A DNA stretch of 64,000 bases, taken from Flavobacterium rakeshii (GTDB taxonomy: Bacteria; Bacteroidota; Bacteroidia; Flavobacteriales; Flavobacteriaceae). The stretch covers positions 62,001 to 126,000 of the forward strand of contig NZ_WOWP01000001.1 in NCBI RefSeq assembly GCF_009741375.1. Reading direction: 5' to 3'. The position numbers were made by a program, and so were the translations under genes. This document shows positions 1 to 64,000 of this stretch, piece after piece; position 1 is the stretch's first letter; every line of letters starts with the position of its first letter. The notes beneath the pieces were generated by a model. That model saw only the letters and a program-made list of their open reading frames with translations, had not been told where the DNA came from and did no database searches.

Positions 1-1
1 T

Positions 2-382
2 ATCTCTACCGATGCCCAGCAAATGAAAAATGTAGCAGGTAAGTTTGATGTTATTATCGATACTGTGCCTTATGTACATGACCTTAACCCATATGTGGGT
101 ACACTTGCCATTAACGGTACTCTGGTAGTTGTAGGTTACCTGGGCGGACTTGAGCCGTTACTTAATACTGTACCTATGATTTTAGGAAGGAAAGCCGTAG
201 CCGGATCGGTTATTGGTGGTATTGCCGAAACTCAGGAGATGCTTGATTTTTGTGGTAAGCACAACATCACATCGGAAATTGAGGTGATCAAAATGCAGGA
301 AATCAACGAAGCGTATGAGCGTATGATAAAAAGCGATGTACGTTACCGTTTTGTAATTGATATGGCTTCATTAAAAGCCTAA
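2..382 (+). CDS. Zinc-dependent alcohol dehydrogenase, C-terminal part (cut by window edge)
   Basis: This is the last ~126 residues of a medium-chain alcohol dehydrogenase of the YahK/cinnamyl-alcohol type, which reduces aldehydes with NADPH. The frame is open to the window edge; the ATG at 23 is internal, because the codons before it (STDAQQ) continue the typical Rossmann-fold stretch. What is visible is the end of the cofactor domain (KFDVIIDTV, then NGTLVVVGYLGG) and the C-terminal segment that returns to the catalytic domain (GSVIGGIAETQEMLDFCGKH, ending RYRFVIDMASLK). The catalytic zinc ligands lie upstream, outside the window. A strong terminator follows. The family is well supported, the exact substrate is not. 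Confidence 0.85.
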   Translation: MSTDAQQMKNVAGKFDVIIDTVPYVHDLNPYVGTLAINGTLVVVGYLGGLEPLLNTVPMILGRKAVAGSVIGGIAETQEMLDFCGKHNITSEIEVIKMQEINEAYERMIKSDVRYRFVIDMASLKA

Positions 383-405
383 TTGTATTACCATAAAAAC
401 ACAAC

Positions 406-438
406 AAAAATCCCCGCCTGTGGTGGGGATTTTTTATT
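406..438 (+). terminator. Rho-independent terminator after the alcohol dehydrogenase
   Basis: The arms AAAAATCCCC and GGGGATTTTT enclose a short GC-rich loop and end in a T-run. It lies 24 bases after the alcohol dehydrogenase stop and could also serve the convergent small gene on the reverse strand. Confidence 0.85.
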
Positions 439-479
439 CTTTAGAGCGTCGGATTGTGGTTCCGAAGGTTGTAACTATA

Positions 480-704
480 TTAATTGCCGGATTTCCTTGC
501 GGCATATAACCCTCCAGCAAAAAGCAGTATTGCTGCTCCTAAATATATAAAGCCCTGCATTTGTCCTGATTCGTTTGAGGCATCAATTTCAATTCCTAAA
601 AACTTTACCGCTTTAGTACTGTCGGCTACTTTATTCACACCAATATACCCTACTCCCAAGCTTATCACAATCAGTATAATACCTATTACTTTTGATACAT
701 TCAT
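480..704 (-). CDS. Small two-helix membrane protein
   Basis: A 74-residue protein with two hydrophobic helices (about residues 5-24 and 50-69) separated by a short polar loop (ADSTKAVKFLGIEIDASNES). The second helix ends in AARKSGN, a positive cytoplasmic tail. The layout resembles small DUF3185-like inner-membrane proteins, but the resemblance is weak and no function can be given. An overlapping forward ORF of similar length at 484-732 has no family features and is taken as a shadow. It is the only gene between a terminator and a 260-base intergenic stretch, so it is probably expressed alone. Confidence 0.6.
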   Translation of the reverse strand: MNVSKVIGIILIVISLGVGYIGVNKVADSTKAVKFLGIEIDASNESGQMQGFIYLGAAILLFAGGLYAARKSGN

Positions 705-832
705 AATCTTTTGGTTTTTAATGTTTCTCTAATTTAACAAGAATATTTTGCATGAATGAATCCTGATTTGTAATTAGCTTTTTTTTAGTACATAACCTTA
801 AAATATTACACTAATTTTAAGAAAACCATATT

Positions 833-914
833 ACCATTTCGAGAAGATACAACGAAGCAATCTCAATAATTATATAGATTACCATGCTCCATTTCATTGC
901 GCTCGTAATGACAA
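833..914. repeat. Imperfect inverted repeat, REP/MITE-like, in the gap before clpP
   Basis: The two ends of this ~80-base stretch are imperfect reverse complements: the left begins CATTTCGAGAAG and carries AACGAAGCAATCTC, and the right ends GCGCTCGTAATG (reverse complement CATTACGAGCGC). It looks like the dispersed intergenic palindromes found in many Bacteroidota genomes, though only one copy is in this window. The rest of the gap 705-966 is AT-rich with no other feature seen. Confidence 0.45.
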
Positions 915-966
915 CCTTCATCTTTAAAAGCTACGCCCAAAAGATGGAAATTTAAACTTAAAACCA

Positions 967-1647
967 CTATCTGGTCAATACCTCATCAATCATCCCGAAG
1001 GCTTTGGCTTCCTCGGCGGTCATCCAGTAATCACGTTCGGCACTTTTATTAATGGTATCAAAATCTTTACCGCTATGGCGGGCAATTATACTGTACAGGT
1101 CTTCCTGCACTTTTAATACCTGACGTACGCTTATATCCATATCGGCTGCCGTACCCTGTGCCCCACCCGATGTTTGGTGTATCATGACTCTGGCATGCTG
1201 TAGTGCCGATCGTTTACCTTCGGCTCCTGCACACAACAGTACCGACCCCATTGAGAGTGCCACTCCGGTACAAATAGTAGCCACATCTGGCGTTATGTAC
1301 TGCATGGTGTCATAAATCCCGAAACCCGCATATACCGATCCGCCCGGGGAGTTGATATACAACTGTATGTCCTTTTTAGCATCCAGTGACTGTAAAAAGA
1401 GTAACTGTGCCTGTATAATATTGGCATTGCGTTCTTCCACCTGCTCGCCTAAAAAAATAATCCTGTCCATCATAAGCCTTGAAAAAACATCAAGCTGGGT
1501 AATATTAAGCTGGCGTTCTTCCATAATATAGGGTGTTAGCGCCGTAGGGCTGGCATAGCGCTGTGTATTGCTAATGTATTTGTCTACATACAGGCTGTTT
1601 ACCCTGTGGTGTTTTACGGCGTAATTGCGAAATTCTTTTGCGTTCAT
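967..1647 (-). CDS. clpP: ClpP-family serine protease subunit
   Basis: The proteolytic subunit of an ATP-dependent Clp protease, normally a 14-subunit cytoplasmic barrel fed by ClpX or ClpA-type unfoldases. At 226 residues it is slightly longer than usual because of an N-terminal extension of about 30 residues. The catalytic triad is intact: Ser132 in GVALSMGS, His157 in RVMIHQ, Asp206 in AERDYWM. The oxyanion segment NSPGGSVYAGF (99-109) is also present. No unfoldase (clpX) or trigger factor gene is beside it, unlike the usual housekeeping clpP locus. Instead it lies 92 bases downstream of an ECF sigma/anti-sigma-like pair in the same direction. This suggests a second, specialised ClpP, possibly co-transcribed with the sigma factor; that part is inference. 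Confidence 0.92.
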   Translation of the reverse strand: MNAKEFRNYAVKHHRVNSLYVDKYISNTQRYASPTALTPYIMEERQLNITQLDVFSRLMMDRIIFLGEQVEERNANIIQAQLLFLQSLDAKKDIQLYINSPGGSVYAGFGIYDTMQYITPDVATICTGVALSMGSVLLCAGAEGKRSALQHARVMIHQTSGGAQGTAADMDISVRQVLKVQEDLYSIIARHSGKDFDTINKSAERDYWMTAEEAKAFGMIDEVLTR

Positions 1648-1739
1648 AACTGTTCGTTTTTTGATTTGATTAAAGAATAACTATCCTGCCACCGCTATAG
1701 CACAGGGTGTTACTGATTGTGATTGTATTTTGTATTTGA

Positions 1740-2006
1740 TTATTTAAAGAAGCTAAATACCTTCTCCCTAAAGGAAACATATTTAGGAGCAGTAAAAACA
1801 TGATGGGCTACCTGTTCTACTTCGGCTTTAAGCTGTTGCCTGCCATACTGCTGTACTATGGCACGGGTTGTTTTTTGCCAGTGCAGGTTTTCTTTTAAAT
1901 CGGGTTCAAGCAGCAGGCGTGCTTCAAACAGTACTTTCTCTTCTCCGCTACATTCACCGTTGAGGTAACTGTCGGTTATAACCTTATTATTCCATGAAGT
2001 CTTCAT
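1740..2006 (-). CDS. Short cytoplasmic anti-sigma-like protein
   Basis: An 88-residue charged protein without a membrane helix or zinc-finger cysteine pattern. The N-terminal motif (DSYLNGECSGEEKVLFEARL, residues 12-31) resembles the N-terminal helix segment of Bacteroidota anti-sigma factors, which often read YLNGELS..E, and the C-terminus ends in a short amphipathic piece (FREKVFSFFK). Its start overlaps the 3' end of the sigma gene by 20 bases, so translation is probably coupled. Position and composition favour a soluble anti-sigma partner, but the family assignment is inference; it could be an unrelated small regulator. Confidence 0.55.
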   Translation of the reverse strand: MKTSWNNKVITDSYLNGECSGEEKVLFEARLLLEPDLKENLHWQKTTRAIVQQYGRQQLKAEVEQVAHHVFTAPKYVSFREKVFSFFK

Positions 2007-2514
2007 ACTGCAGCGATTTTTGTTTTACGGTTTCCTTTACTTTTTCCAGGCATTTGTGCTTTTGTACTGTAGCCGATCTACCTCCTGAAAAACCAAATCT
2101 TTGCGCCAGTCTTTCGGCATCCAGTTTTTCATAATAAAAAGCCGATAGCAAATCCATACATTTTTTACCGGTTGTACTAAGCAGGTGCATCAGTTTTGGA
2201 GTGGCAGCCTCCGTATAATCAGCCTCCGTATCGATAAAAGAGATATCCCCGTTGTACATTTTGGTCACCTCATCAAAGCGTTTACACCACAAATGTTTTG
2301 AGATCCCCATTATATAAGCCTGTTCGTTGTTAGGGACTTCCCTCCCGTTTTGAATGTGCTCCATATAAATAACAAGGGCATCATGAAAAACATCTTTAGC
2401 CTCACTTGGTGTCGCTCCCCTTTTTGCCACATAGCGTGCCACGGCGGGGAATGCTTTTATATATAAAGCCTCCAGTAATTCTGTACGCGATATTGTTGTA
2501 TTATTTATAGCCAT
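1987..2514 (-). CDS. ECF-type RNA polymerase sigma factor
   Basis: A 175-residue sigma-70 family protein of extracytoplasmic-function size. Region 2 is visible at about residues 12-90 (AFPAVARYVAKRG, then EAKDVFHDALVIYMEH, then AYIMGISKHLWCKRF). Region 4 is the C-terminal helix-turn-helix (LDAERLAQRFGFSG followed by RSATVQKHKCLEKVKE). It directs RNA polymerase to a small set of promoters. It leads a same-strand set: sigma, overlapping short anti-sigma-like gene, then clpP. The stimulus cannot be read from the sequence. Confidence 0.85.
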   Translation of the reverse strand: MAINNTTISRTELLEALYIKAFPAVARYVAKRGATPSEAKDVFHDALVIYMEHIQNGREVPNNEQAYIMGISKHLWCKRFDEVTKMYNGDISFIDTEADYTEAATPKLMHLLSTTGKKCMDLLSAFYYEKLDAERLAQRFGFSGGRSATVQKHKCLEKVKETVKQKSLQYEDFME

Positions 2515-2604
2515 ACTACATGGTGTTTATCTATATGTGCCAAAAGTGATGCAGGTATCACCATAAAAGTACTTCTTTTTTAAAAAGTATTTTACAAAAC
2601 CGAT

Positions 2605-2973
2605 TTAAAACCCGTTAGACCTTTCCTTTTGTGCCCACAGTGCCATAGCATCAATAACAGGCATGAGCCCTTTACCGGTTTTACTAAGGCTATAGGTTAC
2701 ATATGGCGGAACCACAGGCTTAGCCTTCCTGATTACGAGTCCGTCACCTTCCAGTTGTTTTAAATGCTGTATAAGCACCTTCTCTGTTATAGCAGGTATA
2801 GCCTTTCTTAGTTCGCTGTAGCGCTTAGGCCCCTGCGAAAGATGATAAATTATAATAGGCTTCCAATAGTTACCTATTTTTTCCATTACATAAGTTACAG
2901 GGCACGTTTCGAGCGCGTACTGTTTGTTTTCCTGTATTACCGAAGTTTCTTTAATCGCGGTCATATCATACAT
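2605..2973 (-). CDS. HxlR (DUF24) family transcriptional regulator
   Basis: A 122-residue winged-helix repressor or activator. The family signature is complete: Cys24-Pro in ETCPVTYVMEKIGNYWKP, then YSELRKAIPAITEKVLIQHL (recognition helix), then the wing ending VTYSLSKTGKGLMP. A conserved N-terminal Cys at this position is the thiol switch in quinone- and diamide-sensing DUF24 regulators such as Bacillus YodB, and it is present here. The gene is divergent from an NmrA-type oxidoreductase with an inverted repeat in the short gap, the classic layout for an HxlR regulator and its target. The start could also be the ATG at 2964. Redox sensing is inferred from the family. Confidence 0.9.
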   Translation of the reverse strand: MYDMTAIKETSVIQENKQYALETCPVTYVMEKIGNYWKPIIIYHLSQGPKRYSELRKAIPAITEKVLIQHLKQLEGDGLVIRKAKPVVPPYVTYSLSKTGKGLMPVIDAMALWAQKERSNGF

Positions 2974-2985
2974 ACTTTAGGGTAA

Positions 2986-3007
2986 GTACTTGTATAAAAG
3001 TAAGTAC
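2986..3007. promoter_or_regulatory. Probable HxlR operator between the divergent genes
   Basis: A perfect inverted repeat GTACTT-N10-AAGTAC. Its core TACTTGTATAAAAGTA fits the TACT-N7/8-AGTA form described for DUF24 regulators. It covers the -33 element of the oxidoreductase promoter. Near-identical 16-mers recur at 3975 and 11813. Confidence 0.6.
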
Positions 3008-3020
3008 AAATGTAACTTTG
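2990..3020 (+). promoter_or_regulatory. Bacteroidota-type promoter of the NmrA-like gene
   Basis: TTG at 2990-2992, 20 bases of spacer, then TAACTTTG at 3013-3020, a match to the -33/-7 consensus. It implies transcription from about 3027 and decides the start codon of the gene at 3047 rather than an upstream in-frame ATG at 2990. Confidence 0.75.
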
Positions 3021-3046
3021 TTTCAACAAATAAAAAAGTAAAAATC

Positions 3047-3925
3047 ATGAAAATAACAGTAACAGGATCAATAGGTAACGTAGCAAAACATATTGCAGAA
3101 ACACTTATTGCAAACGGTCACGATGTTAGCATAGTTAGCAGCAGTGCCGAAAGAAAACAGGATATTGAAAAACTTGGTGCTAAAGCTCTTATAGGCGGTA
3201 TTAACGATGCTGCCTTTTTAACCGATGCCTTTACAGGTGCCGATGCCGTTTTTGCCATGACCCCTCCTAACCTTGGTGGTGGTAATGTGGTGGAGAACAC
3301 AACCAATGCCGGTAAAACTTTGGCGGAAGCCATAGAAAAATCGGGGGTAAAAAGAGTGGTAATGCTAAGCAGTATAGGAGCTGATAAACCTAGCGGTAAC
3401 GGACCCATTGCAGCCCTACACCGCATTGAAGGTTTTTATAACCAGATACCAAATGTTAAGTTCACTTTTGTGAGGGCAGGTTTCTTTTACTATAACTACT
3501 TCAACGATATTCCGCTTATTAAAAATGCAGGTATACTGGGCTCTAACTATTCAGCAAGCACTGTCCTACCATTAGTACACCCTAAAGACATTGCAGCTGT
3601 AGCCGCTGAAGAACTGGTAAACCTAAACGGAGAAAGCAGTATTCGTTATGCTATTAGTGATGTGCGCACCACTCAGGAAGTGGCAAAAGCACTGGGTAAT
3701 GCTATAGGAAAACCAGAACTACCTTGGGTACCTTTTACAGATGAACAGCTTATTGAAGGAATGACACAGGCTGGGCTACCTGCCGATATTGCCGAAATGT
3801 ATACCGATATGGGTCGTGGTTTAAGCGACGGTAGTATACAGGAACATTTCCTGGCTACCACAGGCACTGCAAACGGCAAAATAAAACTGGAAGAATTTGC
3901 TACAGAGTTTGCTCTTAAATTTTAA
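3047..3925 (+). CDS. NmrA/NAD(P)H-quinone-oxidoreductase-like NAD(P)-binding protein
   Basis: A 292-residue atypical short-chain dehydrogenase of the NmrA family. Residues 1-30 form the Rossmann start (MKITVTGSIGNVAKHIAETL, with the glycine motif degenerate as TGSIGNV), followed by strand 2 ending VSSSAERK and the segment GADAVFAMTPPNLGGGN. Members reduce quinones or sense NAD(P) redox state. The ATG at 3047 is chosen because the upstream in-frame ATG at 2990 lies inside the promoter and would add 19 residues of promoter-encoded sequence. It is divergent from the HxlR regulator, which probably controls it. The substrate is unknown. Confidence 0.85.
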   Translation: MKITVTGSIGNVAKHIAETLIANGHDVSIVSSSAERKQDIEKLGAKALIGGINDAAFLTDAFTGADAVFAMTPPNLGGGNVVENTTNAGKTLAEAIEKSGVKRVVMLSSIGADKPSGNGPIAALHRIEGFYNQIPNVKFTFVRAGFFYYNYFNDIPLIKNAGILGSNYSASTVLPLVHPKDIAAVAAEELVNLNGESSIRYAISDVRTTQEVAKALGNAIGKPELPWVPFTDEQLIEGMTQAGLPADIAEMYTDMGRGLSDGSIQEHFLATTGTANGKIKLEEFATEFALKF

Positions 3926-3940
3926 TACCTAATAAATGTA

Positions 3941-3968
3941 AATCCCCCTATATTAGGGGGATTTTTTT
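3941..3968 (+). terminator. Terminator after the NmrA-like gene
   Basis: The arms AATCCCCCTA and TAGGGGGATT are followed by a T-run, 15 bases after the stop codon. Confidence 0.85.
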
Positions 3969-3974
3969 ATATGT

Positions 3975-3990
3975 TACTTTTTTAAAAGTA
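3975..3990. promoter_or_regulatory. Candidate further HxlR-type box
   Basis: The palindrome TACTTTTTTAAAAGTA differs by one base from the 16-mer at 11813 and by two from the HxlR-site core at 2987. It lies about 110 bases upstream of the lipoprotein gene at 4101. The sequence is AT-rich, so chance cannot be excluded. Confidence 0.35.
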
Positions 3991-4100
3991 TCAAGTTAAC
4001 CAATCATTAAACATCACTATTGTTTATCTTTTAAACTACTCTTTATACTATTTTACATACGCTTACAGTTATTATAGCTAAACACCAACACTGTAAAATA

Positions 4101-4958
4101 ATGATAACCAAACACTTTACTATTCTCTTTATAACCCTTAGCCTAACTTTTGTGAGCTGTGGTAAAAAAAAGGAAGAGCCCGTAGTTAGTCATGAAACAG
4201 CCTTAACCGATACGACTAAAACAAGTCCGCCAGTAAATAATATAGTTTTTGATACAACAGCAAAAACCATTCATGTTTATGTGGCACTGTGCGACAATAA
4301 ATATCAGGGTATAGTACCTGTACCAAAAGCTATAGGTAACGGTCAGGATCCCGATAATAACCTGTACTGGGGCTGTGGTTATGGTGTAAGGACGTTTTTT
4401 AAAAAGAGTACCGAATGGAAGCTTCTTAAAAAAGAGAAAAAGGACACTATAATAATGGAGCGACTGGTATTTAAACACACCTCTAAAAACTATTACCTGA
4501 TAGCCGATGCTTACAATGGTAAATACATAAAACAGTGTACCAAAGATTTTTTAAACAGTAGCGCTGGTAAACTTAAAGATACTCTCAATGTAAACGGAAC
4601 AACACTGGGCATTGCAGGAAACTCCAAACTTATTACCTACACAGGTCATGACGGACTAATGGATTTTAACCTGTATGACGATTATACCAATACCGATGGT
4701 AAAAAACGTGATGTTATTATACTGGCCTGTTACAGTAAGAGCTATTTTGGTAAACATTTAAAAAAAGCCAATGTAAACCCTTTAGTATGGACTACAGGGC
4801 TTATGTGCCCGGAAACCTATACCCTACATGACGCCATTACAGGTTATATTAATGGTGAAAACAATATACAAATACAACAGCGAGCCGCCGCCGCTTACAG
4901 CAAGTACCAAAAGTGTAGTGTAAAAGCTGCAAAAAGTTTACTCGCTACAGGCTGGTAG
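4101..4958 (+). CDS. Lipoprotein of unknown function
   Basis: A 285-residue exported protein. Residues 1-21 are a lipoprotein signal peptide with lipobox LTFVSC and Cys at about residue 20, followed by a lysine-rich linker (GKKKEEP). The mature part has a segment near residues 70-100 (CDNKYQGIVPVPKAIGNGQ, then NNLYWGCGYGVRTFF) and a later catalytic-looking but unassigned stretch (YTGHDGLMDFNLYDDY, about 177-192). Several cysteines are spread over the mature domain. I do not recognise the family with certainty. Expected location is the periplasmic face of a membrane. It appears to be a single gene with no close operon partner. Confidence 0.7.
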   Translation: MITKHFTILFITLSLTFVSCGKKKEEPVVSHETALTDTTKTSPPVNNIVFDTTAKTIHVYVALCDNKYQGIVPVPKAIGNGQDPDNNLYWGCGYGVRTFFKKSTEWKLLKKEKKDTIIMERLVFKHTSKNYYLIADAYNGKYIKQCTKDFLNSSAGKLKDTLNVNGTTLGIAGNSKLITYTGHDGLMDFNLYDDYTNTDGKKRDVIILACYSKSYFGKHLKKANVNPLVWTTGLMCPETYTLHDAITGYINGENNIQIQQRAAAAYSKYQKCSVKAAKSLLATGW

Positions 4959-5018
4959 TAAGAAAGTTTAGCGTTTTTTTACTTTACTTTACAGCACAAC
5001 CAAAAAACAAATCACCAC

Positions 5019-5093
5019 ATGAAATTTACTACCAACTTATTGTTTTTCGTGCTAATGTGTATGGCATATAACTTTGAACTTAAAACACACTAA
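5019..5093 (+). CDS. 24-residue signal-peptide-like micro-ORF
   Basis: ATG to TAA encodes MKFTTNLLFFVLMCMAYNFE plus four residues, a basic start and a hydrophobic core like a signal peptide with nothing after it. It may be the remnant of a lost exported protein or chance. The next gene's promoter lies inside it. Confidence 0.2.
   Translation: MKFTTNLLFFVLMCMAYNFELKTH
5069..5076 (+). promoter_or_regulatory. -7 promoter element for the small membrane protein
   Basis: TAACTTTG matches the TAnnTTTG consensus, 30 bases before the ATG at 5107. The nearest TTG upstream is 26 bases away, a little too far. It argues against the in-frame TTG at 5074 as the start. Confidence 0.5.
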
Positions 5094-5106
5094 AATCCAG
5101 AAAAAT

Positions 5107-5457
5107 ATGATAATTATTTTTATACTTTTTACAATTGCCTTAATTGGATTTTTGATTAGGTATTATAATAAAATCAAGAACTTTAATACTGTAAAATGGT
5201 CTCCCTTAAGAGAGATGTGCCATTTACTTTATTTATTCATATTTATCTCTATAGCTTTCTCAATATTTACTGCCATACAGGATTATACTTATTCATTAAT
5301 TTTAATTCCGTTAGGTTTTACAACTTTCTTTTATTTACTGGATATTGCTTTAACCTACTTAATTAAAAACCAAAAAAGGCTATTTATAATACAAAATATA
5401 GTTTGCCTTTTTGTACTATTCATAGCACTAAATGAAATAGGTGTATTACTAATGTAA
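5107..5457 (+). CDS. Small multi-pass membrane protein
   Basis: A 116-residue hydrophobic protein with four likely membrane helices: about 1-18 (begins MIIIFILFTIALIGFLI), 36-56, 61-80 and 93-113. The loops are short and basic. There is no recognisable family motif. The start ATG 5107 is preferred to an in-frame TTG 33 bases upstream because a promoter -7 box overlaps that TTG. Base composition is even more AT-rich than its neighbours. Function unknown. Confidence 0.55.
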   Translation: MIIIFILFTIALIGFLIRYYNKIKNFNTVKWSPLREMCHLLYLFIFISIAFSIFTAIQDYTYSLILIPLGFTTFFYLLDIALTYLIKNQKRLFIIQNIVCLFVLFIALNEIGVLLM

Positions 5458-5498
5458 GGCTTGACCTTTAAGTATCTAAAACTTATAATTAAATACTC

Positions 5499-6392
5499 CT
5501 AAAAATCAATATGCTTTACAAATGACATCTGGAAATTAATTCCGGTAAAGTTTAGGTCATTTTCGCCATCAGGGTATACTACTTTATTATTAACCAGTAC
5601 GGTTGCTGCAAGAGCCCAATCATTTTTATGATACACGCCAGACCATCTTCCTAAAGCTGTTGGGTAAGCTTCCACTTTCCAGTCCTTAAGCATATCGGGG
5701 TCGTTACCCACATTCACTCCGGCAGTAAGTATACCCGTAAGCAGCCAACGTTCGTTAATAACCCAAGTGTAGGCGTAGCCGGCATTCACACCAAACTGAA
5801 GGTTATCTAAATGATTGGGATCATTCTCCCAAAGTTCGCCCCCCGGATTAATCCTGAAAAGATAAGCGCCACCGCCAAGTATAAAACTTCCTGCCGACTT
5901 CAGTTGTATTTCACTTTGCTGAAACGCTGCCTTAGTAGAGAACTTATCTCCTTTAAAAACATAGGCAAATTCGGCTCCTATATTTCTAACAGACATATCG
6001 GGAAACAGTTGAATATCGTCATCATTATCGGTATAAAACCCTTTGTATTTCTGATAAAATAAATCCAGTACAAAATACCTGCCATACTGGTGTAATTGTA
6101 TATCTACAGCTTTAGTATCACCCTGCCTTTTATCGGCTAGAGGCGCAAGACCAAAGTTATAGCTCAGGTTGATTACCGTGTTCTTTATTGCTATACCTGC
6201 CCCTACTTTTAAAGGATTGTTGGGCATATACTCTTTATCATCGGTACTCAACTGAATACTGTTTTGCGTTAAAAAGCCGGTAAGCATTATCCTTTGCGGA
6301 TATTCGGCTACATAGGAGGTATCGGCTTTCGCCTGACCCAAAACCAGATTAGAGAACAAAAACAAAGGAATAATAGCGAAGTATCGCAGCAT
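5499..6392 (-). CDS. DUF4421 outer-membrane-type protein
   Basis: A 297-residue exported protein of the DUF4421 family of Bacteroidota. A signal peptide runs to about residue 20 of the chosen start (MLRYFAIIPLFLFSNLVLGQ). The mature part alternates aromatic and small residues as in a beta-barrel, and carries the family stretch PNNPLKVGAGIAIKNTVINL followed by YNFGLAP and QLHQYGRYFVLDLFYQKYKG. It ends in FVKHIDF, an aromatic C-terminus typical of barrel strands. The longer frame begins at 6431, but the promoter -7 box abuts that codon and the signal peptide starts at the internal Met, so 6392 is chosen. Function of the family is unknown. Confidence 0.8.
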   Translation of the reverse strand: MLRYFAIIPLFLFSNLVLGQAKADTSYVAEYPQRIMLTGFLTQNSIQLSTDDKEYMPNNPLKVGAGIAIKNTVINLSYNFGLAPLADKRQGDTKAVDIQLHQYGRYFVLDLFYQKYKGFYTDNDDDIQLFPDMSVRNIGAEFAYVFKGDKFSTKAAFQQSEIQLKSAGSFILGGGAYLFRINPGGELWENDPNHLDNLQFGVNAGYAYTWVINERWLLTGILTAGVNVGNDPDMLKDWKVEAYPTALGRWSGVYHKNDWALAATVLVNNKVVYPDGENDLNFTGINFQMSFVKHIDF

Positions 6393-6430
6393 GACAGATG
6401 ATTTATGTAAAGTCTTTCTGATAAACGGCA

Positions 6431-6438
6431 CAAATATA
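6431..6438 (-). promoter_or_regulatory. -7 element of the DUF4421 gene
   Basis: Read on the reverse strand the sequence is TATATTTG, a match to TAnnTTTG, 38 bases before the start at 6392. No convincing -33 TTG was seen. Confidence 0.5.
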
Positions 6439-6516
6439 GGCTTAGTATTTCCAAAAGGAGATTAACTACCATTTAAGAGAAGAAAATATTTGGGTTAAAA
6501 AAATGCATATATTTTA

Positions 6517-6530
6517 ATATGCACGCATAT
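6517..6530. promoter_or_regulatory. Probable MarR operator upstream of the acyl-CoA ligase
   Basis: ATATGC-AC-GCATAT is a perfect inverted repeat, with a further half-site ATGCATAT at 6503-6510. The same palindrome type occurs twice in front of the marR-fad operon (13203 and 13303). It lies in the 324-base gap 6393-6715, whose remainder is AT-rich; a -7-like ATAATTTGC occurs at 6683-6691 close to the ligase start. Confidence 0.55.
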
Positions 6531-6715
6531 AAAAAGCAGATAATGTAAAACCAAACGTGACTTTTGGTGAATTTAAAATCAAAAAAATGCAGCATTAAAC
6601 CAACCTATTTATATAGTTTTCAAAAGGTTACTTATTAAACTTAGCATAATCTCAAAAAAATTGCTTTTTATTATATATTTTCATAATTTGCATTAAGCAA
6701 TTTTTAACCATACAC

Positions 6716-8497
6716 ATGAACACTATCACCCGTTTATTCGATTTTCCTTATTACCAGTTGGAAAAGTATAATTTACCCGATGCGCTTGTTACTAAATACG
6801 GTAACGAGTGGGTAAAAACATCAACACAGGAATATGTAGATAAAGCCAATGCTTTTTCCCGCGGGCTATTAAGGTTAGGAATAAAAAAAGACGACAAGAT
6901 AGCTGTTATCTCCTCTAACAACAGAACCGAGTGGCATATTGCCGATATAGGTATATTGCAAACCGGTGCTCAAAACGTACCTATTTACCCTACCATTAGT
7001 GAAGAAGACCAGGAGTATATATTAAACCACTCGGGTGCTACACACTGTATTGTTTCAGATCAGGAACTGTATGATAAGGTAATGTCTATTAAAGACAAAA
7101 CCCAACTAAAGGAGGTTTATTCCTTTAACGACATACCGGGCTGTAAAAGCTGGAACGAAATACTGGAACTGGGTAAAGACGACAGTAACCAACAGGAAGT
7201 TGAGGATATTAAAAACATCATTACCGAAAACGACCTTGCCACTATAATTTATACATCGGGTACTACAGGAAGACCCAAGGGTGTAATGCTTTCGCACAAA
7301 AACATTGTATCTGATGTTTTAATGAGTGCCGAAAGGGTTCCGTTTGAGGCAGGTAAATACAGGGGGCTTAGCTTCCTCCCTATTTGCCATATTTATGAAC
7401 GAATGATACTTTACCTTTACCAATACTATGGTGTGAGTACTTACTTTGCCGAGTCTATTGAAAAGGTAAGCGATAATATTAAAGAGGCTACACCCGATGT
7501 TATTACGGCTGTACCAAGGCTTCTTGAAAAGGTATATGATAAAATTATTGCCAAAGGCAGTGAGCTTACAGGTATTAAACGTAAACTGTTTTTTTGGGCA
7601 GTTGAGGTGGGCCTTGAGTACGAACCTTATGGCGCAAACGGTGCCTGGTATGATTTTAAGCTGGCTATTGCCCGTAAACTGATTTTCAGTAAATGGAAAG
7701 CCGGGCTTGGCGGCAGGCTTGGACTTATGGTAAGTGGTAGTGCTGCCATTCAACCAAGGTTAGCCCGTGTGTTTGCCGCAGCCGAGATTCCGGTAATGGA
7801 GGGTTACGGACTTACAGAAACTTCTCCTGTTATTGCAGTGAACGATCAGCGTAACGGTGGGTTTAAAATTGGTACTGTAGGTAAACCACTTAACGGACTT
7901 GAAGTTAAGATTGCCGAAGACGGTGAAATTCTATGTAAAGGCCCTAACGTAATGATGGGCTATTACAAGGATGATGCAAAAACCAATGAGGTTATGACCG
8001 ACGGGTATTTCCATACCGGAGATATTGGGGAGATTGACAAAGATGGTTTCCTTAAAATTACCGATAGGAAGAAAGAGATGTTTAAAACATCGGGAGGTAA
8101 ATATGTTGCTCCGCAGCTTATAGAAAATGCCATGAAACAGTCGCGCTTTATAGAGCAGATTATGGTTATAGGCGAAGGGGAGAAAATGCCTGCCGCGTTT
8201 ATACAGCCTGACTTTGAGTTTGTAAAAGAATGGGCTTCCCGCAAGGGCATTAAAATTAGCTCTAACGAAGATATTGCCAACAGCAAGGAAATACACGACA
8301 GGATACAGGAAGAAGTAAGCGACATCAATAAAAAATTCGGGCACTGGGAACAGGTTAAACGATTTGAGCTTACTCCGGAGATATGGTCGGTTGACGGCGG
8401 AGAGATGACTCCTACCCTTAAACTGAAGCGTAAAGCCGTTAAAGAAAAGTACCAAAAACTGTATGACAAAATATACCGCACCGAAGGTGACAGGTAA
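6716..8497 (+). CDS. Long-chain fatty acid-CoA ligase
   Basis: A 593-residue AMP-forming ligase that activates long-chain fatty acids to acyl-CoA via an acyl-adenylate, at the inner face of the cytoplasmic membrane. The P-loop motif YTSGTTGRPKGVMLSH lies near residues 178-193, the adenylate motif GYGLTETSPV near 363, and the hinge DGYFHTGDIGEIDKDGFLKI, followed by TDRKKEMFKTSGGKYVAP with the catalytic region, near 429-467. Length matches the bacterial FadD/eukaryote-like ACSL group. A MarR-type operator upstream is shared with the beta-oxidation operon at 13.3 kb, which would consume its product. A terminator hairpin starts five bases after its stop, inside the next gene. Confidence 0.93.
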   Translation: MNTITRLFDFPYYQLEKYNLPDALVTKYGNEWVKTSTQEYVDKANAFSRGLLRLGIKKDDKIAVISSNNRTEWHIADIGILQTGAQNVPIYPTISEEDQEYILNHSGATHCIVSDQELYDKVMSIKDKTQLKEVYSFNDIPGCKSWNEILELGKDDSNQQEVEDIKNIITENDLATIIYTSGTTGRPKGVMLSHKNIVSDVLMSAERVPFEAGKYRGLSFLPICHIYERMILYLYQYYGVSTYFAESIEKVSDNIKEATPDVITAVPRLLEKVYDKIIAKGSELTGIKRKLFFWAVEVGLEYEPYGANGAWYDFKLAIARKLIFSKWKAGLGGRLGLMVSGSAAIQPRLARVFAAAEIPVMEGYGLTETSPVIAVNDQRNGGFKIGTVGKPLNGLEVKIAEDGEILCKGPNVMMGYYKDDAKTNEVMTDGYFHTGDIGEIDKDGFLKITDRKKEMFKTSGGKYVAPQLIENAMKQSRFIEQIMVIGEGEKMPAAFIQPDFEFVKEWASRKGIKISSNEDIANSKEIHDRIQEEVSDINKKFGHWEQVKRFELTPEIWSVDGGEMTPTLKLKRKAVKEKYQKLYDKIYRTEGDR

Positions 8498-9317
8498 GAT
8501 TAAAGCTGCTTTAAAGCAGCTTTTTTTTAAAACGGAAAAACCTGTTATAGATTTTGACAAATATCTTGAAGATAACAAATACAAACTGAGCAAGTACGAG
8601 AGGAATGCTGTTAAAATTAACGCCACTCCTATTAACACAAGTCCGTTACAGGATAAGCTGGAATTGAAAAACAGTAAGTTTTTAGGTTTTCCTTTTTTTC
8701 CTGAAAGCATGTTATACCCTACGGGTGAAAACGGTAAACCTATGGTTATGGCTGTACAGATTAATTTTGAAGAAGTACCGCATACCGATAACTTTCCTAA
8801 AGATGGTATTTTACAGCTGTTTTTCTCTACTAACGGATGGTATAGTGAGGAGCCAAAAATAATTTATCATAAAAAAGAAGATTTAGAACTTCAACCTATA
8901 AAAGACTTTTCTTTTCTAAGTAATAAAGATTATAAGGATATACCTATCAACAAACCCCACTACCTATCATTTGAAGCTTTTAAAGATAAAGGTAGTGATG
9001 TAGATACACAGTTTGACTACTCATTTGACGGAATGGATTTTTTTGATTTTATGGAAAGGCTAAACGGAACAGATGGTGAAAAAATGTACAACTATTTTAA
9101 TTCTGCCGGACATAAAATTGGCGGTTACGCTTCATTTACTCAATATGACAGAAGAGAGATGTCGGCTGAAACAGCAAATGACATTCAGTTACTACAAATC
9201 GATACAGACAAACATATTATGTTTGGTGATGGCGGTATAGCTCATATTTTTATAAATAAAGAGAATCTGATGAAAAAAGACTTTAGTAAAGCTTACTTTT
9301 ACTGGGATTGCTTTTAG
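8463..9317 (+). CDS. YwqG family (DUF1963) protein
   Basis: A 284-residue soluble protein of the YwqG family. The family core starts near residue 70 (SKFLGFPFFPESM, then MVMAVQINFEEVP) and continues through GILQLFFSTNGWY to the end motif IMFGDGGIAHIFINKENL and FYWDCF. Function of YwqG proteins is not established. The ATG at 8463 overlaps the acyl-CoA ligase by 35 bases in another frame. A terminator-type hairpin (8502-8528) therefore lies within its codons 14-22. No other ATG exists before residue ~82, so either the gene starts here or a rare start codon is used downstream. Confidence 0.85.
   Translation: MTKYTAPKVTGKIKAALKQLFFKTEKPVIDFDKYLEDNKYKLSKYERNAVKINATPINTSPLQDKLELKNSKFLGFPFFPESMLYPTGENGKPMVMAVQINFEEVPHTDNFPKDGILQLFFSTNGWYSEEPKIIYHKKEDLELQPIKDFSFLSNKDYKDIPINKPHYLSFEAFKDKGSDVDTQFDYSFDGMDFFDFMERLNGTDGEKMYNYFNSAGHKIGGYASFTQYDRREMSAETANDIQLLQIDTDKHIMFGDGGIAHIFINKENLMKKDFSKAYFYWDCF
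8502..8528 (+). terminator. Terminator or attenuator hairpin inside the ywqG-like reading frame
   Basis: AAAGCTGCTTT followed directly by AAAGCAGCTTT, then a run of T. It begins five bases after the ligase stop, the expected place for that gene's terminator, yet falls within the first codons of the next gene. Confidence 0.7.
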
Positions 9318-9328
9318 TATATACTATC

Positions 9329-9727
9329 ATGAAAAAACTACTTTATATATTATTACTCCTACCCTTTGCTACAACAGCACAGGAGACACCTACGGTTAAC
9401 GGTTACAAAACTTACCTGGACAATAAACAGATAGATATTACCCATTATTTTATAGATCCGGCTAATGTAGCTAACATACGTACAGATAAAACTAACAAAG
9501 AAGTTCGCATTACCCGCAAAGAACAAACCGAACTGGTATGCCTTGCAGATATTTTAAAAGAAATTAATAAAGACGGGACAAATGCTGTTATTGTGGTAAA
9601 CGACAATCTTATTGAAAAGCCTGAAACCTACTATCTTGAAAATAATGCGATAGCTGCCGTGAATATTGACAAAACAGGTAAAGTTGCCCGTATCAACATT
9701 ACTACTAAAAATACTGGTCAAAATTAG
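9329..9727 (+). CDS. Small secreted protein of unknown function
   Basis: A 132-residue protein with a signal peptide (MKKLLYILLLLPFATTAQ, cleavage after about residue 17). The mature part is polar and has a central stretch ITHYFIDPANVANIRTDKTN, then VRITRKEQTELVCLADILKE, which resembles short plug-like or carboxyl-processing-associated segments of Bacteroidota exported proteins, but I cannot assign it. The ATG at 9329 is used instead of an in-frame TTG at 9308 because the signal peptide starts there. It follows the YwqG gene by 11 bases and precedes a membrane protein by 11, so all three may be one transcript. Confidence 0.65.
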   Translation: MKKLLYILLLLPFATTAQETPTVNGYKTYLDNKQIDITHYFIDPANVANIRTDKTNKEVRITRKEQTELVCLADILKEINKDGTNAVIVVNDNLIEKPETYYLENNAIAAVNIDKTGKVARINITTKNTGQN

Positions 9728-9738
9728 TATAACAAAAA

Positions 9739-10203
9739 ATGATACCTTACAAACGCTACACCATACAATCACAATTAAGCTTTGACGAAATTATGAATAG
9801 GCTTAACCGCCTTACGCAAAGTGAAAATTTATGGAAAATCTTTCCGCATAAAAAGCAAAAGCATTTTACAGGCGTGGTTCAAAAAAACAGCTTTAAGATA
9901 ATGGAAACATCGGGGGCTACAAAAAAGTCTGTTGTAGAGGGCACGGTAACACCAATGGGCAATCATACAGTTATTGAGTTTAAAATTAAACTCTCTTCAG
10001 GTCTTATACTACTACCGCTTTTGGTTGCAGGTTGGTTTATTTATCTTAACTACAGGAACGACACATTAACCGACATTTATCTTGCTATAGGCTCATCGAT
10101 ATTAGTATTTATCATATCTGTATGGAGTTATTACAATAATTCATTACTACTTAAAAAAAACCTTGTTACCCTTTTTACCGAAGCAACTCCTGATAAAGAG
10201 TAA
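9739..10203 (+). CDS. Two-helix membrane protein of unknown function
   Basis: A 154-residue protein with an N-terminal soluble part (about 1-85) containing IMNRLNRLTQSENLW and a strand-rich segment GVVQKNSFKIMETSGA. Two membrane helices follow, near residues 88-105 (GLILLPLLVAGWFIYLNY) and 113-134 (IYLAIGSSILVFIISVWSYY). The tail ends LVTLFTEATPDKE. It resembles small PH-like membrane proteins that are common in Flavobacteriaceae but carries no named motif. Probably in the same transcript as the preceding secreted protein. Confidence 0.6.
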   Translation: MIPYKRYTIQSQLSFDEIMNRLNRLTQSENLWKIFPHKKQKHFTGVVQKNSFKIMETSGATKKSVVEGTVTPMGNHTVIEFKIKLSSGLILLPLLVAGWFIYLNYRNDTLTDIYLAIGSSILVFIISVWSYYNNSLLLKKNLVTLFTEATPDKE

Positions 10204-10270
10204 ATTGTATTTTGCAGAATATTTGTTATTTTCGCTAGCCCAAAGAGAAAACCAATCCACACCGCTTAAA

Positions 10271-11242
10271 ATGAAAAAAGCATTATTCGCACTATTCCTG
10301 TTTGCAATCGCACTACAAAGCTGCGACACTAAACCGGAAACCGTTTCAAACAACGATATAGACCCAAAACTAAGGGAAGTTATAAAAGCTAAAAACGACA
10401 GCCTTTTTGAAGCCCTTTCTAACAGTAGTACAAAAGTATTTAGCGTATTGGGATCTGACAGGTTTAACGAAAATCTAACGGCAAACCTAAGCGATGTAAT
10501 TTGGCCTTTTAGAAAAGGAATGCTGGAAACAGATCATGAAGTGTATGAGGAGTTTTACAGTAAACACACCAAAGTAAACCATGAGGCTACTATACTGTCA
10601 TCACAACATAACTACAAGCTACAGTTTATAAACCAAAATTATGAAACCTATGTTTCGCTCTTAAAAAGCACCTATAGGGATGTTACCGATTATCTTGTAA
10701 CCGTTATTTATGCCAAAATAGATAACAAATGGAAAATAACTCACATAACTATGGGAGCACTTGGCGCATTTAATAAAGATGCTAACAACCTTTTTAGTGA
10801 TGCAAAAGGCTTCCATAATAACGGTTATGATATAGATGCCCTGCATCATGCTAGTATTGCAAATGGATATCTTGAGCCTGCTAAAAACCTTATTAAGTAT
10901 AGTTTTGCAAAAGATATTGATGATTTTATCGAAAAATTAGCCAATGAGATTAACAGAACTTACCCGTTACCGGATACGCTTTCCCAAATTCAAAGCAAGC
11001 CTGTTATACTGAATTTTAACATTATACAAAATGCCGAAGGTGTTTTCCCGCTTATAAGCTATGAGAGCCAAATAGCACCAAACGATGAAACATCACTAAA
11101 CGATGAGTTTGAAGTAGTAAAAAAAGAAATTCAAAAAAAATACAAAATAGATTATAGTCAAAAGTTTGTTTACTACAGGGCTTACAACAAAAATGCACAG
11201 GGACTACTTTCTGAAAGTAAAACTTTTACCGAGACGAAGTAA
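10271..11242 (+). CDS. Lipoprotein of unknown function, upstream of kptA
   Basis: A 323-residue lipoprotein. The signal peptide is MKKALFALFLFAIALQSC with Cys18 as the lipid site. The mature region contains helical stretches (KLREVIKAKNDSLFEALSNS) and a DUF3887-like or NTF2-like part near 120-180 (YLVTVIYAKIDNKWKITHITMG), suggesting a small alpha-beta sandwich; this is a guess. The reading frame extends upstream to 10163 but overlaps the previous gene, and the lipoprotein signal fixes the ATG at 10271. Its stop codon overlaps the kptA start by one base, so the two are translationally coupled. Confidence 0.7.
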   Translation: MKKALFALFLFAIALQSCDTKPETVSNNDIDPKLREVIKAKNDSLFEALSNSSTKVFSVLGSDRFNENLTANLSDVIWPFRKGMLETDHEVYEEFYSKHTKVNHEATILSSQHNYKLQFINQNYETYVSLLKSTYRDVTDYLVTVIYAKIDNKWKITHITMGALGAFNKDANNLFSDAKGFHNNGYDIDALHHASIANGYLEPAKNLIKYSFAKDIDDFIEKLANEINRTYPLPDTLSQIQSKPVILNFNIIQNAEGVFPLISYESQIAPNDETSLNDEFEVVKKEIQKKYKIDYSQKFVYYRAYNKNAQGLLSESKTFTETK

Positions 11243-11796
11243 TGCTTTCAGAAAAAGAAAATACCCATATCAGTAAATTTCTCAGTCTTGTACTGCGACA
11301 CAAGCCCGAACAAATAGGTATAAAACTTAATGAAAACGGATGGGTAAATGTTGAAGACTTAATTATCCTATCGGGTAAGGCAGGAGTTAACTTCAACTTT
11401 AACGAACTAAAGCACATTGTAGATACCAATAATAAAAAACGCTTTGCATTTAATGACGACTGCACCCTTATAAGAGCCAGTCAGGGACATTCGGTTATAA
11501 TAAACAGTGGGTATGAACCGCAGCAACCACCTGAAGTATTATACCATGGTACTGCAATAAAAAATTTTGATTCCATACTCGCAAACGGACTAAACAAGGC
11601 AAACAGGTTACATGTACACCTAAGTTCTGATAAAGAAACTGCAGTAAACGTAGGCAGTCGCCACGGCAAACCCGTTGTATTGGAAATTTTGGCACTACAA
11701 ATGCATAACGACGGTTTTGCTTTTTACCTGTCAGACAATAAAGTATGGCTAACAGATAATGTACCCGCTAAGTATTTAAGAAGTATAAACAATTAA
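11242..11796 (+). CDS. kptA: RNA 2'-phosphotransferase (Tpt1/KptA family)
   Basis: A 184-residue enzyme that transfers an internal RNA 2'-phosphate to NAD, giving ADP-ribose 1'',2''-cyclic phosphate. Family motifs are all present: SKFLSLVLRHKPE (11-23) with the substrate-binding Arg-His, RASQGHS (75-81), YHGT (99-102) and RLHVHLS (119-125), which line the NAD site. In yeast it finishes tRNA splicing, but most bacteria with KptA have no such splicing pathway, so its bacterial role is unresolved. It overlaps the upstream lipoprotein gene by one base. Confidence 0.92.
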   Translation: MLSEKENTHISKFLSLVLRHKPEQIGIKLNENGWVNVEDLIILSGKAGVNFNFNELKHIVDTNNKKRFAFNDDCTLIRASQGHSVIINSGYEPQQPPEVLYHGTAIKNFDSILANGLNKANRLHVHLSSDKETAVNVGSRHGKPVVLEILALQMHNDGFAFYLSDNKVWLTDNVPAKYLRSINN

Positions 11797-11812
11797 AATA
11801 GGCTTTTTTTAA

Positions 11813-11828
11813 TACTTTTATAAAAGTA
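11813..11828. promoter_or_regulatory. Perfect 16-base palindrome upstream of the DUF2071 gene
   Basis: TACTTTTATAAAAGTA, self-complementary, differs by one base from the HxlR-site core at 2987. It ends 11 bases before the DUF2071 start, well placed for repression. Confidence 0.4.
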
Positions 11829-11839
11829 AAAACCTTACC

Positions 11840-12559
11840 ATGAAAATACCAACGCTTCACGGTATTATAGACAGGCGTATTTTAATAAACTATATTGCTG
11901 ATCCTTTTGTAGTTCAAAAACTATTACCCTACCCTTTAAGACCTAAACTCCAAAATGGTAAAGCCATTGTGGGTATTTGTCTAATAAGGTTAAAAAACAT
12001 TCGCCCTAAAGGCTTGTCACAGTTTATTGGGGTAAATTCTGAAAATGCTGCCCATCGCTTTGCTGTAGAATGGGATGAAAATGGTAAAACTAAAGAAGGA
12101 GTTTATATACCCCGAAGAGATACATCATCATTTATAAACGCACTTGCAGGCGGAAGGGTATTTCCCGGTAAACATTACAAGGCAAAATTTAACGTACACG
12201 AATCCAGTGGTCATTACGCCATCAGTTATACAACAAACGATACTACTTTTATGAATATAGAAGCCAGTGAAGCCGATGTATTTAACTCAAATTCAGTTTT
12301 TGGTAATATGGAAACGGCATCAGTTTTTTTTAAAAACGGAAGTGTTGGTTTTACCCCTTGTAATTCGGGTTTAGACAGCATAATACTACACACCTATAAT
12401 TGGGAGATAAAACCCCTTGAGGTTACAAAAGTAGAATCATCTTATTTTAACGACACCAATCTCTTCCCTAATGGTTCTATACAGTTTGACAATGCACTGC
12501 TAATGCAAAATATAGAGCATGAATGGAGAAGTGCACTAAAACCTATGTTTAATGAGTGA
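11840..12559 (+). CDS. DUF2071 family protein
   Basis: A 239-residue soluble protein of the DUF2071 (YqjF-like) group, structurally related to acetoacetate decarboxylase. Recognisable pieces are the N-terminal YIADPFVVQKLLPYPLRPK (about 19-37), GICLIRLKNIRPKGL (50-64), then the central HRFAVEWDENGKTKEGVYIP and the segment PGKHYKAKFNVHES. Enzyme activity is not established for the family. The gene has its own upstream palindrome that may be an operator. It overlaps the next gene by eight bases, so the two are probably co-translated. Confidence 0.8.
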   Translation: MKIPTLHGIIDRRILINYIADPFVVQKLLPYPLRPKLQNGKAIVGICLIRLKNIRPKGLSQFIGVNSENAAHRFAVEWDENGKTKEGVYIPRRDTSSFINALAGGRVFPGKHYKAKFNVHESSGHYAISYTTNDTTFMNIEASEADVFNSNSVFGNMETASVFFKNGSVGFTPCNSGLDSIILHTYNWEIKPLEVTKVESSYFNDTNLFPNGSIQFDNALLMQNIEHEWRSALKPMFNE

Positions 12560-13115
12560 AACCAAATTTGACTTCACCACAAACAAAAAAAGGTATGTTT
12601 GGAAAACTGTTGTACCGGCACTTGCAATTCCTTTTGGTACAGGGCTATTTGTATATTGCTTAACGGGTTTATTAAAACCTGTATTTTATGCTGTCGCCCT
12701 TTACGGAACATTAAGCCTGTTGATATTTCTGTTACCTTTTTTAATCATTTACTATAATCACAGCAAGCACAACAGGCATAGCATATTTCACATAATAAAT
12801 CAGGGAAAAGAAGGCATATATAACTATACTAACAACAACATAGAAATAACTTTTACCGATGACGACATAGAAAAAGCTGAGGTAGTACATAGTACACATG
12901 CCTACCAAAAAAGAAAGAAACAATTACCCTGGCATGAAATATTCTATACAGTATTCACATTAAAAAACGGGGAACAAATAATTATATCGTCCTTCACCTT
13001 TAGCGATATTGATTTCTTGCAAAGTACTACAGTATGTTTCCCTATAACAGGTTTTACACGATCGTGGCCTTTAATTAAAAGCCATAAAACTATTCCTTAT
13101 ATAAAAAGGGCATAA
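12552..13115 (+). CDS. Membrane protein of unknown function
   Basis: A 187-residue protein. Two membrane helices lie near residues 19-39 (VVPALAIPFGTGLFVYCLTG) and 44-66 (FYAVALYGTLSLLIFLLPFL). The rest is a soluble domain, with a strand-rich stretch YNYTNNNIEITFTDDDIEK and later IFYTVFTLKNGEQIIISSFT, that resembles the PH-like domain of many small Flavobacteriaceae membrane proteins. It overlaps the DUF2071 gene by eight bases. A terminator follows 130 bases downstream. Confidence 0.6.
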   Translation: MSETKFDFTTNKKRYVWKTVVPALAIPFGTGLFVYCLTGLLKPVFYAVALYGTLSLLIFLLPFLIIYYNHSKHNRHSIFHIINQGKEGIYNYTNNNIEITFTDDDIEKAEVVHSTHAYQKRKKQLPWHEIFYTVFTLKNGEQIIISSFTFSDIDFLQSTTVCFPITGFTRSWPLIKSHKTIPYIKRA

Positions 13116-13202
13116 CTTTACTTTTACGATTTACATCTTAAAACATCACTACACTCCTAACTGCCAAATATTTTTGCAAAAATAACATTTACTTAACTGA
13201 TA

Positions 13203-13216
13203 ATATTCATGCATAA
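13203..13216. promoter_or_regulatory. Upstream MarR-type box of the fad operon
   Basis: ATATTC-AT-GCATAA, one arm of the ATATGC/GCATAT palindrome degenerate. It is exactly 100 bases upstream of the main box at 13303, with matching flanks (TA on the left, TAA on the right). Confidence 0.45.
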
Positions 13217-13248
13217 TAATTAACAATACCGCAGTAATGCGTATATTT

Positions 13249-13276
13249 AACTCTCCTTATGTGGAGAGTTTTTTAA
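13249..13276 (+). terminator. Terminator upstream of marR
   Basis: AACTCTCC and GGAGAGTT with loop TTATGT, followed by a T-run. It ends transcription from the preceding operon between the two MarR-type boxes. Confidence 0.8.
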
Positions 13277-13302
13277 TTTTAGATAAAATTATTTTAAATT
13301 TA

Positions 13303-13335
13303 ATATGCATGCATAATAAATTTTTATTACCTTTG
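13303..13335 (+). promoter_or_regulatory. MarR-type operator and promoter of the marR-fad operon
   Basis: The palindrome ATATGC-AT-GCATAA (13303-13316) occupies the position where the -33 element should be; the -7 element TACCTTTG is at 13328-13335, 14 bases before the marR ATG. A protein bound here would block RNA polymerase, which fits autoregulation by the MarR protein. Confidence 0.65.
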
Positions 13336-13349
13336 AGAAACCATTATTT

Positions 13350-13823
13350 ATGAAAGATAAAACTATAGATTACATTCTCAGGGCAACCTGGCAGGCAGTG
13401 GCAAGAATGTACAACGAAGAAGCCGGAAAGTATGGAGCAACAATGTCTATTGGATTTGCTTTGCTTTCTATTGACAAGGAGAAAGGCATCTCGTCTACAG
13501 CACTGGGTCCACAAATGGGAATGGAGGCCACAAGCCTAACACGCACATTAAAATCAATGGAAGAAAAAGGACTTATTGTCCGTAAAAAAAACCCTGTAGA
13601 CGGTCGTGGTGTAATTATACACCTTACTAAACTGGGCAGGGAAAAAAGAGATCTTTCAAAAGAAGTAGTTTTAAAATTCAATGAGGCTGTAAAGCAACGT
13701 GTATCCCAGCAAAAAATGGATCATTTTGTGGAAGTGGCCGAAGTTATAAACGAGCTGATTGCCGAAAAACAAATTTTTGCAACCGAACAGCCCGAAGCAG
13801 AGATTGAAAACAAAGCAAAATAA
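13350..13823 (+). CDS. MarR family regulator of the fatty-acid oxidation operon
   Basis: A 157-residue dimeric winged-helix regulator. Residues 30-60 hold the helix start (GATMSIGFALLSIDKEKGIS), the recognition helix is ATSLTRTLKSMEEKGL (71-86), and the wing is VRKKNPVDGRGVIIHLT (88-104), a canonical MarR set. MarR proteins usually release DNA on binding a small ligand; given the operon, an acyl-CoA or fatty acid is the natural guess. It is the first gene of marR-fadN-fadA-IVP-fadE and has palindromic sites in its own promoter and in front of the acyl-CoA ligase gene. The C-terminal tail is acidic and unrelated to DNA binding. Confidence 0.88.
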   Translation: MKDKTIDYILRATWQAVARMYNEEAGKYGATMSIGFALLSIDKEKGISSTALGPQMGMEATSLTRTLKSMEEKGLIVRKKNPVDGRGVIIHLTKLGREKRDLSKEVVLKFNEAVKQRVSQQKMDHFVEVAEVINELIAEKQIFATEQPEAEIENKAK

Positions 13824-13830
13824 TAACAGG

Positions 13831-13856
13831 TGAAACTGCCTTCGCGGGCTGTTTCA
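13831..13856 (+). other. Hairpin between marR and fadN
   Basis: TGAAACTGCC and GGCTGTTTCA pair with one mismatch around TTCGCG. There is no T-run, so it is more likely an mRNA-processing or partial attenuation structure than a terminator. Confidence 0.45.
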
Positions 13857-13889
13857 TTTAACAAACAACTAAAAATACAACTATAAAAA

Positions 13890-16280
13890 ATGAAACGCAC
13901 TATTAAGAAGGCGGCCGTAATAGGCTCCGGTATAATGGGATCGGCAATTGCCTGCCATTTTGCCAATATAGGTGTTGAGGTTCTTTTGCTGGATATAGCC
14001 CCAAGAGAACTTACGGAAGCCGAAAAGAAAAAGGGGCTTACACTGGAGGATAAGGTAGTTAGAAACAGAATTGTAAACGAACACCTTGCCAACTCCCTTA
14101 AGTCTAAACCCTCCCCTATTTACCACCAGAAATTTGCTTCAAGAATAGCTACCGGTAATATAGATGATGATCTTCCTAAAATTGCCGACTGCGACTGGGT
14201 AATTGAAGTAGTTGTTGAAAGGCTTGATATTAAACAAAAAGTGTTTGAACAAATTGAAAAGTACCGCAAACCGGGTACACTTATCACATCAAACACATCG
14301 GGTATACCTATCCACTTTATGAGCGAAGGCCGTAGTGAGGACTTCCAGAAACATTTTTGCGGAACACACTTCTTTAATCCGCCACGATACTTAAAACTTT
14401 TCGAAATTATACCGGGTCCTCAAACTTCACAGGAGGTACTGGACTTTTTAAATAACTATGGTGAGCAATTCCTTGGTAAAACATCGGTAGTTGCAAAAGA
14501 TACCCCTGCCTTTATAGGTAACCGTATTGGTATTTATGGCATTATGAGCCTTTTCCATCAGGTTAAGGAAATGGGCTTAACCATAGAGGAAGTTGATAAA
14601 CTTACCGGCCCTGTAATAGGTCGCCCTAAGTCGGCTACCTTCCGTACGGTAGATGTAGTGGGGCTTGATACCCTTGTACACGTTGCAAACGGTATTTATG
14701 AAAACTGCCCTAACGATGAGGTTCACGAACTGTTTAAAGTTCCGGGATTCATCGACACCATGATGGAAAACAAATGGCTGGGGAGCAAAACAAAACAGGG
14801 CTTTTACAAAAAAGTAGACAAAGATATCCTTGCGCTTGATTTAGATACGCTGGAATACCGTCCGCAGAAAAAAGCATCGTTTGCTACACTGGAACTTACC
14901 AAAACTATAGACAAGCCTATTAACCGTTTTAAAGTACTTGTAAAAGGTACAGATAAGGCGGGAGAGTTTTATCGTAAAAACTTCTCGGGTATGTTTGCCT
15001 ATGTGTCAAACCGTATACCTGAAATTACCGATGACCTTTATAAAATAGACGACGCCATGAAAGCCGGATTTGGCTGGGAAAACGGTCCGTTTGAAATATG
15101 GGATGCCGTAGGTGTTGAAAAAGGTATCGAACTAATGAAAGCCGAAGGGCTTGAGCCTGCAGCATGGGTTAACGAAATGCTGGCATCGGGCAACAAAAGC
15201 TTCTATACTGTAAAAGAGGGGGCTACTTACTATTATAACATTGCATCTAAATCCCAGAAAAAAGTTCCGGGTCAGGATGCCTTTATTATACTTAACAACA
15301 TTCGCGAGAGCAAAAAGGTATGGAGCAACAGCGAGGCCATTATACAGGACCTTGGCGACGGTATCCTTAACCTTGAGTTCCAGTCTAAAATGAATACCAT
15401 TGGCGGTGGTGTGCTACAGGGCATAAACAAAGCCATAGACCTTGCTGAAAAAGAGTATGACGGACTGGTTATTGGTAACCAGGCGGCAAACTTCTCGGTT
15501 GGTGCTAATATTGGTATGATATTCATGATGGCTGTAGAGCAGGAATATGATGAGCTTAACATGGCTATCAAAATGTTCCAGGATACTATGATGCGCGTGC
15601 GCTACTCGTCTATACCGGTAGTGGTTGCACCACATGGTATGACACTGGGCGGTGGCTGTGAAATGAGCATGCATGCCGATAAGGTTGTGGCTGCTGCCGA
15701 AACGTATATCGGACTTGTGGAATTTGGCGTTGGGGTTATCCCTGGCGGTGGCGGATCGAAAGAGATGGCGCTGCGTGCTGCCGATACCTTCCGTAAAAAC
15801 GACGTAGAACTTAACGTACTTCAGGAGTATTTCCTAACCATTGGTATGGCTAAGGTGTCAACATCGGCCTATGAGGCGTTTGACCTTGGTATACTTCAGC
15901 ATGGTAAAGACGTTATTGTGGTTAATAAAGACAGGCAGATTGCCGAAGCTAAAAAACATGCCAAGTTACTTGCCGAAGCGGGTTACACCCAGCCGGTTAA
16001 ACGTAAAGATGTAAAAGTACTGGGTAAACAGGCACTGGGTATGTTCCTTGTAGGGACAGACAGTATGGAAGCCGGACATTACATCTCTGAACACGACAAG
16101 AAAATTGCAAACAAACTGGCTTATGTTATGGCTGGTGGTGACCTTAGTGAACCTACACTGGTTACAGAGCAGTACCTTCTTGATCTTGAAAGGGAAGCAT
16201 TCCTGTCACTTTGTGGTGAGAGAAAAACACTGGAGAGAATACAGTTCATGTTAACCAAAGGAAAGCCGCTACGCAACTAA
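13890..16280 (+). CDS. fadN: 3-hydroxyacyl-CoA dehydrogenase / enoyl-CoA hydratase fusion (FadN type)
   Basis: A 796-residue bifunctional enzyme for the hydration and NAD-dependent oxidation steps of beta-oxidation. The dehydrogenase comes first: NAD motif GSGIMGSAIA (12-21), NTSGIP and HFFNPPRYLKLFEIIPG (161-177), with a second helical dehydrogenase module around residues 350-420 (FGWENGPFEIWDAVG). The hydratase is C-terminal (about 470-700): oxyanion and catalytic segments MTLGGGCEMSMHADK and EFGVGVIPGGGGSKEM each carry the expected Glu. This order is the reverse of E. coli FadB and matches Bacillus FadN, as does the following fadA-fadE order. Its stop codon is followed directly by an inverted-repeat element. 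Confidence 0.94.
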   Translation: MKRTIKKAAVIGSGIMGSAIACHFANIGVEVLLLDIAPRELTEAEKKKGLTLEDKVVRNRIVNEHLANSLKSKPSPIYHQKFASRIATGNIDDDLPKIADCDWVIEVVVERLDIKQKVFEQIEKYRKPGTLITSNTSGIPIHFMSEGRSEDFQKHFCGTHFFNPPRYLKLFEIIPGPQTSQEVLDFLNNYGEQFLGKTSVVAKDTPAFIGNRIGIYGIMSLFHQVKEMGLTIEEVDKLTGPVIGRPKSATFRTVDVVGLDTLVHVANGIYENCPNDEVHELFKVPGFIDTMMENKWLGSKTKQGFYKKVDKDILALDLDTLEYRPQKKASFATLELTKTIDKPINRFKVLVKGTDKAGEFYRKNFSGMFAYVSNRIPEITDDLYKIDDAMKAGFGWENGPFEIWDAVGVEKGIELMKAEGLEPAAWVNEMLASGNKSFYTVKEGATYYYNIASKSQKKVPGQDAFIILNNIRESKKVWSNSEAIIQDLGDGILNLEFQSKMNTIGGGVLQGINKAIDLAEKEYDGLVIGNQAANFSVGANIGMIFMMAVEQEYDELNMAIKMFQDTMMRVRYSSIPVVVAPHGMTLGGGCEMSMHADKVVAAAETYIGLVEFGVGVIPGGGGSKEMALRAADTFRKNDVELNVLQEYFLTIGMAKVSTSAYEAFDLGILQHGKDVIVVNKDRQIAEAKKHAKLLAEAGYTQPVKRKDVKVLGKQALGMFLVGTDSMEAGHYISEHDKKIANKLAYVMAGGDLSEPTLVTEQYLLDLEREAFLSLCGERKTLERIQFMLTKGKPLRN

Positions 16281-16348
16281 TTATTTTGAATGCTGAATTA
16301 TAAATTTTAAAATGATTCGGCAAATTCAGAATCTAAAATCTAAAATAA
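16281..16348. repeat. ORF-less inverted-repeat element between fadN and fadA
   Basis: It fills the fadN-fadA gap from the base after the stop to one base before the next ATG. The left arm (16281-16312) matches the left end of the IVP element at 17535 in 27 of 32 positions. The right part (16322-16348) matches that element's right end in 23 of 27. The arms are imperfectly complementary and can fold into a long hairpin. It looks like an internally deleted copy of the element in the next gap. Confidence 0.65.
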
Positions 16349-16349
16349 A

Positions 16350-17531
16350 ATGAAAACAGCATATATAGTAAAGGCATACAGAACGGCTGTGGGGAAAGCA
16401 CCAAAAGGGGTTTTCCGCTTTAAAAGGCCTGACGAACTGGCCGCCGAAACCATTCAGCATATTATGAATGAGCTTCCGCAGCTGGACAAATCAAGAATTG
16501 ACGACGTAATGGTAGGTAATGCCATGCCGGAGGCAGAACAGGGATTAAACTTTGCCCGCCTTATTTCCCTTATGGGACTTAAGGTTGAAGATGTTCCGGG
16601 AGTTACAGTAAACCGTTACTGTGCATCGGGACTGGAAACCATCGCTATGGCTACAGCCAAAATACAAAGCGGAATGGCTAGTTGTATTATTGCAGGTGGT
16701 GCCGAAAGTATGAGCTACATCCCTATGGGTGGTTACAAACCTGTACCTGATTATAAACTGGCTAAAAACGGTCACGAAGATTATTACTGGGGAATGGGAC
16801 TTACTGCCGAAGCGGTTGCAAAGCAGTTCAACGTTAGCCGTGAAGATCAGGATGAATTTGGTTACCAGTCACACCAAAAAGCACTTAAAGCTCAGGCGGA
16901 AGGTAAATTTGACAAACAGATTGTGCCAATCACTGTAGAGCAGGTATATGTAGACGAAAATGGTAAAAAAGCCACTAAAAGCTATACCGTTACTAAAGAT
17001 GAAGGTCCGCGTGCCGATACATCGGTTGAAGCCCTTGGAAGACTACGTCCTGTATTTGCTGCCGATGGTAGCGTAACTGCGGGTACATCTTCCCAAATGA
17101 GTGACGGTGCTGCCTTTGTTATGGTAATGAGCGAAGAAATGGTTAAGGAACTTAACCTTGAGCCTATTGCCCGTCTGGTTAGCTATGCTGCTGCCGGTGT
17201 TGAACCAAGGATTATGGGTATAGGCCCTGTAAAAGCCATCCCGAAAGCGGTACAAATGGCAGGCTTAAACCTTAATGATATAGAACTTATTGAGCTTAAT
17301 GAGGCATTTGCTTCTCAGTCGCTTGCCGTAATACGCGAGCTTGGGCTTAATAAGGATATTGTAAACGTGAATGGTGGTGCCATTGCACTAGGTCACCCAC
17401 TGGGATGTACAGGTGCTAAGCTGTCTGTTCAGTTATTCGACGAAATGAAAAACCGCGGAAGCAAGTACGGTATGGTTACCATGTGTGTAGGTACCGGACA
17501 GGGAGCTGCCGGAGTTTATGAACTAATGTAA
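16350..17531 (+). CDS. fadA: Acetyl-CoA acyltransferase (3-ketoacyl-CoA thiolase)
   Basis: A 393-residue thiolase that cleaves 3-ketoacyl-CoA with CoA, the last step of each beta-oxidation round. The nucleophile is Cys91 in NRYCASGLETIAMA. The C-terminal catalytic motifs NEAFASQSLAV, GGAIALGHPLGCTGAKL (His) and MCVGTGQGAAGVYE (second Cys) are intact. Length and insertions fit the FadA/FadI degradative group rather than short-chain acetyl-CoA acetyltransferases. It lies between two inverted-repeat elements in the operon and should act with the FadN and FadE proteins. Confidence 0.94.
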   Translation: MKTAYIVKAYRTAVGKAPKGVFRFKRPDELAAETIQHIMNELPQLDKSRIDDVMVGNAMPEAEQGLNFARLISLMGLKVEDVPGVTVNRYCASGLETIAMATAKIQSGMASCIIAGGAESMSYIPMGGYKPVPDYKLAKNGHEDYYWGMGLTAEAVAKQFNVSREDQDEFGYQSHQKALKAQAEGKFDKQIVPITVEQVYVDENGKKATKSYTVTKDEGPRADTSVEALGRLRPVFAADGSVTAGTSSQMSDGAAFVMVMSEEMVKELNLEPIARLVSYAAAGVEPRIMGIGPVKAIPKAVQMAGLNLNDIELIELNEAFASQSLAVIRELGLNKDIVNVNGGAIALGHPLGCTGAKLSVQLFDEMKNRGSKYGMVTMCVGTGQGAAGVYELM

Positions 17532-17534
17532 TTA

Positions 17535-17951
17535 TTATTTTAAATGATGAATTTTAAATTTTGAATGTATGAAGGATAACATAATAGCCGTAAAGACCTT
17601 TGAGTTTTCATTAAGCATTATTAACCTTTATACACAGTTAAAAAAAGAAAATGAATTCATCATTTCAAAACAATTATTGAGATGCGGTACAAGCATAGGT
17701 GCTAATGTTGAGGAAGCCATAGCTGCTCAGTCTAAAAAAGATTTTATAAGCAAAATGGCCATTGCTTCAAAAGAAGCAAGAGAAACTAAATATTGGCTTC
17801 GCCTGCTTGATAAATCAGATTTAACACAAATTCCTGTAGCTAGTTATCTTACAGATATTGAGCATATAATCAATATCATAACCAAGATAATAAAGACATC
17901 ACAGGAAAGCGTTTCAAAAATTTAAAATTTAGAATTCAAAATTTAAAATAA
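17535..17951 (+). mobile_element. IVS-like element: inverted ends enclosing an IVP gene
   Basis: The left arm 17535-17566 and right arm 17920-17951 are reverse complements in 28 of 32 positions, including a perfect 16-base core (ATTTTAAATTTTGAAT at 17551-17566 and its complement at 17934-17949). The ORF starts three bases after the left arm, and its stop lies inside the right arm. This is the plan of 23S rRNA intervening sequences, here in an mRNA gap. An ORF-less relative sits at 16281. No transposase and no clear target duplication are visible, so mobility is inferred. Confidence 0.55.
17569..17925 (+). CDS. Four-helix bundle protein of the 23S rRNA intervening-sequence family (IVP/S23)
   Basis: A 118-residue all-helical protein of the S23/IVP family. 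The signature pieces are present: VKTFEFSLSIINLYTQL (8-24), QLLRCGTSIGANVEEAIAAQ (41-60, the conserved RxGxSIxANxxEA core), then SKKDFISKMAIASKEARETK and YWLRLL. In spirochaetes and Coxiella such ORFs lie in insertions within 23S rRNA genes; the Avd protein of diversity-generating retroelements has the same fold. The biochemical role is unknown. Here it interrupts the fadA-fadE spacing and is bounded by inverted repeats. No reverse transcriptase or rRNA gene is nearby. Confidence 0.9.
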   Translation: MKDNIIAVKTFEFSLSIINLYTQLKKENEFIISKQLLRCGTSIGANVEEAIAAQSKKDFISKMAIASKEARETKYWLRLLDKSDLTQIPVASYLTDIEHIINIITKIIKTSQESVSKI

Positions 17952-17967
17952 AACTAAAGAATATACT

Positions 17968-19767
17968 ATGTCAGAGGTAAACAATATAACAAGAGGAGGT
18001 CAGTTCCTTGTAAAAGAAACCAAGTGTGAAGATGTATTCACACCCGAAGATTTTTCGGAAGAGCAGGTTATGATGCGCGACACGGTTAAAGAATTTGTAG
18101 ACCGTGAATTATGGCCGCACAAAGACCGTTTTGAACATAAAGATTATGCCTACACTAAAGAGTGTATGGAGAAAGCCGGAGAGCTTGGCTTTCTTGGTGT
18201 AGCGGTACCGGAAGAGTATGGCGGACTGGGTATGGGATTTGTTTCAACCATGTTGGTTTGTGACTATATATCGGGGGCTACAGGTTCGTTCTCAACAGCA
18301 TTTGGTGCACATACCGGTATTGGTACTATGCCAATTACCCTTTACGGAACTGAAGAACAGAAAAAGAAATATGTACCTAAGCTTGCCAGCGGAGAGTGGT
18401 TTGGCGCTTACTGCCTTACTGAACCGGGTGCAGGTAGTGATGCCAACTCGGGGAAAACAAAGGCTGTGCTTAGTGAAGACGGTACGCATTACAAGATAAC
18501 GGGACAAAAAATGTGGATTTCCAATGCGGGATTCTGTAGTCTGTTTATTGTATTTGCCCGTATTGAAGACGATAAAAACATTACCGGATTCATTGTAGAG
18601 AACGATCCAAGCAATGGTATCTCTATGAATGAAGAGGAGCATAAACTGGGTATCCGCGCCTCCTCTACCCGTCAGGTATTTTTTAACGAAACTAAAGTAC
18701 CTGTAGAGAACATGCTTTCTGAAAGAGGTAACGGTTTCAAAATTGCCATGAACGCCCTTAACGTAGGTCGTATTAAACTGGCAGCCGCCTGTCTTGATGC
18801 ACAAAGAAGAACCATCTCTGGCGCTGTTAAATATTCTAATGAAAGAATTCAGTTTAACACTCCTATCTCCAGCTTTGGTGCTATACGTTCCAAACTGGCA
18901 GAAATGGCTGCAAGTGCCTATGCCGGAGAAAGTGCGTGCTACCGTGCTGCAAAAAGCATTGAAGACCGTATTGAGGCTCGTGTTGCTGCCGGAGAATCGC
19001 ATCAGGATGCTGAGCTTAAAGGTGTAGAGGAATTTGCTATTGAGTGTTCTATCCTTAAAGTAGCGGTATCTGAAGATATTCAGAACTGTAGTGACGAAGG
19101 TATCCAGATTTTTGGCGGTATGGGCTTCTCTGAAGATACCCCAATGGAAAGCGCATGGAGAGATGCAAGGATTGCCCGTATTTATGAAGGTACAAACGAA
19201 ATTAACCGTATGCTGTCGGTAGGTATGCTTGTTAAAAAAGCAATGAAAGGTCACGTAGATCTTTTAGGTCCTGCAATGAAAGTTGCCGAAGAGCTTATGG
19301 CTATACCATCGTTTGATACACCTGATTATTCGGTATTATTTGCTGAAGAGAAAGAGCTTATCGGGAAGCTTAAAAAAGCATTTTTAATGGTGGCAGGTAG
19401 TGCCGTACAAAAATACGGACCGGACCTTGACCAACACCAGCAACTGCTTATGGCCGCTTCTGATATCCTTATTGAAATATACATGGCCGAGTCGGTTATA
19501 CTGAGAACAGAGAAACTGGCAAAAAGCAAAGGCGAAGAAAACGTAAAAGAGCAAATTGCAATGGCTCAGCTATACCTTTACAGAGCGGTAGATACCGTTA
19601 ACATTAAAGGTAAAGAAGGTATTGCATCATTTGCTGAAGGTGACGAACAACGCATGATGCTTATGGGCCTTAAACGATTCACTAAATATACCAATATGCC
19701 AAACGTAGTAGCCCTAAAGGAAACTATTGCAACAAAACTGGTAGACGAAAACGCATATGTATACTAA
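17968..19767 (+). CDS. fadE: Acyl-CoA dehydrogenase
   Basis: A 599-residue FAD enzyme that makes the trans-2 double bond, the first step of beta-oxidation. N-terminal helical domain (EEQVMMRDTVKEFVDRELWP), then the flavin-binding beta domain with YCLTEPGAGSDANSG and KMWISNAGF, then the C-terminal helical domain with FGGMGFSEDTPMESAWRDAR and ARIYEGTNEINR, where the Glu of YEGT is the expected catalytic base in long-chain types. About 200 extra C-terminal residues resemble the very-long-chain and Bacillus FadE group. It is the last gene of the marR-fadN-fadA-IVP-fadE operon, and a terminator follows. Confidence 0.93.
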   Translation: MSEVNNITRGGQFLVKETKCEDVFTPEDFSEEQVMMRDTVKEFVDRELWPHKDRFEHKDYAYTKECMEKAGELGFLGVAVPEEYGGLGMGFVSTMLVCDYISGATGSFSTAFGAHTGIGTMPITLYGTEEQKKKYVPKLASGEWFGAYCLTEPGAGSDANSGKTKAVLSEDGTHYKITGQKMWISNAGFCSLFIVFARIEDDKNITGFIVENDPSNGISMNEEEHKLGIRASSTRQVFFNETKVPVENMLSERGNGFKIAMNALNVGRIKLAAACLDAQRRTISGAVKYSNERIQFNTPISSFGAIRSKLAEMAASAYAGESACYRAAKSIEDRIEARVAAGESHQDAELKGVEEFAIECSILKVAVSEDIQNCSDEGIQIFGGMGFSEDTPMESAWRDARIARIYEGTNEINRMLSVGMLVKKAMKGHVDLLGPAMKVAEELMAIPSFDTPDYSVLFAEEKELIGKLKKAFLMVAGSAVQKYGPDLDQHQQLLMAASDILIEIYMAESVILRTEKLAKSKGEENVKEQIAMAQLYLYRAVDTVNIKGKEGIASFAEGDEQRMMLMGLKRFTKYTNMPNVVALKETIATKLVDENAYVY

Positions 19768-19812
19768 TACCACTAGTAATCACTAATTTCCGTTTTTAGT
19801 TTAGTTTATTCG

Positions 19813-19846
19813 AAAAATCCCGCCTGTTGGCGGGATTTTTATTTTA
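19813..19846. terminator. Bidirectional terminator between fadE and the reverse-strand pair
   Basis: The arms AAAAATCCCGCC and GGCGGGATTTTT around TGTT, with T on the forward side and a run of A before it. It can serve both fadE and the convergent gene ending at 19844. Confidence 0.85.
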
Positions 19847-20041
19847 GTCCAAGAAAAGATTATCAATATCTTTCTCGAAATTTTCTAAAGCTATTTCAGA
19901 TTTAAATTTAACCAAATACACTTCTAAATCTTTAGTAGAAATAGTAATCTCAAAATCAGCGTCATATTCATAAATAAGTCGCTTTACCTTTCTTAATAAA
20001 TAATTTTTCGAATCAGGTAAATGTAATTCATATTCAAACAT
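19844..20041 (-). CDS. Small acidic protein, second gene of an unknown pair
   Basis: A 65-residue protein (start MFEYELHLPDSKNYLLRKVK) with predicted beta-strand and helix pieces and an acidic C-terminus (FEKDIDNLFLD). It lies three bases after the gene at 20045-20623 on the same strand, so the two are very likely co-transcribed. I do not recognise it. The lower GC than the neighbouring fad genes is notable but not proof of transfer. Confidence 0.5.
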   Translation of the reverse strand: MFEYELHLPDSKNYLLRKVKRLIYEYDADFEITISTKDLEVYLVKFKSEIALENFEKDIDNLFLD

Positions 20042-20044
20042 AAC

Positions 20045-20623
20045 TTATGTATTTAAATTAATTGTTACTGCGGTTACTCCGTCAGATAATTGTTGATAAA
20101 TATCTTTTACAACTGTTTCATCAATTAATTTATCAGTCATTAATGTAAAAAGTTTTCCTGCTAATAATTGAAACCAATTCTTTTTGCCAAGATTAAAATG
20201 CTGTCTTAAAGTATCTATTTCATCAAAAATTATTTCTTGCCCCATCTTAAGAGATGAAAGATGGTCTAGAACTTCATTTATCTTGTTATGCAAGTTTATT
20301 TGTTCATCTACAGAAAAATCATCTTCCCTTTTAATTTCAGGCTCAAAATATCTATTGATACTTTCATGTTCCTGTTCAATTACAAAAAGTATAGTCTCAT
20401 AGTCTTCAACTTCTGTACAACCATTACCTTTACAAACTTTTTCATGATTTACTTTTTTTTGCCTGATTGTTTCTTGTAACACTCTCAGAAAATAAAGTTT
20501 GTCTCTATCTCTAGTAAAGCTATAAAGCTTTGAATCTAATTGATTTTTAACATTAGTAACATTAATAACCACATTCATGATTTTGTTTGAATACGCTATC
20601 GCTTCTTTTTCTACAACTGTCAT
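20045..20623 (-). CDS. Helical protein of unknown function, first gene of an unknown pair
   Basis: A 192-residue, mostly helical, charged protein without signal peptide or membrane segment. It has a possible metal or disulfide pair in VCKGNGCTEVED (63-74), a central coiled-coil-like part (EQINLHNKINEVLDHLSSLK), and a C-terminal stretch GKKNWFQLLAGKLFTLMTDK followed by LIDETVVKDIYQQL. That C-terminal pattern recurs in my memory in small Bacteroidota hypothetical proteins, but no function is attached. It is separated by only three bases from a 65-residue partner. AT-rich flanks and the isolated two-gene layout would fit an accessory module. Confidence 0.55.
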   Translation of the reverse strand: MTVVEKEAIAYSNKIMNVVINVTNVKNQLDSKLYSFTRDRDKLYFLRVLQETIRQKKVNHEKVCKGNGCTEVEDYETILFVIEQEHESINRYFEPEIKREDDFSVDEQINLHNKINEVLDHLSSLKMGQEIIFDEIDTLRQHFNLGKKNWFQLLAGKLFTLMTDKLIDETVVKDIYQQLSDGVTAVTINLNT

Positions 20624-20754
20624 TTTTATAAATATTTATGGGTTCACCATAAAACTACATAAAAAACTACAAAACAGATCGTTACATAAAAAACAGTTAT
20701 TAACTAAATAATCAACCATTTTAGATATAGACATATTTTATATATAACGAATTA

Positions 20755-22272
20755 TTACAAATACTTTTTGATTTTCCCTGCTGCCAGCTGATGTGAGTTT
20801 TCAACCTTATTAAGCACCGTGTTGTTTTTGGTTATAATACTAAAGGTTGCTCCACCATCGCAAAACGCATAAATATCGTCACTACTAAATTTTTTAAGGC
20901 TGTCTTCATTCCCCTCAATAGGCATAAAGTAATGCTCCCCTTTCCAGTTGTTATCTATAATCCTGGCTGCCCAAAGATTTTTAAGCTCAGCTCTATCAAT
21001 TCCTATGTACACAATTTGAAGGTCTTTTTCCTTTTGAAGATGCTGTAGTGAAGGGATTTGGTTCAGGATACTACTCCCTGCAAACTCTACCGACCAAAAT
21101 ACCAGCAGTACATTTTTTTTGTTACTGTATTTTTTAAGTACAATATCCAGCTTTTTCTTATCCAGTTGTTTAGTATCGCCTCCCAGATTATACTTTTTAT
21201 CTATAAGGCCTGTCTCCATAAGCTTTATAAAATCGACCGACTTTTGATAGGATTTACTATTTGCATTGTTTTGAAGGTAATCCAACTGTTTGCTGTACTT
21301 ATCATAAGGTTGACCCATACTTACTAACCACGAAAAAACTTCGGAATAATACCTGTCGCGCACTTCGGGAGTAAAGTTTTCATTGAGGAATTTCTCTTCC
21401 CAATTAATAAAATCCTCTTCGCTTACATACTCATACCAGTTTTCATAGTACAGTTCCTTATCCTTTAGGCTCTTTAAATACTCAACCCTTAAAATAAGGT
21501 AAACTATATAGGCAGAATAGCAGTTATTTACGCTAGTAATTTTTTTATACTCACTAGCATTAAAAGATTTATAAACCGGATCAGAAAAATCGATTCGTTT
21601 TCCTTCCATTTCTTCCGACTTATATTCTAAAAAAGCACCAATTTCAAATTTTTGCAACTCTATAATCGACTTTAAAAAATCATATTCCTTCTCACTTAAC
21701 GGAGACTCATTTATAATACGTTCTAAAACCTCCCTGTTTTCTGCATCGGTAATAGCCTTGTTGGTTTTCTCTTTTTTGTATACCGCATTAAGCAATGCCA
21801 TCTTAGCAGATGATAAGCTATCGAGATAAGCTGCATATTCTGACGGAGTCATATCCTCCATAAACTCATCATCAAACTGCGGCAGGTGCATCATGTTAAT
21901 TTTCCCTGCCCCTTTACCGGTAGCAAAAAGTGTTTCACCCGGTTTATTGATATCAAAGTTGAGGTTTATGTTATCACCCTCAAACAATACAAGACCTGTA
22001 ATATTCTTGTCATTAAAAATAATGTAGTACTCACTACCATCCAGTATTTTATCTGATTTAAGCGTAAACTTACCCTCTTTGCTAATTTGGGTCCCCATAC
22101 TGGTAAAACCTAAAGGGTTAAGCGAGCCTCTTAAAAACGGCCTGTAAATAAGGGTTACTATTTCGCCATTGGCATTTTTAACGGTACCGTTTAGAGTGGT
22201 TTGTACAGTATATTGCGCGTTACAGTAAAACGTAACCAATACAAATAGTGTACACAGAAGTTTTCTTTTCAT
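20755..22272 (-). CDS. Exported TlpA-like protein with a thioredoxin fold lacking CXXC
   Basis: A 505-residue exported protein. The signal peptide is about residues 1-19 (MKRKLLCTLFVLVTFYCNAQ). Residues 25-130 form a DUF4369-like strand-rich domain (LNGTVKNANGEIVTLIYRPF), the middle is helical, and residues ~375-505 are a thioredoxin-like domain (KNVLLVFWSVEFAGSSILNQ, then LQIVYIGIDRAELKNLW). The usual WCxxC active site is replaced by SVEFAGSS, so it cannot act as a thiol oxidoreductase. Bacteroidota carry many TlpA/DUF4369 proteins in the periplasm or on the cell surface, and a binding role is more likely here. It is flanked by gaps on both sides and appears monocistronic. Confidence 0.75.
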   Translation of the reverse strand: MKRKLLCTLFVLVTFYCNAQYTVQTTLNGTVKNANGEIVTLIYRPFLRGSLNPLGFTSMGTQISKEGKFTLKSDKILDGSEYYIIFNDKNITGLVLFEGDNINLNFDINKPGETLFATGKGAGKINMMHLPQFDDEFMEDMTPSEYAAYLDSLSSAKMALLNAVYKKEKTNKAITDAENREVLERIINESPLSEKEYDFLKSIIELQKFEIGAFLEYKSEEMEGKRIDFSDPVYKSFNASEYKKITSVNNCYSAYIVYLILRVEYLKSLKDKELYYENWYEYVSEEDFINWEEKFLNENFTPEVRDRYYSEVFSWLVSMGQPYDKYSKQLDYLQNNANSKSYQKSVDFIKLMETGLIDKKYNLGGDTKQLDKKKLDIVLKKYSNKKNVLLVFWSVEFAGSSILNQIPSLQHLQKEKDLQIVYIGIDRAELKNLWAARIIDNNWKGEHYFMPIEGNEDSLKKFSSDDIYAFCDGGATFSIITKNNTVLNKVENSHQLAAGKIKKYL

Positions 22273-22330
22273 GGTGTGGTTGATTTTGATATAGTAACGA
22301 AAAACAATCCTATTTATTTTTAAGTATAAA

Positions 22331-22364
22331 AAAAGCCGCTGCGAATGTATCGCAGCGGCTTTTA
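22331..22364. terminator. Strong terminator hairpin
   Basis: AAAAGCCGCTGCG and CGCAGCGGCTTTT are perfect complements around AATGTAT. It lies just after the Lmo0937-type gene on the reverse strand and ahead of the TlpA-like gene. Confidence 0.85.
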
Positions 22365-22379
22365 AATAGCATATCGTAT

Positions 22380-22541
22380 TTAACTGAGGGGCTTTTTTCC
22401 TCTAAACACATTAACCAGTATAGCGATAAGTGCCACCACCAGTAACAGGTGTATTAAGGCACCGCCTACATGAATTACAAAACTTCCCAGCGCCCATAGT
22501 ATAACTAACACAATAGCGATTATAAACAACAGATTTTTCAT
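22380..22541 (-). CDS. Lmo0937 family small membrane protein
   Basis: A 53-residue protein, MKNLLFIIAIVLVILWALGS then FVIHVGGALIHLLLVVALIA and a basic end NVFRGKKPLS. The two hydrophobic helices and the GxxxHVGGALIHLLLVVA pattern identify the Lmo0937 family, small membrane proteins often associated with envelope or general stress. It starts 20 bases downstream of the DUF4142 gene, so the two are probably one transcript, ended by a strong terminator. Confidence 0.85.
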   Translation of the reverse strand: MKNLLFIIAIVLVILWALGSFVIHVGGALIHLLLVVALIAILVNVFRGKKPLS

Positions 22542-22561
22542 AGCAATTTTTCCCTTCCTGT

Positions 22562-23164
22562 TTATTTCATTTCCTTAATAAGGTCCTGTAGTCTTACAGC
22601 CTCATTGTGGTGTGTTTTAAGCGTAGGTAACATATCGGCAGCCCACATTCTTATTTCTTCGTCATTAGCTTCCTCACTGGCCTTCTCCATCTTCTTAATT
22701 GCCTCTTCATGACCATCCACCATCATATCCACATACTTTTTGTCAAAGTCCTCTGTTTTCTCTTTGCTTAGTTTATCATAAGCCTTTTTCCCGTCTTCAC
22801 TTAAAGCTGTGGGCAGCGATATATTTTTTAATTCTGCATTTTTCTCAAGGTCAGCCATTGCCTTAGTATGGTCGTTAAAAAGTATTTCGGCAAAAGCCCT
22901 TACTTCGGCATTAGTACTTTTTTGCTGTGCCAGTTTAGCCAGTTCAATTTCTTTCCTGTTCACATCGGCAGCAAAAACAAAATATTCGGCATCATCTTCT
23001 TTAGCCTCATTAGTATCTTCAAACTTGGCTTCGTTTTGCTCCTCGGCAACTTCGGTAGGATCTGTTTCCTTATTATCCTTGCACGAAGTAGCCCCTAATG
23101 TAATGGTGATAACTGCTGCGCCAAGCAGCATTTTTCCTAATATTGATCTCCTTTTCATAGTCAC
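22562..23164 (-). CDS. DUF4142 lipoprotein
   Basis: A 200-residue exported protein with a ferritin-like four-helix DUF4142 domain. The lipoprotein signal runs to Cys28 (ITLGATSC), then an acidic linker (KDNKETDPTEVAEEQNEAKF). The domain (about 58-198) shows the family repeat FVFAADVNRKEIELAKLAQQ, EVRAFAEILFNDHTKAM and MVDGHEEAIKKMEKASEE, ending LPTLKTHHNEAVRL. Function of DUF4142 is not known, though the genes often sit in stress-response clusters, as here with Lmo0937 and BrkB. The start may be the second ATG at 23158. Confidence 0.88.
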   Translation of the reverse strand: MTMKRRSILGKMLLGAAVITITLGATSCKDNKETDPTEVAEEQNEAKFEDTNEAKEDDAEYFVFAADVNRKEIELAKLAQQKSTNAEVRAFAEILFNDHTKAMADLEKNAELKNISLPTALSEDGKKAYDKLSKEKTEDFDKKYVDMMVDGHEEAIKKMEKASEEANDEEIRMWAADMLPTLKTHHNEAVRLQDLIKEMK

Positions 23165-23204
23165 TTGTTATTTAGATTATTTGGTTACTTCATGTTTACA
23201 ATGT

Positions 23205-23212
23205 CAAAATTA
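23205..23212 (-). promoter_or_regulatory. -7 element of the DUF4142-Lmo0937 unit
   Basis: Reverse-strand reading TAATTTTG matches TAnnTTTG, 40 bases before the start. No good -33 TTG at the right distance. Confidence 0.4.
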
Positions 23213-23278
23213 ACACATAAAGTATGACTAAAATATTAAGGGATTCACAATTAGTGTTAGGGAAATACTAAATGTAAT

Positions 23279-24187
23279 TTATTCGTCTATAACGTCTTTT
23301 CTAATCTTAACAGCATAGGCGCTCGGGGTGATTTTTTTGCCGTGAAGGCGTGCATAGACCTTAGTAAATTCGGCACCGAAGTAGAGTATGATAGCCGAAT
23401 AATATACCCATAAAAGTATGATGATAACCGAACCCGCCGCCCCGAAAGCCGAAGCAACATCTGAATTAGTTAGGTAGATACTGATACCAAATTTCCCCAG
23501 CATAAAAAGTATTGCCGTAGTACCCGATCCTACAAGGGTATCCCTCCAGGTTACATGTCCGTCGGGAAGGGTACGGAAAACTATTGAGAACAATAAAGTG
23601 ATAATACAAAACAGAAGTCCGAAGTTCAACACATACACCAGGTACACTGTAGTTTCGGGCAGGAGTTCTTTTAACTGACTACGCAGTAAATCAAGCACGG
23701 TATTAGCCAGTAAGCTCACTAATAGTAAAAAGCCTATAGCCCCAATCATGGAAAACGACATAAGTCTGTTTTTAATAAACTTTTTAATACTCTTATCGGG
23801 CTTTGCTTTTAGCCCCCATATATAGTTAATGGAACTTTGTATCTCCACAAATACCCCCGATGCTCCCACAAACAGTACCACAATACCTATAACAAGCCCC
23901 AGTACACTATCGCCCGATAGTTTTGTATTGGTAATAATTTCCTGAATTTGTGCTGCAGCCTTAGGACCTACAAACTCGTTTATTTGTCCGTAAAACTCCC
24001 CTTTAACGGCATCTTCCCCAAAGAAGAGTCCGCAAACCGATATAATTATAATGGAAAGCGGCGCAATGGAGAATATGGTATAATACGACAGTGATGCCGC
24101 CAGTTTGATGGCATTATCTGAAAAAAATTCGGTAAACGTAGTCTTTAAAAGCGTCCATACTGTAAGGCCTTTATGCTTTATGCTCAT
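23279..24187 (-). CDS. BrkB/YihY family membrane protein
   Basis: A 302-residue inner-membrane protein of the YihY/BrkB (former RNase BN) family, with about six membrane helices. Family features are AASLSYYTIFSIAPLSIIII (31-50), VGASGVFVEIQSSINYIWGL, the helix TLPDGHVTWRDTLVGSGTTA and the last helix IIILLWVYYSAIILYFGAEF. It is not a nuclease, and its transport substrate is unknown. It follows the FAD oxidoreductase gene by 17 bases, so the two are probably co-transcribed from the promoter before 25407. Confidence 0.9.
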   Translation of the reverse strand: MSIKHKGLTVWTLLKTTFTEFFSDNAIKLAASLSYYTIFSIAPLSIIIISVCGLFFGEDAVKGEFYGQINEFVGPKAAAQIQEIITNTKLSGDSVLGLVIGIVVLFVGASGVFVEIQSSINYIWGLKAKPDKSIKKFIKNRLMSFSMIGAIGFLLLVSLLANTVLDLLRSQLKELLPETTVYLVYVLNFGLLFCIITLLFSIVFRTLPDGHVTWRDTLVGSGTTAILFMLGKFGISIYLTNSDVASAFGAAGSVIIILLWVYYSAIILYFGAEFTKVYARLHGKKITPSAYAVKIRKDVIDE

Positions 24188-24204
24188 GGTTGTAACAGGT
24201 AATT

Positions 24205-25407
24205 TTATCGGTCAAACGAAAACAGGGACAAATCGTTATTCTTTTTGCCCTGCAGCAGGTCACACAGTATTTGTGCTCCCACCACGCTAAAGGTAATGCC
24301 GTTTCCGCCAAAACCCAAAGAAAAATATCCGTTTGGTAATTTTTTATACGGCCCAATGTATGGGAGTCCGTCTTTTGTGGAGCCAAAAGTACCTGTCCAA
24401 CTGAATTCGGGCTTAAAGTTAAGGTTAGGAAACATCTTATTTATGTCGTTAGTAAGCTGTTTGGTTTTCCTGTCTATCAGTTTATCACGCTTTGCCGGAT
24501 TAGAGAAATTTTCATCCCTGCCCCCTACCAGCACCCTGTTATCGGGAGTTGTGCGAACGTACAGATATGGGTCGGCAGTGTTCCATATAAGTACCTCATC
24601 TTTCCAAAAAGGCCTGTCGTTATACTGTTCACTCACCACCGCATAAGTAGACAACAGGTTAACAATATCCTTATCAATAAAATTTACCACCTCATAGCCT
24701 GTGGCATATATCAGTTTATTGGCTTTGATAGTGTGCCCCGATTCGGTTTTAAGTACCACTCCGTTTTTGTTGTGTTTAATATCGGTAACAGGACTACGGT
24801 CAAAAACATTTAATTCCTCCCCTTTCTTACGGTGCTGTAACAGGCAGTGCGTAAGCATATAGGCATCTACCTCGGCAGCCTTGCTTGATACTATAGCGCC
24901 ATAACCCTTAAAACCATACTCGTCTTTCAGTTCCTCCTCAGTTAGCCAGCGTACTTTAAACCCTGCTTCCTTTCTTGCTTCATATTCCTTTTTAAGCCAG
25001 CTTACATCTTTTTTATAAGCCGCATAGTACAGGCTTTTACGTTTTTTAAATCCGTCGGGCTTAAAACCTTTGGTAATCTCCTCAAGGGTATCTATCGCTT
25101 CTCCGCATAACTGATAGGCTCTCTGGGCATTTTCCTTACCTATCATTTCGGTGAGCTTATACAAAGGGACATCTATTTCATACTGAAGCAGTGCGGTACT
25201 GGCACTGGTACTGCCCAGCCCAATAGTACGGGCATCTATAGTAGTACATTGTATACCTGCATTTACCAGATAATATCTAACCAACGCTCCCGATATACCT
25301 GCACCTATAATAACAACATCGGTTTCCACATCATGATCTAACTTAGGGAATGTAAATGGTAGTCCGTTTTTTACCAACCAGAACGGATAGCCTGCTTTAA
25401 GGGTCAT
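24205..25407 (-). CDS. FAD-dependent oxidoreductase (D-amino-acid oxidase / glycine oxidase fold)
   Basis: A 400-residue flavoprotein of the DAO family. The dinucleotide motif VVIIGAGISGALVRYYLVNA lies at residues 31-50, the ASTALLQYEIDVPLYKL segment follows, and the C-terminal flavin contact is GLPYIGPYKKLPNGYFSLGF with GNGITFS. Members oxidise amines or amino acids in the cytoplasm or at the membrane; the substrate here is unknown. It is the first gene of a two-gene unit with BrkB. Confidence 0.82.
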   Translation of the reverse strand: MTLKAGYPFWLVKNGLPFTFPKLDHDVETDVVIIGAGISGALVRYYLVNAGIQCTTIDARTIGLGSTSASTALLQYEIDVPLYKLTEMIGKENAQRAYQLCGEAIDTLEEITKGFKPDGFKKRKSLYYAAYKKDVSWLKKEYEARKEAGFKVRWLTEEELKDEYGFKGYGAIVSSKAAEVDAYMLTHCLLQHRKKGEELNVFDRSPVTDIKHNKNGVVLKTESGHTIKANKLIYATGYEVVNFIDKDIVNLLSTYAVVSEQYNDRPFWKDEVLIWNTADPYLYVRTTPDNRVLVGGRDENFSNPAKRDKLIDRKTKQLTNDINKMFPNLNFKPEFSWTGTFGSTKDGLPYIGPYKKLPNGYFSLGFGGNGITFSVVGAQILCDLLQGKKNNDLSLFSFDR

Positions 25408-25505
25408 ATACTTATTAATTAAGGTTTTACTTATAAAGTTATAGCATATTACATTTGTAACGGAAGTGTTAGCCCAATTATAGGATTTATTTAACTCTTG
25501 TTAAA

Positions 25506-25539
25506 TTGGTTTTTTAATTTATAAAAAGTCATAGTTTTG
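25506..25539 (+). promoter_or_regulatory. Promoter of the LETM1-related gene
   Basis: TTG at 25506-25508, 23 bases of spacer, then TAGTTTTG at 25532-25539, 18 bases before the ATG. It shares the 150-base gap with the divergent FAD oxidoreductase gene. Confidence 0.65.
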
Positions 25540-25557
25540 CAATACAATTAACACAGT

Positions 25558-26754
25558 ATGATTAACCCTTCTGCCAGCGGATGGATCGATAAGTTTTTTG
25601 CCAAGCTTAAAGATAATCCACACATAAATAACAGTTCCCGTGAGTTTTACCTTCGCGTAAGGGAAACCGGGTTTGTATATGGACATGTGGTGAGCTTTAA
25701 CGACCTTGATGATGCCGAGACCAAAGGATGGACATCGGAAGAGACTACAAAGGCGGCACTGCTTAACACTTTGTATGCCTTATACAGACTGGTAAACCAG
25801 AAGGAAAATAAAACCGACTTTATTAATCAGGCAATTGCCTTTTACAGGGAAATGACTCCCGAAGGGTTTAATCCGCTTAAAATAGTATTGCCGGCAGGAG
25901 AACCAAGCCATCAGCTGGAAGCTATACTGGAGCAGCGTATTAAAACAAACGACAATATTATAAGCCGTAACTTTTCGCATATACTTACCAATGCTTTACT
26001 GTTTATGGATGTGCTGGCTTTTCGCCAATACCTGTTGTACCATGAGCTGCCTGAGAAATACCTGCGCAGGCTCGAGGAAACAGTTATGGGTATTGTTGCT
26101 ATTGCGCTTACCGAGAAAACCGAAAAATCGTACTATGACGACCTTATCCTTAAACTGTTTGAATCGTCTGTACGTTATACTAAACTGTCTAAAATAAACA
26201 ACGGCAGTATTACCATGCCCGAACTGGATTTTGCAGAATCGGAACTGGAAAAAAATTACCTGTTGGATATGGCAGGAATGGCGGTATGGAGCGATGCCGT
26301 TGAGGAACAAACCGAAATTGAGTTTTTGTACAACCTAGCCGGTCAGCTTAAACTTAGCAGGGATATTGCCAAACAGAGTATAGAGTCGTTTGACCTTTTT
26401 ATTGAAGAATATAAAAATGAGATTCCGTACTTTAAATACTCCAACCCTATAAAGCATTTTTACGGACATGCGGCAAAAACTGTTTCGCTGCTTATTACCC
26501 GTAACAAAAAACGCCTTATCAAGGAGATTTCCAATAATGGCGAACTTATGTTGCTGCTTACCCACTCTACTCACCGCAGCCTAGATGAAGGCGAAAAGAA
26601 AAAGGTTAAGAAACAATTGCTTGAAATTTGTAAAACAGTACCGTCTCTTACTATTTTCCTGCTACCGGGTGGTAGCCTGCTGTTACCGGTGCTTATTAAG
26701 TTTATACCTAAAATGCTGCCTACAGTATTTAACGAAAATCTCGATGAGGAATAA
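25558..26754 (+). CDS. LETM1-related protein
   Basis: A 398-residue helical protein matching the group annotated in Flavobacteriaceae as LETM1-related biofilm-associated protein. It starts INPSASGWIDKFFAKLKD and ends in a LETM1-like segment near residues 340-395 (LDEGEKKKVKKQLLEICKTV, then PSLTIFLLPGGSLLLPVLIK and FIPKMLPTVFNEN), the part that in mitochondrial LETM1 contacts ribosomes. One hydrophobic helix lies within that segment. The bacterial function is unproven; the biofilm label rests on homologue naming, not on anything in this sequence. It has its own promoter and terminator. Confidence 0.82.
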   Translation: MINPSASGWIDKFFAKLKDNPHINNSSREFYLRVRETGFVYGHVVSFNDLDDAETKGWTSEETTKAALLNTLYALYRLVNQKENKTDFINQAIAFYREMTPEGFNPLKIVLPAGEPSHQLEAILEQRIKTNDNIISRNFSHILTNALLFMDVLAFRQYLLYHELPEKYLRRLEETVMGIVAIALTEKTEKSYYDDLILKLFESSVRYTKLSKINNGSITMPELDFAESELEKNYLLDMAGMAVWSDAVEEQTEIEFLYNLAGQLKLSRDIAKQSIESFDLFIEEYKNEIPYFKYSNPIKHFYGHAAKTVSLLITRNKKRLIKEISNNGELMLLLTHSTHRSLDEGEKKKVKKQLLEICKTVPSLTIFLLPGGSLLLPVLIKFIPKMLPTVFNENLDEE

Positions 26755-26758
26755 CAAC

Positions 26759-26797
26759 AAAAAAGCCGGAAAACGTATGGTTTTTCCCGGCTTTTCG
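26759..26797 (+). terminator. Terminator after the LETM1-related gene
   Basis: AAAAAAGCCGG and CCGGCTTTTC pair, with the inner GAAAAC/GTTTTTC extending the stem. Confidence 0.8.
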
Positions 26798-26844
26798 AAT
26801 TAACACACCTTCTATAATTATCGATTAACTAAACTCCTTTTTTC

Positions 26845-27096
26845 TTAGTCTGCATTATACTCCTTGTATCGGTAGTACTCCTGTATTGTCATAATACCCT
26901 TGTGTACGCTTTTTCTTTTAATGGCAAGTACCAGCAACACTACTGTAAGTATTGCAACACATGCCAACAAGAATATAAAAAGGGTATTTAAGAGGAAACC
27001 GCTAAAGCTTTCGTTATCAAAGCTAAAATTGTTAATAAACAGGTATCCACCTAACAGTACTACAAACAATAGTAGAAAATAGTAAAGCAGTTTCAT
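26845..27096 (-). CDS. Small two-helix membrane protein
   Basis: An 83-residue protein with two membrane helices, near residues 2-22 (MKLLYYFLLLFVVLLGGYLF) and 35-60 (LNTLFIFLLACVAILTVVLL), then a basic tail and a tyrosine-rich end (IQEYYRYKEYNAD). The frame is open to 27159, but the ATG at 27096 starts the hydrophobic segment and is preferred. No family is recognised. The following gap 27097-27299 is AT-rich and shows no clear feature. Confidence 0.55.
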   Translation of the reverse strand: MKLLYYFLLLFVVLLGGYLFINNFSFDNESFSGFLLNTLFIFLLACVAILTVVLLVLAIKRKSVHKGIMTIQEYYRYKEYNAD

Positions 27097-27299
27097 GATT
27101 TTGTTTTTGGTTGATTTTGATACTGCAATTTCTAAATTTATATACTTACATACCAGCACTTTATGAGTATATAACTTTTGTTTAAGAAATATTTAGCAGG
27201 TAAAAACCCACACCGTTTTACGGTATATCCCACAAACAAAGGGAAGTGTAAAAAACTTTTAAACAGTTGTTTATCTGTTAAATAAAAACTAAAAAAAGA

Positions 27300-28301
27300 T
27301 TAGTCCCTTTTCTCCGGTTTTTTGGCAAACGGATTAAACGAAACACCCACATTAAAATAGCCTGTTGCATTTTGTTGTGTAGAGAGTATATACTTTGAGG
27401 TAACCTCTCCCCTTTCGGTAAAACGGGAATTAAACACATTGCTTAACCCGCCTTTAAAATAGGCTATAAACTGATGGTTTAGTATGGTTTCATAAGTAAA
27501 GCCTGTTTTTATTTCAAGCTGGCGGTAATCGTATACATCTGCAAAACCAGCGCGGTTGGGGTAGGCATAAAATCCGTTTGAGGTAAGTTCGCTACCCAGC
27601 AGTATCCTGCTGTTTTTAAATAGCGGATGTCTAAACAAGAGCCTGTTTGGCAGGAAACAGTCAAACACCCATTGCGAGTTTTCAAACTTATGTTCCAGTG
27701 TGAATACAGGTGCAACGGGTACAGGCGATGCCGGATCTATAAAAACAAGCAGTCCCGTACTAATGGTAGTACGGGCATTGCGTTTCAGCACGATTGTCCC
27801 TCCTACAAAACCTTTTATCCTTTCTGCAGACTGTTCTGACCCATCGACAAAAACACTAGCGTTATAAATAAACGGCTTATTGAACATTTTAGAAAAGTAA
27901 GTAAAACTTAATGCTCCTGCCAGATAATGAAAATCACTGGTATTGTTGTTAACGGGTCCGTTATAAGTACCTGTATTGGTAAGATTGTTTACTGTAAGGC
28001 TCTCGTAAGTATAATTAAGCGATGTGGTAATATTCCATTTCGGCTTTCTTATTACAGGAAGGTTAACGGCAAGTTTCAGCCTGCTGTGGTTTTGCAGTGT
28101 CCCTTCCTGGTAGTCCTGTTTGTAAAGCTCAGAATCAAAATCAGACGGCAGGTACTGCTGGTATTGCAGGTCGATTATACGAAACGACGGAAACCTGTCT
28201 GCCAGTTCCCTCTGGAAACCTTTTTTGATTTCGTCCTGTTCCTGAGCGTTTGCAAAAAGGCATAAGAATGCCGATGAAAATAAAAGCAGGCTTTTTTTCA
28301 T
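27300..28301 (-). CDS. Outer-membrane beta-barrel-like protein
   Basis: A 333-residue exported protein. Signal peptide MKKSLLLFSSAFLCLFANAQ (cleavage after about 19). The rest alternates hydrophobic and polar residues with frequent turns and aromatic strand ends (for example NITTSLNYTYESLTVNN and LEIKTGFTYETILNHQFIAY), as in an outer-membrane barrel; it may belong to a DUF6268-like group. It lies 32 bases downstream of a LytTR response regulator and in the same direction, so the regulator, its kinase and this protein may form one transcript. Function unknown. Confidence 0.65.
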   Translation of the reverse strand: MKKSLLLFSSAFLCLFANAQEQDEIKKGFQRELADRFPSFRIIDLQYQQYLPSDFDSELYKQDYQEGTLQNHSRLKLAVNLPVIRKPKWNITTSLNYTYESLTVNNLTNTGTYNGPVNNNTSDFHYLAGALSFTYFSKMFNKPFIYNASVFVDGSEQSAERIKGFVGGTIVLKRNARTTISTGLLVFIDPASPVPVAPVFTLEHKFENSQWVFDCFLPNRLLFRHPLFKNSRILLGSELTSNGFYAYPNRAGFADVYDYRQLEIKTGFTYETILNHQFIAYFKGGLSNVFNSRFTERGEVTSKYILSTQQNATGYFNVGVSFNPFAKKPEKRD

Positions 28302-28333
28302 GGAATAATGATTTTTGATTGATGATTAAACTC

Positions 28334-29053
28334 CTATAGCTTATCAGGCTGGCTGCGGCCTAAATAGAGTTCGAAAAAGTCTTTGCGATATACATCGCCT
28401 ACAGGTATCTCTGCTGTTTTTATATATACGGTATGATTGTCAAACGAATCGATATGGCTTAGGTTTACCACATACGACTTGCTTACCCTCACAAACTGCT
28501 TAGTGTTAAGGTTACCGTGTATGGTTTTAAGGTTCATGGCGGTTACCATTTTACTCTCGTCAAGATGGATTACCACATAGTCCTTTAATCCTTCTATGTA
28601 TCGTATATCGGTAAAAAGTATTTTATGGTACCTACGGTCACTTTTTACAAGCATGTATTCGTTTTCAACACCTTCCATTTCCCCTCCCTTTCCTTTAAGC
28701 AGGTTATGGTAGGTTAATGCTTTTTCTATGGCGGTTTGTAACCTGTCTTTTTCTATGGGTTTTACCAAATAGTCTATGGCTTCTACCTCATAGCTTTTTA
28801 GGGCATACTGCGAATAAGCCGTAGTAAATATGATTAGTGTTTCCCTTGGTACCGATGAGGCAAAATCAAGTCCGTTTATACCCGGCATCTCTATATCCAG
28901 AAAAATAAGGTCTACATCGTTTTCATTTAAAAACTCGCGTGCTTTTTTTACCCCGTTAAAACATCCTTTAACCGTTACACTGCCAATATCCTGCAAAAGC
29001 AACAGCATACCTTCGCGGGCCAGCGGTTCATCGTCTACAATTATACAGTTCAT
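28334..29053 (-). CDS. LytTR-family response regulator
   Basis: A 239-residue two-component regulator. The receiver domain (1-115) has the acidic pocket DDEP (7-10), phosphoacceptor Asp53 in LIFLDIEMPGING, Thr in TTAYSQYAL and Lys in YLVKPIEKDRL. The LytTR DNA-binding domain (about 135-235) shows YMLVKSDRRYHKILFTDIRY, FVRVSKSYVVNLSHIDSFDN and IPVGDVYRKDF. It overlaps its kinase gene by four bases (start within the kinase stop), so expression is coupled. Confidence 0.93.
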   Translation of the reverse strand: MNCIIVDDEPLAREGMLLLLQDIGSVTVKGCFNGVKKAREFLNENDVDLIFLDIEMPGINGLDFASSVPRETLIIFTTAYSQYALKSYEVEAIDYLVKPIEKDRLQTAIEKALTYHNLLKGKGGEMEGVENEYMLVKSDRRYHKILFTDIRYIEGLKDYVVIHLDESKMVTAMNLKTIHGNLNTKQFVRVSKSYVVNLSHIDSFDNHTVYIKTAEIPVGDVYRKDFFELYLGRSQPDKL

Positions 29054-30126
29054 ACCAGTAACGTTAATTTAACCATAAACTGAGTATCAGTTTCATTAAT
29101 ATCGAGTTCAAAAGTCTCGCCATACAGCAGTTCTAACTGCCTTTTTATATTTATTAACCCCAGTCCGCCCTCATTGTTCACGGCTGTAGGTTCTTCGGGT
29201 TTTGTATTCACGCACGAAAATACCAGTTTATGATCTACAACACCAAAACCTATATCAATATGCGAAGGATTATCTAAATCCACACTGTGCTTCACGGCAT
29301 TTTCAACAAAGGTTACAAACAGGTTAGGCGGTAACATAATCATCTTAATCTCATTTTCGCAAACCATATCAATGGTAAAGCTAAAATCATCACGTCTTAT
29401 GTTTTCCAGTTCCAAAAAGTCATTAAGGAACTGAATTTCTGTAACCAAAGCTACTGCGTCCCTCCTGTTCTGATAAAGTAAATGCCTCAGGAAGCCCGAT
29501 AGTTTCATAATGACTTGAGAAGCTTTATCGGTATCCTTTTTAACCAGTACGCTTACATTGTTAAGCATATTGAACAAAAAGTGAGGATTAACCTGATTTT
29601 TTAATTCTTTAAGCTCTATTTCCAGTGAGTTACGTTCCAGTTCGTTAATACGGTTAGTATTATATACCCACTCCTGAAAAAGCTTTATGGCTGTAGAGGA
29701 GAACACCAGCATTATCAATATATTACTCACATTAAGTATTTCCCTGTATATGCCCAAATGATGCATTTTATCGGGCAATACCCTGTAGGGTTCTATATAG
29801 GTGGTCCTTACAATTCTAATCATTGCATAACTGCATACTACCATAGCTATAAGCGAAATAAGGTAGGTTACAAAACGGCTTTTAAGCAGGAAACGCGGTA
29901 TAAGCACATACATGTTTATGTATACCATTAGCAGGAAATAGCCAAACCATATCGTTTTGTTGTAATAATTATATGGTCCCGAATATTCCTTAACCCCGTT
30001 TGGGTCATACATTACTAAAAGTAAATAAGTAAGAATGAGCAAATGCCTGTACACCCTGTACCTCTTACCTATAAAAAACTCAACAAACCAGCTCTTATTA
30101 TTGAAACAAAAGTTATCCAAACCCAT
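29050..30126 (-). CDS. LytS-type sensor histidine kinase
   Basis: A 358-residue membrane kinase of the His_kinase (PF06580) group. Four or so N-terminal helices (about residues 27-40, 60-78, 84-105 and 130-150) sense the membrane or lack a large sensor domain. The phosphoacceptor is His182 in LKNQVNPHFLFNMLNN, and the ATPase domain has FVENAVKHSVDL and GGLGLINIKRQLELLYG. It partners the LytTR regulator that overlaps its 3' end. On the reverse strand a TAATTTGC element lies about 30 bases before the start. Confidence 0.9.
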   Translation of the reverse strand: MGLDNFCFNNKSWFVEFFIGKRYRVYRHLLILTYLLLVMYDPNGVKEYSGPYNYYNKTIWFGYFLLMVYINMYVLIPRFLLKSRFVTYLISLIAMVVCSYAMIRIVRTTYIEPYRVLPDKMHHLGIYREILNVSNILIMLVFSSTAIKLFQEWVYNTNRINELERNSLEIELKELKNQVNPHFLFNMLNNVSVLVKKDTDKASQVIMKLSGFLRHLLYQNRRDAVALVTEIQFLNDFLELENIRRDDFSFTIDMVCENEIKMIMLPPNLFVTFVENAVKHSVDLDNPSHIDIGFGVVDHKLVFSCVNTKPEEPTAVNNEGGLGLINIKRQLELLYGETFELDINETDTQFMVKLTLLV

Positions 30127-30301
30127 AAATTTTACACTGCGAAATAATGCAAATTAGCACTTTAACGCATCAATTTTATACAAAACCGCTAATTAATTAT
30201 ACCAAACTTACTAATTAAGATTTAAGTAATACCAAATATTGGGTTTGTATAATATAACGGGCTGTTTGTATAAAATAATTACCCTGTACTTATATGTAAT
30301 T

Positions 30302-30309
30302 TACATTTG
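30302..30309 (+). promoter_or_regulatory. -7 element of the gene at 30327
   Basis: TACATTTG matches TAnnTTTG, 17 bases before the ATG. No TTG at the right distance was seen upstream. Confidence 0.45.
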
Positions 30310-30326
30310 AATAAAACTAGTTACTA

Positions 30327-31016
30327 ATGGATTTATATACAATGGGGCAATGGACAGATGCTATTGAAAATCTTTCTGTTAGCACACAAAAAAAGGAAAA
30401 GAAGTTACAGGAGCTATCCACTTTATGGAAGTTTGTTTCCACAAGCAGGGAGTTTGTTACTATTAACGGTGACTTTGGACTGAAGTATAATAACGAAGAG
30501 ATTAACACAGTTGTGGCCGACCTCAACCTTATACAATCGGGCTACAGTGATGTTTTAGAACAAACACTACAGGAAACCGAACTTAACCTGCTCCACAATC
30601 AAAAACAGGGGTTTTATACGCTTACGCTCTACAAGCATATAAACAACTTTACCACAAACGGGTTACTGGAACTTCAGGAAGAACTTATACTGTGCAGCGA
30701 AGGTGAAATGGTACACTATTGCTATGTGAAGGAATTTAACCGCACACAAGCCCTTTACCATAAAATAAATGCTAACCTAAAGGTTAAAGAAATTGCCCGC
30801 GAAGATGTAATAAAAGTATTAAAAAAGGAGGAGATAAAAGCCAGCGGAACCAATAAAAAATGGCTTATACTTACACTGGATAATTACCAGAGTAAGTGTG
30901 ATCATTTCTTTATTAAGGATGAGGTTTTATACCTTCCGTTTGAAAGCGGATACGATAGGGTTTTTCTGTTCGATTTTTTCAAATCAGAGATTATTGAACT
31001 CAAAACCAATTTATAA
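30327..31016 (+). CDS. Cytoplasmic protein of unknown function
   Basis: A 229-residue soluble, charged protein without signal or membrane segments. The N-terminal part is helical (WTDAIENLSVSTQKKEKKLQ), the middle has alternating strands (LELQEELILCSEGEMVHYCY) and the C-terminal half includes SGTNKKWLILTLDNYQSKCD and PFESGYDRVFLFDFFKSEII. No family is recognised. It starts 200 bases from the divergent LytS gene and could be related to it only by position. Confidence 0.55.
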   Translation: MDLYTMGQWTDAIENLSVSTQKKEKKLQELSTLWKFVSTSREFVTINGDFGLKYNNEEINTVVADLNLIQSGYSDVLEQTLQETELNLLHNQKQGFYTLTLYKHINNFTTNGLLELQEELILCSEGEMVHYCYVKEFNRTQALYHKINANLKVKEIAREDVIKVLKKEEIKASGTNKKWLILTLDNYQSKCDHFFIKDEVLYLPFESGYDRVFLFDFFKSEIIELKTNL

Positions 31017-31096
31017 AGCGAAGTTAAAGAGCGTTAAATAGCTTACCGGTACATTTTGCTTTGATTAATTTTAAGGTAAAATCAAACTAAAAAGCT

Positions 31097-31531
31097 ATGA
31101 GTAAATCACTTATTGTAAAAAACAACATTAGGATAAATGCACCCCTTAGCCGTGTGTGGGAGGTGCTTACAAAACCCAGATACATTCGCCTGTGGGACCA
31201 GCTTCCCGAAGACTTTGGCGATTATGACATTGACCCTGCCACTGTGATAGAATGGCCGGGATATTCAAGACTATCGGTAATTGAATTTATCCCTAACCAA
31301 AGGCTACGATACGAACTATATGTACCTACATGGGAAGAGCGCGTTACCAATATTGGTTACACTTATACCCTAACCGTAGATGATGACGGGAACACATGGC
31401 TGGGTGTGGAAATAGGCGACTTTGCCATACTTGCCGAAGGCGATAAATACTATGATACCAGTGTGGACTTTGAAAAAACAGCTTCACAAAAAATAAAGGA
31501 ACTGGCAGAAAAAAGGGAAATTGTATTTTAA
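31097..31531 (+). CDS. SRPBCC-fold (AHSA1-like) protein
   Basis: A 144-residue single-domain protein of the START/SRPBCC superfamily, which binds hydrophobic ligands in a cavity. The family start NIRINAPLSRVWEVLTKPRY (10-29) and the later strands (SRLSVIEFIPNQRLRYELYV, then YTYTLTVDDDGNTWL) and the long C-terminal helix (VDFEKTASQKIKELAEKR) are typical of AHSA1-like proteins. The ligand is unknown. A terminator overlaps its stop codon. Confidence 0.85.
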   Translation: MSKSLIVKNNIRINAPLSRVWEVLTKPRYIRLWDQLPEDFGDYDIDPATVIEWPGYSRLSVIEFIPNQRLRYELYVPTWEERVTNIGYTYTLTVDDDGNTWLGVEIGDFAILAEGDKYYDTSVDFEKTASQKIKELAEKREIVF

Positions 31532-31543
31532 TTTCCCTTTTTT
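31509..31543 (+). terminator. Terminator overlapping the end of the SRPBCC gene
   Basis: AAAAAAGGGAAATT and AATTTCCCTTTTTT are perfect 14-base complements with loop GTATTTT. The stop codon (31529-31531) lies at the loop/right-arm boundary. Its T- and A-rich flanks let it serve the convergent gene too. Confidence 0.85.
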
Positions 31544-31563
31544 AATTATCTATATTTTATCTA

Positions 31564-32163
31564 CTACTTACGTCTGTAGTAAAACAGCATGACTCCGTTA
31601 CGGAACTCTTTTGTGGCTACCAGTTCCAAAAAATGTGGAGCCATCGATTTGAACAACAGTTTCCCCCTGCCCAGTTTTACAGGATGCACCCATAACTGAA
31701 ACTCATCTATAAGCTGACTGTCTATTAAATACCAAACCAGTTGTGCACTGCCATATATCATAATAGCGTCACCCTCCTGCTCTTTTAAATTCTTTATATA
31801 ATTGGCAGGATCATCATTTACCATAATACTGTTATTCCAGGCACTATGAGTTAGCGTTTTAGAAAATACCACTTTGGTATAAGTGTTAATCATTTGTGCA
31901 AAGGCACGGTCTTCAACAGGAGAAGATAAATCAACTCCCTTATTGGACCAGTAGGCCGACATGGCATTGAAGGTAATCCTTCCGAAGAGAATGGTATCGG
32001 CCTTATTAAGTTCATCAGCAAGGCACTCAGCCATCTCGGTAGTCCAGGTATTAAAATGCCAGTCGAGTTCGCAGTGCGGTCCCGAAAGGTAACCGTCACT
32101 GGTTACATTCATGGAGAGTATAAGCTTTCGCTTACTTTGTGTTTCTTTATTTGTGTGTAACAT
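31564..32163 (-). CDS. Dihydrofolate-reductase-family protein (RibD C-terminal-like)
   Basis: A 199-residue reductase-fold protein of the YyaP/RibD_C type. Motifs are KLILSMNVTSDGYLSGP (13-29), ADTILFGRITFNAM (54-67), VFSKTLTH and IYGSAQLVWYLIDSQLIDEF with HPVKLGRGKLLF near the C-terminus. Such proteins bind NADPH and are often found with AraC or SRPBCC genes. Substrate unknown. It is convergent with the SRPBCC gene and divergent from a GlxA-type regulator, with a 167-base gap. Confidence 0.88.
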   Translation of the reverse strand: MLHTNKETQSKRKLILSMNVTSDGYLSGPHCELDWHFNTWTTEMAECLADELNKADTILFGRITFNAMSAYWSNKGVDLSSPVEDRAFAQMINTYTKVVFSKTLTHSAWNNSIMVNDDPANYIKNLKEQEGDAIMIYGSAQLVWYLIDSQLIDEFQLWVHPVKLGRGKLLFKSMAPHFLELVATKEFRNGVMLFYYRRK

Positions 32164-32330
32164 AGCGGTTTAAGGTGATTAACAAAGATATAGCACAGTA
32201 ACAGCCCCTCACGGTGCAGGTACAGACATTTTAAGGGGCGGTTACCGACATAAATAATTTTATTACCTTAGCCTTTGTTTTCATGTTTATCGCTACCACC
32301 TTTACGTTTTACTAAATAGAAAAAGGAATT

Positions 32331-33311
32331 ATGATACATGTATCGATACTGGTGCCAAACGAGGCTATAATGGCAAGCATAGTAGATCCCCGAACCATTT
32401 TTACTGGAGCAAACAATTTTCTTGAAGCTGCCGGGCACTCCCCTGTTTTTAATATTCAGTTTGTAGGACTGTCACGCGAGGTGGAATATCACGAAGGACT
32501 TTTTGCCGTGCGTACTGATGCCCTGCTGAAAGACATTAAAAAAACCGACCTGATTATTATACCTGCTATTAGCGGGCAACTGGAAAGGGCTATAGATATT
32601 AACAGGGATTTTATTCCGTGGATAATAAAACACTACAATAACGGTAGTGAAGTAGCGAGCCTTTGTATAGGTTCGTTTTTACTGGCATCTACCGGACTGC
32701 TTGACGGTAAAGAATGTTCCAGCCACTGGCAAACGGCAAACGAGTTTAGGCAAATGTTCCCCGATGTAACACTTGTAGACGGACGCATTGTTACCGAACA
32801 ACAGGGACTTTACTCCAGTGGTGGTGCTACCTCATATTGGAGCCTGCTGCTACATTTGGTTGAAAAACATGCCGGTCGTGATATTGCCATTGTCGCCTCT
32901 AAAGTATTTGCTTTAGAAATTGACCGTAAGAGTCAGTCACCATTCATCATGTTTAACGGGCAAAAAAATCATGATGATGAGCCTATACGCAAGGCTCAGG
33001 AGTTTATAGAGCAAAACATTGCCGAAAAAATATCTATAGATGAACTTGCCGATAAGTTTGCCATAGGGCGAAGGCATTTTGACCGACGTTTTAAAAAGGC
33101 TACAAACAATACAGCAGGCGAATACATACAGCGCGTTAAAATTGAAGCTGCAAAAAAGCAACTGGAAACCAGCAATAAAAATATTAACGAAATAATGTAT
33201 GAAGTAGGTTATAATGATACCAAAACCTTTAGAAACCTCTTTAAAAAACTAACCGGACTCTCTCCTGTTGAATACAGAAACAAATACAACAGAGAAACAA
33301 TAATTGCATAA
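32331..33311 (+). CDS. GlxA-type AraC regulator with DJ-1/PfpI domain
   Basis: A 326-residue fusion regulator. Residues 1-200 are a DJ-1/PfpI-like domain (HVSILVPNEAIMASIVDPRT, with the nucleophile elbow ASLCIGSFLLASTGLLDGKE). Residues 220-320 are an AraC-type double helix-turn-helix (ISIDELADKFAIGRRHFDRR and INEIMYEVGYNDTKTFRNLF, then KKLTGLSPVEYRNKY). The elbow Cys is present, but the ligand is unknown. It lies divergent from the dihydrofolate-reductase-like gene, a plausible target. Confidence 0.9.
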   Translation: MIHVSILVPNEAIMASIVDPRTIFTGANNFLEAAGHSPVFNIQFVGLSREVEYHEGLFAVRTDALLKDIKKTDLIIIPAISGQLERAIDINRDFIPWIIKHYNNGSEVASLCIGSFLLASTGLLDGKECSSHWQTANEFRQMFPDVTLVDGRIVTEQQGLYSSGGATSYWSLLLHLVEKHAGRDIAIVASKVFALEIDRKSQSPFIMFNGQKNHDDEPIRKAQEFIEQNIAEKISIDELADKFAIGRRHFDRRFKKATNNTAGEYIQRVKIEAAKKQLETSNKNINEIMYEVGYNDTKTFRNLFKKLTGLSPVEYRNKYNRETIIA

Positions 33312-33397
33312 CTATAAAATTTAGTTAAAATTTGCAGTTTACCAGCAACCTTTTTAATACAGTTGCATCTAATAAACAAAAACAACGAAGAAGCACT

Positions 33398-33814
33398 ATG
33401 AAGTACCTTAAGTTTTTAGCACTATTTTTAGCAATGACAACTCTTAGCGGATGTTTGAGTGATGATGAAAATTACTGTTCTCAAACAGTTAATCCGTTTG
33501 CAACTCAGGTTACCGGTCCTGATACTGTGTTAACCGGCGAGGAAATAACCATAAATGTATCGTTTACTATTGTAGATGGGTGTGGTACTTTTATAGGATT
33601 TCAACAAAATGGTGTTTACCCAAAAAGTGTATATCCGGCTGTACAGTATGAAGGCTGTAACTGTACCGGTAACCAACACATAACTACCGAAGGTTTTGTC
33701 TTTTCTGAAGATGAGCCGGGTGAATATGAATTAAAATTTGCCAATGGTGTAAATGAGGAAGGAACGGCTTATACTTATATTTATAAAACCATTACGGTAA
33801 GTGACCCTGAGTAA
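33398..33814 (+). CDS. Small lipoprotein of unknown function
   Basis: A 138-residue exported lipoprotein. The signal peptide is MKYLKFLALFLAMTTLSGC with Cys19 lipidated; four further Cys (CSQTVNP, DGCGTF, GCNCTG) in the mature part could form disulfides. The mature part looks like one beta-sandwich domain (GEEITINVSFTIVDGCGTFI). The ATG at 33398 is chosen because the upstream in-frame start adds 22 residues without a signal. A terminator follows. Confidence 0.65.
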   Translation: MKYLKFLALFLAMTTLSGCLSDDENYCSQTVNPFATQVTGPDTVLTGEEITINVSFTIVDGCGTFIGFQQNGVYPKSVYPAVQYEGCNCTGNQHITTEGFVFSEDEPGEYELKFANGVNEEGTAYTYIYKTITVSDPE

Positions 33815-33850
33815 TCTAAAATAATTTTAGTTTATTTATATTGATGTATG

Positions 33851-33876
33851 GCCCTGCAATTGCAGGGCTTTTTTGT
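33851..33876 (+). terminator. Terminator after the small lipoprotein
   Basis: GCCCTGCAATTGCAGGGC, a perfect palindrome, followed by a T-run. Confidence 0.85.
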
Positions 33877-33906
33877 TAAATATCACTTTGATTTTTGATA
33901 TATTTG
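33873..33906 (+). promoter_or_regulatory. Promoter of the interrupted ABC ATPase gene
   Basis: TTG at 33873-33875 (in the T-run of the terminator), 23 bases of spacer, TATATTTG at 33899-33906, 20 bases before the ATG. The promoter looks intact although the gene is broken. Confidence 0.55.
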
Positions 33907-33925
33907 AAGTTTACACGCTTTACTT

Positions 33926-35071
33926 ATGAACGAATTTGAAAAACAATATCAGGAAATTTTAGACTTCCTGAAGTTTGAAGACTATCCGCTTGCCGTTAAA
34001 CGTATTATTGACTTTACCCTCGATACTCAGGAAATAGGCTTTTACACAAAAACATGCAACCTGCTTAACTGGCTTGACAATAACCCTGATGACAACTCCA
34101 AAAAGGAAAAGCTACAGGAACTATTGGCAGAACTACATTCGGCATTAGTAAAGCGACCGCAACAAATAAGGCAAAACATACTTGAAGCCAGTGAGCTTAC
34201 AAAAAAATACTCGGGCTTTACCCTTGGTCCGGTTAACCTATCGCTTAATGAAGGAGATATTATAGGGCTTGTAGGTGAAAACGGTAATGGTAAAACAACC
34301 CTTTTACGCTCCCTGTGTGGTGAGCTTCACCCTACCAGCGGACACATTAGCTATAACTTTAAGCATGAAGATTTGTATGACCTGCGTACCAAGTTGGTTT
34401 ACATACCGCAGCGAACAGATACCTGGTATGGTTCCATGATGGATAACCTGCTGTTTACAGCCACAAGCTACGGCTTTTCCCCACAAGAATCTCCGCTTGT
34501 GGTAGAACTGGTAGTTGCCAGGCTGGGACTTAGAAAATTCAGGAAACATAAATAGAAAGATCTTTCTTCCGGTTATAAAATGAGGTTTGAACTGGCGCGT
34601 ATGCTGTTACGAAAACCTAAAGTGCTGCTTATAGACGAACCCCTTGCCAATTTAGATATACTGGCACAACAAACCGTACTGGAAGATTTTAAGGCCATAG
34701 CTAAATCGGCCTTTAGGCCAATAGGAATAATACTGAGTTCGCAGCAACTGTATGAGGTAGAAAAAACATCTGATGAGGTTATATTCCTGAAACAGGGAAT
34801 ACAAAAAAACCTGAAAGAAAACAATGAGGCTAACGATACTGAAAAACATTTAGTAATAGAGTTTGAAAGTCCCTGGTCACAAAGTAAATTAAACGATTAC
34901 CTGTTAAGTACAGGCTTGGTGAGCCTACAGTTTAACGGAGGTACTTATATCGCCACATTTAACGGTAGTGTTACCATAAATCATTTTATGAAAGCAGTTA
35001 TAGACCAAAATATACCGGTGGTTTATATACGTGATATCTCTAACTCAACCAGACGCTTTTTTGTTTCCTAA
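33926..35071 (+). pseudogene. ABC transporter ATP-binding protein interrupted by one in-frame TAG
   Basis: One reading frame of 381 codons carries a single stop, TAG at 34553-34555 (codon 210), with no frame change. Before it: about 90 helical residues, Walker A GENGNGKTTLL with Lys123, and the Q-loop YIPQRTDTW. After it: the signature LSSGY at 213-217, Walker B VLLIDEP (Asp237, Glu238) and the D-loop ANLD. The switch-His position reads SSQQLYE, with Gln where His is usual. A TGG to TAG change (Trp) is the likely cause. The first piece alone could not hydrolyse ATP; an ATG at 34580 could start the second. The membrane partner follows 14 bases downstream. It may be a true pseudogene, a sequencing error or a read-through case; TAG is used as a normal stop elsewhere in this window. 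Confidence 0.8.
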
Positions 35072-35085
35072 AAACCACACCAGCC

Positions 35086-36753
35086 ATGTTTAAAAAAATA
35101 CAAAACTATTTACTGCTTCACCACCCTTTGCTGTGGAATACAAAGTTTATCCCTGTAATAATAATAACCCTTATCATTAATATTTTATTTTTTGCCGGCG
35201 GTTACCTTACAGGAGCTGTAGATTTTAATGATCCGCATAGCCTTGATGAATACAGTCATTATGAGCCAATGACTATATTTCTAAACCTGATTATTAGTTT
35301 ACTGGTTATTATACTATGGCTTACTTTTTACTTTAGGAACAATGGTTTTAAATCGTTTTATCCTAAAAAAAACAACTCCCTGTATAAAGAGTGGCTTATT
35401 ATATTAACTGTATGTTTGTTAAACTTCAGCAATACTGCGATATATGAATATGCCTTTGATTTAAGGGCAAGGAATTACTACAGTAAAGAAGAAGTAATAA
35501 AGAGAACAAACTTATTGAGCAGAGCATCAATATTTGTAGACGGGTCGTTTTATCACTGGGGTCGTTTTGACAGAACACAGTATAACGAGCTTCTCGATTC
35601 ATTAGAAAATAACAATCTCAGGTATGAATATAAGGAGTATGATGAAGAGGTGGTAGTGATTCCGGAAATTGAACCTGTACCTGAAGTGTATAATGGAGGA
35701 AATAAAAGGAATAAAGGAAAGGAATTATACAACCCAGAATGGGATACAGTATGTTATTTTGGGAACCAATACCCTATTACTTCTTTAGTTAACAAACAAA
35801 ATTTAAAATTCAGTATTCAGGAAAATATACATGATTCTATTAATGAATGGAAAGTAAAAACCTGGATGCTAAACAGGGAAAAAGACTCTATTAAAAAACT
35901 GTTAGATGATTTTTTTGTTTTAGTTAACGAACATAACTTACAAGCCAATATAACCTCAAAACAGTGGTTTGATTTTGTTTATAAACCAAATGATTATAAT
36001 GATTACCAGATAGTAGGAAATGATGAATTTAATGTAATAAATGATGAAAGAAAATCACGCAACAATAAGGAATATAAAACCAGAAACGACTTAGAAAATA
36101 ACCGCTTAGAAAAAAGTGAAAATACACCCTTTGTATTAGCCAAATATTATGTACCGCTTAAGCGTATGGAAAATGCATACGACAGAATTTCGGGAGCCTA
36201 CGTTTCACCTATTGATTTCACGGACATTCTTGGCATTATTTATTTTGCCTTTATAGCATCACTTGTTATTTTTTCTTTCAGGATATCTTCAGTTAAAAAC
36301 TGGTTTATTTCAGTTATTTCATTGGGTATAATGGGGCTTATTACCTTTATTTTTTCGTTTATAATAACTTATAGTTTAACAGGATATTACGATAGCAGTC
36401 AATCAGTCACCTTTATTACGATATGGGCTGTAATACTAATAGTATGCCTTATATACTTTGTATATATTAACAGGCAAAAAACATCAAAAAAACTATCGGG
36501 TATAGTAGCAAACATCCTTTTATGGATATTGCCATTTAGTTTGGTAATAGTATATTTCTATTTATACACATACTATGATGCCACAGAAATAAGAGATATT
36601 AACGGAAGTCGTATATATGAAAGAACCGGATTAGAAAAAATTATACATGATAACGCCCTTGAATTTTTTTATATAAACATGGCGTTTATATTACTATACA
36701 TGTATCCGTTTACAAAACTTATAAAAAAATGGAAAGGTATTGCAGAGGCTTAG
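35086..36753 (+). CDS. Multi-pass membrane protein, probable ABC partner
   Basis: A 555-residue membrane protein. Helices lie near residues 20-42 ([20 protein letters not shown]), 63-84, 103-118, then after a long soluble segment (about 125-380) at 385-405, 412-435, 443-462, 473-495 and 528-548. The soluble part is charged and helical ([20 protein letters not shown]). The layout of one N-terminal bundle, a large extracytoplasmic or cytoplasmic domain and a C-terminal bundle resembles ABC-2-like permeases, and it directly follows the ABC ATPase gene, so a permease role is inferred. No specific family is recognised. Its stop codon overlaps that of the convergent VF530 gene. Confidence 0.6.
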
Positions 36754-36983
36754 TCCTGCTGCATTTTTGGCAGAGTACGTATATACAGGTTTTCCACCTT
36801 TTTACGTGCCCAGTCGGTTTTTCTTAAAAAAGTAAGGCTCGACTTTACACTTGGATTCTCGTTAAAACATTTTATTTTTATCAGTTCGCCAAGGGTATCA
36901 AAGCCATAAAAAGCCACAAGGTCTTCTACTATCTTTTTTAAGGTTATGCCGTGTAAAGGGTCGTTTGAGCGTTTTGTTTCCAT
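36750..36983 (-). CDS. VF530 family (DUF2132) DNA-binding protein
   Basis: A 77-residue protein of the VF530 family. The conserved core [20 protein letters not shown] (6-25) and [20 protein letters not shown] (38-57), then [10 protein letters not shown], spans almost the whole protein. Some members bind DNA; the role is not settled. The frame extends to 37046, but the ATG at 36983 gives the normal family length. The 3' ends of this gene and the upstream membrane-protein gene overlap by four bases tail to tail. Confidence 0.88.
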
Positions 36984-37078
36984 AGTGTAAATATAGTTAG
37001 TATTTTTATTACCACATTGAAGCATAATTACCAACATATTACCCATAAAATATAATTATTACAGGCCGGGCTAACCCC

Positions 37079-37109
37079 TTGCCGCATTAAACTATTGTAC
37101 TTACCTTTG
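37079..37109 (+). promoter_or_regulatory. smpB promoter
   Basis: TTG at 37079-37081, 20 bases of spacer, TACCTTTG at 37102-37109, a full consensus match. The ATG follows only nine bases after the -7 element, so the transcript would be almost leaderless. Confidence 0.7.
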
Positions 37110-37117
37110 CAATCCTT

Positions 37118-37573
37118 ATGCAAAAAACGGTTAACATATTAAACAAAAGAGCCCGCTTTGATTATGAGATACTGGAGCGTTATACAGCCGGTATCGTTTT
37201 GGCAGGATCTGAAATTAAATCCATTCGTTTGGGCAAGGCTTCTATTGCCGAAAGTTTCTGTGAATTTCACGGTCATGAGCTGTTTGCCATAAACACCAAT
37301 ATAGAAGAATACACTTATAGCAGAAGCTTTAGCCATGCTCCAAAAAGTGAACGTAAACTACTGCTTAACAAAAGGGAACTTAAAGGTCTTTTAAAAAGTG
37401 TACAGAACAAAGGTTTGACTATTGTTCCGCTTAGGCTGTTTACAAACGAAAAAGGACTTGCCAAACTGGAAATTGGGCTGGCACGCGGTAAAAAGAATTA
37501 TGACAAGCGTGATACCATTAAAGATCGTGATGTAAAGCGCGATCTGGACAGAATCAAAAAAGTATACAAATAA
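37118..37573 (+). CDS. smpB: SsrA-binding protein SmpB
   Basis: A 151-residue RNA-binding protein that delivers tmRNA to stalled ribosomes (trans-translation). Family motifs cover the protein: NKRARFDYEILERYTAGIVL (8-27), GSEIKSIRLGKASIAESF (31-48), then KRELKGLLKSVQNKGLTIVP, LGLARGKKNYDKRDTIKDRD in family form (here EIGLARGKKNYDKRDTIKDR) with the C-terminal basic tail DVKRDLDRIKKVYK that folds in the ribosome. No ssrA gene was seen nearby. A strong terminator overlaps the stop codon. Confidence 0.95.
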   Translation: MQKTVNILNKRARFDYEILERYTAGIVLAGSEIKSIRLGKASIAESFCEFHGHELFAINTNIEEYTYSRSFSHAPKSERKLLLNKRELKGLLKSVQNKGLTIVPLRLFTNEKGLAKLEIGLARGKKNYDKRDTIKDRDVKRDLDRIKKVYK

Positions 37574-37607
37574 AAAAAGGGTTGACATTAAGTCAACCCT
37601 TTTTTTA
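37572..37607. terminator. Bidirectional terminator after smpB
   Basis: AAAAAAAGGGTTGAC and GTCAACCCTTTTTTT are perfect 15-base complements with loop ATTAA. It serves smpB and, in the other direction, pcm. Confidence 0.9.
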
Positions 37608-37611
37608 TACG

Positions 37612-38301
37612 TTAGTTTTTATTTTCCAACAATGGTACAAACCTAAATTCGCCAAATTCATGTTTTTCAAACTGGGTTTCGTTTTTTCTTATCAGCATTG
37701 TCATTATCTGTACACCCTGCTCGTTATCAACAGGAATAATAAGCCTGCCTCCTATTTTTAACTGCGCCATTAAAGGCTTAGGTATAAACGGAGCACCGGC
37801 AGTAACAATAACACTGTCAAACGGAGCAAAATTAGGCAGCCCTTTGTAGCCGTCGCCAAACGAAAGGTGTTTAGGTCGTATACCCAGTTTAGGCAACAAC
37901 AGCGATGTGGTTTTAAAAAGTTCCCTTTGTCTTTCCACACTGTATACTTTTGCCCCCATAGTACATAATACAGCGGTTTGATAGCCAGACCCCGTGCCTA
38001 TTTCAAGTATTTTATGTTCGGGCTCTACTTCCAGTAATTGTGATTGGAATGCTACGGTATAAGGTTGAGATATAGTTTGACCTGCCCCAATAGGGAAAGC
38101 CTTATCCTGATAGGCATAATCTTCAAAGCTGGAATCTAAAAAAAGGTGTCGCGGTATCTTTTTAATGGCCGCAAGTACATTTTTATCTGTAATGCCTTTT
38201 TGTTCCAAAACGCTTACCAACTGATTACGAAGTCCCTGATGTTTTCCTGTATCTCTCAATGCTGCAAAATGTTTATTTTGTAAAAATAGAAAACATTTCA
38301 C
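37612..38301 (-). CDS. pcm: Protein-L-isoaspartate O-methyltransferase
   Basis: A 229-residue enzyme that methylates isoaspartyl residues with S-adenosylmethionine to start repair of aged proteins. The pre-SAM loop GAGQTISQPYTVAFQSQLLE (73-92), SAM motif ILEIGTGSGYQTAVL (98-112) and post motifs YSVERQRELF and FDSVIVTAGAPFIPKPLM are all present. The start is uncertain: the ATG at 38301 gives 14 extra residues before the conserved LRDTGKHQGLRNQL; the Leu codon at 38259 is TTG, and related proteins begin MRDT. A -7-like TACTATTG upstream of 38301 favours the longer form. Confidence 0.92.
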   Translation of the reverse strand: MKCFLFLQNKHFAALRDTGKHQGLRNQLVSVLEQKGITDKNVLAAIKKIPRHLFLDSSFEDYAYQDKAFPIGAGQTISQPYTVAFQSQLLEVEPEHKILEIGTGSGYQTAVLCTMGAKVYSVERQRELFKTTSLLLPKLGIRPKHLSFGDGYKGLPNFAPFDSVIVTAGAPFIPKPLMAQLKIGGRLIIPVDNEQGVQIMTMLIRKNETQFEKHEFGEFRFVPLLENKN

Positions 38302-38382
38302 ATAGGGTGCAATAGTAAATTCACTATCATATTAACAATGCAATATTCGTAAAAAACATACATTATTTTTAGTACTGTGTTC

Positions 38383-38414
38383 TTGCGTTTTACAGCGAAA
38401 TAGTTTTATTTTTG
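38383..38414 (+). promoter_or_regulatory. Promoter of the Gfo/Idh gene
   Basis: TTG at 38383-38385, 21 bases of spacer, TATTTTTG at 38407-38414, 16 bases before the ATG. Confidence 0.65.
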
Positions 38415-38430
38415 TTAAAAATTTTTCTTT

Positions 38431-39399
38431 ATGCTTAAAGTAGGAGTATTGGGCGCAGGCCATTTAGGGAAAATCCACCTGCGTTTACTCAACCAATCCC
38501 AAAAATATGAACTGGTAGGGTTTTATGACCCTAACAGCGCCAATGCCGATAAAGTGGCAAAAGAACACGGCTACCGTAAATTTGACTCTATAGAAGAACT
38601 TATAAATGCTGTGGATGTGGTAGATATTGTAACCCCTACCCTTTCACATCACGATTGTGCCAAAGAGGCCATTACTGCCGGCAAACATGTTTTTGTTGAA
38701 AAACCTATATCTAACACGGTTGAAGAAGCCGAGGAGATTATAACCCTTGCCAAACAATATAACGTAAAAGGACAGGTAGGACACGTAGAGCGTTTTAACC
38801 CTGCCTTTATGGCTACCCGCGAGAAAATTGCTAACCCTATGTTTATTGAAACCCATCGCCTTGCCGAGTTTAACCCTCGCGGTACAGATGTGCCTGTAGT
38901 GCTGGATTTAATGATACACGACATAGATGTTATACTTAGCGTGGTAAAAAGTAAGGTTAAGGATGTAAAGGCCAGCGGTGTTTCGGTTATTAGTGATACG
39001 CCCGATATTGCCAATGCCCGTATTGAGTTTGAAAACGGATGTGTGGCAAACCTTACAGCAAGCCGTATATCGCTTAAAAACATGCGTAAGTCGCGTTTCT
39101 TCCAAAAGGATGCTTATATATCGGTTGACTTTTTAGATAAGATGTGTGAAGTGGTAAAAATGAAAGATGCTCCCGAAGAACCGGGCGATTTTGATATGAT
39201 ACTGCAAAATGCCGAAGGTCTTAAAAAGCAAATTTACTTTGAGAATCCTGAAATTGTGGCAAACAATGCCATACTGGATGAACTGGAAACTTTTGCCGAT
39301 GCCATAAACAACAATACTACACCAATAGTAACGTTGGAAGACGGTACCGAAGCCTTAAGGATAGCTTACCGCATTATAGACTGTTTTGAAAATAAATAG
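38431..39399 (+). CDS. Gfo/Idh/MocA family oxidoreductase
   Basis: A 322-residue NAD(P)-dependent oxidoreductase. The Rossmann start VGVLGAGHLGKIHLRLLNQS (3-22) and the cofactor segment DVVDIVTPTLSHHDCAKEAI, then GKHVFVEKPISNTVEEAE with the conserved Lys of the EKP motif, are typical. The C-terminal substrate domain includes NPRGTDVPVVLDLMIHDIDV. Substrates of the family are sugars, biliverdin-like molecules or others; none can be inferred here. It is followed at two bases by a small membrane-protein gene, so co-transcription is likely. Confidence 0.9.
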   Translation: MLKVGVLGAGHLGKIHLRLLNQSQKYELVGFYDPNSANADKVAKEHGYRKFDSIEELINAVDVVDIVTPTLSHHDCAKEAITAGKHVFVEKPISNTVEEAEEIITLAKQYNVKGQVGHVERFNPAFMATREKIANPMFIETHRLAEFNPRGTDVPVVLDLMIHDIDVILSVVKSKVKDVKASGVSVISDTPDIANARIEFENGCVANLTASRISLKNMRKSRFFQKDAYISVDFLDKMCEVVKMKDAPEEPGDFDMILQNAEGLKKQIYFENPEIVANNAILDELETFADAINNNTTPIVTLEDGTEALRIAYRIIDCFENK

Positions 39400-39401
39400 T
39401 T

Positions 39402-39914
39402 ATGGTAATCAGGTCGAAGTTCACATCTTACATTTATTTTCCGTTTCTGGTATTATTACCAATAGGTTTAATAATTAGTATAAATGTTACTGTAGGAAAG
39501 GAAAACATCCCTATTGAGGCTCTAATATTTTTTATAATATCATCGGCATGGATATTACTTTCTGCTTTACTGTATGAAGTACGTTTAAGGATAATTAAAG
39601 TAGAACTTAATTCAAGGGAAGTTCTTGTTAGAAAATTTTTCGGATTAGGAGCAGAAAAAAAATACCGACTCAAAGACCTGGAAGGCTTTCATACCTTTAC
39701 CAGAAAAACAAGAAAAAAGAATGGTTTTAGAAGTGAAATCATTGAATATGATTTTATCCATTTAATGTATAAAGGGAGAATTGTAGCAAGAATTTCTAAC
39801 CTCTACCACAGTAACTATAATGAAATGGCCGAGTTTACTAAAGAGCATTTAACCTATCTTGGGTATAAAAAGCCTAACATTTTTTCAGAGATAAAAGATG
39901 CACTAAGTTTTTAA
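39402..39914 (+). CDS. Membrane protein, first of a tandem-duplicated pair
   Basis: A 170-residue protein with two N-terminal helices (about 11-28 and 38-59) and a soluble PH-like domain (about 70-160). The conserved part shared with the next gene is REVLVRKFFGLGAEKKYRLK, DLEGFHTFTRKTRKKNGF, then GRIVARISNLYHSNYNEMAE and the end KKPNIFSEIKDALSF. Its start lies two bases after the Gfo/Idh stop and its stop four bases before the paralogue. The family resembles bPH-domain membrane proteins; no function is known. Confidence 0.6.
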   Translation: MVIRSKFTSYIYFPFLVLLPIGLIISINVTVGKENIPIEALIFFIISSAWILLSALLYEVRLRIIKVELNSREVLVRKFFGLGAEKKYRLKDLEGFHTFTRKTRKKNGFRSEIIEYDFIHLMYKGRIVARISNLYHSNYNEMAEFTKEHLTYLGYKKPNIFSEIKDALSF

Positions 39915-39917
39915 TAT

Positions 39918-40442
39918 ATGTCGGTAAAATCTAAGTTTTATATTTCGGTATATTTTGTTCTGATAGCAAATGTTTTTTATATTTCATTTTTCATTCTTTT
40001 ACTATTAGTCCCAACCTACTCCTTTAATCAATTTTATGAGCTTATAGTATTACTCCCTATGTTTCTGTTCTCCTTAACAATGGGATTCAATATATTTTTC
40101 CTCGAAGGGATTCTTAAAATCAATTCAATAAAAATAAACAACCATGAAATACTTGTAAAGAAAGGTTGGGGGCTGCTCAAAGAAAAAAAATATAGATTAA
40201 AGGATATTGAAGGTTTTTATAATTATACAAGAAAGGTAAGGAGAAAAAAAGGGTTTGTTTACACAATAGACGAATACAAATACCTACTACTTGTACAAAA
40301 CGGAAAAATTGTTGCTCGAATATCTCAACAGTATCATAAAAATTACAGAGAAATAGCTAACTTCACACAAAAACACTTATTACATTTGGGACATAAAAAA
40401 CCCGGTTTATTATCCGAGATAAAAGATGCAGTAAAATTCTAA
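39918..40442 (+). CDS. Membrane protein, second of a tandem-duplicated pair
   Basis: A 174-residue paralogue of the preceding gene, with the same plan: two hydrophobic helices (about 9-32 and 39-63) and a soluble domain with HEILVKKGWGLLKEKKYRLK, DIEGFYNYTRKVRRKKGF and GKIVARISQQYHKNYREIAN, ending KKPGLLSEIKDAVKF. The soluble domains match closely while the membrane parts diverge, which fits an older duplication with constraint on the soluble part. Confidence 0.6.
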   Translation: MSVKSKFYISVYFVLIANVFYISFFILLLLVPTYSFNQFYELIVLLPMFLFSLTMGFNIFFLEGILKINSIKINNHEILVKKGWGLLKEKKYRLKDIEGFYNYTRKVRRKKGFVYTIDEYKYLLLVQNGKIVARISQQYHKNYREIANFTQKHLLHLGHKKPGLLSEIKDAVKF

Positions 40443-40459
40443 CCAAACCCTTACCAACC

Positions 40460-41647
40460 ATGAAAAAACTGTTTTTACTTCTGTTATTAGTTGTTACTAC
40501 AAGTGGTATTGCACAAAACCTTTTAAAAGGCACCGTGAAAGACCTCTCCACACAGGAAAACATGGAACTGGTTACGGTTAGTACAAAGGATCAGCAAAAC
40601 AACACTATATCAAACACCGAAGGGAACTTTCAGTTAAGTTACCCCGATGGTACTCAAACCATAGTACTTACCTATTTGGGATATGCTCCACTGGAGGTGA
40701 ATCTTACAAACCTGCCACAGGATAACATTTTTTATCTTGAACCAACAGATTTTGAACTTGAGGAAATAGTAGTTATCAGTACACCACTTAACGAGTTTGT
40801 AGAACAGTTGGTTAAAAACTCATACAACCATTTAAATGCTCCGTTCCTGTTAAGTACCTATTACAGGGAGTTTGTAAAAATAAACGATACTTACAGTAAA
40901 TTTTCAGACGGACTCATAGATTACAACGTAGACAAAAGCCGTAAAGAGATTAAAAGTAATGTAGTAGTAAAACAAAGCCGTGCCTTTAAACTTAATACCG
41001 ATGAGGAAAGTATGCTTGCTGCCGAAATGACCTCTCCACTAGACCTGCGTAAAGCAGTTTCAAGAGACTGCAATTTTGGGGTACTGGACCATGTTTTTGG
41101 CAAAAAGGAATTTAAAAAATATTCTTTTATTGTTAAGTCACAAAAAGATGCAAACGGTAATGATGTTCAAACCATTTACTACGAGCCATTACCAGAGATA
41201 GAAGAACCGTTATATGCCGGTAGTGTTACTTATGACCCTGCCAAGAACCTTATACTTGCCATGGAGCTTTACATGGCTCCGTCACACAGACAGTATTCTA
41301 AGCTGAGAAATTTTCTGATTATCAAAGCAAGACTGGAAAACGTAGGCTATAAATGCCTGTTTAAGCTTACTAATGATAATTACATGCTATCTTACTCCTG
41401 TGTATATGGTGATATTTACATCAAAAACAAAAAAAGGTTTGACGATAATATCATATTTAAAAGCGACCTTATCGTAACCAACTTCACGAGTGACCTGAGT
41501 TCTTTCAACAAAAAAGAAAAATACAGAGATAAAGATCTATATCAGGCGGGAACAAATTATACCGAGGAGTTTTGGAAGAAAAACAACTCCATACTTTTAA
41601 CTACCGAAGAAGAAGAGATTATCAGTTCGCTAAAGGATGTAAAATAA
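40460..41647 (+). CDS. Exported carboxypeptidase-regulatory-like protein, first of a tandem pair
   Basis: A 395-residue exported protein. Signal peptide MKKLFLLLLLVVTTSGIAQ; residues ~22-95 are a CarbopepD_reg-2 domain (KGTVKDLSTQENMELVTVST, then ISNTEGNFQLSY and LTYLGYAPLEVNL), the strand-rich module found at the start of TonB-dependent receptors and DUF5686-like proteins. The remainder (LSTYYREFVKINDTYSKFSD onward) has no known name, and no barrel or plug follows. A surface or periplasmic location is expected. Confidence 0.75.
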   Translation: MKKLFLLLLLVVTTSGIAQNLLKGTVKDLSTQENMELVTVSTKDQQNNTISNTEGNFQLSYPDGTQTIVLTYLGYAPLEVNLTNLPQDNIFYLEPTDFELEEIVVISTPLNEFVEQLVKNSYNHLNAPFLLSTYYREFVKINDTYSKFSDGLIDYNVDKSRKEIKSNVVVKQSRAFKLNTDEESMLAAEMTSPLDLRKAVSRDCNFGVLDHVFGKKEFKKYSFIVKSQKDANGNDVQTIYYEPLPEIEEPLYAGSVTYDPAKNLILAMELYMAPSHRQYSKLRNFLIIKARLENVGYKCLFKLTNDNYMLSYSCVYGDIYIKNKKRFDDNIIFKSDLIVTNFTSDLSSFNKKEKYRDKDLYQAGTNYTEEFWKKNNSILLTTEEEEIISSLKDVK

Positions 41648-41674
41648 ACAGATTAACAAATCCGTTTATATGCC

Positions 41675-42856
41675 ATGAAAAAACTCCTTACTCTTTTTTT
41701 AATGGCAGCAGGCGTTACTGCAGCGTTAGCCCAAACTCCCGTTAAAGGAATTATTAAAGATGTCTCTACCGGGCTCACTCTCTCCCTTGTAAACATTACT
41801 ACCGATGACGGAAGGTATGGTACAATATCCAATAGCGAAGGTAACTTTAGGCTCTATTACGGGCCGCAAACCAAAAAAATAAAACTGAGCTATTTAGGGT
41901 ATTTTGATTATGAAATCCCCCTTAACGACCTCCCTAAAGACGGTGTGTATTTTCTTGAACCAAAGAGTTTTGATTTAGAGGAAGTAGTTATAACCAATAC
42001 CCCTATTAACGAACTGCTGGAACAGTTAATAAAAGAATCTAAAGCCAGGTTAACTTCACCACTGGTGCTCAATACCTACTACAGGGAGTTTGTAAATTTT
42101 AATAATGAGTACGTTCAGTTTGCCGATGGTATTGTAGACTACAGGCTTCGTAAAAAAGGGAACAAAAACAAGATAAAAACCGATGTTTTTATAAAACAAA
42201 GCAGAGCATTACATTTAAAAGACTATAAGGAAGGGATGATGTACCTTCGCCCTGAAGACGTAAGGAAATCGGCAGCTAACCGATGTGAGTTTGACCTTAT
42301 CACTACCGAACTACTTAAGGGCAATACCTATAAAAAATACAGTTTCAGTATCAAAACACAACAGGATAGCGAAGGGCAAACCTTAAACACCATATCGTTC
42401 ACTCCGAAAGAAGACGATGGCGACGACTATGTGGAAGGGACAATAGTATACAACCCCGAAACCAACCTTATACTAAGCATGGAAGCAAGGAGGTTCCTTT
42501 CAGACAAGGAAGCACACTCCTACAACATGCTAATAGCCCGTATACAAATGGTTGATTTTTATTACAAAAGCATATTTACAACACAGGATAACGAGTACCG
42601 ACTGTATTATGCTTCACTTCACGTTGCGGCTAGGATATGGAAGAAAAACGGATATGATAACACCTATGTATTTAAAAACGACCTTGTGGTAACTAAAACC
42701 GGTAAAGATGAATCGGTTTTTGAAAGCGGAATCAAAATGGATAAAAGATCTATTTATGAAATGGGGCAAAACTACAGCGAAAAATACTGGGAAACAGGCA
42801 ATGTATTACCACTAACCGATAAGGAGCAGCAAATAATAGATTCACTGGAGTATTAA
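41675..42856 (+). CDS. Exported carboxypeptidase-regulatory-like protein, second of a tandem pair
   Basis: A 393-residue paralogue of the preceding gene with the same domain order: signal peptide (MKKLLTLFLMAAGVTAALAQ), CarbopepD_reg-2 domain (VKGIIKDVSTGLTLSLVNIT, ISNSEGNFRLYY, LSYLGYFDYEIPL) and C-terminal domain (LNTYYREFVNFNNEYVQFAD). Shared motifs include NELLEQLIKES/NEFVEQLVKNS and YTEEFWKKNN/YSEKYWETGN near the end. It starts 27 bases after its neighbour, so the two are a transcriptional pair from a duplication. Confidence 0.75.
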   Translation: MKKLLTLFLMAAGVTAALAQTPVKGIIKDVSTGLTLSLVNITTDDGRYGTISNSEGNFRLYYGPQTKKIKLSYLGYFDYEIPLNDLPKDGVYFLEPKSFDLEEVVITNTPINELLEQLIKESKARLTSPLVLNTYYREFVNFNNEYVQFADGIVDYRLRKKGNKNKIKTDVFIKQSRALHLKDYKEGMMYLRPEDVRKSAANRCEFDLITTELLKGNTYKKYSFSIKTQQDSEGQTLNTISFTPKEDDGDDYVEGTIVYNPETNLILSMEARRFLSDKEAHSYNMLIARIQMVDFYYKSIFTTQDNEYRLYYASLHVAARIWKKNGYDNTYVFKNDLVVTKTGKDESVFESGIKMDKRSIYEMGQNYSEKYWETGNVLPLTDKEQQIIDSLEY

Positions 42857-43019
42857 CCTTATAAAACTATCATATTAGCCTGTATAACCATTTATTATTA
42901 CGAATTTGAAAAGAAATTCATTACAAAAACGTTTTCTGTTGCAAATTTGCCATTATTGTTGCTAATTTTACCGTCAAATTTTCATAAATTCGGCAAACTT
43001 TAAACAAACAGACTTTATA

Positions 43020-43910
43020 ATGAAAAACATAGCAGTAATAGGTGCAGGAACAATGGGTAACGGTATTGCCCACACCTTTGCACAAAGCGGATTTACAGTA
43101 AAACTTATTGATATATCAGAAAAATCACTGGATAAAGGTATGGCTACCATAGCCGGTAACCTGGACAGGATGATTGCAAAAGGCACTATTACCGAAGAGG
43201 ATAAAGCTAAAACAATAGGTAACATTATTACCTATACCGATATTAAAGACGGTGTTGTAGGGGTTGACCTTGTGGTTGAAGCCGCTACCGAAAACGTAGA
43301 CCTTAAACTAAACATATTCAAACAGCTTAACGAGTACTGTGAGGAAAACACAATTTTGGCAACAAATACGTCGTCTATCTCTATTACTCAAATTGCAGCT
43401 GTTACAACAAGACAGGACAAAGTAATTGGTATGCACTTTATGAACCCGGTGCCAATTATGAAACTGGTAGAAATTATTCGTGGTTACAATACTTCTGATG
43501 AAGTTACCAAAACCATTATGGACCTTTCGGTTAAACTAAGTAAAGTACCTGTAGAAGTTAACGATTACCCTGGCTTTGTGGCAAACCGTATACTTATGCC
43601 AATGATTAACGAAGCTATCGAAACACTTTACAACGGTGTTGCGGGTGTATATGAAATTGACACGGTAATGAAACTGGGTATGGCTCACCCAATGGGGCCG
43701 TTACAACTAGCCGATTTTATTGGTCTTGATGTATGCCTTTCTATCCTTAACGTAATGTACGACGGATTTAAAAACCCTAAATATGCACCATGTCCATTAT
43801 TGGTTAACATGGTACGCGCCGGTAAACTGGGCGTTAAATCGGGTGAAGGTTTCTACGATTATTCCGAAAGCAGAAAAGCCGAGAAAGTGGCAAAAATGTT
43901 TGCAAAGTAA
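43020..43910 (+). CDS. 3-hydroxybutyryl-CoA dehydrogenase
   Basis: A 296-residue NAD-dependent dehydrogenase that interconverts acetoacetyl-CoA and 3-hydroxybutyryl-CoA. NAD motif VIGAGTMGNGIAHTFAQSG (5-23); active-site segments ATNTSSISITQIA, GMHFMNPVPIMKLVEIIRG (His) and NDYPGFVANRILMPMINEAI; C-terminal domain GMAHPMGPLQLADFIGLDVC. Length matches single-domain Hbd enzymes. It stands alone with its own terminator, far from the fad operon, and no thiolase or crotonase is adjacent. Confidence 0.93.
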   Translation: MKNIAVIGAGTMGNGIAHTFAQSGFTVKLIDISEKSLDKGMATIAGNLDRMIAKGTITEEDKAKTIGNIITYTDIKDGVVGVDLVVEAATENVDLKLNIFKQLNEYCEENTILATNTSSISITQIAAVTTRQDKVIGMHFMNPVPIMKLVEIIRGYNTSDEVTKTIMDLSVKLSKVPVEVNDYPGFVANRILMPMINEAIETLYNGVAGVYEIDTVMKLGMAHPMGPLQLADFIGLDVCLSILNVMYDGFKNPKYAPCPLLVNMVRAGKLGVKSGEGFYDYSESRKAEKVAKMFAK

Positions 43911-43916
43911 TATATT

Positions 43917-43946
43917 AAAAGACGGGTTTTTCAGCCCGTCTTTTTT
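43917..43946 (+). terminator. Terminator after the hydroxybutyryl-CoA dehydrogenase
   Basis: AAAAGACGGG and CCCGTCTTTT pair around a T-rich loop, seven bases after the stop. Confidence 0.85.
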
Positions 43947-43959
43947 AACTCTTTAAGTC

Positions 43960-44316
43960 ATGGAAATTAATTGGGATAGCCAGTCGCTTTTGGTATTGGG
44001 CATGTCGGGGCTTGTATTCATTTTAGTGGGAGCAATAATGTATATTTTTCCTCCCAAAAAAATTAACCATTTTTATGGTTACCGTACCCCAAGATCAATG
44101 GCATCACAGGAGCGATGGGATTTTTCACAAAAATACTCTTCGGTGTTACTTATTATAAGCGGAGTTGTTTTGGTTCCGCTGGGAGTTATCATATCTTTAC
44201 TTTCTATCAGTCACAAAACTGATGTCTTATTAAGCATCCCACTCCTACTGCTTTCAGTATTATTATTTTTTATTAAAACCGAACGCGAACTGAAAAAGCG
44301 TTTTGGTAAAAATTAA
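43960..44316 (+). CDS. SdpI family membrane protein
   Basis: A 118-residue protein with three helices (about 10-30, 58-79 and 85-105). The conserved cytoplasmic loop FYGYRTPRSMASQERWDFSQ (39-58) identifies the SdpI family, named after the Bacillus immunity protein against the SdpC toxin; most members have unknown roles. It is followed 11 bases later by a DUF1015 gene with a TTG start. Confidence 0.88.
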   Translation: MEINWDSQSLLVLGMSGLVFILVGAIMYIFPPKKINHFYGYRTPRSMASQERWDFSQKYSSVLLIISGVVLVPLGVIISLLSISHKTDVLLSIPLLLLSVLLFFIKTERELKKRFGKN

Positions 44317-44327
44317 ACTTTACACAA

Positions 44328-45542
44328 TTGGCAAAAATAGTTCCATTTAAAGCTGTGCGCCCTACGCGCGACAAGGTGAGTTTGGTTACATCGCGCTCAT
44401 ACGAAGAGTATACTCCTGCCGAACTGGCATCACAGCTTGATTATAACCCTTTTTCATTTTTACATATACTTAATCCTGCTTATGTAAACCTGCACAAAAT
44501 ATCTACCGCTACAAGGTTTAAGGGGGTGCAGTTAAAGTATCAGGAATTTAAGGAAGAAGATGTTTTTAAAAAGGAACTTAATCCTATATTCTTCCTATAT
44601 GAAATACACAGCAAAAACAACACCTTTACAGGTATTATTGCAGGTACATCTATAGAAGATTACAAGAACAATGTGATAAAAAAACACGAGGACACCCTTG
44701 CCTACCGCGTGGAACTGTTTAAGGATTACCTACACCAAACGGGCTTTAATACCGAACCGGTGCTTATTACCTATCCACAAAACAACGAACTCCAGCAATG
44801 GATAGACAAACGTAAACAGAAAAGGCCGTTATACCTGTTCTCTTCCCTTAATAAAGACAAGCATACCATTTGGCGTATTAAGGAAGATGAGGAAATACAG
44901 TGGGTACAGGAACAGTTTGAAAAAATGGGTAACCTGTACATTGCCGACGGGCATCACCGTTCGGCTTCGGCAGAAATGCTGTACGATCAGGACAAAGATT
45001 CGGGTAACGCAAACCTGAACCATTTTATGAGCTTCCTGATATGCGAAACTAATTTAAAAATATACGAATACAACCGTATAGTTAACGACCTTAACGGACT
45101 TACAAAACATGCTTTCCTTAAAGCTCTTGAAAAAGATTTCACGATAGTGAACAAAGACCAGGAGTTATGGAAACCAAAACAAAAATATCAGTTTGGTATG
45201 TATCTGGACGGTGATTTTTATGCGCTTACATTAAAAAACACTAACTTTAATTCGGTTATGGAGTCGCTGGATGCTCAAATTCTTTACACCAAAGTACTTA
45301 ACCCTTTACTGGGAATTGGTGATTTGCGTAACGATGAGCGCATTGCCTACATACCGGGCAGTAAACCTGTTACCGCCATTAAGGAAATGGTAGACGGTGG
45401 TGATTTTGAAGTGGGCTTTATGCTCTACCCTGCCTCTATAAACGAGATTAAGGAGCTGGCAGACAACAACCTTATTATGCCACCTAAGAGTACGTATATT
45501 GAACCAAAATTCAGGAGCGGACTTGTAGTGTATGAAATTTAA
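44328..45542 (+). CDS. DUF1015 family protein
   Basis: A 404-residue cytoplasmic protein of DUF1015. Family stretches include KIVPFKAVRPTRDKVSLVTS (3-22), YNPFSFLHILNP (39-50), the conserved NLYIADGHHRSASAEMLYDQ (about 202-221) and FMSFLICETNLKIYEYNR, then LRNDERIAYIPGSKP. The HHRSASA segment resembles a catalytic or nucleotide site. In some organisms the gene neighbours serine biosynthesis; here it does not. The start codon is TTG at 44328, placing MAKIVPFKA at the family N-terminus. Confidence 0.88.
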   Translation: MAKIVPFKAVRPTRDKVSLVTSRSYEEYTPAELASQLDYNPFSFLHILNPAYVNLHKISTATRFKGVQLKYQEFKEEDVFKKELNPIFFLYEIHSKNNTFTGIIAGTSIEDYKNNVIKKHEDTLAYRVELFKDYLHQTGFNTEPVLITYPQNNELQQWIDKRKQKRPLYLFSSLNKDKHTIWRIKEDEEIQWVQEQFEKMGNLYIADGHHRSASAEMLYDQDKDSGNANLNHFMSFLICETNLKIYEYNRIVNDLNGLTKHAFLKALEKDFTIVNKDQELWKPKQKYQFGMYLDGDFYALTLKNTNFNSVMESLDAQILYTKVLNPLLGIGDLRNDERIAYIPGSKPVTAIKEMVDGGDFEVGFMLYPASINEIKELADNNLIMPPKSTYIEPKFRSGLVVYEI

Positions 45543-45593
45543 ATTTCATATCTTCATATAACACAAACAGTACTTTTTCTTAGCAAATAGTAT

Positions 45594-45601
45594 TAAATTT
45601 G
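45594..45601 (+). promoter_or_regulatory. -7 element of the YggS gene
   Basis: TAAATTTG matches TAnnTTTG, 49 bases before the ATG; the -33 region is T-rich without TTG. Confidence 0.4.
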
Positions 45602-45650
45602 TTATTCGGGACGATGCCTAAAGTCAGCCCTAAATACCACAATTGAAAAA

Positions 45651-46316
45651 ATGTCGATAAAAGAAAATTTACTTTCCATAAAAGAGGCACTGCCATCACA
45701 TGTAACCCTTGTGGCAGTAAGCAAAACCAAGCCTGTTAGCGACCTTATGGAGGCTTATAATTCCGGACAGCGTATTTTTGGCGAAAACAAAATACAGGAA
45801 ATGACCGATAAGCATGAGCAAATGCCTAAGGACATTGAATGGCACATGATAGGCCACGTACAAACCAATAAGGTAAAATACATGGCTCCGTTTGTTAACC
45901 TTGTGCATGGTGTGGACAGCCTTAAACTGCTTAAAGAAATAAACAAACAGGCTAAAAAAAACGACCGAGTTATAAACTGCCTGTTGCAAATGCACATAGC
46001 CGAAGAGGATACCAAATTCGGGCTGTATGAAGCCGAGCTTAACGAGATACTGGAGTCTGGCGAGTTTCAGCAAATGGAAAACATAAAAGTTACCGGGCTT
46101 ATGGGTATGGCTACTTTTACCGATAGCGAACACCAAATTGAAAAGGAGTTTGGCTACCTTAAAGGTATATTCGACAGGCTACAGGAACATCCTGAAAGAT
46201 CTAACTTCAAACCCGAAACACTTTCCATGGGCATGAGTGGTGACTATAAGCTGGCTATTTCCGGCGGAAGTACCATGATTCGCGTGGGTAGTAGTATTTT
46301 TGGCTCAAGACATTAA
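45651..46316 (+). CDS. YggS family pyridoxal-phosphate homeostasis protein
   Basis: A 221-residue single-domain PLP-binding protein (YggS/PROSC). The PLP lysine is Lys26 in VTLVAVSKTKPVSDL; the family motifs FGENKIQEMTDKHEQM, WHMIGHVQTNKVKYM, GLMGMATFTD and LSMGMSGDYKLAISGGSTMI, then RVGSSIFGSR, are present. It buffers PLP in the cytoplasm rather than catalysing a reaction. It is separate from any proC or cell-division gene. Confidence 0.94.
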   Translation: MSIKENLLSIKEALPSHVTLVAVSKTKPVSDLMEAYNSGQRIFGENKIQEMTDKHEQMPKDIEWHMIGHVQTNKVKYMAPFVNLVHGVDSLKLLKEINKQAKKNDRVINCLLQMHIAEEDTKFGLYEAELNEILESGEFQQMENIKVTGLMGMATFTDSEHQIEKEFGYLKGIFDRLQEHPERSNFKPETLSMGMSGDYKLAISGGSTMIRVGSSIFGSRH

Positions 46317-46376
46317 ATTTTGGGAATTTTATCCGAAATTTGCATCTTTAAAACTTTAAATAGATAAACACACTTT

Positions 46377-47741
46377 TTGTACGCAATACTTGACATAGAG
46401 ACGACCGGAGGTCAGTATAATGAGGAAGGAATAACCGAGATTGCCATATATAAATACGACGGGCATGAGGTAGTAGACCAGTTTATCAGTCTTGTAAACC
46501 CCGAGAAACCCATTCAGCCTTTTGTGGTAAAACTTACCGGTATTAATAATGCCATGCTTCGCAGCGCGCCTAAGTTTTATGAGGTTGCCAAGCGTATTAT
46601 TGAAATTACCGAAGGCTGTATTATAGTGGCACACAACTCCCAGTTTGATTACAGGGTACTGCGCACTGAGTTTAACCGACTGGGATATAACTACGAGCGC
46701 CAGTCACTATGTACTGTAGAGCTTTCACAAAAACTGTTACCCGAACAAAAATCACACAGCCTGGGCAAGCTGGTTCGTGCACTGGGAATCCCTATGAGCG
46801 ACAGGCACCGTGCAACCGGAGATGCTATGGCAACCGTGCATTTGTTCAAATTATTACTGTCTAAAGACACTACTAAGGAAATTGTAAAAAGCCTTATTAA
46901 AACCGATCAGAAAAAAGGAATTCCGCCTAAGTTGTTTGATATACTGGAAGGCATCCCTGCGGTTACAGGACTTTATTACATATATAAAGAAAACGGCGAC
47001 CTGATATACATCGGCAAGAGCCGAAACATAAAGAAAAGGCTGCACCAGCATTTTACAGCAACATCGGGCAAATCAAAACGTATTCAGCGAGATACCTATG
47101 CTGTTAAGTATGAAGAAACCGGAAGCGAACTTATTGCCCTGCTTAAAGAGTGCCAGGAAATTAAGGTGAATAAACCCGTGTACAATCGTGCCCAGAAGAA
47201 AACAGTTTTCCCGTGGTCTGTGTACGTTGAAAAAAACAGTGAGGGTTACCTGTGCCTTAGCCTGCAAAAAACCGACGGACGTAAAAAGGAAATCATTTCG
47301 TTTTCAAGTGCTACCGATGGTAAAAATGCCCTGCACAGAATTGTGGAGCAGTATAACCTGTGTAAAAAAATAAACGGACTTGAGAGTCCGTCGAAACCGA
47401 GTTGCTTTGGTCTTGAACTCAATACCTGTAACGGTGCCTGTGTAGGTAATGAATCTGTCGAAGAGTACAACAAACGCGTACAGGAATTTGTAGATAATAA
47501 CAGCTTTTATAATCAAAGCATGATTATTATAGACCGTGGGCGTACCGTAGAGGAACGCAGTGCCGTACTTATTGAAAAAGGCGAATACAAAGGCTATGCC
47601 TTTTACAACCTTAACTACCAGATTACTAAACCCGATATTTTAAAAAACATCCTTATCCCTATGGATAATAACAGGGATGCCAAAAACATTATTAAAAGCT
47701 ACATAAGGAAAAAGAAGGCTTTAAAAATAGTGCGTCTATAA
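46377..47741 (+). CDS. DEDDh exonuclease fused to a UvrC-like GIY-YIG nuclease
   Basis: A 454-residue fusion. Residues 1-165 are a DnaQ-like 3'-5' exonuclease with DIETTG (6-11, Asp6 and Glu8), HNSQFDYRVL and HRATGDAMA (His and Asp). Residues ~195-280 are a GIY-YIG domain (TGLYYIYKENGDLIYIGKSR, then NIKKRLHQHF). The C-terminal third resembles the segment after GIY-YIG in UvrC/Cho proteins, with a four-Cys-like part LCKKI..CFGLELNTCNGAC. The combination is like the Cho/epsilon fusions, and a DNA repair role is inferred. The start codon is TTG at 46377. Confidence 0.88.
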   Translation: MYAILDIETTGGQYNEEGITEIAIYKYDGHEVVDQFISLVNPEKPIQPFVVKLTGINNAMLRSAPKFYEVAKRIIEITEGCIIVAHNSQFDYRVLRTEFNRLGYNYERQSLCTVELSQKLLPEQKSHSLGKLVRALGIPMSDRHRATGDAMATVHLFKLLLSKDTTKEIVKSLIKTDQKKGIPPKLFDILEGIPAVTGLYYIYKENGDLIYIGKSRNIKKRLHQHFTATSGKSKRIQRDTYAVKYEETGSELIALLKECQEIKVNKPVYNRAQKKTVFPWSVYVEKNSEGYLCLSLQKTDGRKKEIISFSSATDGKNALHRIVEQYNLCKKINGLESPSKPSCFGLELNTCNGACVGNESVEEYNKRVQEFVDNNSFYNQSMIIIDRGRTVEERSAVLIEKGEYKGYAFYNLNYQITKPDILKNILIPMDNNRDAKNIIKSYIRKKKALKIVRL

Positions 47742-47750
47742 GAGTTTTAG

Positions 47751-47758
47751 TAATTTTG
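47751..47758 (+). promoter_or_regulatory. -7 element of the ion-channel gene
   Basis: TAATTTTG, a match to TAnnTTTG, 22 bases before the TTG start. No clear -33. Confidence 0.4.
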
Positions 47759-47780
47759 ATAGGAATCAAACCCTACTGCA

Positions 47781-48605
47781 TTGAAAAAAGGCATTATCAG
47801 CGACGATTTCAGGAAAAAACTACACGTTATAATTTACGAGGCCGACACTCCGGCGGGTCGTTTTTTTGACCTTGCCCTGCTGTTTGTTATCATTATAAGT
47901 ATAGTGGCTGTAATGCTGGAAAGCGTAACATCTATAAGACTGCTTCATGGTAAGGAACTTGCCGTTACCGAGTGGATTATAACCATACTTTTTACGCTTG
48001 AATATATTGCACGTATTGTTGCACTCAAAAAGCCTTTAAACTACATTTTTAGCTTTTATGGTATAATCGACTTACTCTCTACCCTGCCTAAATACATTGA
48101 TGTTTTATTCCCTGGGTTAGGCTTCCTAATATCTATAAGGGCACTGAGACTGTTAAGGGTTTTCAGGATTTTAAAACTGAGTCAGTTTGTAGGGGCATCA
48201 AACCAATTATTAACAGCACTCCAAAAGAGCCGTGTAAAAATTGCCGTATTTTTGTTTACGGTCGTTATACTCTGTATCATTTTAGGTACACTTATGTTTA
48301 TAATTGAAGGCCCCGAGAGTGGCTTTACCAATATACCAGTTAGTATTTACTGGACTATAGTAACCCTTACTACCGTTGGTTTTGGCGATATTACACCCGT
48401 TACTCCTTTGGGGCAGTTTGTATCGGTTATAATCATGATTATGGGTTATGGTATTATAGCCGTACCTACAGGGCTGGTTACCGCACAGTTTATACAGGAA
48501 CGTAGCGAAAACAGTAATACACAGGTATGCCCTAACTGTAATGCAGACCATCATAAGGATAATGCCAACTATTGCTATAACTGCGGGCATCATTTACATA
48601 ATTAA
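47781..48605 (+). CDS. Voltage-gated-type potassium channel with C-terminal zinc ribbon
   Basis: A 274-residue six-helix ion channel of the Kv/KvAP type. S1-S4 occupy about 25-130 with an S4 of regularly spaced basic residues (SIRALRLLRVFRILKLSQF). The pore has the potassium filter TLTTVGFGDITP (about 197-208), and S6 follows (VIIMIMGYGIIAVPTGLV). The C-terminus is a zinc ribbon, CPNCNADHHKDNANYCYNCG, four cysteines in CxxC...CxxC arrangement, which is unusual for bacterial channels and could bind metal or a partner. The start is TTG at 47781. It lies three bases before miaA. Confidence 0.88.
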   Translation: MKKGIISDDFRKKLHVIIYEADTPAGRFFDLALLFVIIISIVAVMLESVTSIRLLHGKELAVTEWIITILFTLEYIARIVALKKPLNYIFSFYGIIDLLSTLPKYIDVLFPGLGFLISIRALRLLRVFRILKLSQFVGASNQLLTALQKSRVKIAVFLFTVVILCIILGTLMFIIEGPESGFTNIPVSIYWTIVTLTTVGFGDITPVTPLGQFVSVIIMIMGYGIIAVPTGLVTAQFIQERSENSNTQVCPNCNADHHKDNANYCYNCGHHLHN

Positions 48606-48608
48606 TAC

Positions 48609-49523
48609 ATGAATAGTACAGATAAAAAATATCTTATTACCGTTATAGGTCCTACAGCCATAGGCAAAACAGCTATGGCTATTGAGCTTGCCAGGTATTT
48701 TAAATGCGAGATACTTTCGGCAGACAGCAGACAGTTTTTTAAGGAAATGAATATTGGTACTGCTGTTCCAAGTGAAGAGGAACTCGCCGCAGCACCACAC
48801 CATTTTATACAGAACATTAGTGTTTTCGACGAATATAATGTAGGCGACTTTGAGCGCGATGCCATAAATAAACTCGACGAACTGTACACGCAAAATGATT
48901 TTGCTGTATTGGTAGGAGGTTCAGGACTGTACATAGATGCTGTTTTAAAAGGTTTTGACGATTTCCCGGATGTAGACACTGCTGTGAGACAGGAAATAAT
49001 AAACAGCTATGAGGAAAACGGAATTACATGGCTACAGCAGGAACTGGAAAAAAGAGACCCTGTACATTATGCCAATGTAGCCAAAGAGAATCCGCAACGC
49101 ATGATGCGCGCCCTTGAGGTGTGTATCAGTTCGGGGAAACCCTACTCCTCTTTCTTAAATATCAAAAAGAATTCAAGACGCTTTACTCCTATTGTTATTG
49201 GACTGGATGCCGAGAGAGAAGTGATGTACGACCGCATTAACCGCCGTGTGGACATCATGGTAAACAACGGACTTATTGAAGAGGCAAAAGCACTCTATCC
49301 CCACAAAAAGTTAAATGCTTTACAAACTGTGGGATACCGCGAATTATTTAGTTACTTTGACGGCGATTTTACCAAAGAATTTGCCATAGAGGAAATAAAA
49401 AAGAATACACGACGCTTTGCCAAAAGGCAAATGACATGGTTTAAGCGTACCGAAAGCGTACATTGGTTTGATTTCAATACTAATCCGCAAGAAATTATTA
49501 ATTACATAGAAAACTCACTATAA
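48609..49523 (+). CDS. miaA: tRNA dimethylallyltransferase MiaA
   Basis: A 304-residue enzyme that transfers a dimethylallyl group to adenosine 37 of tRNAs reading UNN codons. The P-loop is GPTAIGKTAMA (14-24); DSRQFFKEMNIGTAVPS (38-54), FAVLVGGSGLYIDAVLKGFD and ETVGYRELF-like QTVGYRELFSYFDG, then RFAKRQMTWFKR carry the family catalytic and tRNA-binding parts. It is preceded by the ion channel at a four-base gap, and its stop overlaps the next start by one base. Confidence 0.95.
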   Translation: MNSTDKKYLITVIGPTAIGKTAMAIELARYFKCEILSADSRQFFKEMNIGTAVPSEEELAAAPHHFIQNISVFDEYNVGDFERDAINKLDELYTQNDFAVLVGGSGLYIDAVLKGFDDFPDVDTAVRQEIINSYEENGITWLQQELEKRDPVHYANVAKENPQRMMRALEVCISSGKPYSSFLNIKKNSRRFTPIVIGLDAEREVMYDRINRRVDIMVNNGLIEEAKALYPHKKLNALQTVGYRELFSYFDGDFTKEFAIEEIKKNTRRFAKRQMTWFKRTESVHWFDFNTNPQEIINYIENSL

Positions 49524-50263
49524 TGCCAATATCACCACAATTCACATCGGTTTTTACACAAAACTGGGAAATTAATTTTTTACAGTGCCTGCCCAGCGGA
49601 CACTTAAAACATACCGAACTGTGCAACCTTATGCAGCTTACTGCCGGTGCACATGCCGAACTGGGTGGTATGAGCTTTACCGATATGCAGGTACACGACC
49701 AGGCATGGGTACTTAGCCGTATGAGGGTTGAAGTGGATGAACTACCTAAATGGCGTGATACGGTTACTATAAAAACATGGATTTTGGACCTGCAGGGATC
49801 ACGATCTGTAAGGGCACTGGAAATGTATATAGGGGATAAAAAAGTAGCGGGAGCCCTAACCTACTGGGCGGTTATAAATACCAAACTACGTAAGGCCGAA
49901 GCTTTGGTTTTACCCCATGAGCATTTTGAAAAGTATCCCGACAGGATGCCTACACAGGAGCCGTTTAAAAAGGTGGAAATTACAAGAGAAAGTGAAGTGG
50001 CTACTGAGAGAACAGTATTATTGTCTGACCTTGATATTGTTTTCCATGCCAATAATGTAAAATATTTGGAATGGTGTCTTGACACGGTAGATTTTAAGCC
50101 TTTACTAAAACAACAGCTTAAAAGTTTTGACATGAACTACCTGAGGGAACTTAAGCTGGGAGATAAAATATCAATTAGAAAAGGACAGCACGATAATCAA
50201 ACTTATTTTACCGTACAAAAAGACGATAAACCTAGTTTTGCCCTGGAGCTTAACTGGAAATAA
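49523..50263 (+). CDS. Acyl-ACP thioesterase
   Basis: A 246-residue double-hotdog thioesterase of the FatA/FatB type, which releases fatty acids from acyl carrier protein. The N-terminal hotdog shows FLQCLPSGHLKHTELCNLMQ then LTAGAHAELGGMSF; the second hotdog shows DLDIVFHANNVKYLEWCLD, with the Asn and the His in the expected catalytic triplet. The start overlaps the miaA stop by one base, a coupled pair. A perfect hairpin follows. Confidence 0.9.
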   Translation: MPISPQFTSVFTQNWEINFLQCLPSGHLKHTELCNLMQLTAGAHAELGGMSFTDMQVHDQAWVLSRMRVEVDELPKWRDTVTIKTWILDLQGSRSVRALEMYIGDKKVAGALTYWAVINTKLRKAEALVLPHEHFEKYPDRMPTQEPFKKVEITRESEVATERTVLLSDLDIVFHANNVKYLEWCLDTVDFKPLLKQQLKSFDMNYLRELKLGDKISIRKGQHDNQTYFTVQKDDKPSFALELNWK

Positions 50264-50268
50264 AGCAT

Positions 50269-50328
50269 AAAAAAAGACTGCCTGAAAAACAAGTATGAGA
50301 TCGAATTCATAAATTTTTCAGGCAGTCT
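50269..50328 (-). terminator. Terminator of the two-component operon on the reverse strand
   Basis: AGACTGCCTGAAAAA and TTTTTCAGGCAGTCT are perfect 15-base complements with a 24-base loop. On the reverse strand the right arm is followed by TTTTTTT; on the forward strand it is not, so it terminates the reverse-strand operon. It may still protect the thioesterase mRNA end. Confidence 0.8.
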
Positions 50329-50350
50329 GCAAAAGTGGATTACTTAGCTT

Positions 50351-51070
50351 TTATTTTTCTTCTACTTTGTTTTTAACCACTAAACGGAAACCTTCTCCGT
50401 GAATGTTAAGAATTTCAACATCCTCATCCGGTTTAAGGTATTTTCTAAGTTTAGCGATATATACGTCCATACTTCTAGACGTAAAGTAGTTATCGTCTCT
50501 CCAAATTTTTGTAAGTGCAAGCTCTCTTGGCATCAGGTCATTTTCATGAAGCGCAAGCATTTTAAGCAGCTCGTTTTCTTTTGGTGAAAGTTTTATTGGT
50601 TCTTCATTATCAAACGTTAGGAAACGTAGTTTTGAGTTAAGGTGGAACCTTCCTATCTGGAACTCAAACTTAGCATTATCTGTTTTAGTTTCAGATGCCT
50701 TTCTTTGAATGATAGCCTTAATTTTCATTAAAAGCACCTCACTGTCAAAAGGTTTGTTAAGGTAATCATCTGCCCCAACTTTGTAACCTTTTAATACATC
50801 TTCCTTCATAGACTTAGCTGTAAGGAAAATAATAGGCACTTCTTTATTTTTTTCTCTAATTTCTCTGGCAAGTGTATATCCGTCCTTATAAGGCATCATC
50901 ACATCAAGGATACAAAGGTCGAAATTGTCCTTTTTAAATTTTTCGAAGCCTTCCATACCGTTTTTGGCTAGTGTAACTTCAAAATCATTAATTGACAGAT
51001 AATCTTTTAAAACCGCCCCAAAATTTGGGTCGTCTTCTACTAAAAGAATTTTTTTGTGTGTTTCTTCCAT
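50351..51070 (-). CDS. OmpR-family response regulator
   Basis: A 239-residue regulator. The receiver domain has acidic pocket EDD (12-14), phosphoacceptor Asp56 in LCILDVMMPYKDGY, Thr in LTAKSMKED, and Lys in LNKPFDSEVLL. The C-terminal winged helix (about 135-235) shows LSPKENELLKMLALHENDLM and RSMDVYIAKLRKYL then NIHGEGFRLV. It lies 10 bases downstream of its kinase gene and forms a pair with it. The arrangement resembles RprY of Bacteroides. Confidence 0.93.
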   Translation of the reverse strand: MEETHKKILLVEDDPNFGAVLKDYLSINDFEVTLAKNGMEGFEKFKKDNFDLCILDVMMPYKDGYTLAREIREKNKEVPIIFLTAKSMKEDVLKGYKVGADDYLNKPFDSEVLLMKIKAIIQRKASETKTDNAKFEFQIGRFHLNSKLRFLTFDNEEPIKLSPKENELLKMLALHENDLMPRELALTKIWRDDNYFTSRSMDVYIAKLRKYLKPDEDVEILNIHGEGFRLVVKNKVEEK

Positions 51071-51080
51071 ATCTCTTTTT

Positions 51081-52634
51081 TTAATTTATTAGCGGCATCT
51101 TTATAATAAAAGTACTGCCTTTACCTTTTTCACTTTCTACGTAAATGTGACAGTTGTGATCATCTATTATCCTCTTAACGTAGGCTAATCCTAATCCGTG
51201 TCCTTTCACATTGTGCAAATCTCCTGTGTGCTCCCTGTAAAACTTCTCAAAAATTCGTTTTTGAGTGGTTTTAGACATCCCCAAGCCTTTATCGGTAATT
51301 TTGATTAAAACAAAATCCTTTACGTTCTCAGTGTAAACATCTATTTCGGGTACACCTTCAGAATATTTAATAGCATTGTCTAGAATATTCACTATTACAT
51401 TAGTAAAGTGCACATCGTTTAACAACACTGTTGTTCTGGTTGCATGGAAATGGCGGGTTAACTGCCCTTCCCTTGCTTCAATAATTAAATGAACGTGCTC
51501 TATAGCATCTTCAATTATATCGTGTATATCGGCCTGATCTTTACTCAGGTCTAATTCTTTTCTGTCCAGTTTAGAGATTTGAAGTACATTTTCTACCTGA
51601 GAGTGCATCCTTTTGTTCTCTTCCCTTATCATTTGCAGGTACCGTTGTACCTTTTCGGTATCGCCTAAAATTTTTGGGTTCTTAATCGCATCCAGAGCAA
51701 GGTTTATTGTTGCAATAGGCGTTTTGAACTCGTGTGTCATATTATTAATGAAATCGGTTTTAATTTCCGATATCTGCTTTTGTTTAATAAGCTGATTAAT
51801 AGCACTTAAATAGGCAATAATAATAATGAACGTAAATACTATTGATAATGATGTTATACCTAAAAGCTCTGTTAAAATAAACTTTTGCTTATTAGGAAAG
51901 CAAATCATTAGCCTGTAAACGGGCTTATCTCCAATACGACTACTACCCGGAAACAGTGTTATACCATAGTTATCCTGATTGAAACTAAATCCTTTGGAAT
52001 GCATTTTTGTTGCAAGCCCATCTTTATAAACAACATATTCAAAATAGGTATCAATACCACTGCCTTCCATCTCGGCTTTAAGTGTGCGTACCAAAGTCTC
52101 TTCAGAGATACGGCTTTCTATAGGCCTGCCCTCATTATAATACTCAAAAAGCAGCTGAATTTTAAGGTTTTCCTTTTTTTCATTCTCCTTTTTTACATTA
52201 TTCATTGACTGCTTAACAGCATCAATAGTCATGCCATTTTCACCCGAATTTTCTGTTAAAGAATTATTATTTAAAACCGATGCATCTTCAATAAACTCCA
52301 ACTCTTCTTTGTAGCTCTGAGCCACTATGTCTGAGTATATTATATTGTTTCGCTCTCTTATATTTCCCTTATAAAGATAATTGGCAAAATCAGCCTGATT
52401 TGGCGGATGTCCAACACTATCTCTTATATGACTATATAACCTGTAAAAATTTTCTTTTTCGGCAGTTTCCAGCCTTAATGAAACTATATTCAACACCTGC
52501 TGAACATCAGATTTAAATCGTATCTCTCCGTTTCTAAATGATGAATTGATCCAGGATAGCTGTACTAAAATGATACCTATCAATGACAGGCTCATAAAAA
52601 ATACTAATAACCGGAATCTTGTTTTATTCATCAT
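51081..52634 (-). CDS. Membrane sensor histidine kinase
   Basis: A 517-residue kinase. Helices at about 8-28 and 258-280 flank a periplasmic sensor domain (~230 residues, charged, no known fold). The dimerisation box NNMTHEFKTPIATINLALDA carries the phosphoacceptor His (about 303), and the ATPase domain shows NILDNAIKYSEGVP, DKGLGMS and KGHGLGLAYVKRI. It partners the OmpR-type regulator directly downstream. The gap to coaE is 68 bases and its promoter was not identified with confidence. Confidence 0.92.
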   Translation of the reverse strand: MMNKTRFRLLVFFMSLSLIGIILVQLSWINSSFRNGEIRFKSDVQQVLNIVSLRLETAEKENFYRLYSHIRDSVGHPPNQADFANYLYKGNIRERNNIIYSDIVAQSYKEELEFIEDASVLNNNSLTENSGENGMTIDAVKQSMNNVKKENEKKENLKIQLLFEYYNEGRPIESRISEETLVRTLKAEMEGSGIDTYFEYVVYKDGLATKMHSKGFSFNQDNYGITLFPGSSRIGDKPVYRLMICFPNKQKFILTELLGITSLSIVFTFIIIIAYLSAINQLIKQKQISEIKTDFINNMTHEFKTPIATINLALDAIKNPKILGDTEKVQRYLQMIREENKRMHSQVENVLQISKLDRKELDLSKDQADIHDIIEDAIEHVHLIIEAREGQLTRHFHATRTTVLLNDVHFTNVIVNILDNAIKYSEGVPEIDVYTENVKDFVLIKITDKGLGMSKTTQKRIFEKFYREHTGDLHNVKGHGLGLAYVKRIIDDHNCHIYVESEKGKGSTFIIKMPLIN

Positions 52635-52702
52635 TACAAAATTAACATTTTAACAATTATACTCTTAATATATTAACCAAAGATTAACAACAACAACATT
52701 TT

Positions 52703-53290
52703 TTACATTATATTCAATTCTGAATAAATTTTATGTGCTTCATTTTTAGCTACATCCCTGTCAATATTGTGTATTACATAGTCACTTAGACTAATCTTTT
52801 TTTCTTCGTCCCACTGATTTGATATTCTACTCAAAACCTGTTGTTCGGTCACATTGTCACGCTGCATGACTCTTTTTACTCTCAGATCTTTAGGAGCCGT
52901 TACCAGTATTACTTTATCGCAGTCTTTATAACTCCCGCTTTCAAATAATATTGCGGCTTCCTTTATCACAAAATTTTGCGAATTATGCATTTTCACCCAT
53001 TCCAAAAAATGTTCTTTTACTTTTGGATGAATAATACTATTTAATATGGTAAGCTTTTCGGGATCATTAAAAACAACTCCTGCCAATTTGGCTTTATCAG
53101 GCAAACCATTTGTAAAAACTGTTTCGCCAAATGCCTCCTTAACTTCTGCAACGGCAGCAGGCAGGAATAATATTTTTTTTGCTTCTTCATCGGCTATATA
53201 TACCGGCACACCTAATGAGGCAAAGTAGTTTGCCATGGTGCTTTTACCGCTACCTATACCTCCCGTTAAGCCAATAATTTTTGTGCCCAT
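52703..53290 (-). CDS. coaE: Dephospho-CoA kinase
   Basis: A 195-residue kinase for the last step of coenzyme A synthesis. The P-loop is GLTGGIGSGKSTMANYFAS (7-25); the family segments VPVYIADEEAKKILF and IHPKVKEHFLEWVK (His) and IKEAAILFESGSYKDCDKVI, then VTAPKDLRVKRVMQRD, are complete. It follows a glycosyltransferase gene by four bases and precedes the sensor kinase, so the three may be expressed together with the response regulator. Confidence 0.94.
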   Translation of the reverse strand: MGTKIIGLTGGIGSGKSTMANYFASLGVPVYIADEEAKKILFLPAAVAEVKEAFGETVFTNGLPDKAKLAGVVFNDPEKLTILNSIIHPKVKEHFLEWVKMHNSQNFVIKEAAILFESGSYKDCDKVILVTAPKDLRVKRVMQRDNVTEQQVLSRISNQWDEEKKISLSDYVIHNIDRDVAKNEAHKIYSELNIM

Positions 53291-53294
53291 ATTA

Positions 53295-54287
53295 TTAAAA
53301 AAATAATTTAGGAAATGCTGTTTCCGGTTTTTGCTTTAACAACTGTACTTTATATAGTGACAATGCATAACCGGTGCCGTAACCATAAAACTGAATAAAA
53401 ACTGCCACAACCGAAAGTAAACCTATTTTAAGGCTTTTATTTTGTATGGCCGACAGTACAAACAGTAAACAGAAGTACAAAATATAAACATCTATAAAAA
53501 AATGCACATTAATTAACAGTACTATAAGAGAAAGCAGTAATCCAAACATAAAAAGTGACGGAAATAAAAATACCGGCTTTTTATATTCAGGATGCCAAAC
53601 ATCAAGTATTGGTCTTGCTTTTCCAAACTTATTTACCTGTATATAAAACTTATTCCAGTCTATACGTCGTTTGTGGTATACATAACTATCTTTAAAAAGC
53701 ATGGTGGTAAATCCCTGTTTCCATAGCCGTATTGAAAGATCGGGGTCTTCACCCGGGTGAATGTTCCCAAAACCTCCCGAAGCTTTAAAGGCTTTTTTGG
53801 AAATCCCCATATTAAAACTGCGGGGTTGGAATTTTTCTATTTTTTCTGATTTTCCTCTTACTCCTCCTGTAGTTAAAAAAGAAGTCATGGTGAAGTTTAT
53901 AGCTTTTTGCACATCACTAAAAGAATCAAGTGCTGCATCGGGTCCGCCAAAACAATCAGTATATTGCTTTTCAAGATTATCAGCAACACTTTGCATGTAT
54001 TGAGGTGGGAGTATACAATCAGAATCCAGGATAATAAAATAATCTCCCTTTGCTACCCTCATGCCGTAATTACGGGAATCTCCGGGACCACTATTTGGCT
54101 TAAAATAATAGGAAACACTAAGCCTGTCGCTGTAATTATCAACAACATCTTTACAGGTAACAGTAGAACCATCTTCTACAATTACAACTTCAAACTCTGA
54201 TTTAAATGTTTGGACTGTAAGGCTTTCCAGTAATTCCTGTATTTCGTCTGGCCTGTTGTAAACAGGTATAACAAGAGAGAAAAACAT
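53295..54287 (-). CDS. Family 2 glycosyltransferase
   Basis: A 330-residue GT-A enzyme with a short membrane end. The nucleotide-sugar motifs are SLVIPVYNRPDEIQELLESL (4-23), VVIVEDGST (33-41), GPGDSRNYGMRVAKGDYFII (70-89), then LDSDCILP (the DxD-like site). GEDPDLSIRLWKQGF is the acceptor loop with the catalytic Asp. Three or four helices form the C-terminus (about 241-308). The frame opens at 54308, but the ATG at 54287 begins the fold. The acceptor is unknown; polysaccharide or lipid glycosylation is likely. Confidence 0.88.
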   Translation of the reverse strand: MFFSLVIPVYNRPDEIQELLESLTVQTFKSEFEVVIVEDGSTVTCKDVVDNYSDRLSVSYYFKPNSGPGDSRNYGMRVAKGDYFIILDSDCILPPQYMQSVADNLEKQYTDCFGGPDAALDSFSDVQKAINFTMTSFLTTGGVRGKSEKIEKFQPRSFNMGISKKAFKASGGFGNIHPGEDPDLSIRLWKQGFTTMLFKDSYVYHKRRIDWNKFYIQVNKFGKARPILDVWHPEYKKPVFLFPSLFMFGLLLSLIVLLINVHFFIDVYILYFCLLFVLSAIQNKSLKIGLLSVVAVFIQFYGYGTGYALSLYKVQLLKQKPETAFPKLFF

Positions 54288-54326
54288 TAAGCTAGCTTTT
54301 TTTAACAAAGTTAGTCTTAAAAAAGT

Positions 54327-54357
54327 AAAAAGCCACCATAAAACTGGTGGCTTTTCT
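54327..54357 (-). terminator. Terminator of the first giant T9SS gene
   Basis: AAAAAGCCACC and GGTGGCTTTT pair around ATAAAACT, 45 bases after the stop on the reverse strand. The same stem sequence recurs at 59796 after the second giant gene. Confidence 0.8.
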
Positions 54358-54401
54358 ATTTTTTTTAAACAAATGTTTAAAAGGTATGCTTTATAACAGT
54401 T

Positions 54402-57400
54402 TTACTGTTTTTTAATCACCCTTATAGTTTTTGTTGCAGTATCTGTAGCAACATTCACAAGATAAGTACCGTCTTGTAGAGCACTCATGTTAATTGTACC
54501 CTCAAGAGCGTTTACTTTTTGTGAAAGCACTTCCTGTCCTACCATGTTATACACTTTAACTGTAGTGATTTGTGATGAGTAAGATACAGTTAATACATCT
54601 CTAACCGGGTTTGGCCAGTAAGTAAACTGTGCTAAATCAAACTCTTTAGAATCAAGTGTAATTGTTACCGTTACAGCAAATGGGTCACTACTACAACCGT
54701 TTACAGTTTGCACTGCATAGTAAGTTGTTTCGCTCTCTACCTCTGTACCTTCTGTAAGAGGGTTCTCTCCTGCAAGGGCATCTTCTTCGCTTGCATACCA
54801 GGTAATTTCACCGCCTTCTACACCTGTTACTTCAATATCTTCAATGGTAGCAACATCTTGATCATCTATTTGAATAACCTGCACCTCATCTCCCTGTGGA
54901 GCCGGAGTTACATTTATTGTAACTGCAACTGCTACTCTTTCACTTTCACAGCCGTTTACCAATTGAGATACATAGTATGTTGCTGTCTCTAAAGCCGTCT
55001 CTTCTGCAAGAACTTCACCTTCTGTTTCGTTTGCATACCACTGTATATCATTACCATCGGCAATAAGATCTGCTACTGTAGCACTGTTACAAAACTCCTG
55101 CTCTGCATCTACAACAGGAACTGCTGTTACATTAATCGTAACATCAACTGCTACTCTTTCACTTTCACATCCGTTAACCAGTTGTGATACATAGTATGTT
55201 GCAGTCTCTAAAACTGTTTCTTCTGTAAGAGCTTCACCTTCTGTTTGGTTTGCATACCACTGTATATCGTTACCATCGGCAACAAGATCTATTACTGTAG
55301 CACCATTACAAAACTCCTGTTCTGCATCTACAACAGGAACTGGTGTTTCTATTGGGGTGAGCTCAACGGTAGCCGTAGCTGTACATCCAAACGGACTCGT
55401 TACTGTCGCTGTATATTCTACAGTATTTGCAGGAAGTGTATACACAACCTGTGCATCTGTACCTTGAGTATATGCAATAGTTGCATCTTCATCAAGATAT
55501 AGGCCTTCTGCCGGTTCCCATACTACAACACCTTCCTGACTACCGGAAATATTTACATTATCTATAGCCCAGAAATATCTCCAGTTTCCTTCAAATTTAA
55601 ATCTAACATATACTGTTTCCTGATCTAAAAATGCTTCTGTTAAAACTACACTCTCTGAAGCAAATTCTGTATAATTACCTGTATTACTATCATATGTTTC
55701 AAGAATAGTCCAGTCAGTACCGTTTAATGACACCTCAACCGTACCTTCTGAAGAACCTGCTGATGGTTCCCTAAAGAAATGACTAAATGCTACCGAAACA
55801 TCCACGTATCCTTCTGTACTAAATGCCGGTGACTGAAGAATTGTAGAAGTTGAACCTCCTAAGCCCTGTGAATCACTATTTGACAAATAGAACTGTGAGT
55901 TATCATCGCTGCTTACAGCTGAATAACTTGGTACTGTATAACCGTCTTCACGCAGTGTCCAGGCTGCATTTGCAACAGTACCTCCTGTTGAGTTGTTTAT
56001 AGTTGTCCAGTTATTTGTTGATTCATTAAATCCTTCTTCAAGAATAACTCCAAGTACATTACCTCCCTGAGCAGTAATTGCTACTGGACCGTTATTAATA
56101 CAAACTTCCATATCTGCTCCTAAATCAAAGTTTTGCGGTAGCGGATTAACATTTATAGTAATTGTTTGTGATGTAACACATCCTGAAACTGCATCTGTAG
56201 CTGTAACAGTATAAGTAGTAGTTTCTGTAGGAGTAACAACCTGCTCTGATCCTTCTAAATTACCAGGCATCCAAACATAAGTATACCCTTCGTTATCACT
56301 TGTTACGGTTAGCGTAGTATTTTCACCTTCACAAATAGCATCGTTTGAGGCTGTAAGAACAACCTCTGGAGCATCGGTTACCGTAACTTCAACAGCTACC
56401 CTAGGTGCAGCACATCCGGCAGTAAAGTTCCAATTATAGAAATAATAGTAGTTTGGAGATGAACCGGAAACATAGCCATTTGTAACAGCCCCGGCATCAC
56501 CAATTGCATATGGGAAACCGCCTATTCCTAATTCACGCACCATATTCGGTCCGTTTACAGCCATAATTCTATATCCAGTTCCTGTAGGAATAATCCATCC
56601 AAGCTCTATTGTATGCTGTACCGGTGTAGTAGAATCACCTGCAGGTAGTTCTACAGTAATAGTTTGAAGCTCCTCGCTTTGGCTATTAAATAATTTAATA
56701 GTTAAATCATCTGCTGTATCATCTGTAATATATACATCTACAGAGTTAAGCGTAAAATCATTGTAAACATCAAACACTAACCCATAGTTAGATGGAGTTG
56801 TAGAGTCTGTAGAAGCGGTAGAAACCCTAGCTCCGCCACCCTGAGCAATACCTTCATTAACTGCTGTTACATAGTAAGTAGTAGTTTCTGTCAGTTCCGG
56901 TGTTTCAAACGTTGCACCTGTAGCTATTACAGGACCTCCAACTTCCTGAGTATACCATTTTACAGTACCTCCCGAAACATCTGCTGTTATAGTAGAAGTA
57001 CCCACACCACATATTGGTGTTGCATTAACTGATTCAATATCCGGAGAATCACATAAAGTAGCTACTTCAAACGGACCAACCCATTCACTGAAAACACTTA
57101 CCGCACAAACCGATCTTACCCAAAAATAGTAAGTCTCACCAGCGTTAAGTCCGCCAATAGTAGCTTCAGTTTGCTCTGTATTATCTACAAGATCAAAATC
57201 CGATGCTGGAGCTGTATCAGTATCAGCAATAAAATATTCGTATCCGTTTTCAGGAGCATTCTCTGGAGCTGACCATGAAACAGAAACAGAATTTTCTGTA
57301 GCGCCGGTAAATACTAAACTTTCCGGTAAAGCACAATCAGGCTGTACATCTACCTTAAAATTGTCTATATAAAATCTTAAATCAGGAGCGTCATCATCAC

Positions 57401-59561
57401 TATGTCCGTAAAAACCTATTCTAACAACACCTGTATATCCTTCTAAAGAGATAATTTGGTGTACGCCGCCTGCCGGTATATTATCATTATCAAAAGTAGT
57501 AAGTACATTAGCCTCATCCCATGTTAATCCGCCATCAGTTGAAACAACTACTTTTGCATATTTATCTTCCATATCTGTAACAGCATCACTACCACTCCAT
57601 GGGATTACGGAAGCATCAAACTCCAACTGGTAAGTTACAGAACCGTCTCCAAGATCAAGAGCCGGAGAAATTATCCACTCATCATCTGTATCATAAAGGT
57701 TTATATAAGCCGCAGTACCGTTAGAATTGGTCGAATTGTTATAATTATTACTTGTCCAGCTACTTGAAGTACCTGTTAAAGTTACAGCAGTACCCAACTC
57801 ACCTGTTTTTTCTTTCCAACAAGTACTTCCTGTACTACCTGTATAATCAGTAAAGTCAAACATATATGGCAGTGTGGCCGTTTCACATTCTGTACGGAAT
57901 GAACCTCCGCTAACCCATTCGCTAAAACTACCCCCACAATTGCTTCTTACCCAATAGTAGTATATTGTATTACCATCCAGCTCATCAAGTAAAATACTTG
58001 TTTCTGTTGAATTTCCTGTAGGTGTAGTAGCTGTATTAGGTGCTGTGTTTTCTGTAGAATAGTAATAATCATAACCTGAAGCAGGAACAGGATCTGCAGC
58101 TGTCCATGATAAAGTAACATTTTCTGTGGTTACAACATCTTCAAGTTCAGAAGGAGGAAAACATGTAACCTCTTCAATACTGATATTATCTACAGCGGCT
58201 GATGGGTTTACACCACCACTACCGTCATTTCTCCATTCAAATATCAATCTTAATGACTGACCTGCATAATCTTCAACATTTACAAAATATTCTGCAAGCT
58301 GAAACGCTTCACCGTTACCGGATAGATTACCTGAAACGGCAATTCCGTTTGAAGTTAAAATTGCTGATCCCGGAGTTGGAACAAACGTTACCGGAACAGC
58401 CCATACTTTTAAGTAATCATAACCGTCTTCACCTCCGGCTTTCCAGTCAAAAGAAACTTTTAACTCAGTAACACCTGCAGGCACACTAATATCCCTAAAA
58501 GAGTGTACTCTTGTAGTTTGGCTATTAACATAACCATTTGTAACATTATCGTCAGAAGATATATATAACGAATTAGATCCGCCGTTGTTCACAACCGAAC
58601 CAATGTACCATTTATTGGTTTCATCACCATTAAAAATTGCCATGCCTGAAACATCTTCAAAATCTTCCTCAAACGGTAACGTTGCCGGTACCTGAGGCGC
58701 ATAGAATGTAAGCGGACCAATCCATGGAGACAACTCGCCTTCACAGTTGCTTCTTACCCAAAAATAATTATGTACACCCGGTGTTGTGGTCAAGGTTGCA
58801 GAAGTCTCTGTAGATGCACCTGTAGGTACTGTTGCAGAATCAGGAGTTACATCTGTAATTGAAAGATAGTAATCATATCCTCCCGAAGGAGCTGAATCAG
58901 GAGCTGTCCACGACACTTCTCCTGCAACCAAATCATCTAACACTAAACCTGAAGGTGGTATACATGTAGTTTGAGTAATGGTTACGTTATCAAAATAAAA
59001 ATACAAATCGGCATCACCAATTGCAGTTCCTACAAACCTAACATACACCGTATCGCCACTGGCTGGTGTAAATGTTACTGTTCTTTCGGCACAATCTGTA
59101 GTAGATACATAATTGGAGTTATCAATAGTCTCAAGAGTTGTCCATGTACCATCAAGATTATTAGTCCATTGTACATCGATAGTAAATTCTCCACCTAAAG
59201 CAGGATCTGTAGAAGGAAAATATTTAGTTAATTTAAAACTGTAAGTAAAGGTAGCTTCAGACCCGTCAGATTGTAATAATTCAGGTGATCTGAAATAAGT
59301 ATAATTTTCATTATAAATATTAGCCCTTGCCGCCTTAGCACCTGAACATGACGATGCAGTAGTTGTACTAAAGCTACCGGAAGTACCGGAAGATTGCCAT
59401 CCACTTAAATTATCTTCCCAATCTGTGTGATGATAAATTTGTGATTTTGCTGTATAGCCCATTAACAGCATTACGAAAAAGAGTAAAAATCGGGAATACC
59501 GATTTACGACTACATTTCCGTGATAAGGCCGGAAATTAGCCGGTAAGGTAATTCTTTTCAT
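54402..59561 (-). CDS. Giant secreted protein with fibronectin-III and Ig-like repeats and T9SS tail
   Basis: A 1719-residue secreted protein. The signal peptide ends near 41 (GYTAKSQ). Three Cys-flanked fibronectin-type III modules start near residues 202 (CIPPSGL), 467 (CFPPSEL) and 740 (CALPESL); each is followed or preceded by jelly-roll-like segments. Ig-like modules (AICEGENTTLTV, VNPLP) follow. Two 73-residue tandem units (VPVVDAEQEFCN...) occupy about 1407-1553. The last ~74 residues are a type A sorting domain (YWPNPVRDVLTVSYSSQITT, KVYNMVGQEVLSQKV, then MSALQDGTYLVNV and IRVIKKQ) that exports the protein through the T9SS and anchors or releases it at the surface. Adhesion or polymer binding is likely. 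Confidence 0.9.
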   Translation of the reverse strand: MKRITLPANFRPYHGNVVVNRYSRFLLFFVMLLMGYTAKSQIYHHTDWEDNLSGWQSSGTSGSFSTTTASSCSGAKAARANIYNENYTYFRSPELLQSDGSEATFTYSFKLTKYFPSTDPALGGEFTIDVQWTNNLDGTWTTLETIDNSNYVSTTDCAERTVTFTPASGDTVYVRFVGTAIGDADLYFYFDNVTITQTTCIPPSGLVLDDLVAGEVSWTAPDSAPSGGYDYYLSITDVTPDSATVPTGASTETSATLTTTPGVHNYFWVRSNCEGELSPWIGPLTFYAPQVPATLPFEEDFEDVSGMAIFNGDETNKWYIGSVVNNGGSNSLYISSDDNVTNGYVNSQTTRVHSFRDISVPAGVTELKVSFDWKAGGEDGYDYLKVWAVPVTFVPTPGSAILTSNGIAVSGNLSGNGEAFQLAEYFVNVEDYAGQSLRLIFEWRNDGSGGVNPSAAVDNISIEEVTCFPPSELEDVVTTENVTLSWTAADPVPASGYDYYYSTENTAPNTATTPTGNSTETSILLDELDGNTIYYYWVRSNCGGSFSEWVSGGSFRTECETATLPYMFDFTDYTGSTGSTCWKEKTGELGTAVTLTGTSSSWTSNNYNNSTNSNGTAAYINLYDTDDEWIISPALDLGDGSVTYQLEFDASVIPWSGSDAVTDMEDKYAKVVVSTDGGLTWDEANVLTTFDNDNIPAGGVHQIISLEGYTGVVRIGFYGHSDDDAPDLRFYIDNFKVDVQPDCALPESLVFTGATENSVSVSWSAPENAPENGYEYFIADTDTAPASDFDLVDNTEQTEATIGGLNAGETYYFWVRSVCAVSVFSEWVGPFEVATLCDSPDIESVNATPICGVGTSTITADVSGGTVKWYTQEVGGPVIATGATFETPELTETTTYYVTAVNEGIAQGGGARVSTASTDSTTPSNYGLVFDVYNDFTLNSVDVYITDDTADDLTIKLFNSQSEELQTITVELPAGDSTTPVQHTIELGWIIPTGTGYRIMAVNGPNMVRELGIGGFPYAIGDAGAVTNGYVSGSSPNYYYFYNWNFTAGCAAPRVAVEVTVTDAPEVVLTASNDAICEGENTTLTVTSDNEGYTYVWMPGNLEGSEQVVTPTETTTYTVTATDAVSGCVTSQTITINVNPLPQNFDLGADMEVCINNGPVAITAQGGNVLGVILEEGFNESTNNWTTINNSTGGTVANAAWTLREDGYTVPSYSAVSSDDNSQFYLSNSDSQGLGGSTSTILQSPAFSTEGYVDVSVAFSHFFREPSAGSSEGTVEVSLNGTDWTILETYDSNTGNYTEFASESVVLTEAFLDQETVYVRFKFEGNWRYFWAIDNVNISGSQEGVVVWEPAEGLYLDEDATIAYTQGTDAQVVYTLPANTVEYTATVTSPFGCTATATVELTPIETPVPVVDAEQEFCNGATVIDLVADGNDIQWYANQTEGEALTEETVLETATYYVSQLVNGCESERVAVDVTINVTAVPVVDAEQEFCNSATVADLIADGNDIQWYANETEGEVLAEETALETATYYVSQLVNGCESERVAVAVTINVTPAPQGDEVQVIQIDDQDVATIEDIEVTGVEGGEITWYASEEDALAGENPLTEGTEVESETTYYAVQTVNGCSSDPFAVTVTITLDSKEFDLAQFTYWPNPVRDVLTVSYSSQITTVKVYNMVGQEVLSQKVNALEGTINMSALQDGTYLVNVATDTATKTIRVIKKQ
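54903..55340 (-). repeat. Two exact-length tandem repeats inside the first giant T9SS gene
   Basis: Units 54903-55121 and 55122-55340 are 219 bases each and encode 73-residue Ig-like modules that match in about 64 of 73 positions. The high protein identity and equal length suggest recent duplication or gene conversion. Confidence 0.8.
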
Positions 59562-59795
59562 GAATAATTTGGTTTTAATTAATTAGTTTGCTAAAAATAT
59601 AAAAAACTACTTACAAAAAGTTTTATTTTTAACATTTAGCAAGTTTTTTATCAAAATAATCACGATTACCATATTTTAATAAAAATTAACTGTTAAAGTT
59701 TATTTTTAATTAAAAATTCAATTAATCAATAATCATAAAATGTTATGAATTTAAGCAAATGTTAAAAAAACATTAAATTGTTTAATTTAAAATAC

Positions 59796-59864
59796 AAAAA
59801 AGCCACCTAAAACTAGGTGGCTTTTACAGTAAATTCATAAACAACCCCTCTACAGAGGTTGTTT
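59796..59864 (-). terminator. Double hairpin after the second giant T9SS gene
   Basis: The hairpin AAACAACC / GGTTGTTT (59839-59864) lies 16 bases after the stop on the reverse strand, followed by AAAAAGCCACCTA / TAGGTGGCTTTT (59796-59825), whose stem matches the terminator at 54327. The remaining gap 59562-59795 is very AT-rich and holds the first giant gene's promoter region, with no clean consensus seen. Confidence 0.7.
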
Positions 59865-59879
59865 AATCAATTTAACAAA

Positions 59880-62800
59880 CTATTGTTTTTTGATAACTTT
59901 AATAGTTTTTGATGCATTATCTGTTTTTACTATTATTATGTAGCTACCGTCTGAAAGACCACTCATATTAATAGTTCCCTGTAATGCATTTATTTGTTGT
60001 GACATAACCGGTTGTCCTAATAAATTGTATACTGTAGCCGATGTTATGCTTGACGAGTAAGAGATATTAAGTACATCTTTTACCGGATTTGGCCAGTAGC
60101 TAAAGTTAGCTGCCTCAAAGTCCCTTGCATCAAGTGTTACAGATACCGTTACTGCAAACGGTGCACTACTACAATCACCTATAGATTGTACAGCATAATA
60201 GGTATTCCCTGATGTTAAAACAAAATCAGAAGAAAGTGGATTTTCACCGTTCATTGCATCTTCCATAGAAGCATACCAGTTCACCTCGGCACCTTCCTGA
60301 GCAGTTACTACTAAGTCTCCTATAACAGCATCTACTCCCGGGTCTACAGCTACTTCCTGCGTTTGCTCGCCTTCAAGCTCCACAACAACAGTAATTGTTA
60401 CAGTAACAGCAGCTCTTACAGCACTTTCACATCCTTCATACATCATGGCTGCATAGTACATACCGCCATCCATTAATTCTGTCTCAGCAGCAAGAGGCTC
60501 ACCACCAGTTTCATCTGCATACCACATAATATCATCACCATCAGCCATTAAATCGGCTACAGTAGCGCTTCCACAAAAAGTCTGTTGAGCATCGGCCATT
60601 GGAGTTTCAACAACATTAACAAACACAGCTACCGGAGTTCTTATAAGGCTTTCACAACCATCTATAGTTTGAGACGCAAAGTATAGAGCAACACCTGCCT
60701 CAAGTTCTGTTTCTGGAGCTAAAGGTTCGCCACCTTCAAAATCTGCATACCATTGTACATCTGTACCTGTTGCCATTAAATCGGCTATAGTACCTGAGTT
60801 ACATATCAATTGTACATACTCATCTACAGCCGGAGATGGTGTAGTATTTACTGTAGCTGTTACTGCTACCCTTTCAACACTTTCACATCCGTTAACTGTT
60901 TGTGTAGCATAGTACATTGTAGCATCGTTAAGCATTACAGTTTCTGCCAATGCATTTCCGCCAGTAGCAGAATAGTACCAGTTAACCATTTCACCTTCTG
61001 CAGTTAAATCTGCCACAGTAGCACCTGCACAGAATATTTGAGAAGCCTCGGCTGTTGGAGCCGGAGTTACAACAATTGTAAGATCTGTTGATGTAGAAAC
61101 CGAACAACCAAATTCGCTTGTTACAGTAACTGTATAGTTAGCATCTGCCGTAGCATAATAATATACTGTAGCTGCAGGCTCACCCATATAAGGTACTGTA
61201 GCTGCCTCATCAGAATATAATCCGGCTTGTGGTGACCAAATGTAATCTACAGCATTAGTAGCACCTGTAATGTTTACATTATACTCTTCATACTCACCAA
61301 AACCTGTCCATGCACATGATGATGTTGCTAAAGATTGGTTATCATAACTACATAGTACTCTCATTCTTGTAGTACCGTTAAAAGCTGTAGTAGGTATAGT
61401 TATATCTGCAGTTACAGTTGTAGATGAAGTTACACCCGATGTGGTTGTAAATACACTTTCGTCTTCGCTGTAAACACCATCTTGGTTGTAATCAATCCAA
61501 ATTCTTAGATATTGACTCCAGTTTGCACTACCTGTTTGCATTGATACTGTATAAGTATCACCACCGGTAACGTTTGCTGTAAGCGCACTGTAATAGGTAT
61601 AATCAGCAGCTGCATCGCCCGAAGCATTATTAACAATATTTGCAAACGAGAAGTTGTTTAGATAATCACCAGATGCACCTGGATTGTTCATTGAAATTTC
61701 ACAATATTCCTGTGCAATAATTGTACTACCTCCTGTAGCAGCAAGCGCAACTACTGAGTTTTGACAAACGTCTGCCATATCAGGAGTAACAGAAACTGCT
61801 GAAGGAAGCGGATTAACCACAATTGTTATCTCTCCTACCTCTACACAACCAGAATCAGGATCTGTAGCTGTTACCACATAAGTAGTAGTTTCTACCGGAG
61901 ATACTGTTTGCATAGCACCAGCTAAGTTACCAGGCATCCATACATACTCGTAGTTCAGGTTGTCACTGGATACCGAAATATCTGTACTCTCACCCTCACA
62001 TATTGATGGCTCACTAGCTACAAGAACAACATCTGGAGCATCAGTTACAGTAGCTGTAACTGCCATTCTTGGGCTTGAACATATAGCTGTACCATTAATT
62101 ATCATTTGAGCTCTGTTTGAGCTTGTAGTTGTATTACCAGATTCACCTACACTACCTGTAGTTGCTGCACAAATATCGGCAGCAGTTTGGTTATCTGCAT
62201 AAGTATAAGTTGTACCGGTATATCCTGCATTGTCATACAATACTGTTGATGATGTACCTCCGAAGTTTACATTGCTGTAACAAACCTGTACCACAACGTT
62301 GCTTGAACCATCCCAAGCAAACGGAGTAGTAAATGCATACGTATTAACACCTACAGTTAATGGTTGAGCCGCATTAGTATACACCTGTGTTAAACCATCA
62401 ACATGAGTTGTTGTAGCTTCACTTTGAGTTGTAGTACCTACACTTACAGCGAAGTTATTGAAAGTAGGAGTACCTAAAGAAGTAATAGTAAAGGCTATCG
62501 AGTTAATAGGTCCGGCAGATAAACCTGCTGCCTGTAAATCAGAAGCTTTAATTATATATTGTGTTTTAACACCACCCCAACCATGATAGTATGGAGAGCT
62601 ACCACCACTTGAACTAGTACTTCCACCAGCTCCAAGAGTTGCATCTGTATCGGCAATTGGAGAACCTGCACTTACATAAAAATCAGTAGTTTCTGTAACT
62701 AAAGGAGTTGTAAATGATTCGCCCTGCCCTAACATAGTACCGCCTTCGGCACTATCATACCAGCTTAACACACCATCAAGCTCAGCAGTTGCAGAAAGTT

Positions 62801-64000
62801 CTGCCTCACCCTGTCCGCAAACAGAGCCTCCTTCTGTAGTAAGCACTTCAGGGTAATCACACATAGTAGTAAATACCTGAGCCACACTCCAGTCACTATA
62901 AACATCTGTACACTCTGTTCTTACATATACATAGTACATTGTAGACGGTGTAAGCCCTGTAACATCTACAGAAGTTTCTGTAGTCATATCTCCTGAAGCA
63001 GGAGCAGTATCTGTAGTAACAACTGCATACTCATAACCAGTAGGAACGCCTACCGTAGGAGCTTCCCATGAAAGTGATACTCCATTTTTAGTAACGCTAG
63101 CCGGAGCTGCCACTACAGGAACATCACAAGACGGAGTTTCCTCTACAAGTATGTTTGTAATATGGAAATCATAATCCGGTGCGTCATCCGCAGGTCCATC
63201 TGTACCCTGGAAACCTATCTGAATTGTTTGTCCTACAAAATCAGTAAGTGGTAAAGTAAAATCAGTAAGTGAGTTACTTAAAGTAGCTGTATTAGCTGCT
63301 TCAAAGACATAAAGAGAAGTCCATGTAGCACCACAGTCAGTACTAACAAGTACGTTAACTTTATCATCAGTACCCTGCATTCCTTCCGGATCCACGCCAC
63401 CACTGTTATAGTTACTAATAGCCGCTTTAAACTTAAGTCTTGAATTTACAGTAAGTGCAATTTTAGGACTTATTATCCATGAGTTTCTGGTATTAGTATA
63501 TAAATTGATTTTTGCTGTTTTAACACCTAAACTAGTACTACCTGTCCAACTTGAAGTTACCCCAGAAGGGTTAGCATTTGTTGGCGCTGTACCACCAGAT
63601 GTAGTAATTGAAGCCTCAAACCATCCCGGTACAACAGCACCAAGGTTAGCATCAACAAAATCAGTAAAATTATTTACAACAGGTAAAGCCGCAGCAACAC
63701 CCGGTACATTTACTGTTAAAGCATTAGTATCAGTAGATACATTAATTAAAGTATTGTATGGATCAGCACCACAGCGGTTGTATTCATACACTTTAGTATA
63801 ATACATTGTACCACAAGATAAACCTGAAACAGTTACTGATGTACCTGTACCATCATAAACAATTTGCTGACCAGCACCGGCAAAAGTACTGTTTGCAGCA
63901 TAAGCAGCAATACCTACACCATCTGTTGGATCTGTAATTGGTGTATCACTAACTACAACCATTCTGCGTCCGCCATCACCATTAGTCCAGCTAAGTGCCA
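59880..64000 (-). CDS. Second giant secreted protein with T9SS tail (N-terminus outside the window)
   Basis: At least 1372 residues; the frame is open to the right edge, upstream of the ATG at 63962 (codons ALSWTNGDGGRR precede it), so the gene is partial. It begins here in a fibronectin-like module, then has segments with Cys-flanked fibronectin domains (CDVPVVAAPASVTKNGVSLS), a GEVES-like domain (EYCEISMNNPGASGDYLNNF), and three Ig-like repeats near the end (EASQIFCAGATVADLTAEG, VQLICNSGTIADLMATG, AQQTFCGSATVADLMADG). The C-terminus is a type A sorting domain (YWPNPVKDVLNISYSSSITS, VYNLLGQPVMSQQ, SDGSYIIIVK, IKVIKKQ). It is a paralogue of the preceding gene in the same orientation. Confidence 0.9.
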   Translation of the reverse strand, partial: ALSWTNGDGGRRMVVVSDTPITDPTDGVGIAAYAANSTFAGAGQQIVYDGTGTSVTVSGLSCGTMYYTKVYEYNRCGADPYNTLINVSTDTNALTVNVPGVAAALPVVNNFTDFVDANLGAVVPGWFEASITTSGGTAPTNANPSGVTSSWTGSTSLGVKTAKINLYTNTRNSWIISPKIALTVNSRLKFKAAISNYNSGGVDPEGMQGTDDKVNVLVSTDCGATWTSLYVFEAANTATLSNSLTDFTLPLTDFVGQTIQIGFQGTDGPADDAPDYDFHITNILVEETPSCDVPVVAAPASVTKNGVSLSWEAPTVGVPTGYEYAVVTTDTAPASGDMTTETSVDVTGLTPSTMYYVYVRTECTDVYSDWSVAQVFTTMCDYPEVLTTEGGSVCGQGEAELSATAELDGVLSWYDSAEGGTMLGQGESFTTPLVTETTDFYVSAGSPIADTDATLGAGGSTSSSGGSSPYYHGWGGVKTQYIIKASDLQAAGLSAGPINSIAFTITSLGTPTFNNFAVSVGTTTQSEATTTHVDGLTQVYTNAAQPLTVGVNTYAFTTPFAWDGSSNVVVQVCYSNVNFGGTSSTVLYDNAGYTGTTYTYADNQTAADICAATTGSVGESGNTTTSSNRAQMIINGTAICSSPRMAVTATVTDAPDVVLVASEPSICEGESTDISVSSDNLNYEYVWMPGNLAGAMQTVSPVETTTYVVTATDPDSGCVEVGEITIVVNPLPSAVSVTPDMADVCQNSVVALAATGGSTIIAQEYCEISMNNPGASGDYLNNFSFANIVNNASGDAAADYTYYSALTANVTGGDTYTVSMQTGSANWSQYLRIWIDYNQDGVYSEDESVFTTTSGVTSSTTVTADITIPTTAFNGTTRMRVLCSYDNQSLATSSCAWTGFGEYEEYNVNITGATNAVDYIWSPQAGLYSDEAATVPYMGEPAATVYYYATADANYTVTVTSEFGCSVSTSTDLTIVVTPAPTAEASQIFCAGATVADLTAEGEMVNWYYSATGGNALAETVMLNDATMYYATQTVNGCESVERVAVTATVNTTPSPAVDEYVQLICNSGTIADLMATGTDVQWYADFEGGEPLAPETELEAGVALYFASQTIDGCESLIRTPVAVFVNVVETPMADAQQTFCGSATVADLMADGDDIMWYADETGGEPLAAETELMDGGMYYAAMMYEGCESAVRAAVTVTITVVVELEGEQTQEVAVDPGVDAVIGDLVVTAQEGAEVNWYASMEDAMNGENPLSSDFVLTSGNTYYAVQSIGDCSSAPFAVTVSVTLDARDFEAANFSYWPNPVKDVLNISYSSSITSATVYNLLGQPVMSQQINALQGTINMSGLSDGSYIIIVKTDNASKTIKVIKKQ

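Follow-up and report, generated by a model that had tools for sequence, protein, structure and literature searches.

Several described systems place an ECF sigma factor under proteolytic control. In E. coli, the membrane anti-sigma factor RseA of RpoE is cut by a route that uses the HtrA-family protease DegS, and its degradation is finished by ClpXP, as outlined in PMC8103513. In the CalpL-CalpT-CalpS system, a protease, an anti-sigma factor and an ECF sigma factor form a three-part set, whose protease, CalpL, is of the Lon type, carries a SAVED domain and is associated with type III CRISPR, by the account in PMC11417357. For two groups of the ECF classification, ECF115 and ECF54, the predicted regulators are proteases with genes in the neighbourhood, with Clp named for ECF115; in the group descriptions of PMC8999054, the ECF115 example comes from Bacillus and the group carries a C-terminal extension of about 70 residues, and ECF54 appears without an anti-sigma factor and with CHAT, subtilase and carboxypeptidase neighbours. 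As for anti-sigma factors, the Dma anti-sigmas include one found with an ECF21 sigma factor, as presented in PMC13088901, and a class I domain lies near only 6% of Bacteroidota ECF sigmas by the figure given in PMC7406223.

We analyze a locus of Flavobacterium rakeshii (GCF_009741375.1) in which an ECF-type sigma factor gene, a gene for a short anti-sigma-like protein and a clpP gene form a trio. The window, that is, the whole stretch of 64,000 nucleotides that was analysed, spans positions 62,001-126,000 of contig NZ_WOWP01000001.1 on the forward strand. All three genes lie on its minus strand: the sigma factor (175 aa, without a C-terminal extension; 1987..2514) is recognized by its ORF, profiles, fold and tree position; the soluble anti-sigma-like protein (88 aa; 1740..2006) by its ORF, alignment and predicted fold; and the second ClpP of the genome, ClpP2 (226 aa, S/H/D triad intact; 967..1647), by Pfam and alignment. 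The first two ORFs overlap by 20 nt (1987-2006), and a spacer of 92 nt (1648..1739, minus strand), kept in four Flavobacterium genomes, leads to clpP2. This layout, an intact ClpP 92 nt beyond an overlapping sigma/88-aa pair on the same strand with no clpX beside it, is as the initial annotation had described it, and we found no clpX in the clpP2 locus. Further upstream of the sigma gene lie a divergent HxlR regulator and an NmrA-like gene (2605-3925), neighbours common to two other Flavobacterium loci (G153, G408) and not seen in the stretches examined for G024 and G214.

Each described system resembles the trio in part. The RpoE-RseA-DegS-RseP-ClpXP pathway likewise combines an ECF sigma, an anti-sigma and proteases of the HtrA and Clp families (PMC8103513), but RseA is a membrane-spanning protein that is cleaved stepwise, whereas the partner in the trio is predicted to be soluble and has clpP beside it. 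The CalpL system shares the three-part composition, and the scan of the neighbouring window genes turned up no CalpL-like gene. ECF115 and ECF54, as they are described, differ from the trio in that the latter has no extension on its 175-aa sigma, a soluble partner and a Bacteroidota host. Our searches of open-licence papers gave none that deals with the trio by title or abstract opening, and the accounts cited above do not describe it.

The sigma factor is, judging from its predicted fold, a divergent ECF sigma that curated models reach only below cut-off (Pfam Sigma70_r2, E 0.007; TIGR02937, E 0.003); a profile search with it gave SigL as the top match at E 0.08. Its predicted structure has a modest pLDDT of 66.9 and ends in the long helix of region 4. 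Against the PDB, 11 of the 12 best matches carry titles of ECF sigmas or sigma/anti-sigma complexes (best E 0.015, TM about 0.35), and the remaining one is a chain of an "RNA-guided transcription complex". The protein thus has what is expected of an ECF sigma: regions 2 and 4 only, an ECF-like size and the fold. The trio sigmas may correspond to a numbered ECF group of the main classification. A phage or plasmid origin was considered and rejected: searches with the sigma matched nothing in phages and, in plasmids, three distant sequences (22-32% identity).

The 88-aa partner matches no curated family above cut-off (zf-HC2, E 0.19). Zinc anti-sigma (ZAS) domains are marked by the motif Hx3Cx2C, and class I anti-sigma domains (ASDI) consist of a sigma4-binding helical bundle and a sigma2-binding helix; the ZAS motif is absent from the 88-aa protein, which has a single Cys. 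Its model (pLDDT 79.6) contains five helices, and seven of the 11 chains matched by Foldseek belong to anti-sigma complexes (5wuq, 3hug, 6in7), those with RsiW, RslA and MucA ranking at the top, although no single match is significant (best E 2.1); a structural comparison gave Z scores of 6.4-6.8, in a range (Z < 8) that can reflect a common helical arrangement. The protein is alignable with its counterparts in other trio loci, which are 88-100 aa long, and it resembles the N-terminal domain of membrane anti-sigma-like proteins at related loci, stopping before their membrane helix. The maximum 19-residue hydropathy is 0.09-1.16 in the short partners (n = 10) and 1.63-2.61 in HtrA-fused proteins (n = 29), and the short partners lack the membrane span of anti-sigmas subject to regulated intramembrane proteolysis (RseA type). 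An anti-sigma fold of the 88-aa protein is supported by the modelled structure but not proven.

ClpP forms a tetradecamer that works with a Clp ATPase, and the choice of substrate is the ATPase's rather than its own. ClpP2 is a full-length member of the family by profile (Pfam CLP_protease, E 1.3e-71), and the catalytic Ser, His and Asp are conserved in all 15 linked ClpPs aligned; the triads of three more from the later class draw were read by eye. The proposal of the initial annotation would have failed had this been the only clpP of the genome. A canonical tig-clpP-clpX locus is present on a different contig, and the ClpP of the trio is therefore a second one, identical to the genome's own ClpP1 at 60 of 70 residues in the stretches compared. 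The genome further encodes ClpX and two other proteins with Clp_N domains. Between clpP2 and its counterpart at L005, dN is 0.004 and dS 0.42, with dN/dS saturated or without a value for some other pairs. A third, distant match on the window's contig is a ClpP-like protein of 341 aa (L003:1408-2433), perhaps a phage head maturation protease. Another full-length ClpP is present in all 15 trio genomes checked, in 14 of them beside clpX. In the genome G689, the ClpP outside the trio (L161) has neither tig nor clpX in the stretch examined, and an Asn aligns at its catalytic Asp position. In G663, a tandem pair of clpP genes lies between tig and clpX (L169), so that the sigma-linked ClpP is the third.

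The order of sigma, short protein and ClpP, whose conservation the initial annotation had left to be checked, is kept in all 18 genomes found to carry the trio sigma group: five of the genus, three other named genomes, seven further genomes of the phylum and three from a later class draw. They belong to more than one class and to families f1, f17, f18, f23, f64, f73 and f101, with three genomes having no family code. Among 398 genus genomes, five have a sigma orthologue (E 5.3e-59 or better), followed by ten paralogue matches at E 8.9e-20 to 7.0e-11; the same five have the ClpP2 orthologue, in the same order (the ClpP of G276, 70% identical and above threshold, was left uncounted for its tree position among the genus's canonical ClpPs). 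When named genomes were scanned with the alignment of the sigmas, five loci came up, two from F. beibuense that are already among the genus five, and three others (two Mucilaginibacter and one Saprospiraceae) with the complete trio and other neighbours. Distribution is patchy, with the trio in 5/398 genus and 8/395 phylum genomes. In the class draw, also of 395 genomes, ten reached E <= 1e-33, of which three were new; picked by score before their neighbours were inspected, these had the trio in 3/3. As the profile was built from trio sigmas, the searches favour the trio sigma group.

The related sigma loci show how closely ClpP follows this group. In 395 phylum genomes, a sigma match at E <= 1e-15 was found in 59 genomes (82 rows; 80 places after removal of the window and one split row, each parsed by script). 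Adding the ten paralogues of the genus and the three named loci from outside it gave 93 parsed loci: ClpP was present in 10 and an HtrA fusion in 29, the N-domain had other C-termini in 35, different neighbours were found in 15 and none in 4. ClpP occurs only where the N-domain protein is short, and is absent from the 83 related loci outside the trio group, two of which lie on contigs that end too soon after the sigma gene to judge (L050 at 102 nt, L118 at 342 nt).

Most of the next-best-scoring sigma relatives are followed by one fused gene, whose product joins the N-terminal domain seen in the trio to a membrane helix and an HtrA-type protease (L052, L081-L084, L086-L092, L095, L097-L099, L101, L102, L104-L107, L109-L113, L117 and L160), an arrangement that is widespread in the Bacteroidota sampled. 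Our first count used full-length seeds, which also caught N-domains; the later count of 29 used a protease-only profile. By crude motif patterns, the catalytic Ser is present in 28/29, His in 23/29 and Asp in 27/29, and Pfam Trypsin_2 was found in both fusions scanned (L052, L081). These loci share with the trio a related sigma, a homologous N-domain in the next gene and an attached serine protease, but their protease is fused, membrane-anchored and presumably periplasmic, and the trio's promoter-like element GGTGATA is absent in 29/29. Our searches of open-licence papers turned up none on this arrangement.

In the window, the element reads GGTGATA-N16-CACATA (2534..2562, minus strand) and, by its conservation, is a putative autoregulatory ECF promoter upstream of sigma. 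GGTGATA is exact in 17 of 18 trio loci, the exception being GGTGATC in L219, and in most of them, from Flavobacterium to distant families, it is followed about 13-16 nt on by CAC(A/T)T; the two f23 loci keep GGTGATA without the CAC part. Between -150 and +90, GGTGATA occurs in 9/10 linked loci, 0/29 HtrA loci, 0/35 other N-domain loci and 3/19 remaining loci, with 0.025 expected. The tenth linked locus, L156, has it further in because the ORF start is over-extended, and in both L156 and L218 it falls within or just before such a start. Six of eight HtrA upstream regions printed have GGTTACT instead. At L050 (cut 102 nt after sigma), L100 and L119, GGTGATA lies upstream of related sigmas with neither an anti-sigma-like gene nor ClpP; those of L100 and L119 are followed, by eye, by thioredoxin-like genes.

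We searched five Flavobacterium genomes with the pattern GGTGATAN{13,16}CACWT and obtained 23 matches, of which five, one in each genome, lie just upstream of the trio sigma and the other 18 fall inside ORFs. A reversed pattern gave 13, so the pattern alone is not specific. No other intergenic copy of the searched element was found in these genomes, though looser variants could escape, and a wider regulon was set aside, the other sites all lying inside ORFs.

The initial annotation had taken the genes for one set, which a terminator or promoter ahead of clpP would have divided. Our scan of 1648-1739, which covered terminator-like and sigma-70-like sites and leaves Bacteroidota promoters outside its reach, found neither; the spacer does show conservation in its 3' part, where 68 of 79 aligned positions are identical between the window and L045, start codon included. 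The distance from the short gene to ClpP is 92-93 nt in four Flavobacterium genomes and 252 nt in G214, and 1-19 nt in 8/10 non-Flavobacterium loci of the first sets; the two f23 loci have 13 and 54 nt with an uncertain ClpP start. In the later draw, it is about 130 nt at L218, about 40 nt at L219 (uncertain start) and a 4-nt overlap at L220. Overall, it is within 20 nt in 10 of the 18 trio loci. The conserved 92-nt spacer and the longer ones of G214 and G1111 (about 130 nt) leave room for separate control of clpP2, which the Flavobacterium spacer may add. Two other accounts of the spacer were rejected: an RNA switch (the fold is no better than shuffles, z 0.29, with no Rfam match at gathering score) and inheritance with a tig-clpP copy, the tig-clpP spacer having an inverted repeat and a T run and differing by eye.

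Trees of the two proteins give different pictures. In quick sigma trees, one branch sets the ClpP-linked sigmas apart, with SH-aLRT 96 (15 rows) and 86 (18 rows; 96 for a set of 16 in this tree), and they need one label change. A branch likewise separates the HtrA-linked sigmas, with support dropping from 86 to 36 when 18 linked sigmas are used. Since six genomes (G512, G627, G781, G663, G579, G789) hold both kinds, the two are paralogues. In the careful ClpP trees, by contrast, the linked ClpPs form five groups and need five label changes, a count that gain and loss enter alike, on a tree in which some branches are long. A single clade of linked ClpPs is rejected (p-AU 5.3e-5 for 18 rows, 2.0e-4 for the 14 type A rows; the tree with the AU test is without the G663 tandem clpP copy). 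Four linked cases (G689, G803, G663, G1064) are of a short ClpP type, and the two linked ClpPs of family f23 lie among that family's clpX-linked ClpPs. Five groups and a rejected single clade indicate that ClpPs of different origin occupy the same place, and these sequence trees do not support a common history of sigma and ClpP. At nine positions, a residue common to at least three linked groups is absent from the 23 canonical rows compared; one case is a Leu in place of the Ala that precedes the catalytic Ser. Such convergent changes could be chance, and the comparison excluded the G663 tandem copy and the non-trio ClpP of G689.

What remains of the compact Clp-based switch proposed in the initial annotation is a conserved set in which a second ClpP accompanies an ECF sigma and its soluble anti-sigma-like partner, together with the fusion of the same N-domain to another protease at related loci; the five tree groups and the f23 cases speak against a ClpP dedicated to this sigma in the strict sense. 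The reading that we lean towards is that the trio is a self-contained cytosolic ECF switch that regulates itself and has ClpP among its recognisable outputs. The 88-aa protein would be the cognate soluble anti-sigma, produced in step with sigma through the 20-nt overlap. Free sigma would read its own GGTGATA promoter, raising sigma, anti-sigma and ClpP2 together, and ClpP2 would work together with ClpX, or with a different Clp ATPase of the cell. A cytosolic stress would titrate or destroy the anti-sigma, ClpP2 would raise Clp capacity, and Clp turnover of the anti-sigma, which is plausible, could feed back on the switch. Sigma/88-aa binding, autoregulation, co-transcription of clpP2, the ATPase partner, the signal and anti-sigma degradation are all steps that we infer. 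Since several ClpP groups, some near ordinary ClpP, fill the place, the trees suggest that what counts there is ClpP supply and not an enzyme with special properties. We consider it no less probable that sigma delivers ClpP as a product than that ClpP activates sigma, and an enzyme adapted to anti-sigma turnover seems unlikely.

More tentatively, the trio may represent a kind of cytosolic ECF circuit whose sigma has its own operon as main conserved target and in which ClpP supply is both output and feedback, with a cytosolic ClpP where relatives have a membrane HtrA, and with clpP exchanged more than once while the set stayed unbroken. By analogy, an HtrA protease fused to the N-domain or a ClpP alongside it may parallel RseA, which an HtrA-family protease cuts before ClpXP completes its degradation.

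The strongest rival, which we think rather improbable, makes ClpP2 with its ATPase a dedicated activator that destroys the 88-aa anti-sigma and frees sigma, with positive feedback giving an all-or-none response. Conservation of the trio and the protease fused to the same N-domain at related loci would suit it, and there are precedents in the anti-sigma FpvR20, whose degradation is completed only with ClpP present (as reported in PMC5733041), and in the RseA fragment degraded by ClpXP (as outlined in PMC8103513). It sits poorly with a place served by five ClpP tree groups, of which the f23 members group with clpX-linked ClpPs, with a host that already has ClpP and ClpX, and with the established point that ClpP itself does not pick substrates. 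A further alternative, to which we give little credence, is negative feedback in which ClpP2 removes sigma itself and ends the response, much as FtsH removes sigma-32 in E. coli. The conserved promoter-like element upstream of a set that ends with a protease gene would fit, as would AntA (ECF282), which is degraded by ClpXP according to PMC8999054, but the C-terminus of the trio sigma overlaps the next gene and lacks the di-alanine named for AntA. That ClpP was merely carried along with the sigma/anti-sigma pair, with no functional link, is very improbable: the patchy distribution among genus and phylum genomes would allow it, but ClpP co-occurs in every one of the 18 genomes, clpP2 dN/dS is low, several ClpP groups share one place against one sigma group, and the flanks of the trio differ between genomes.

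Bacteroidota have many ECF sigmas and few recognised anti-sigma partners, and the trio offers a compact unit of sigma, anti-sigma and protease whose promoter element can be recognised. Its persistence across distant Bacteroidota suggests an intracellular switch wired to protein degradation. The related loci amount to a natural experiment in which the protease varies (HtrA or ClpP) and the sigma/N-domain core stays. The trio could also explain the second clpP found away from clpX in some Bacteroidota, and through it, an extra ClpP as a regulated stress output becomes testable.

Similar N-domains were also seen in other company: at L056 (787-1500, 1-795), one occurs with TPRs beside a CHAT protein, and at L127:3197-5998, one is attached to a protein whose C-terminus matches TonB.
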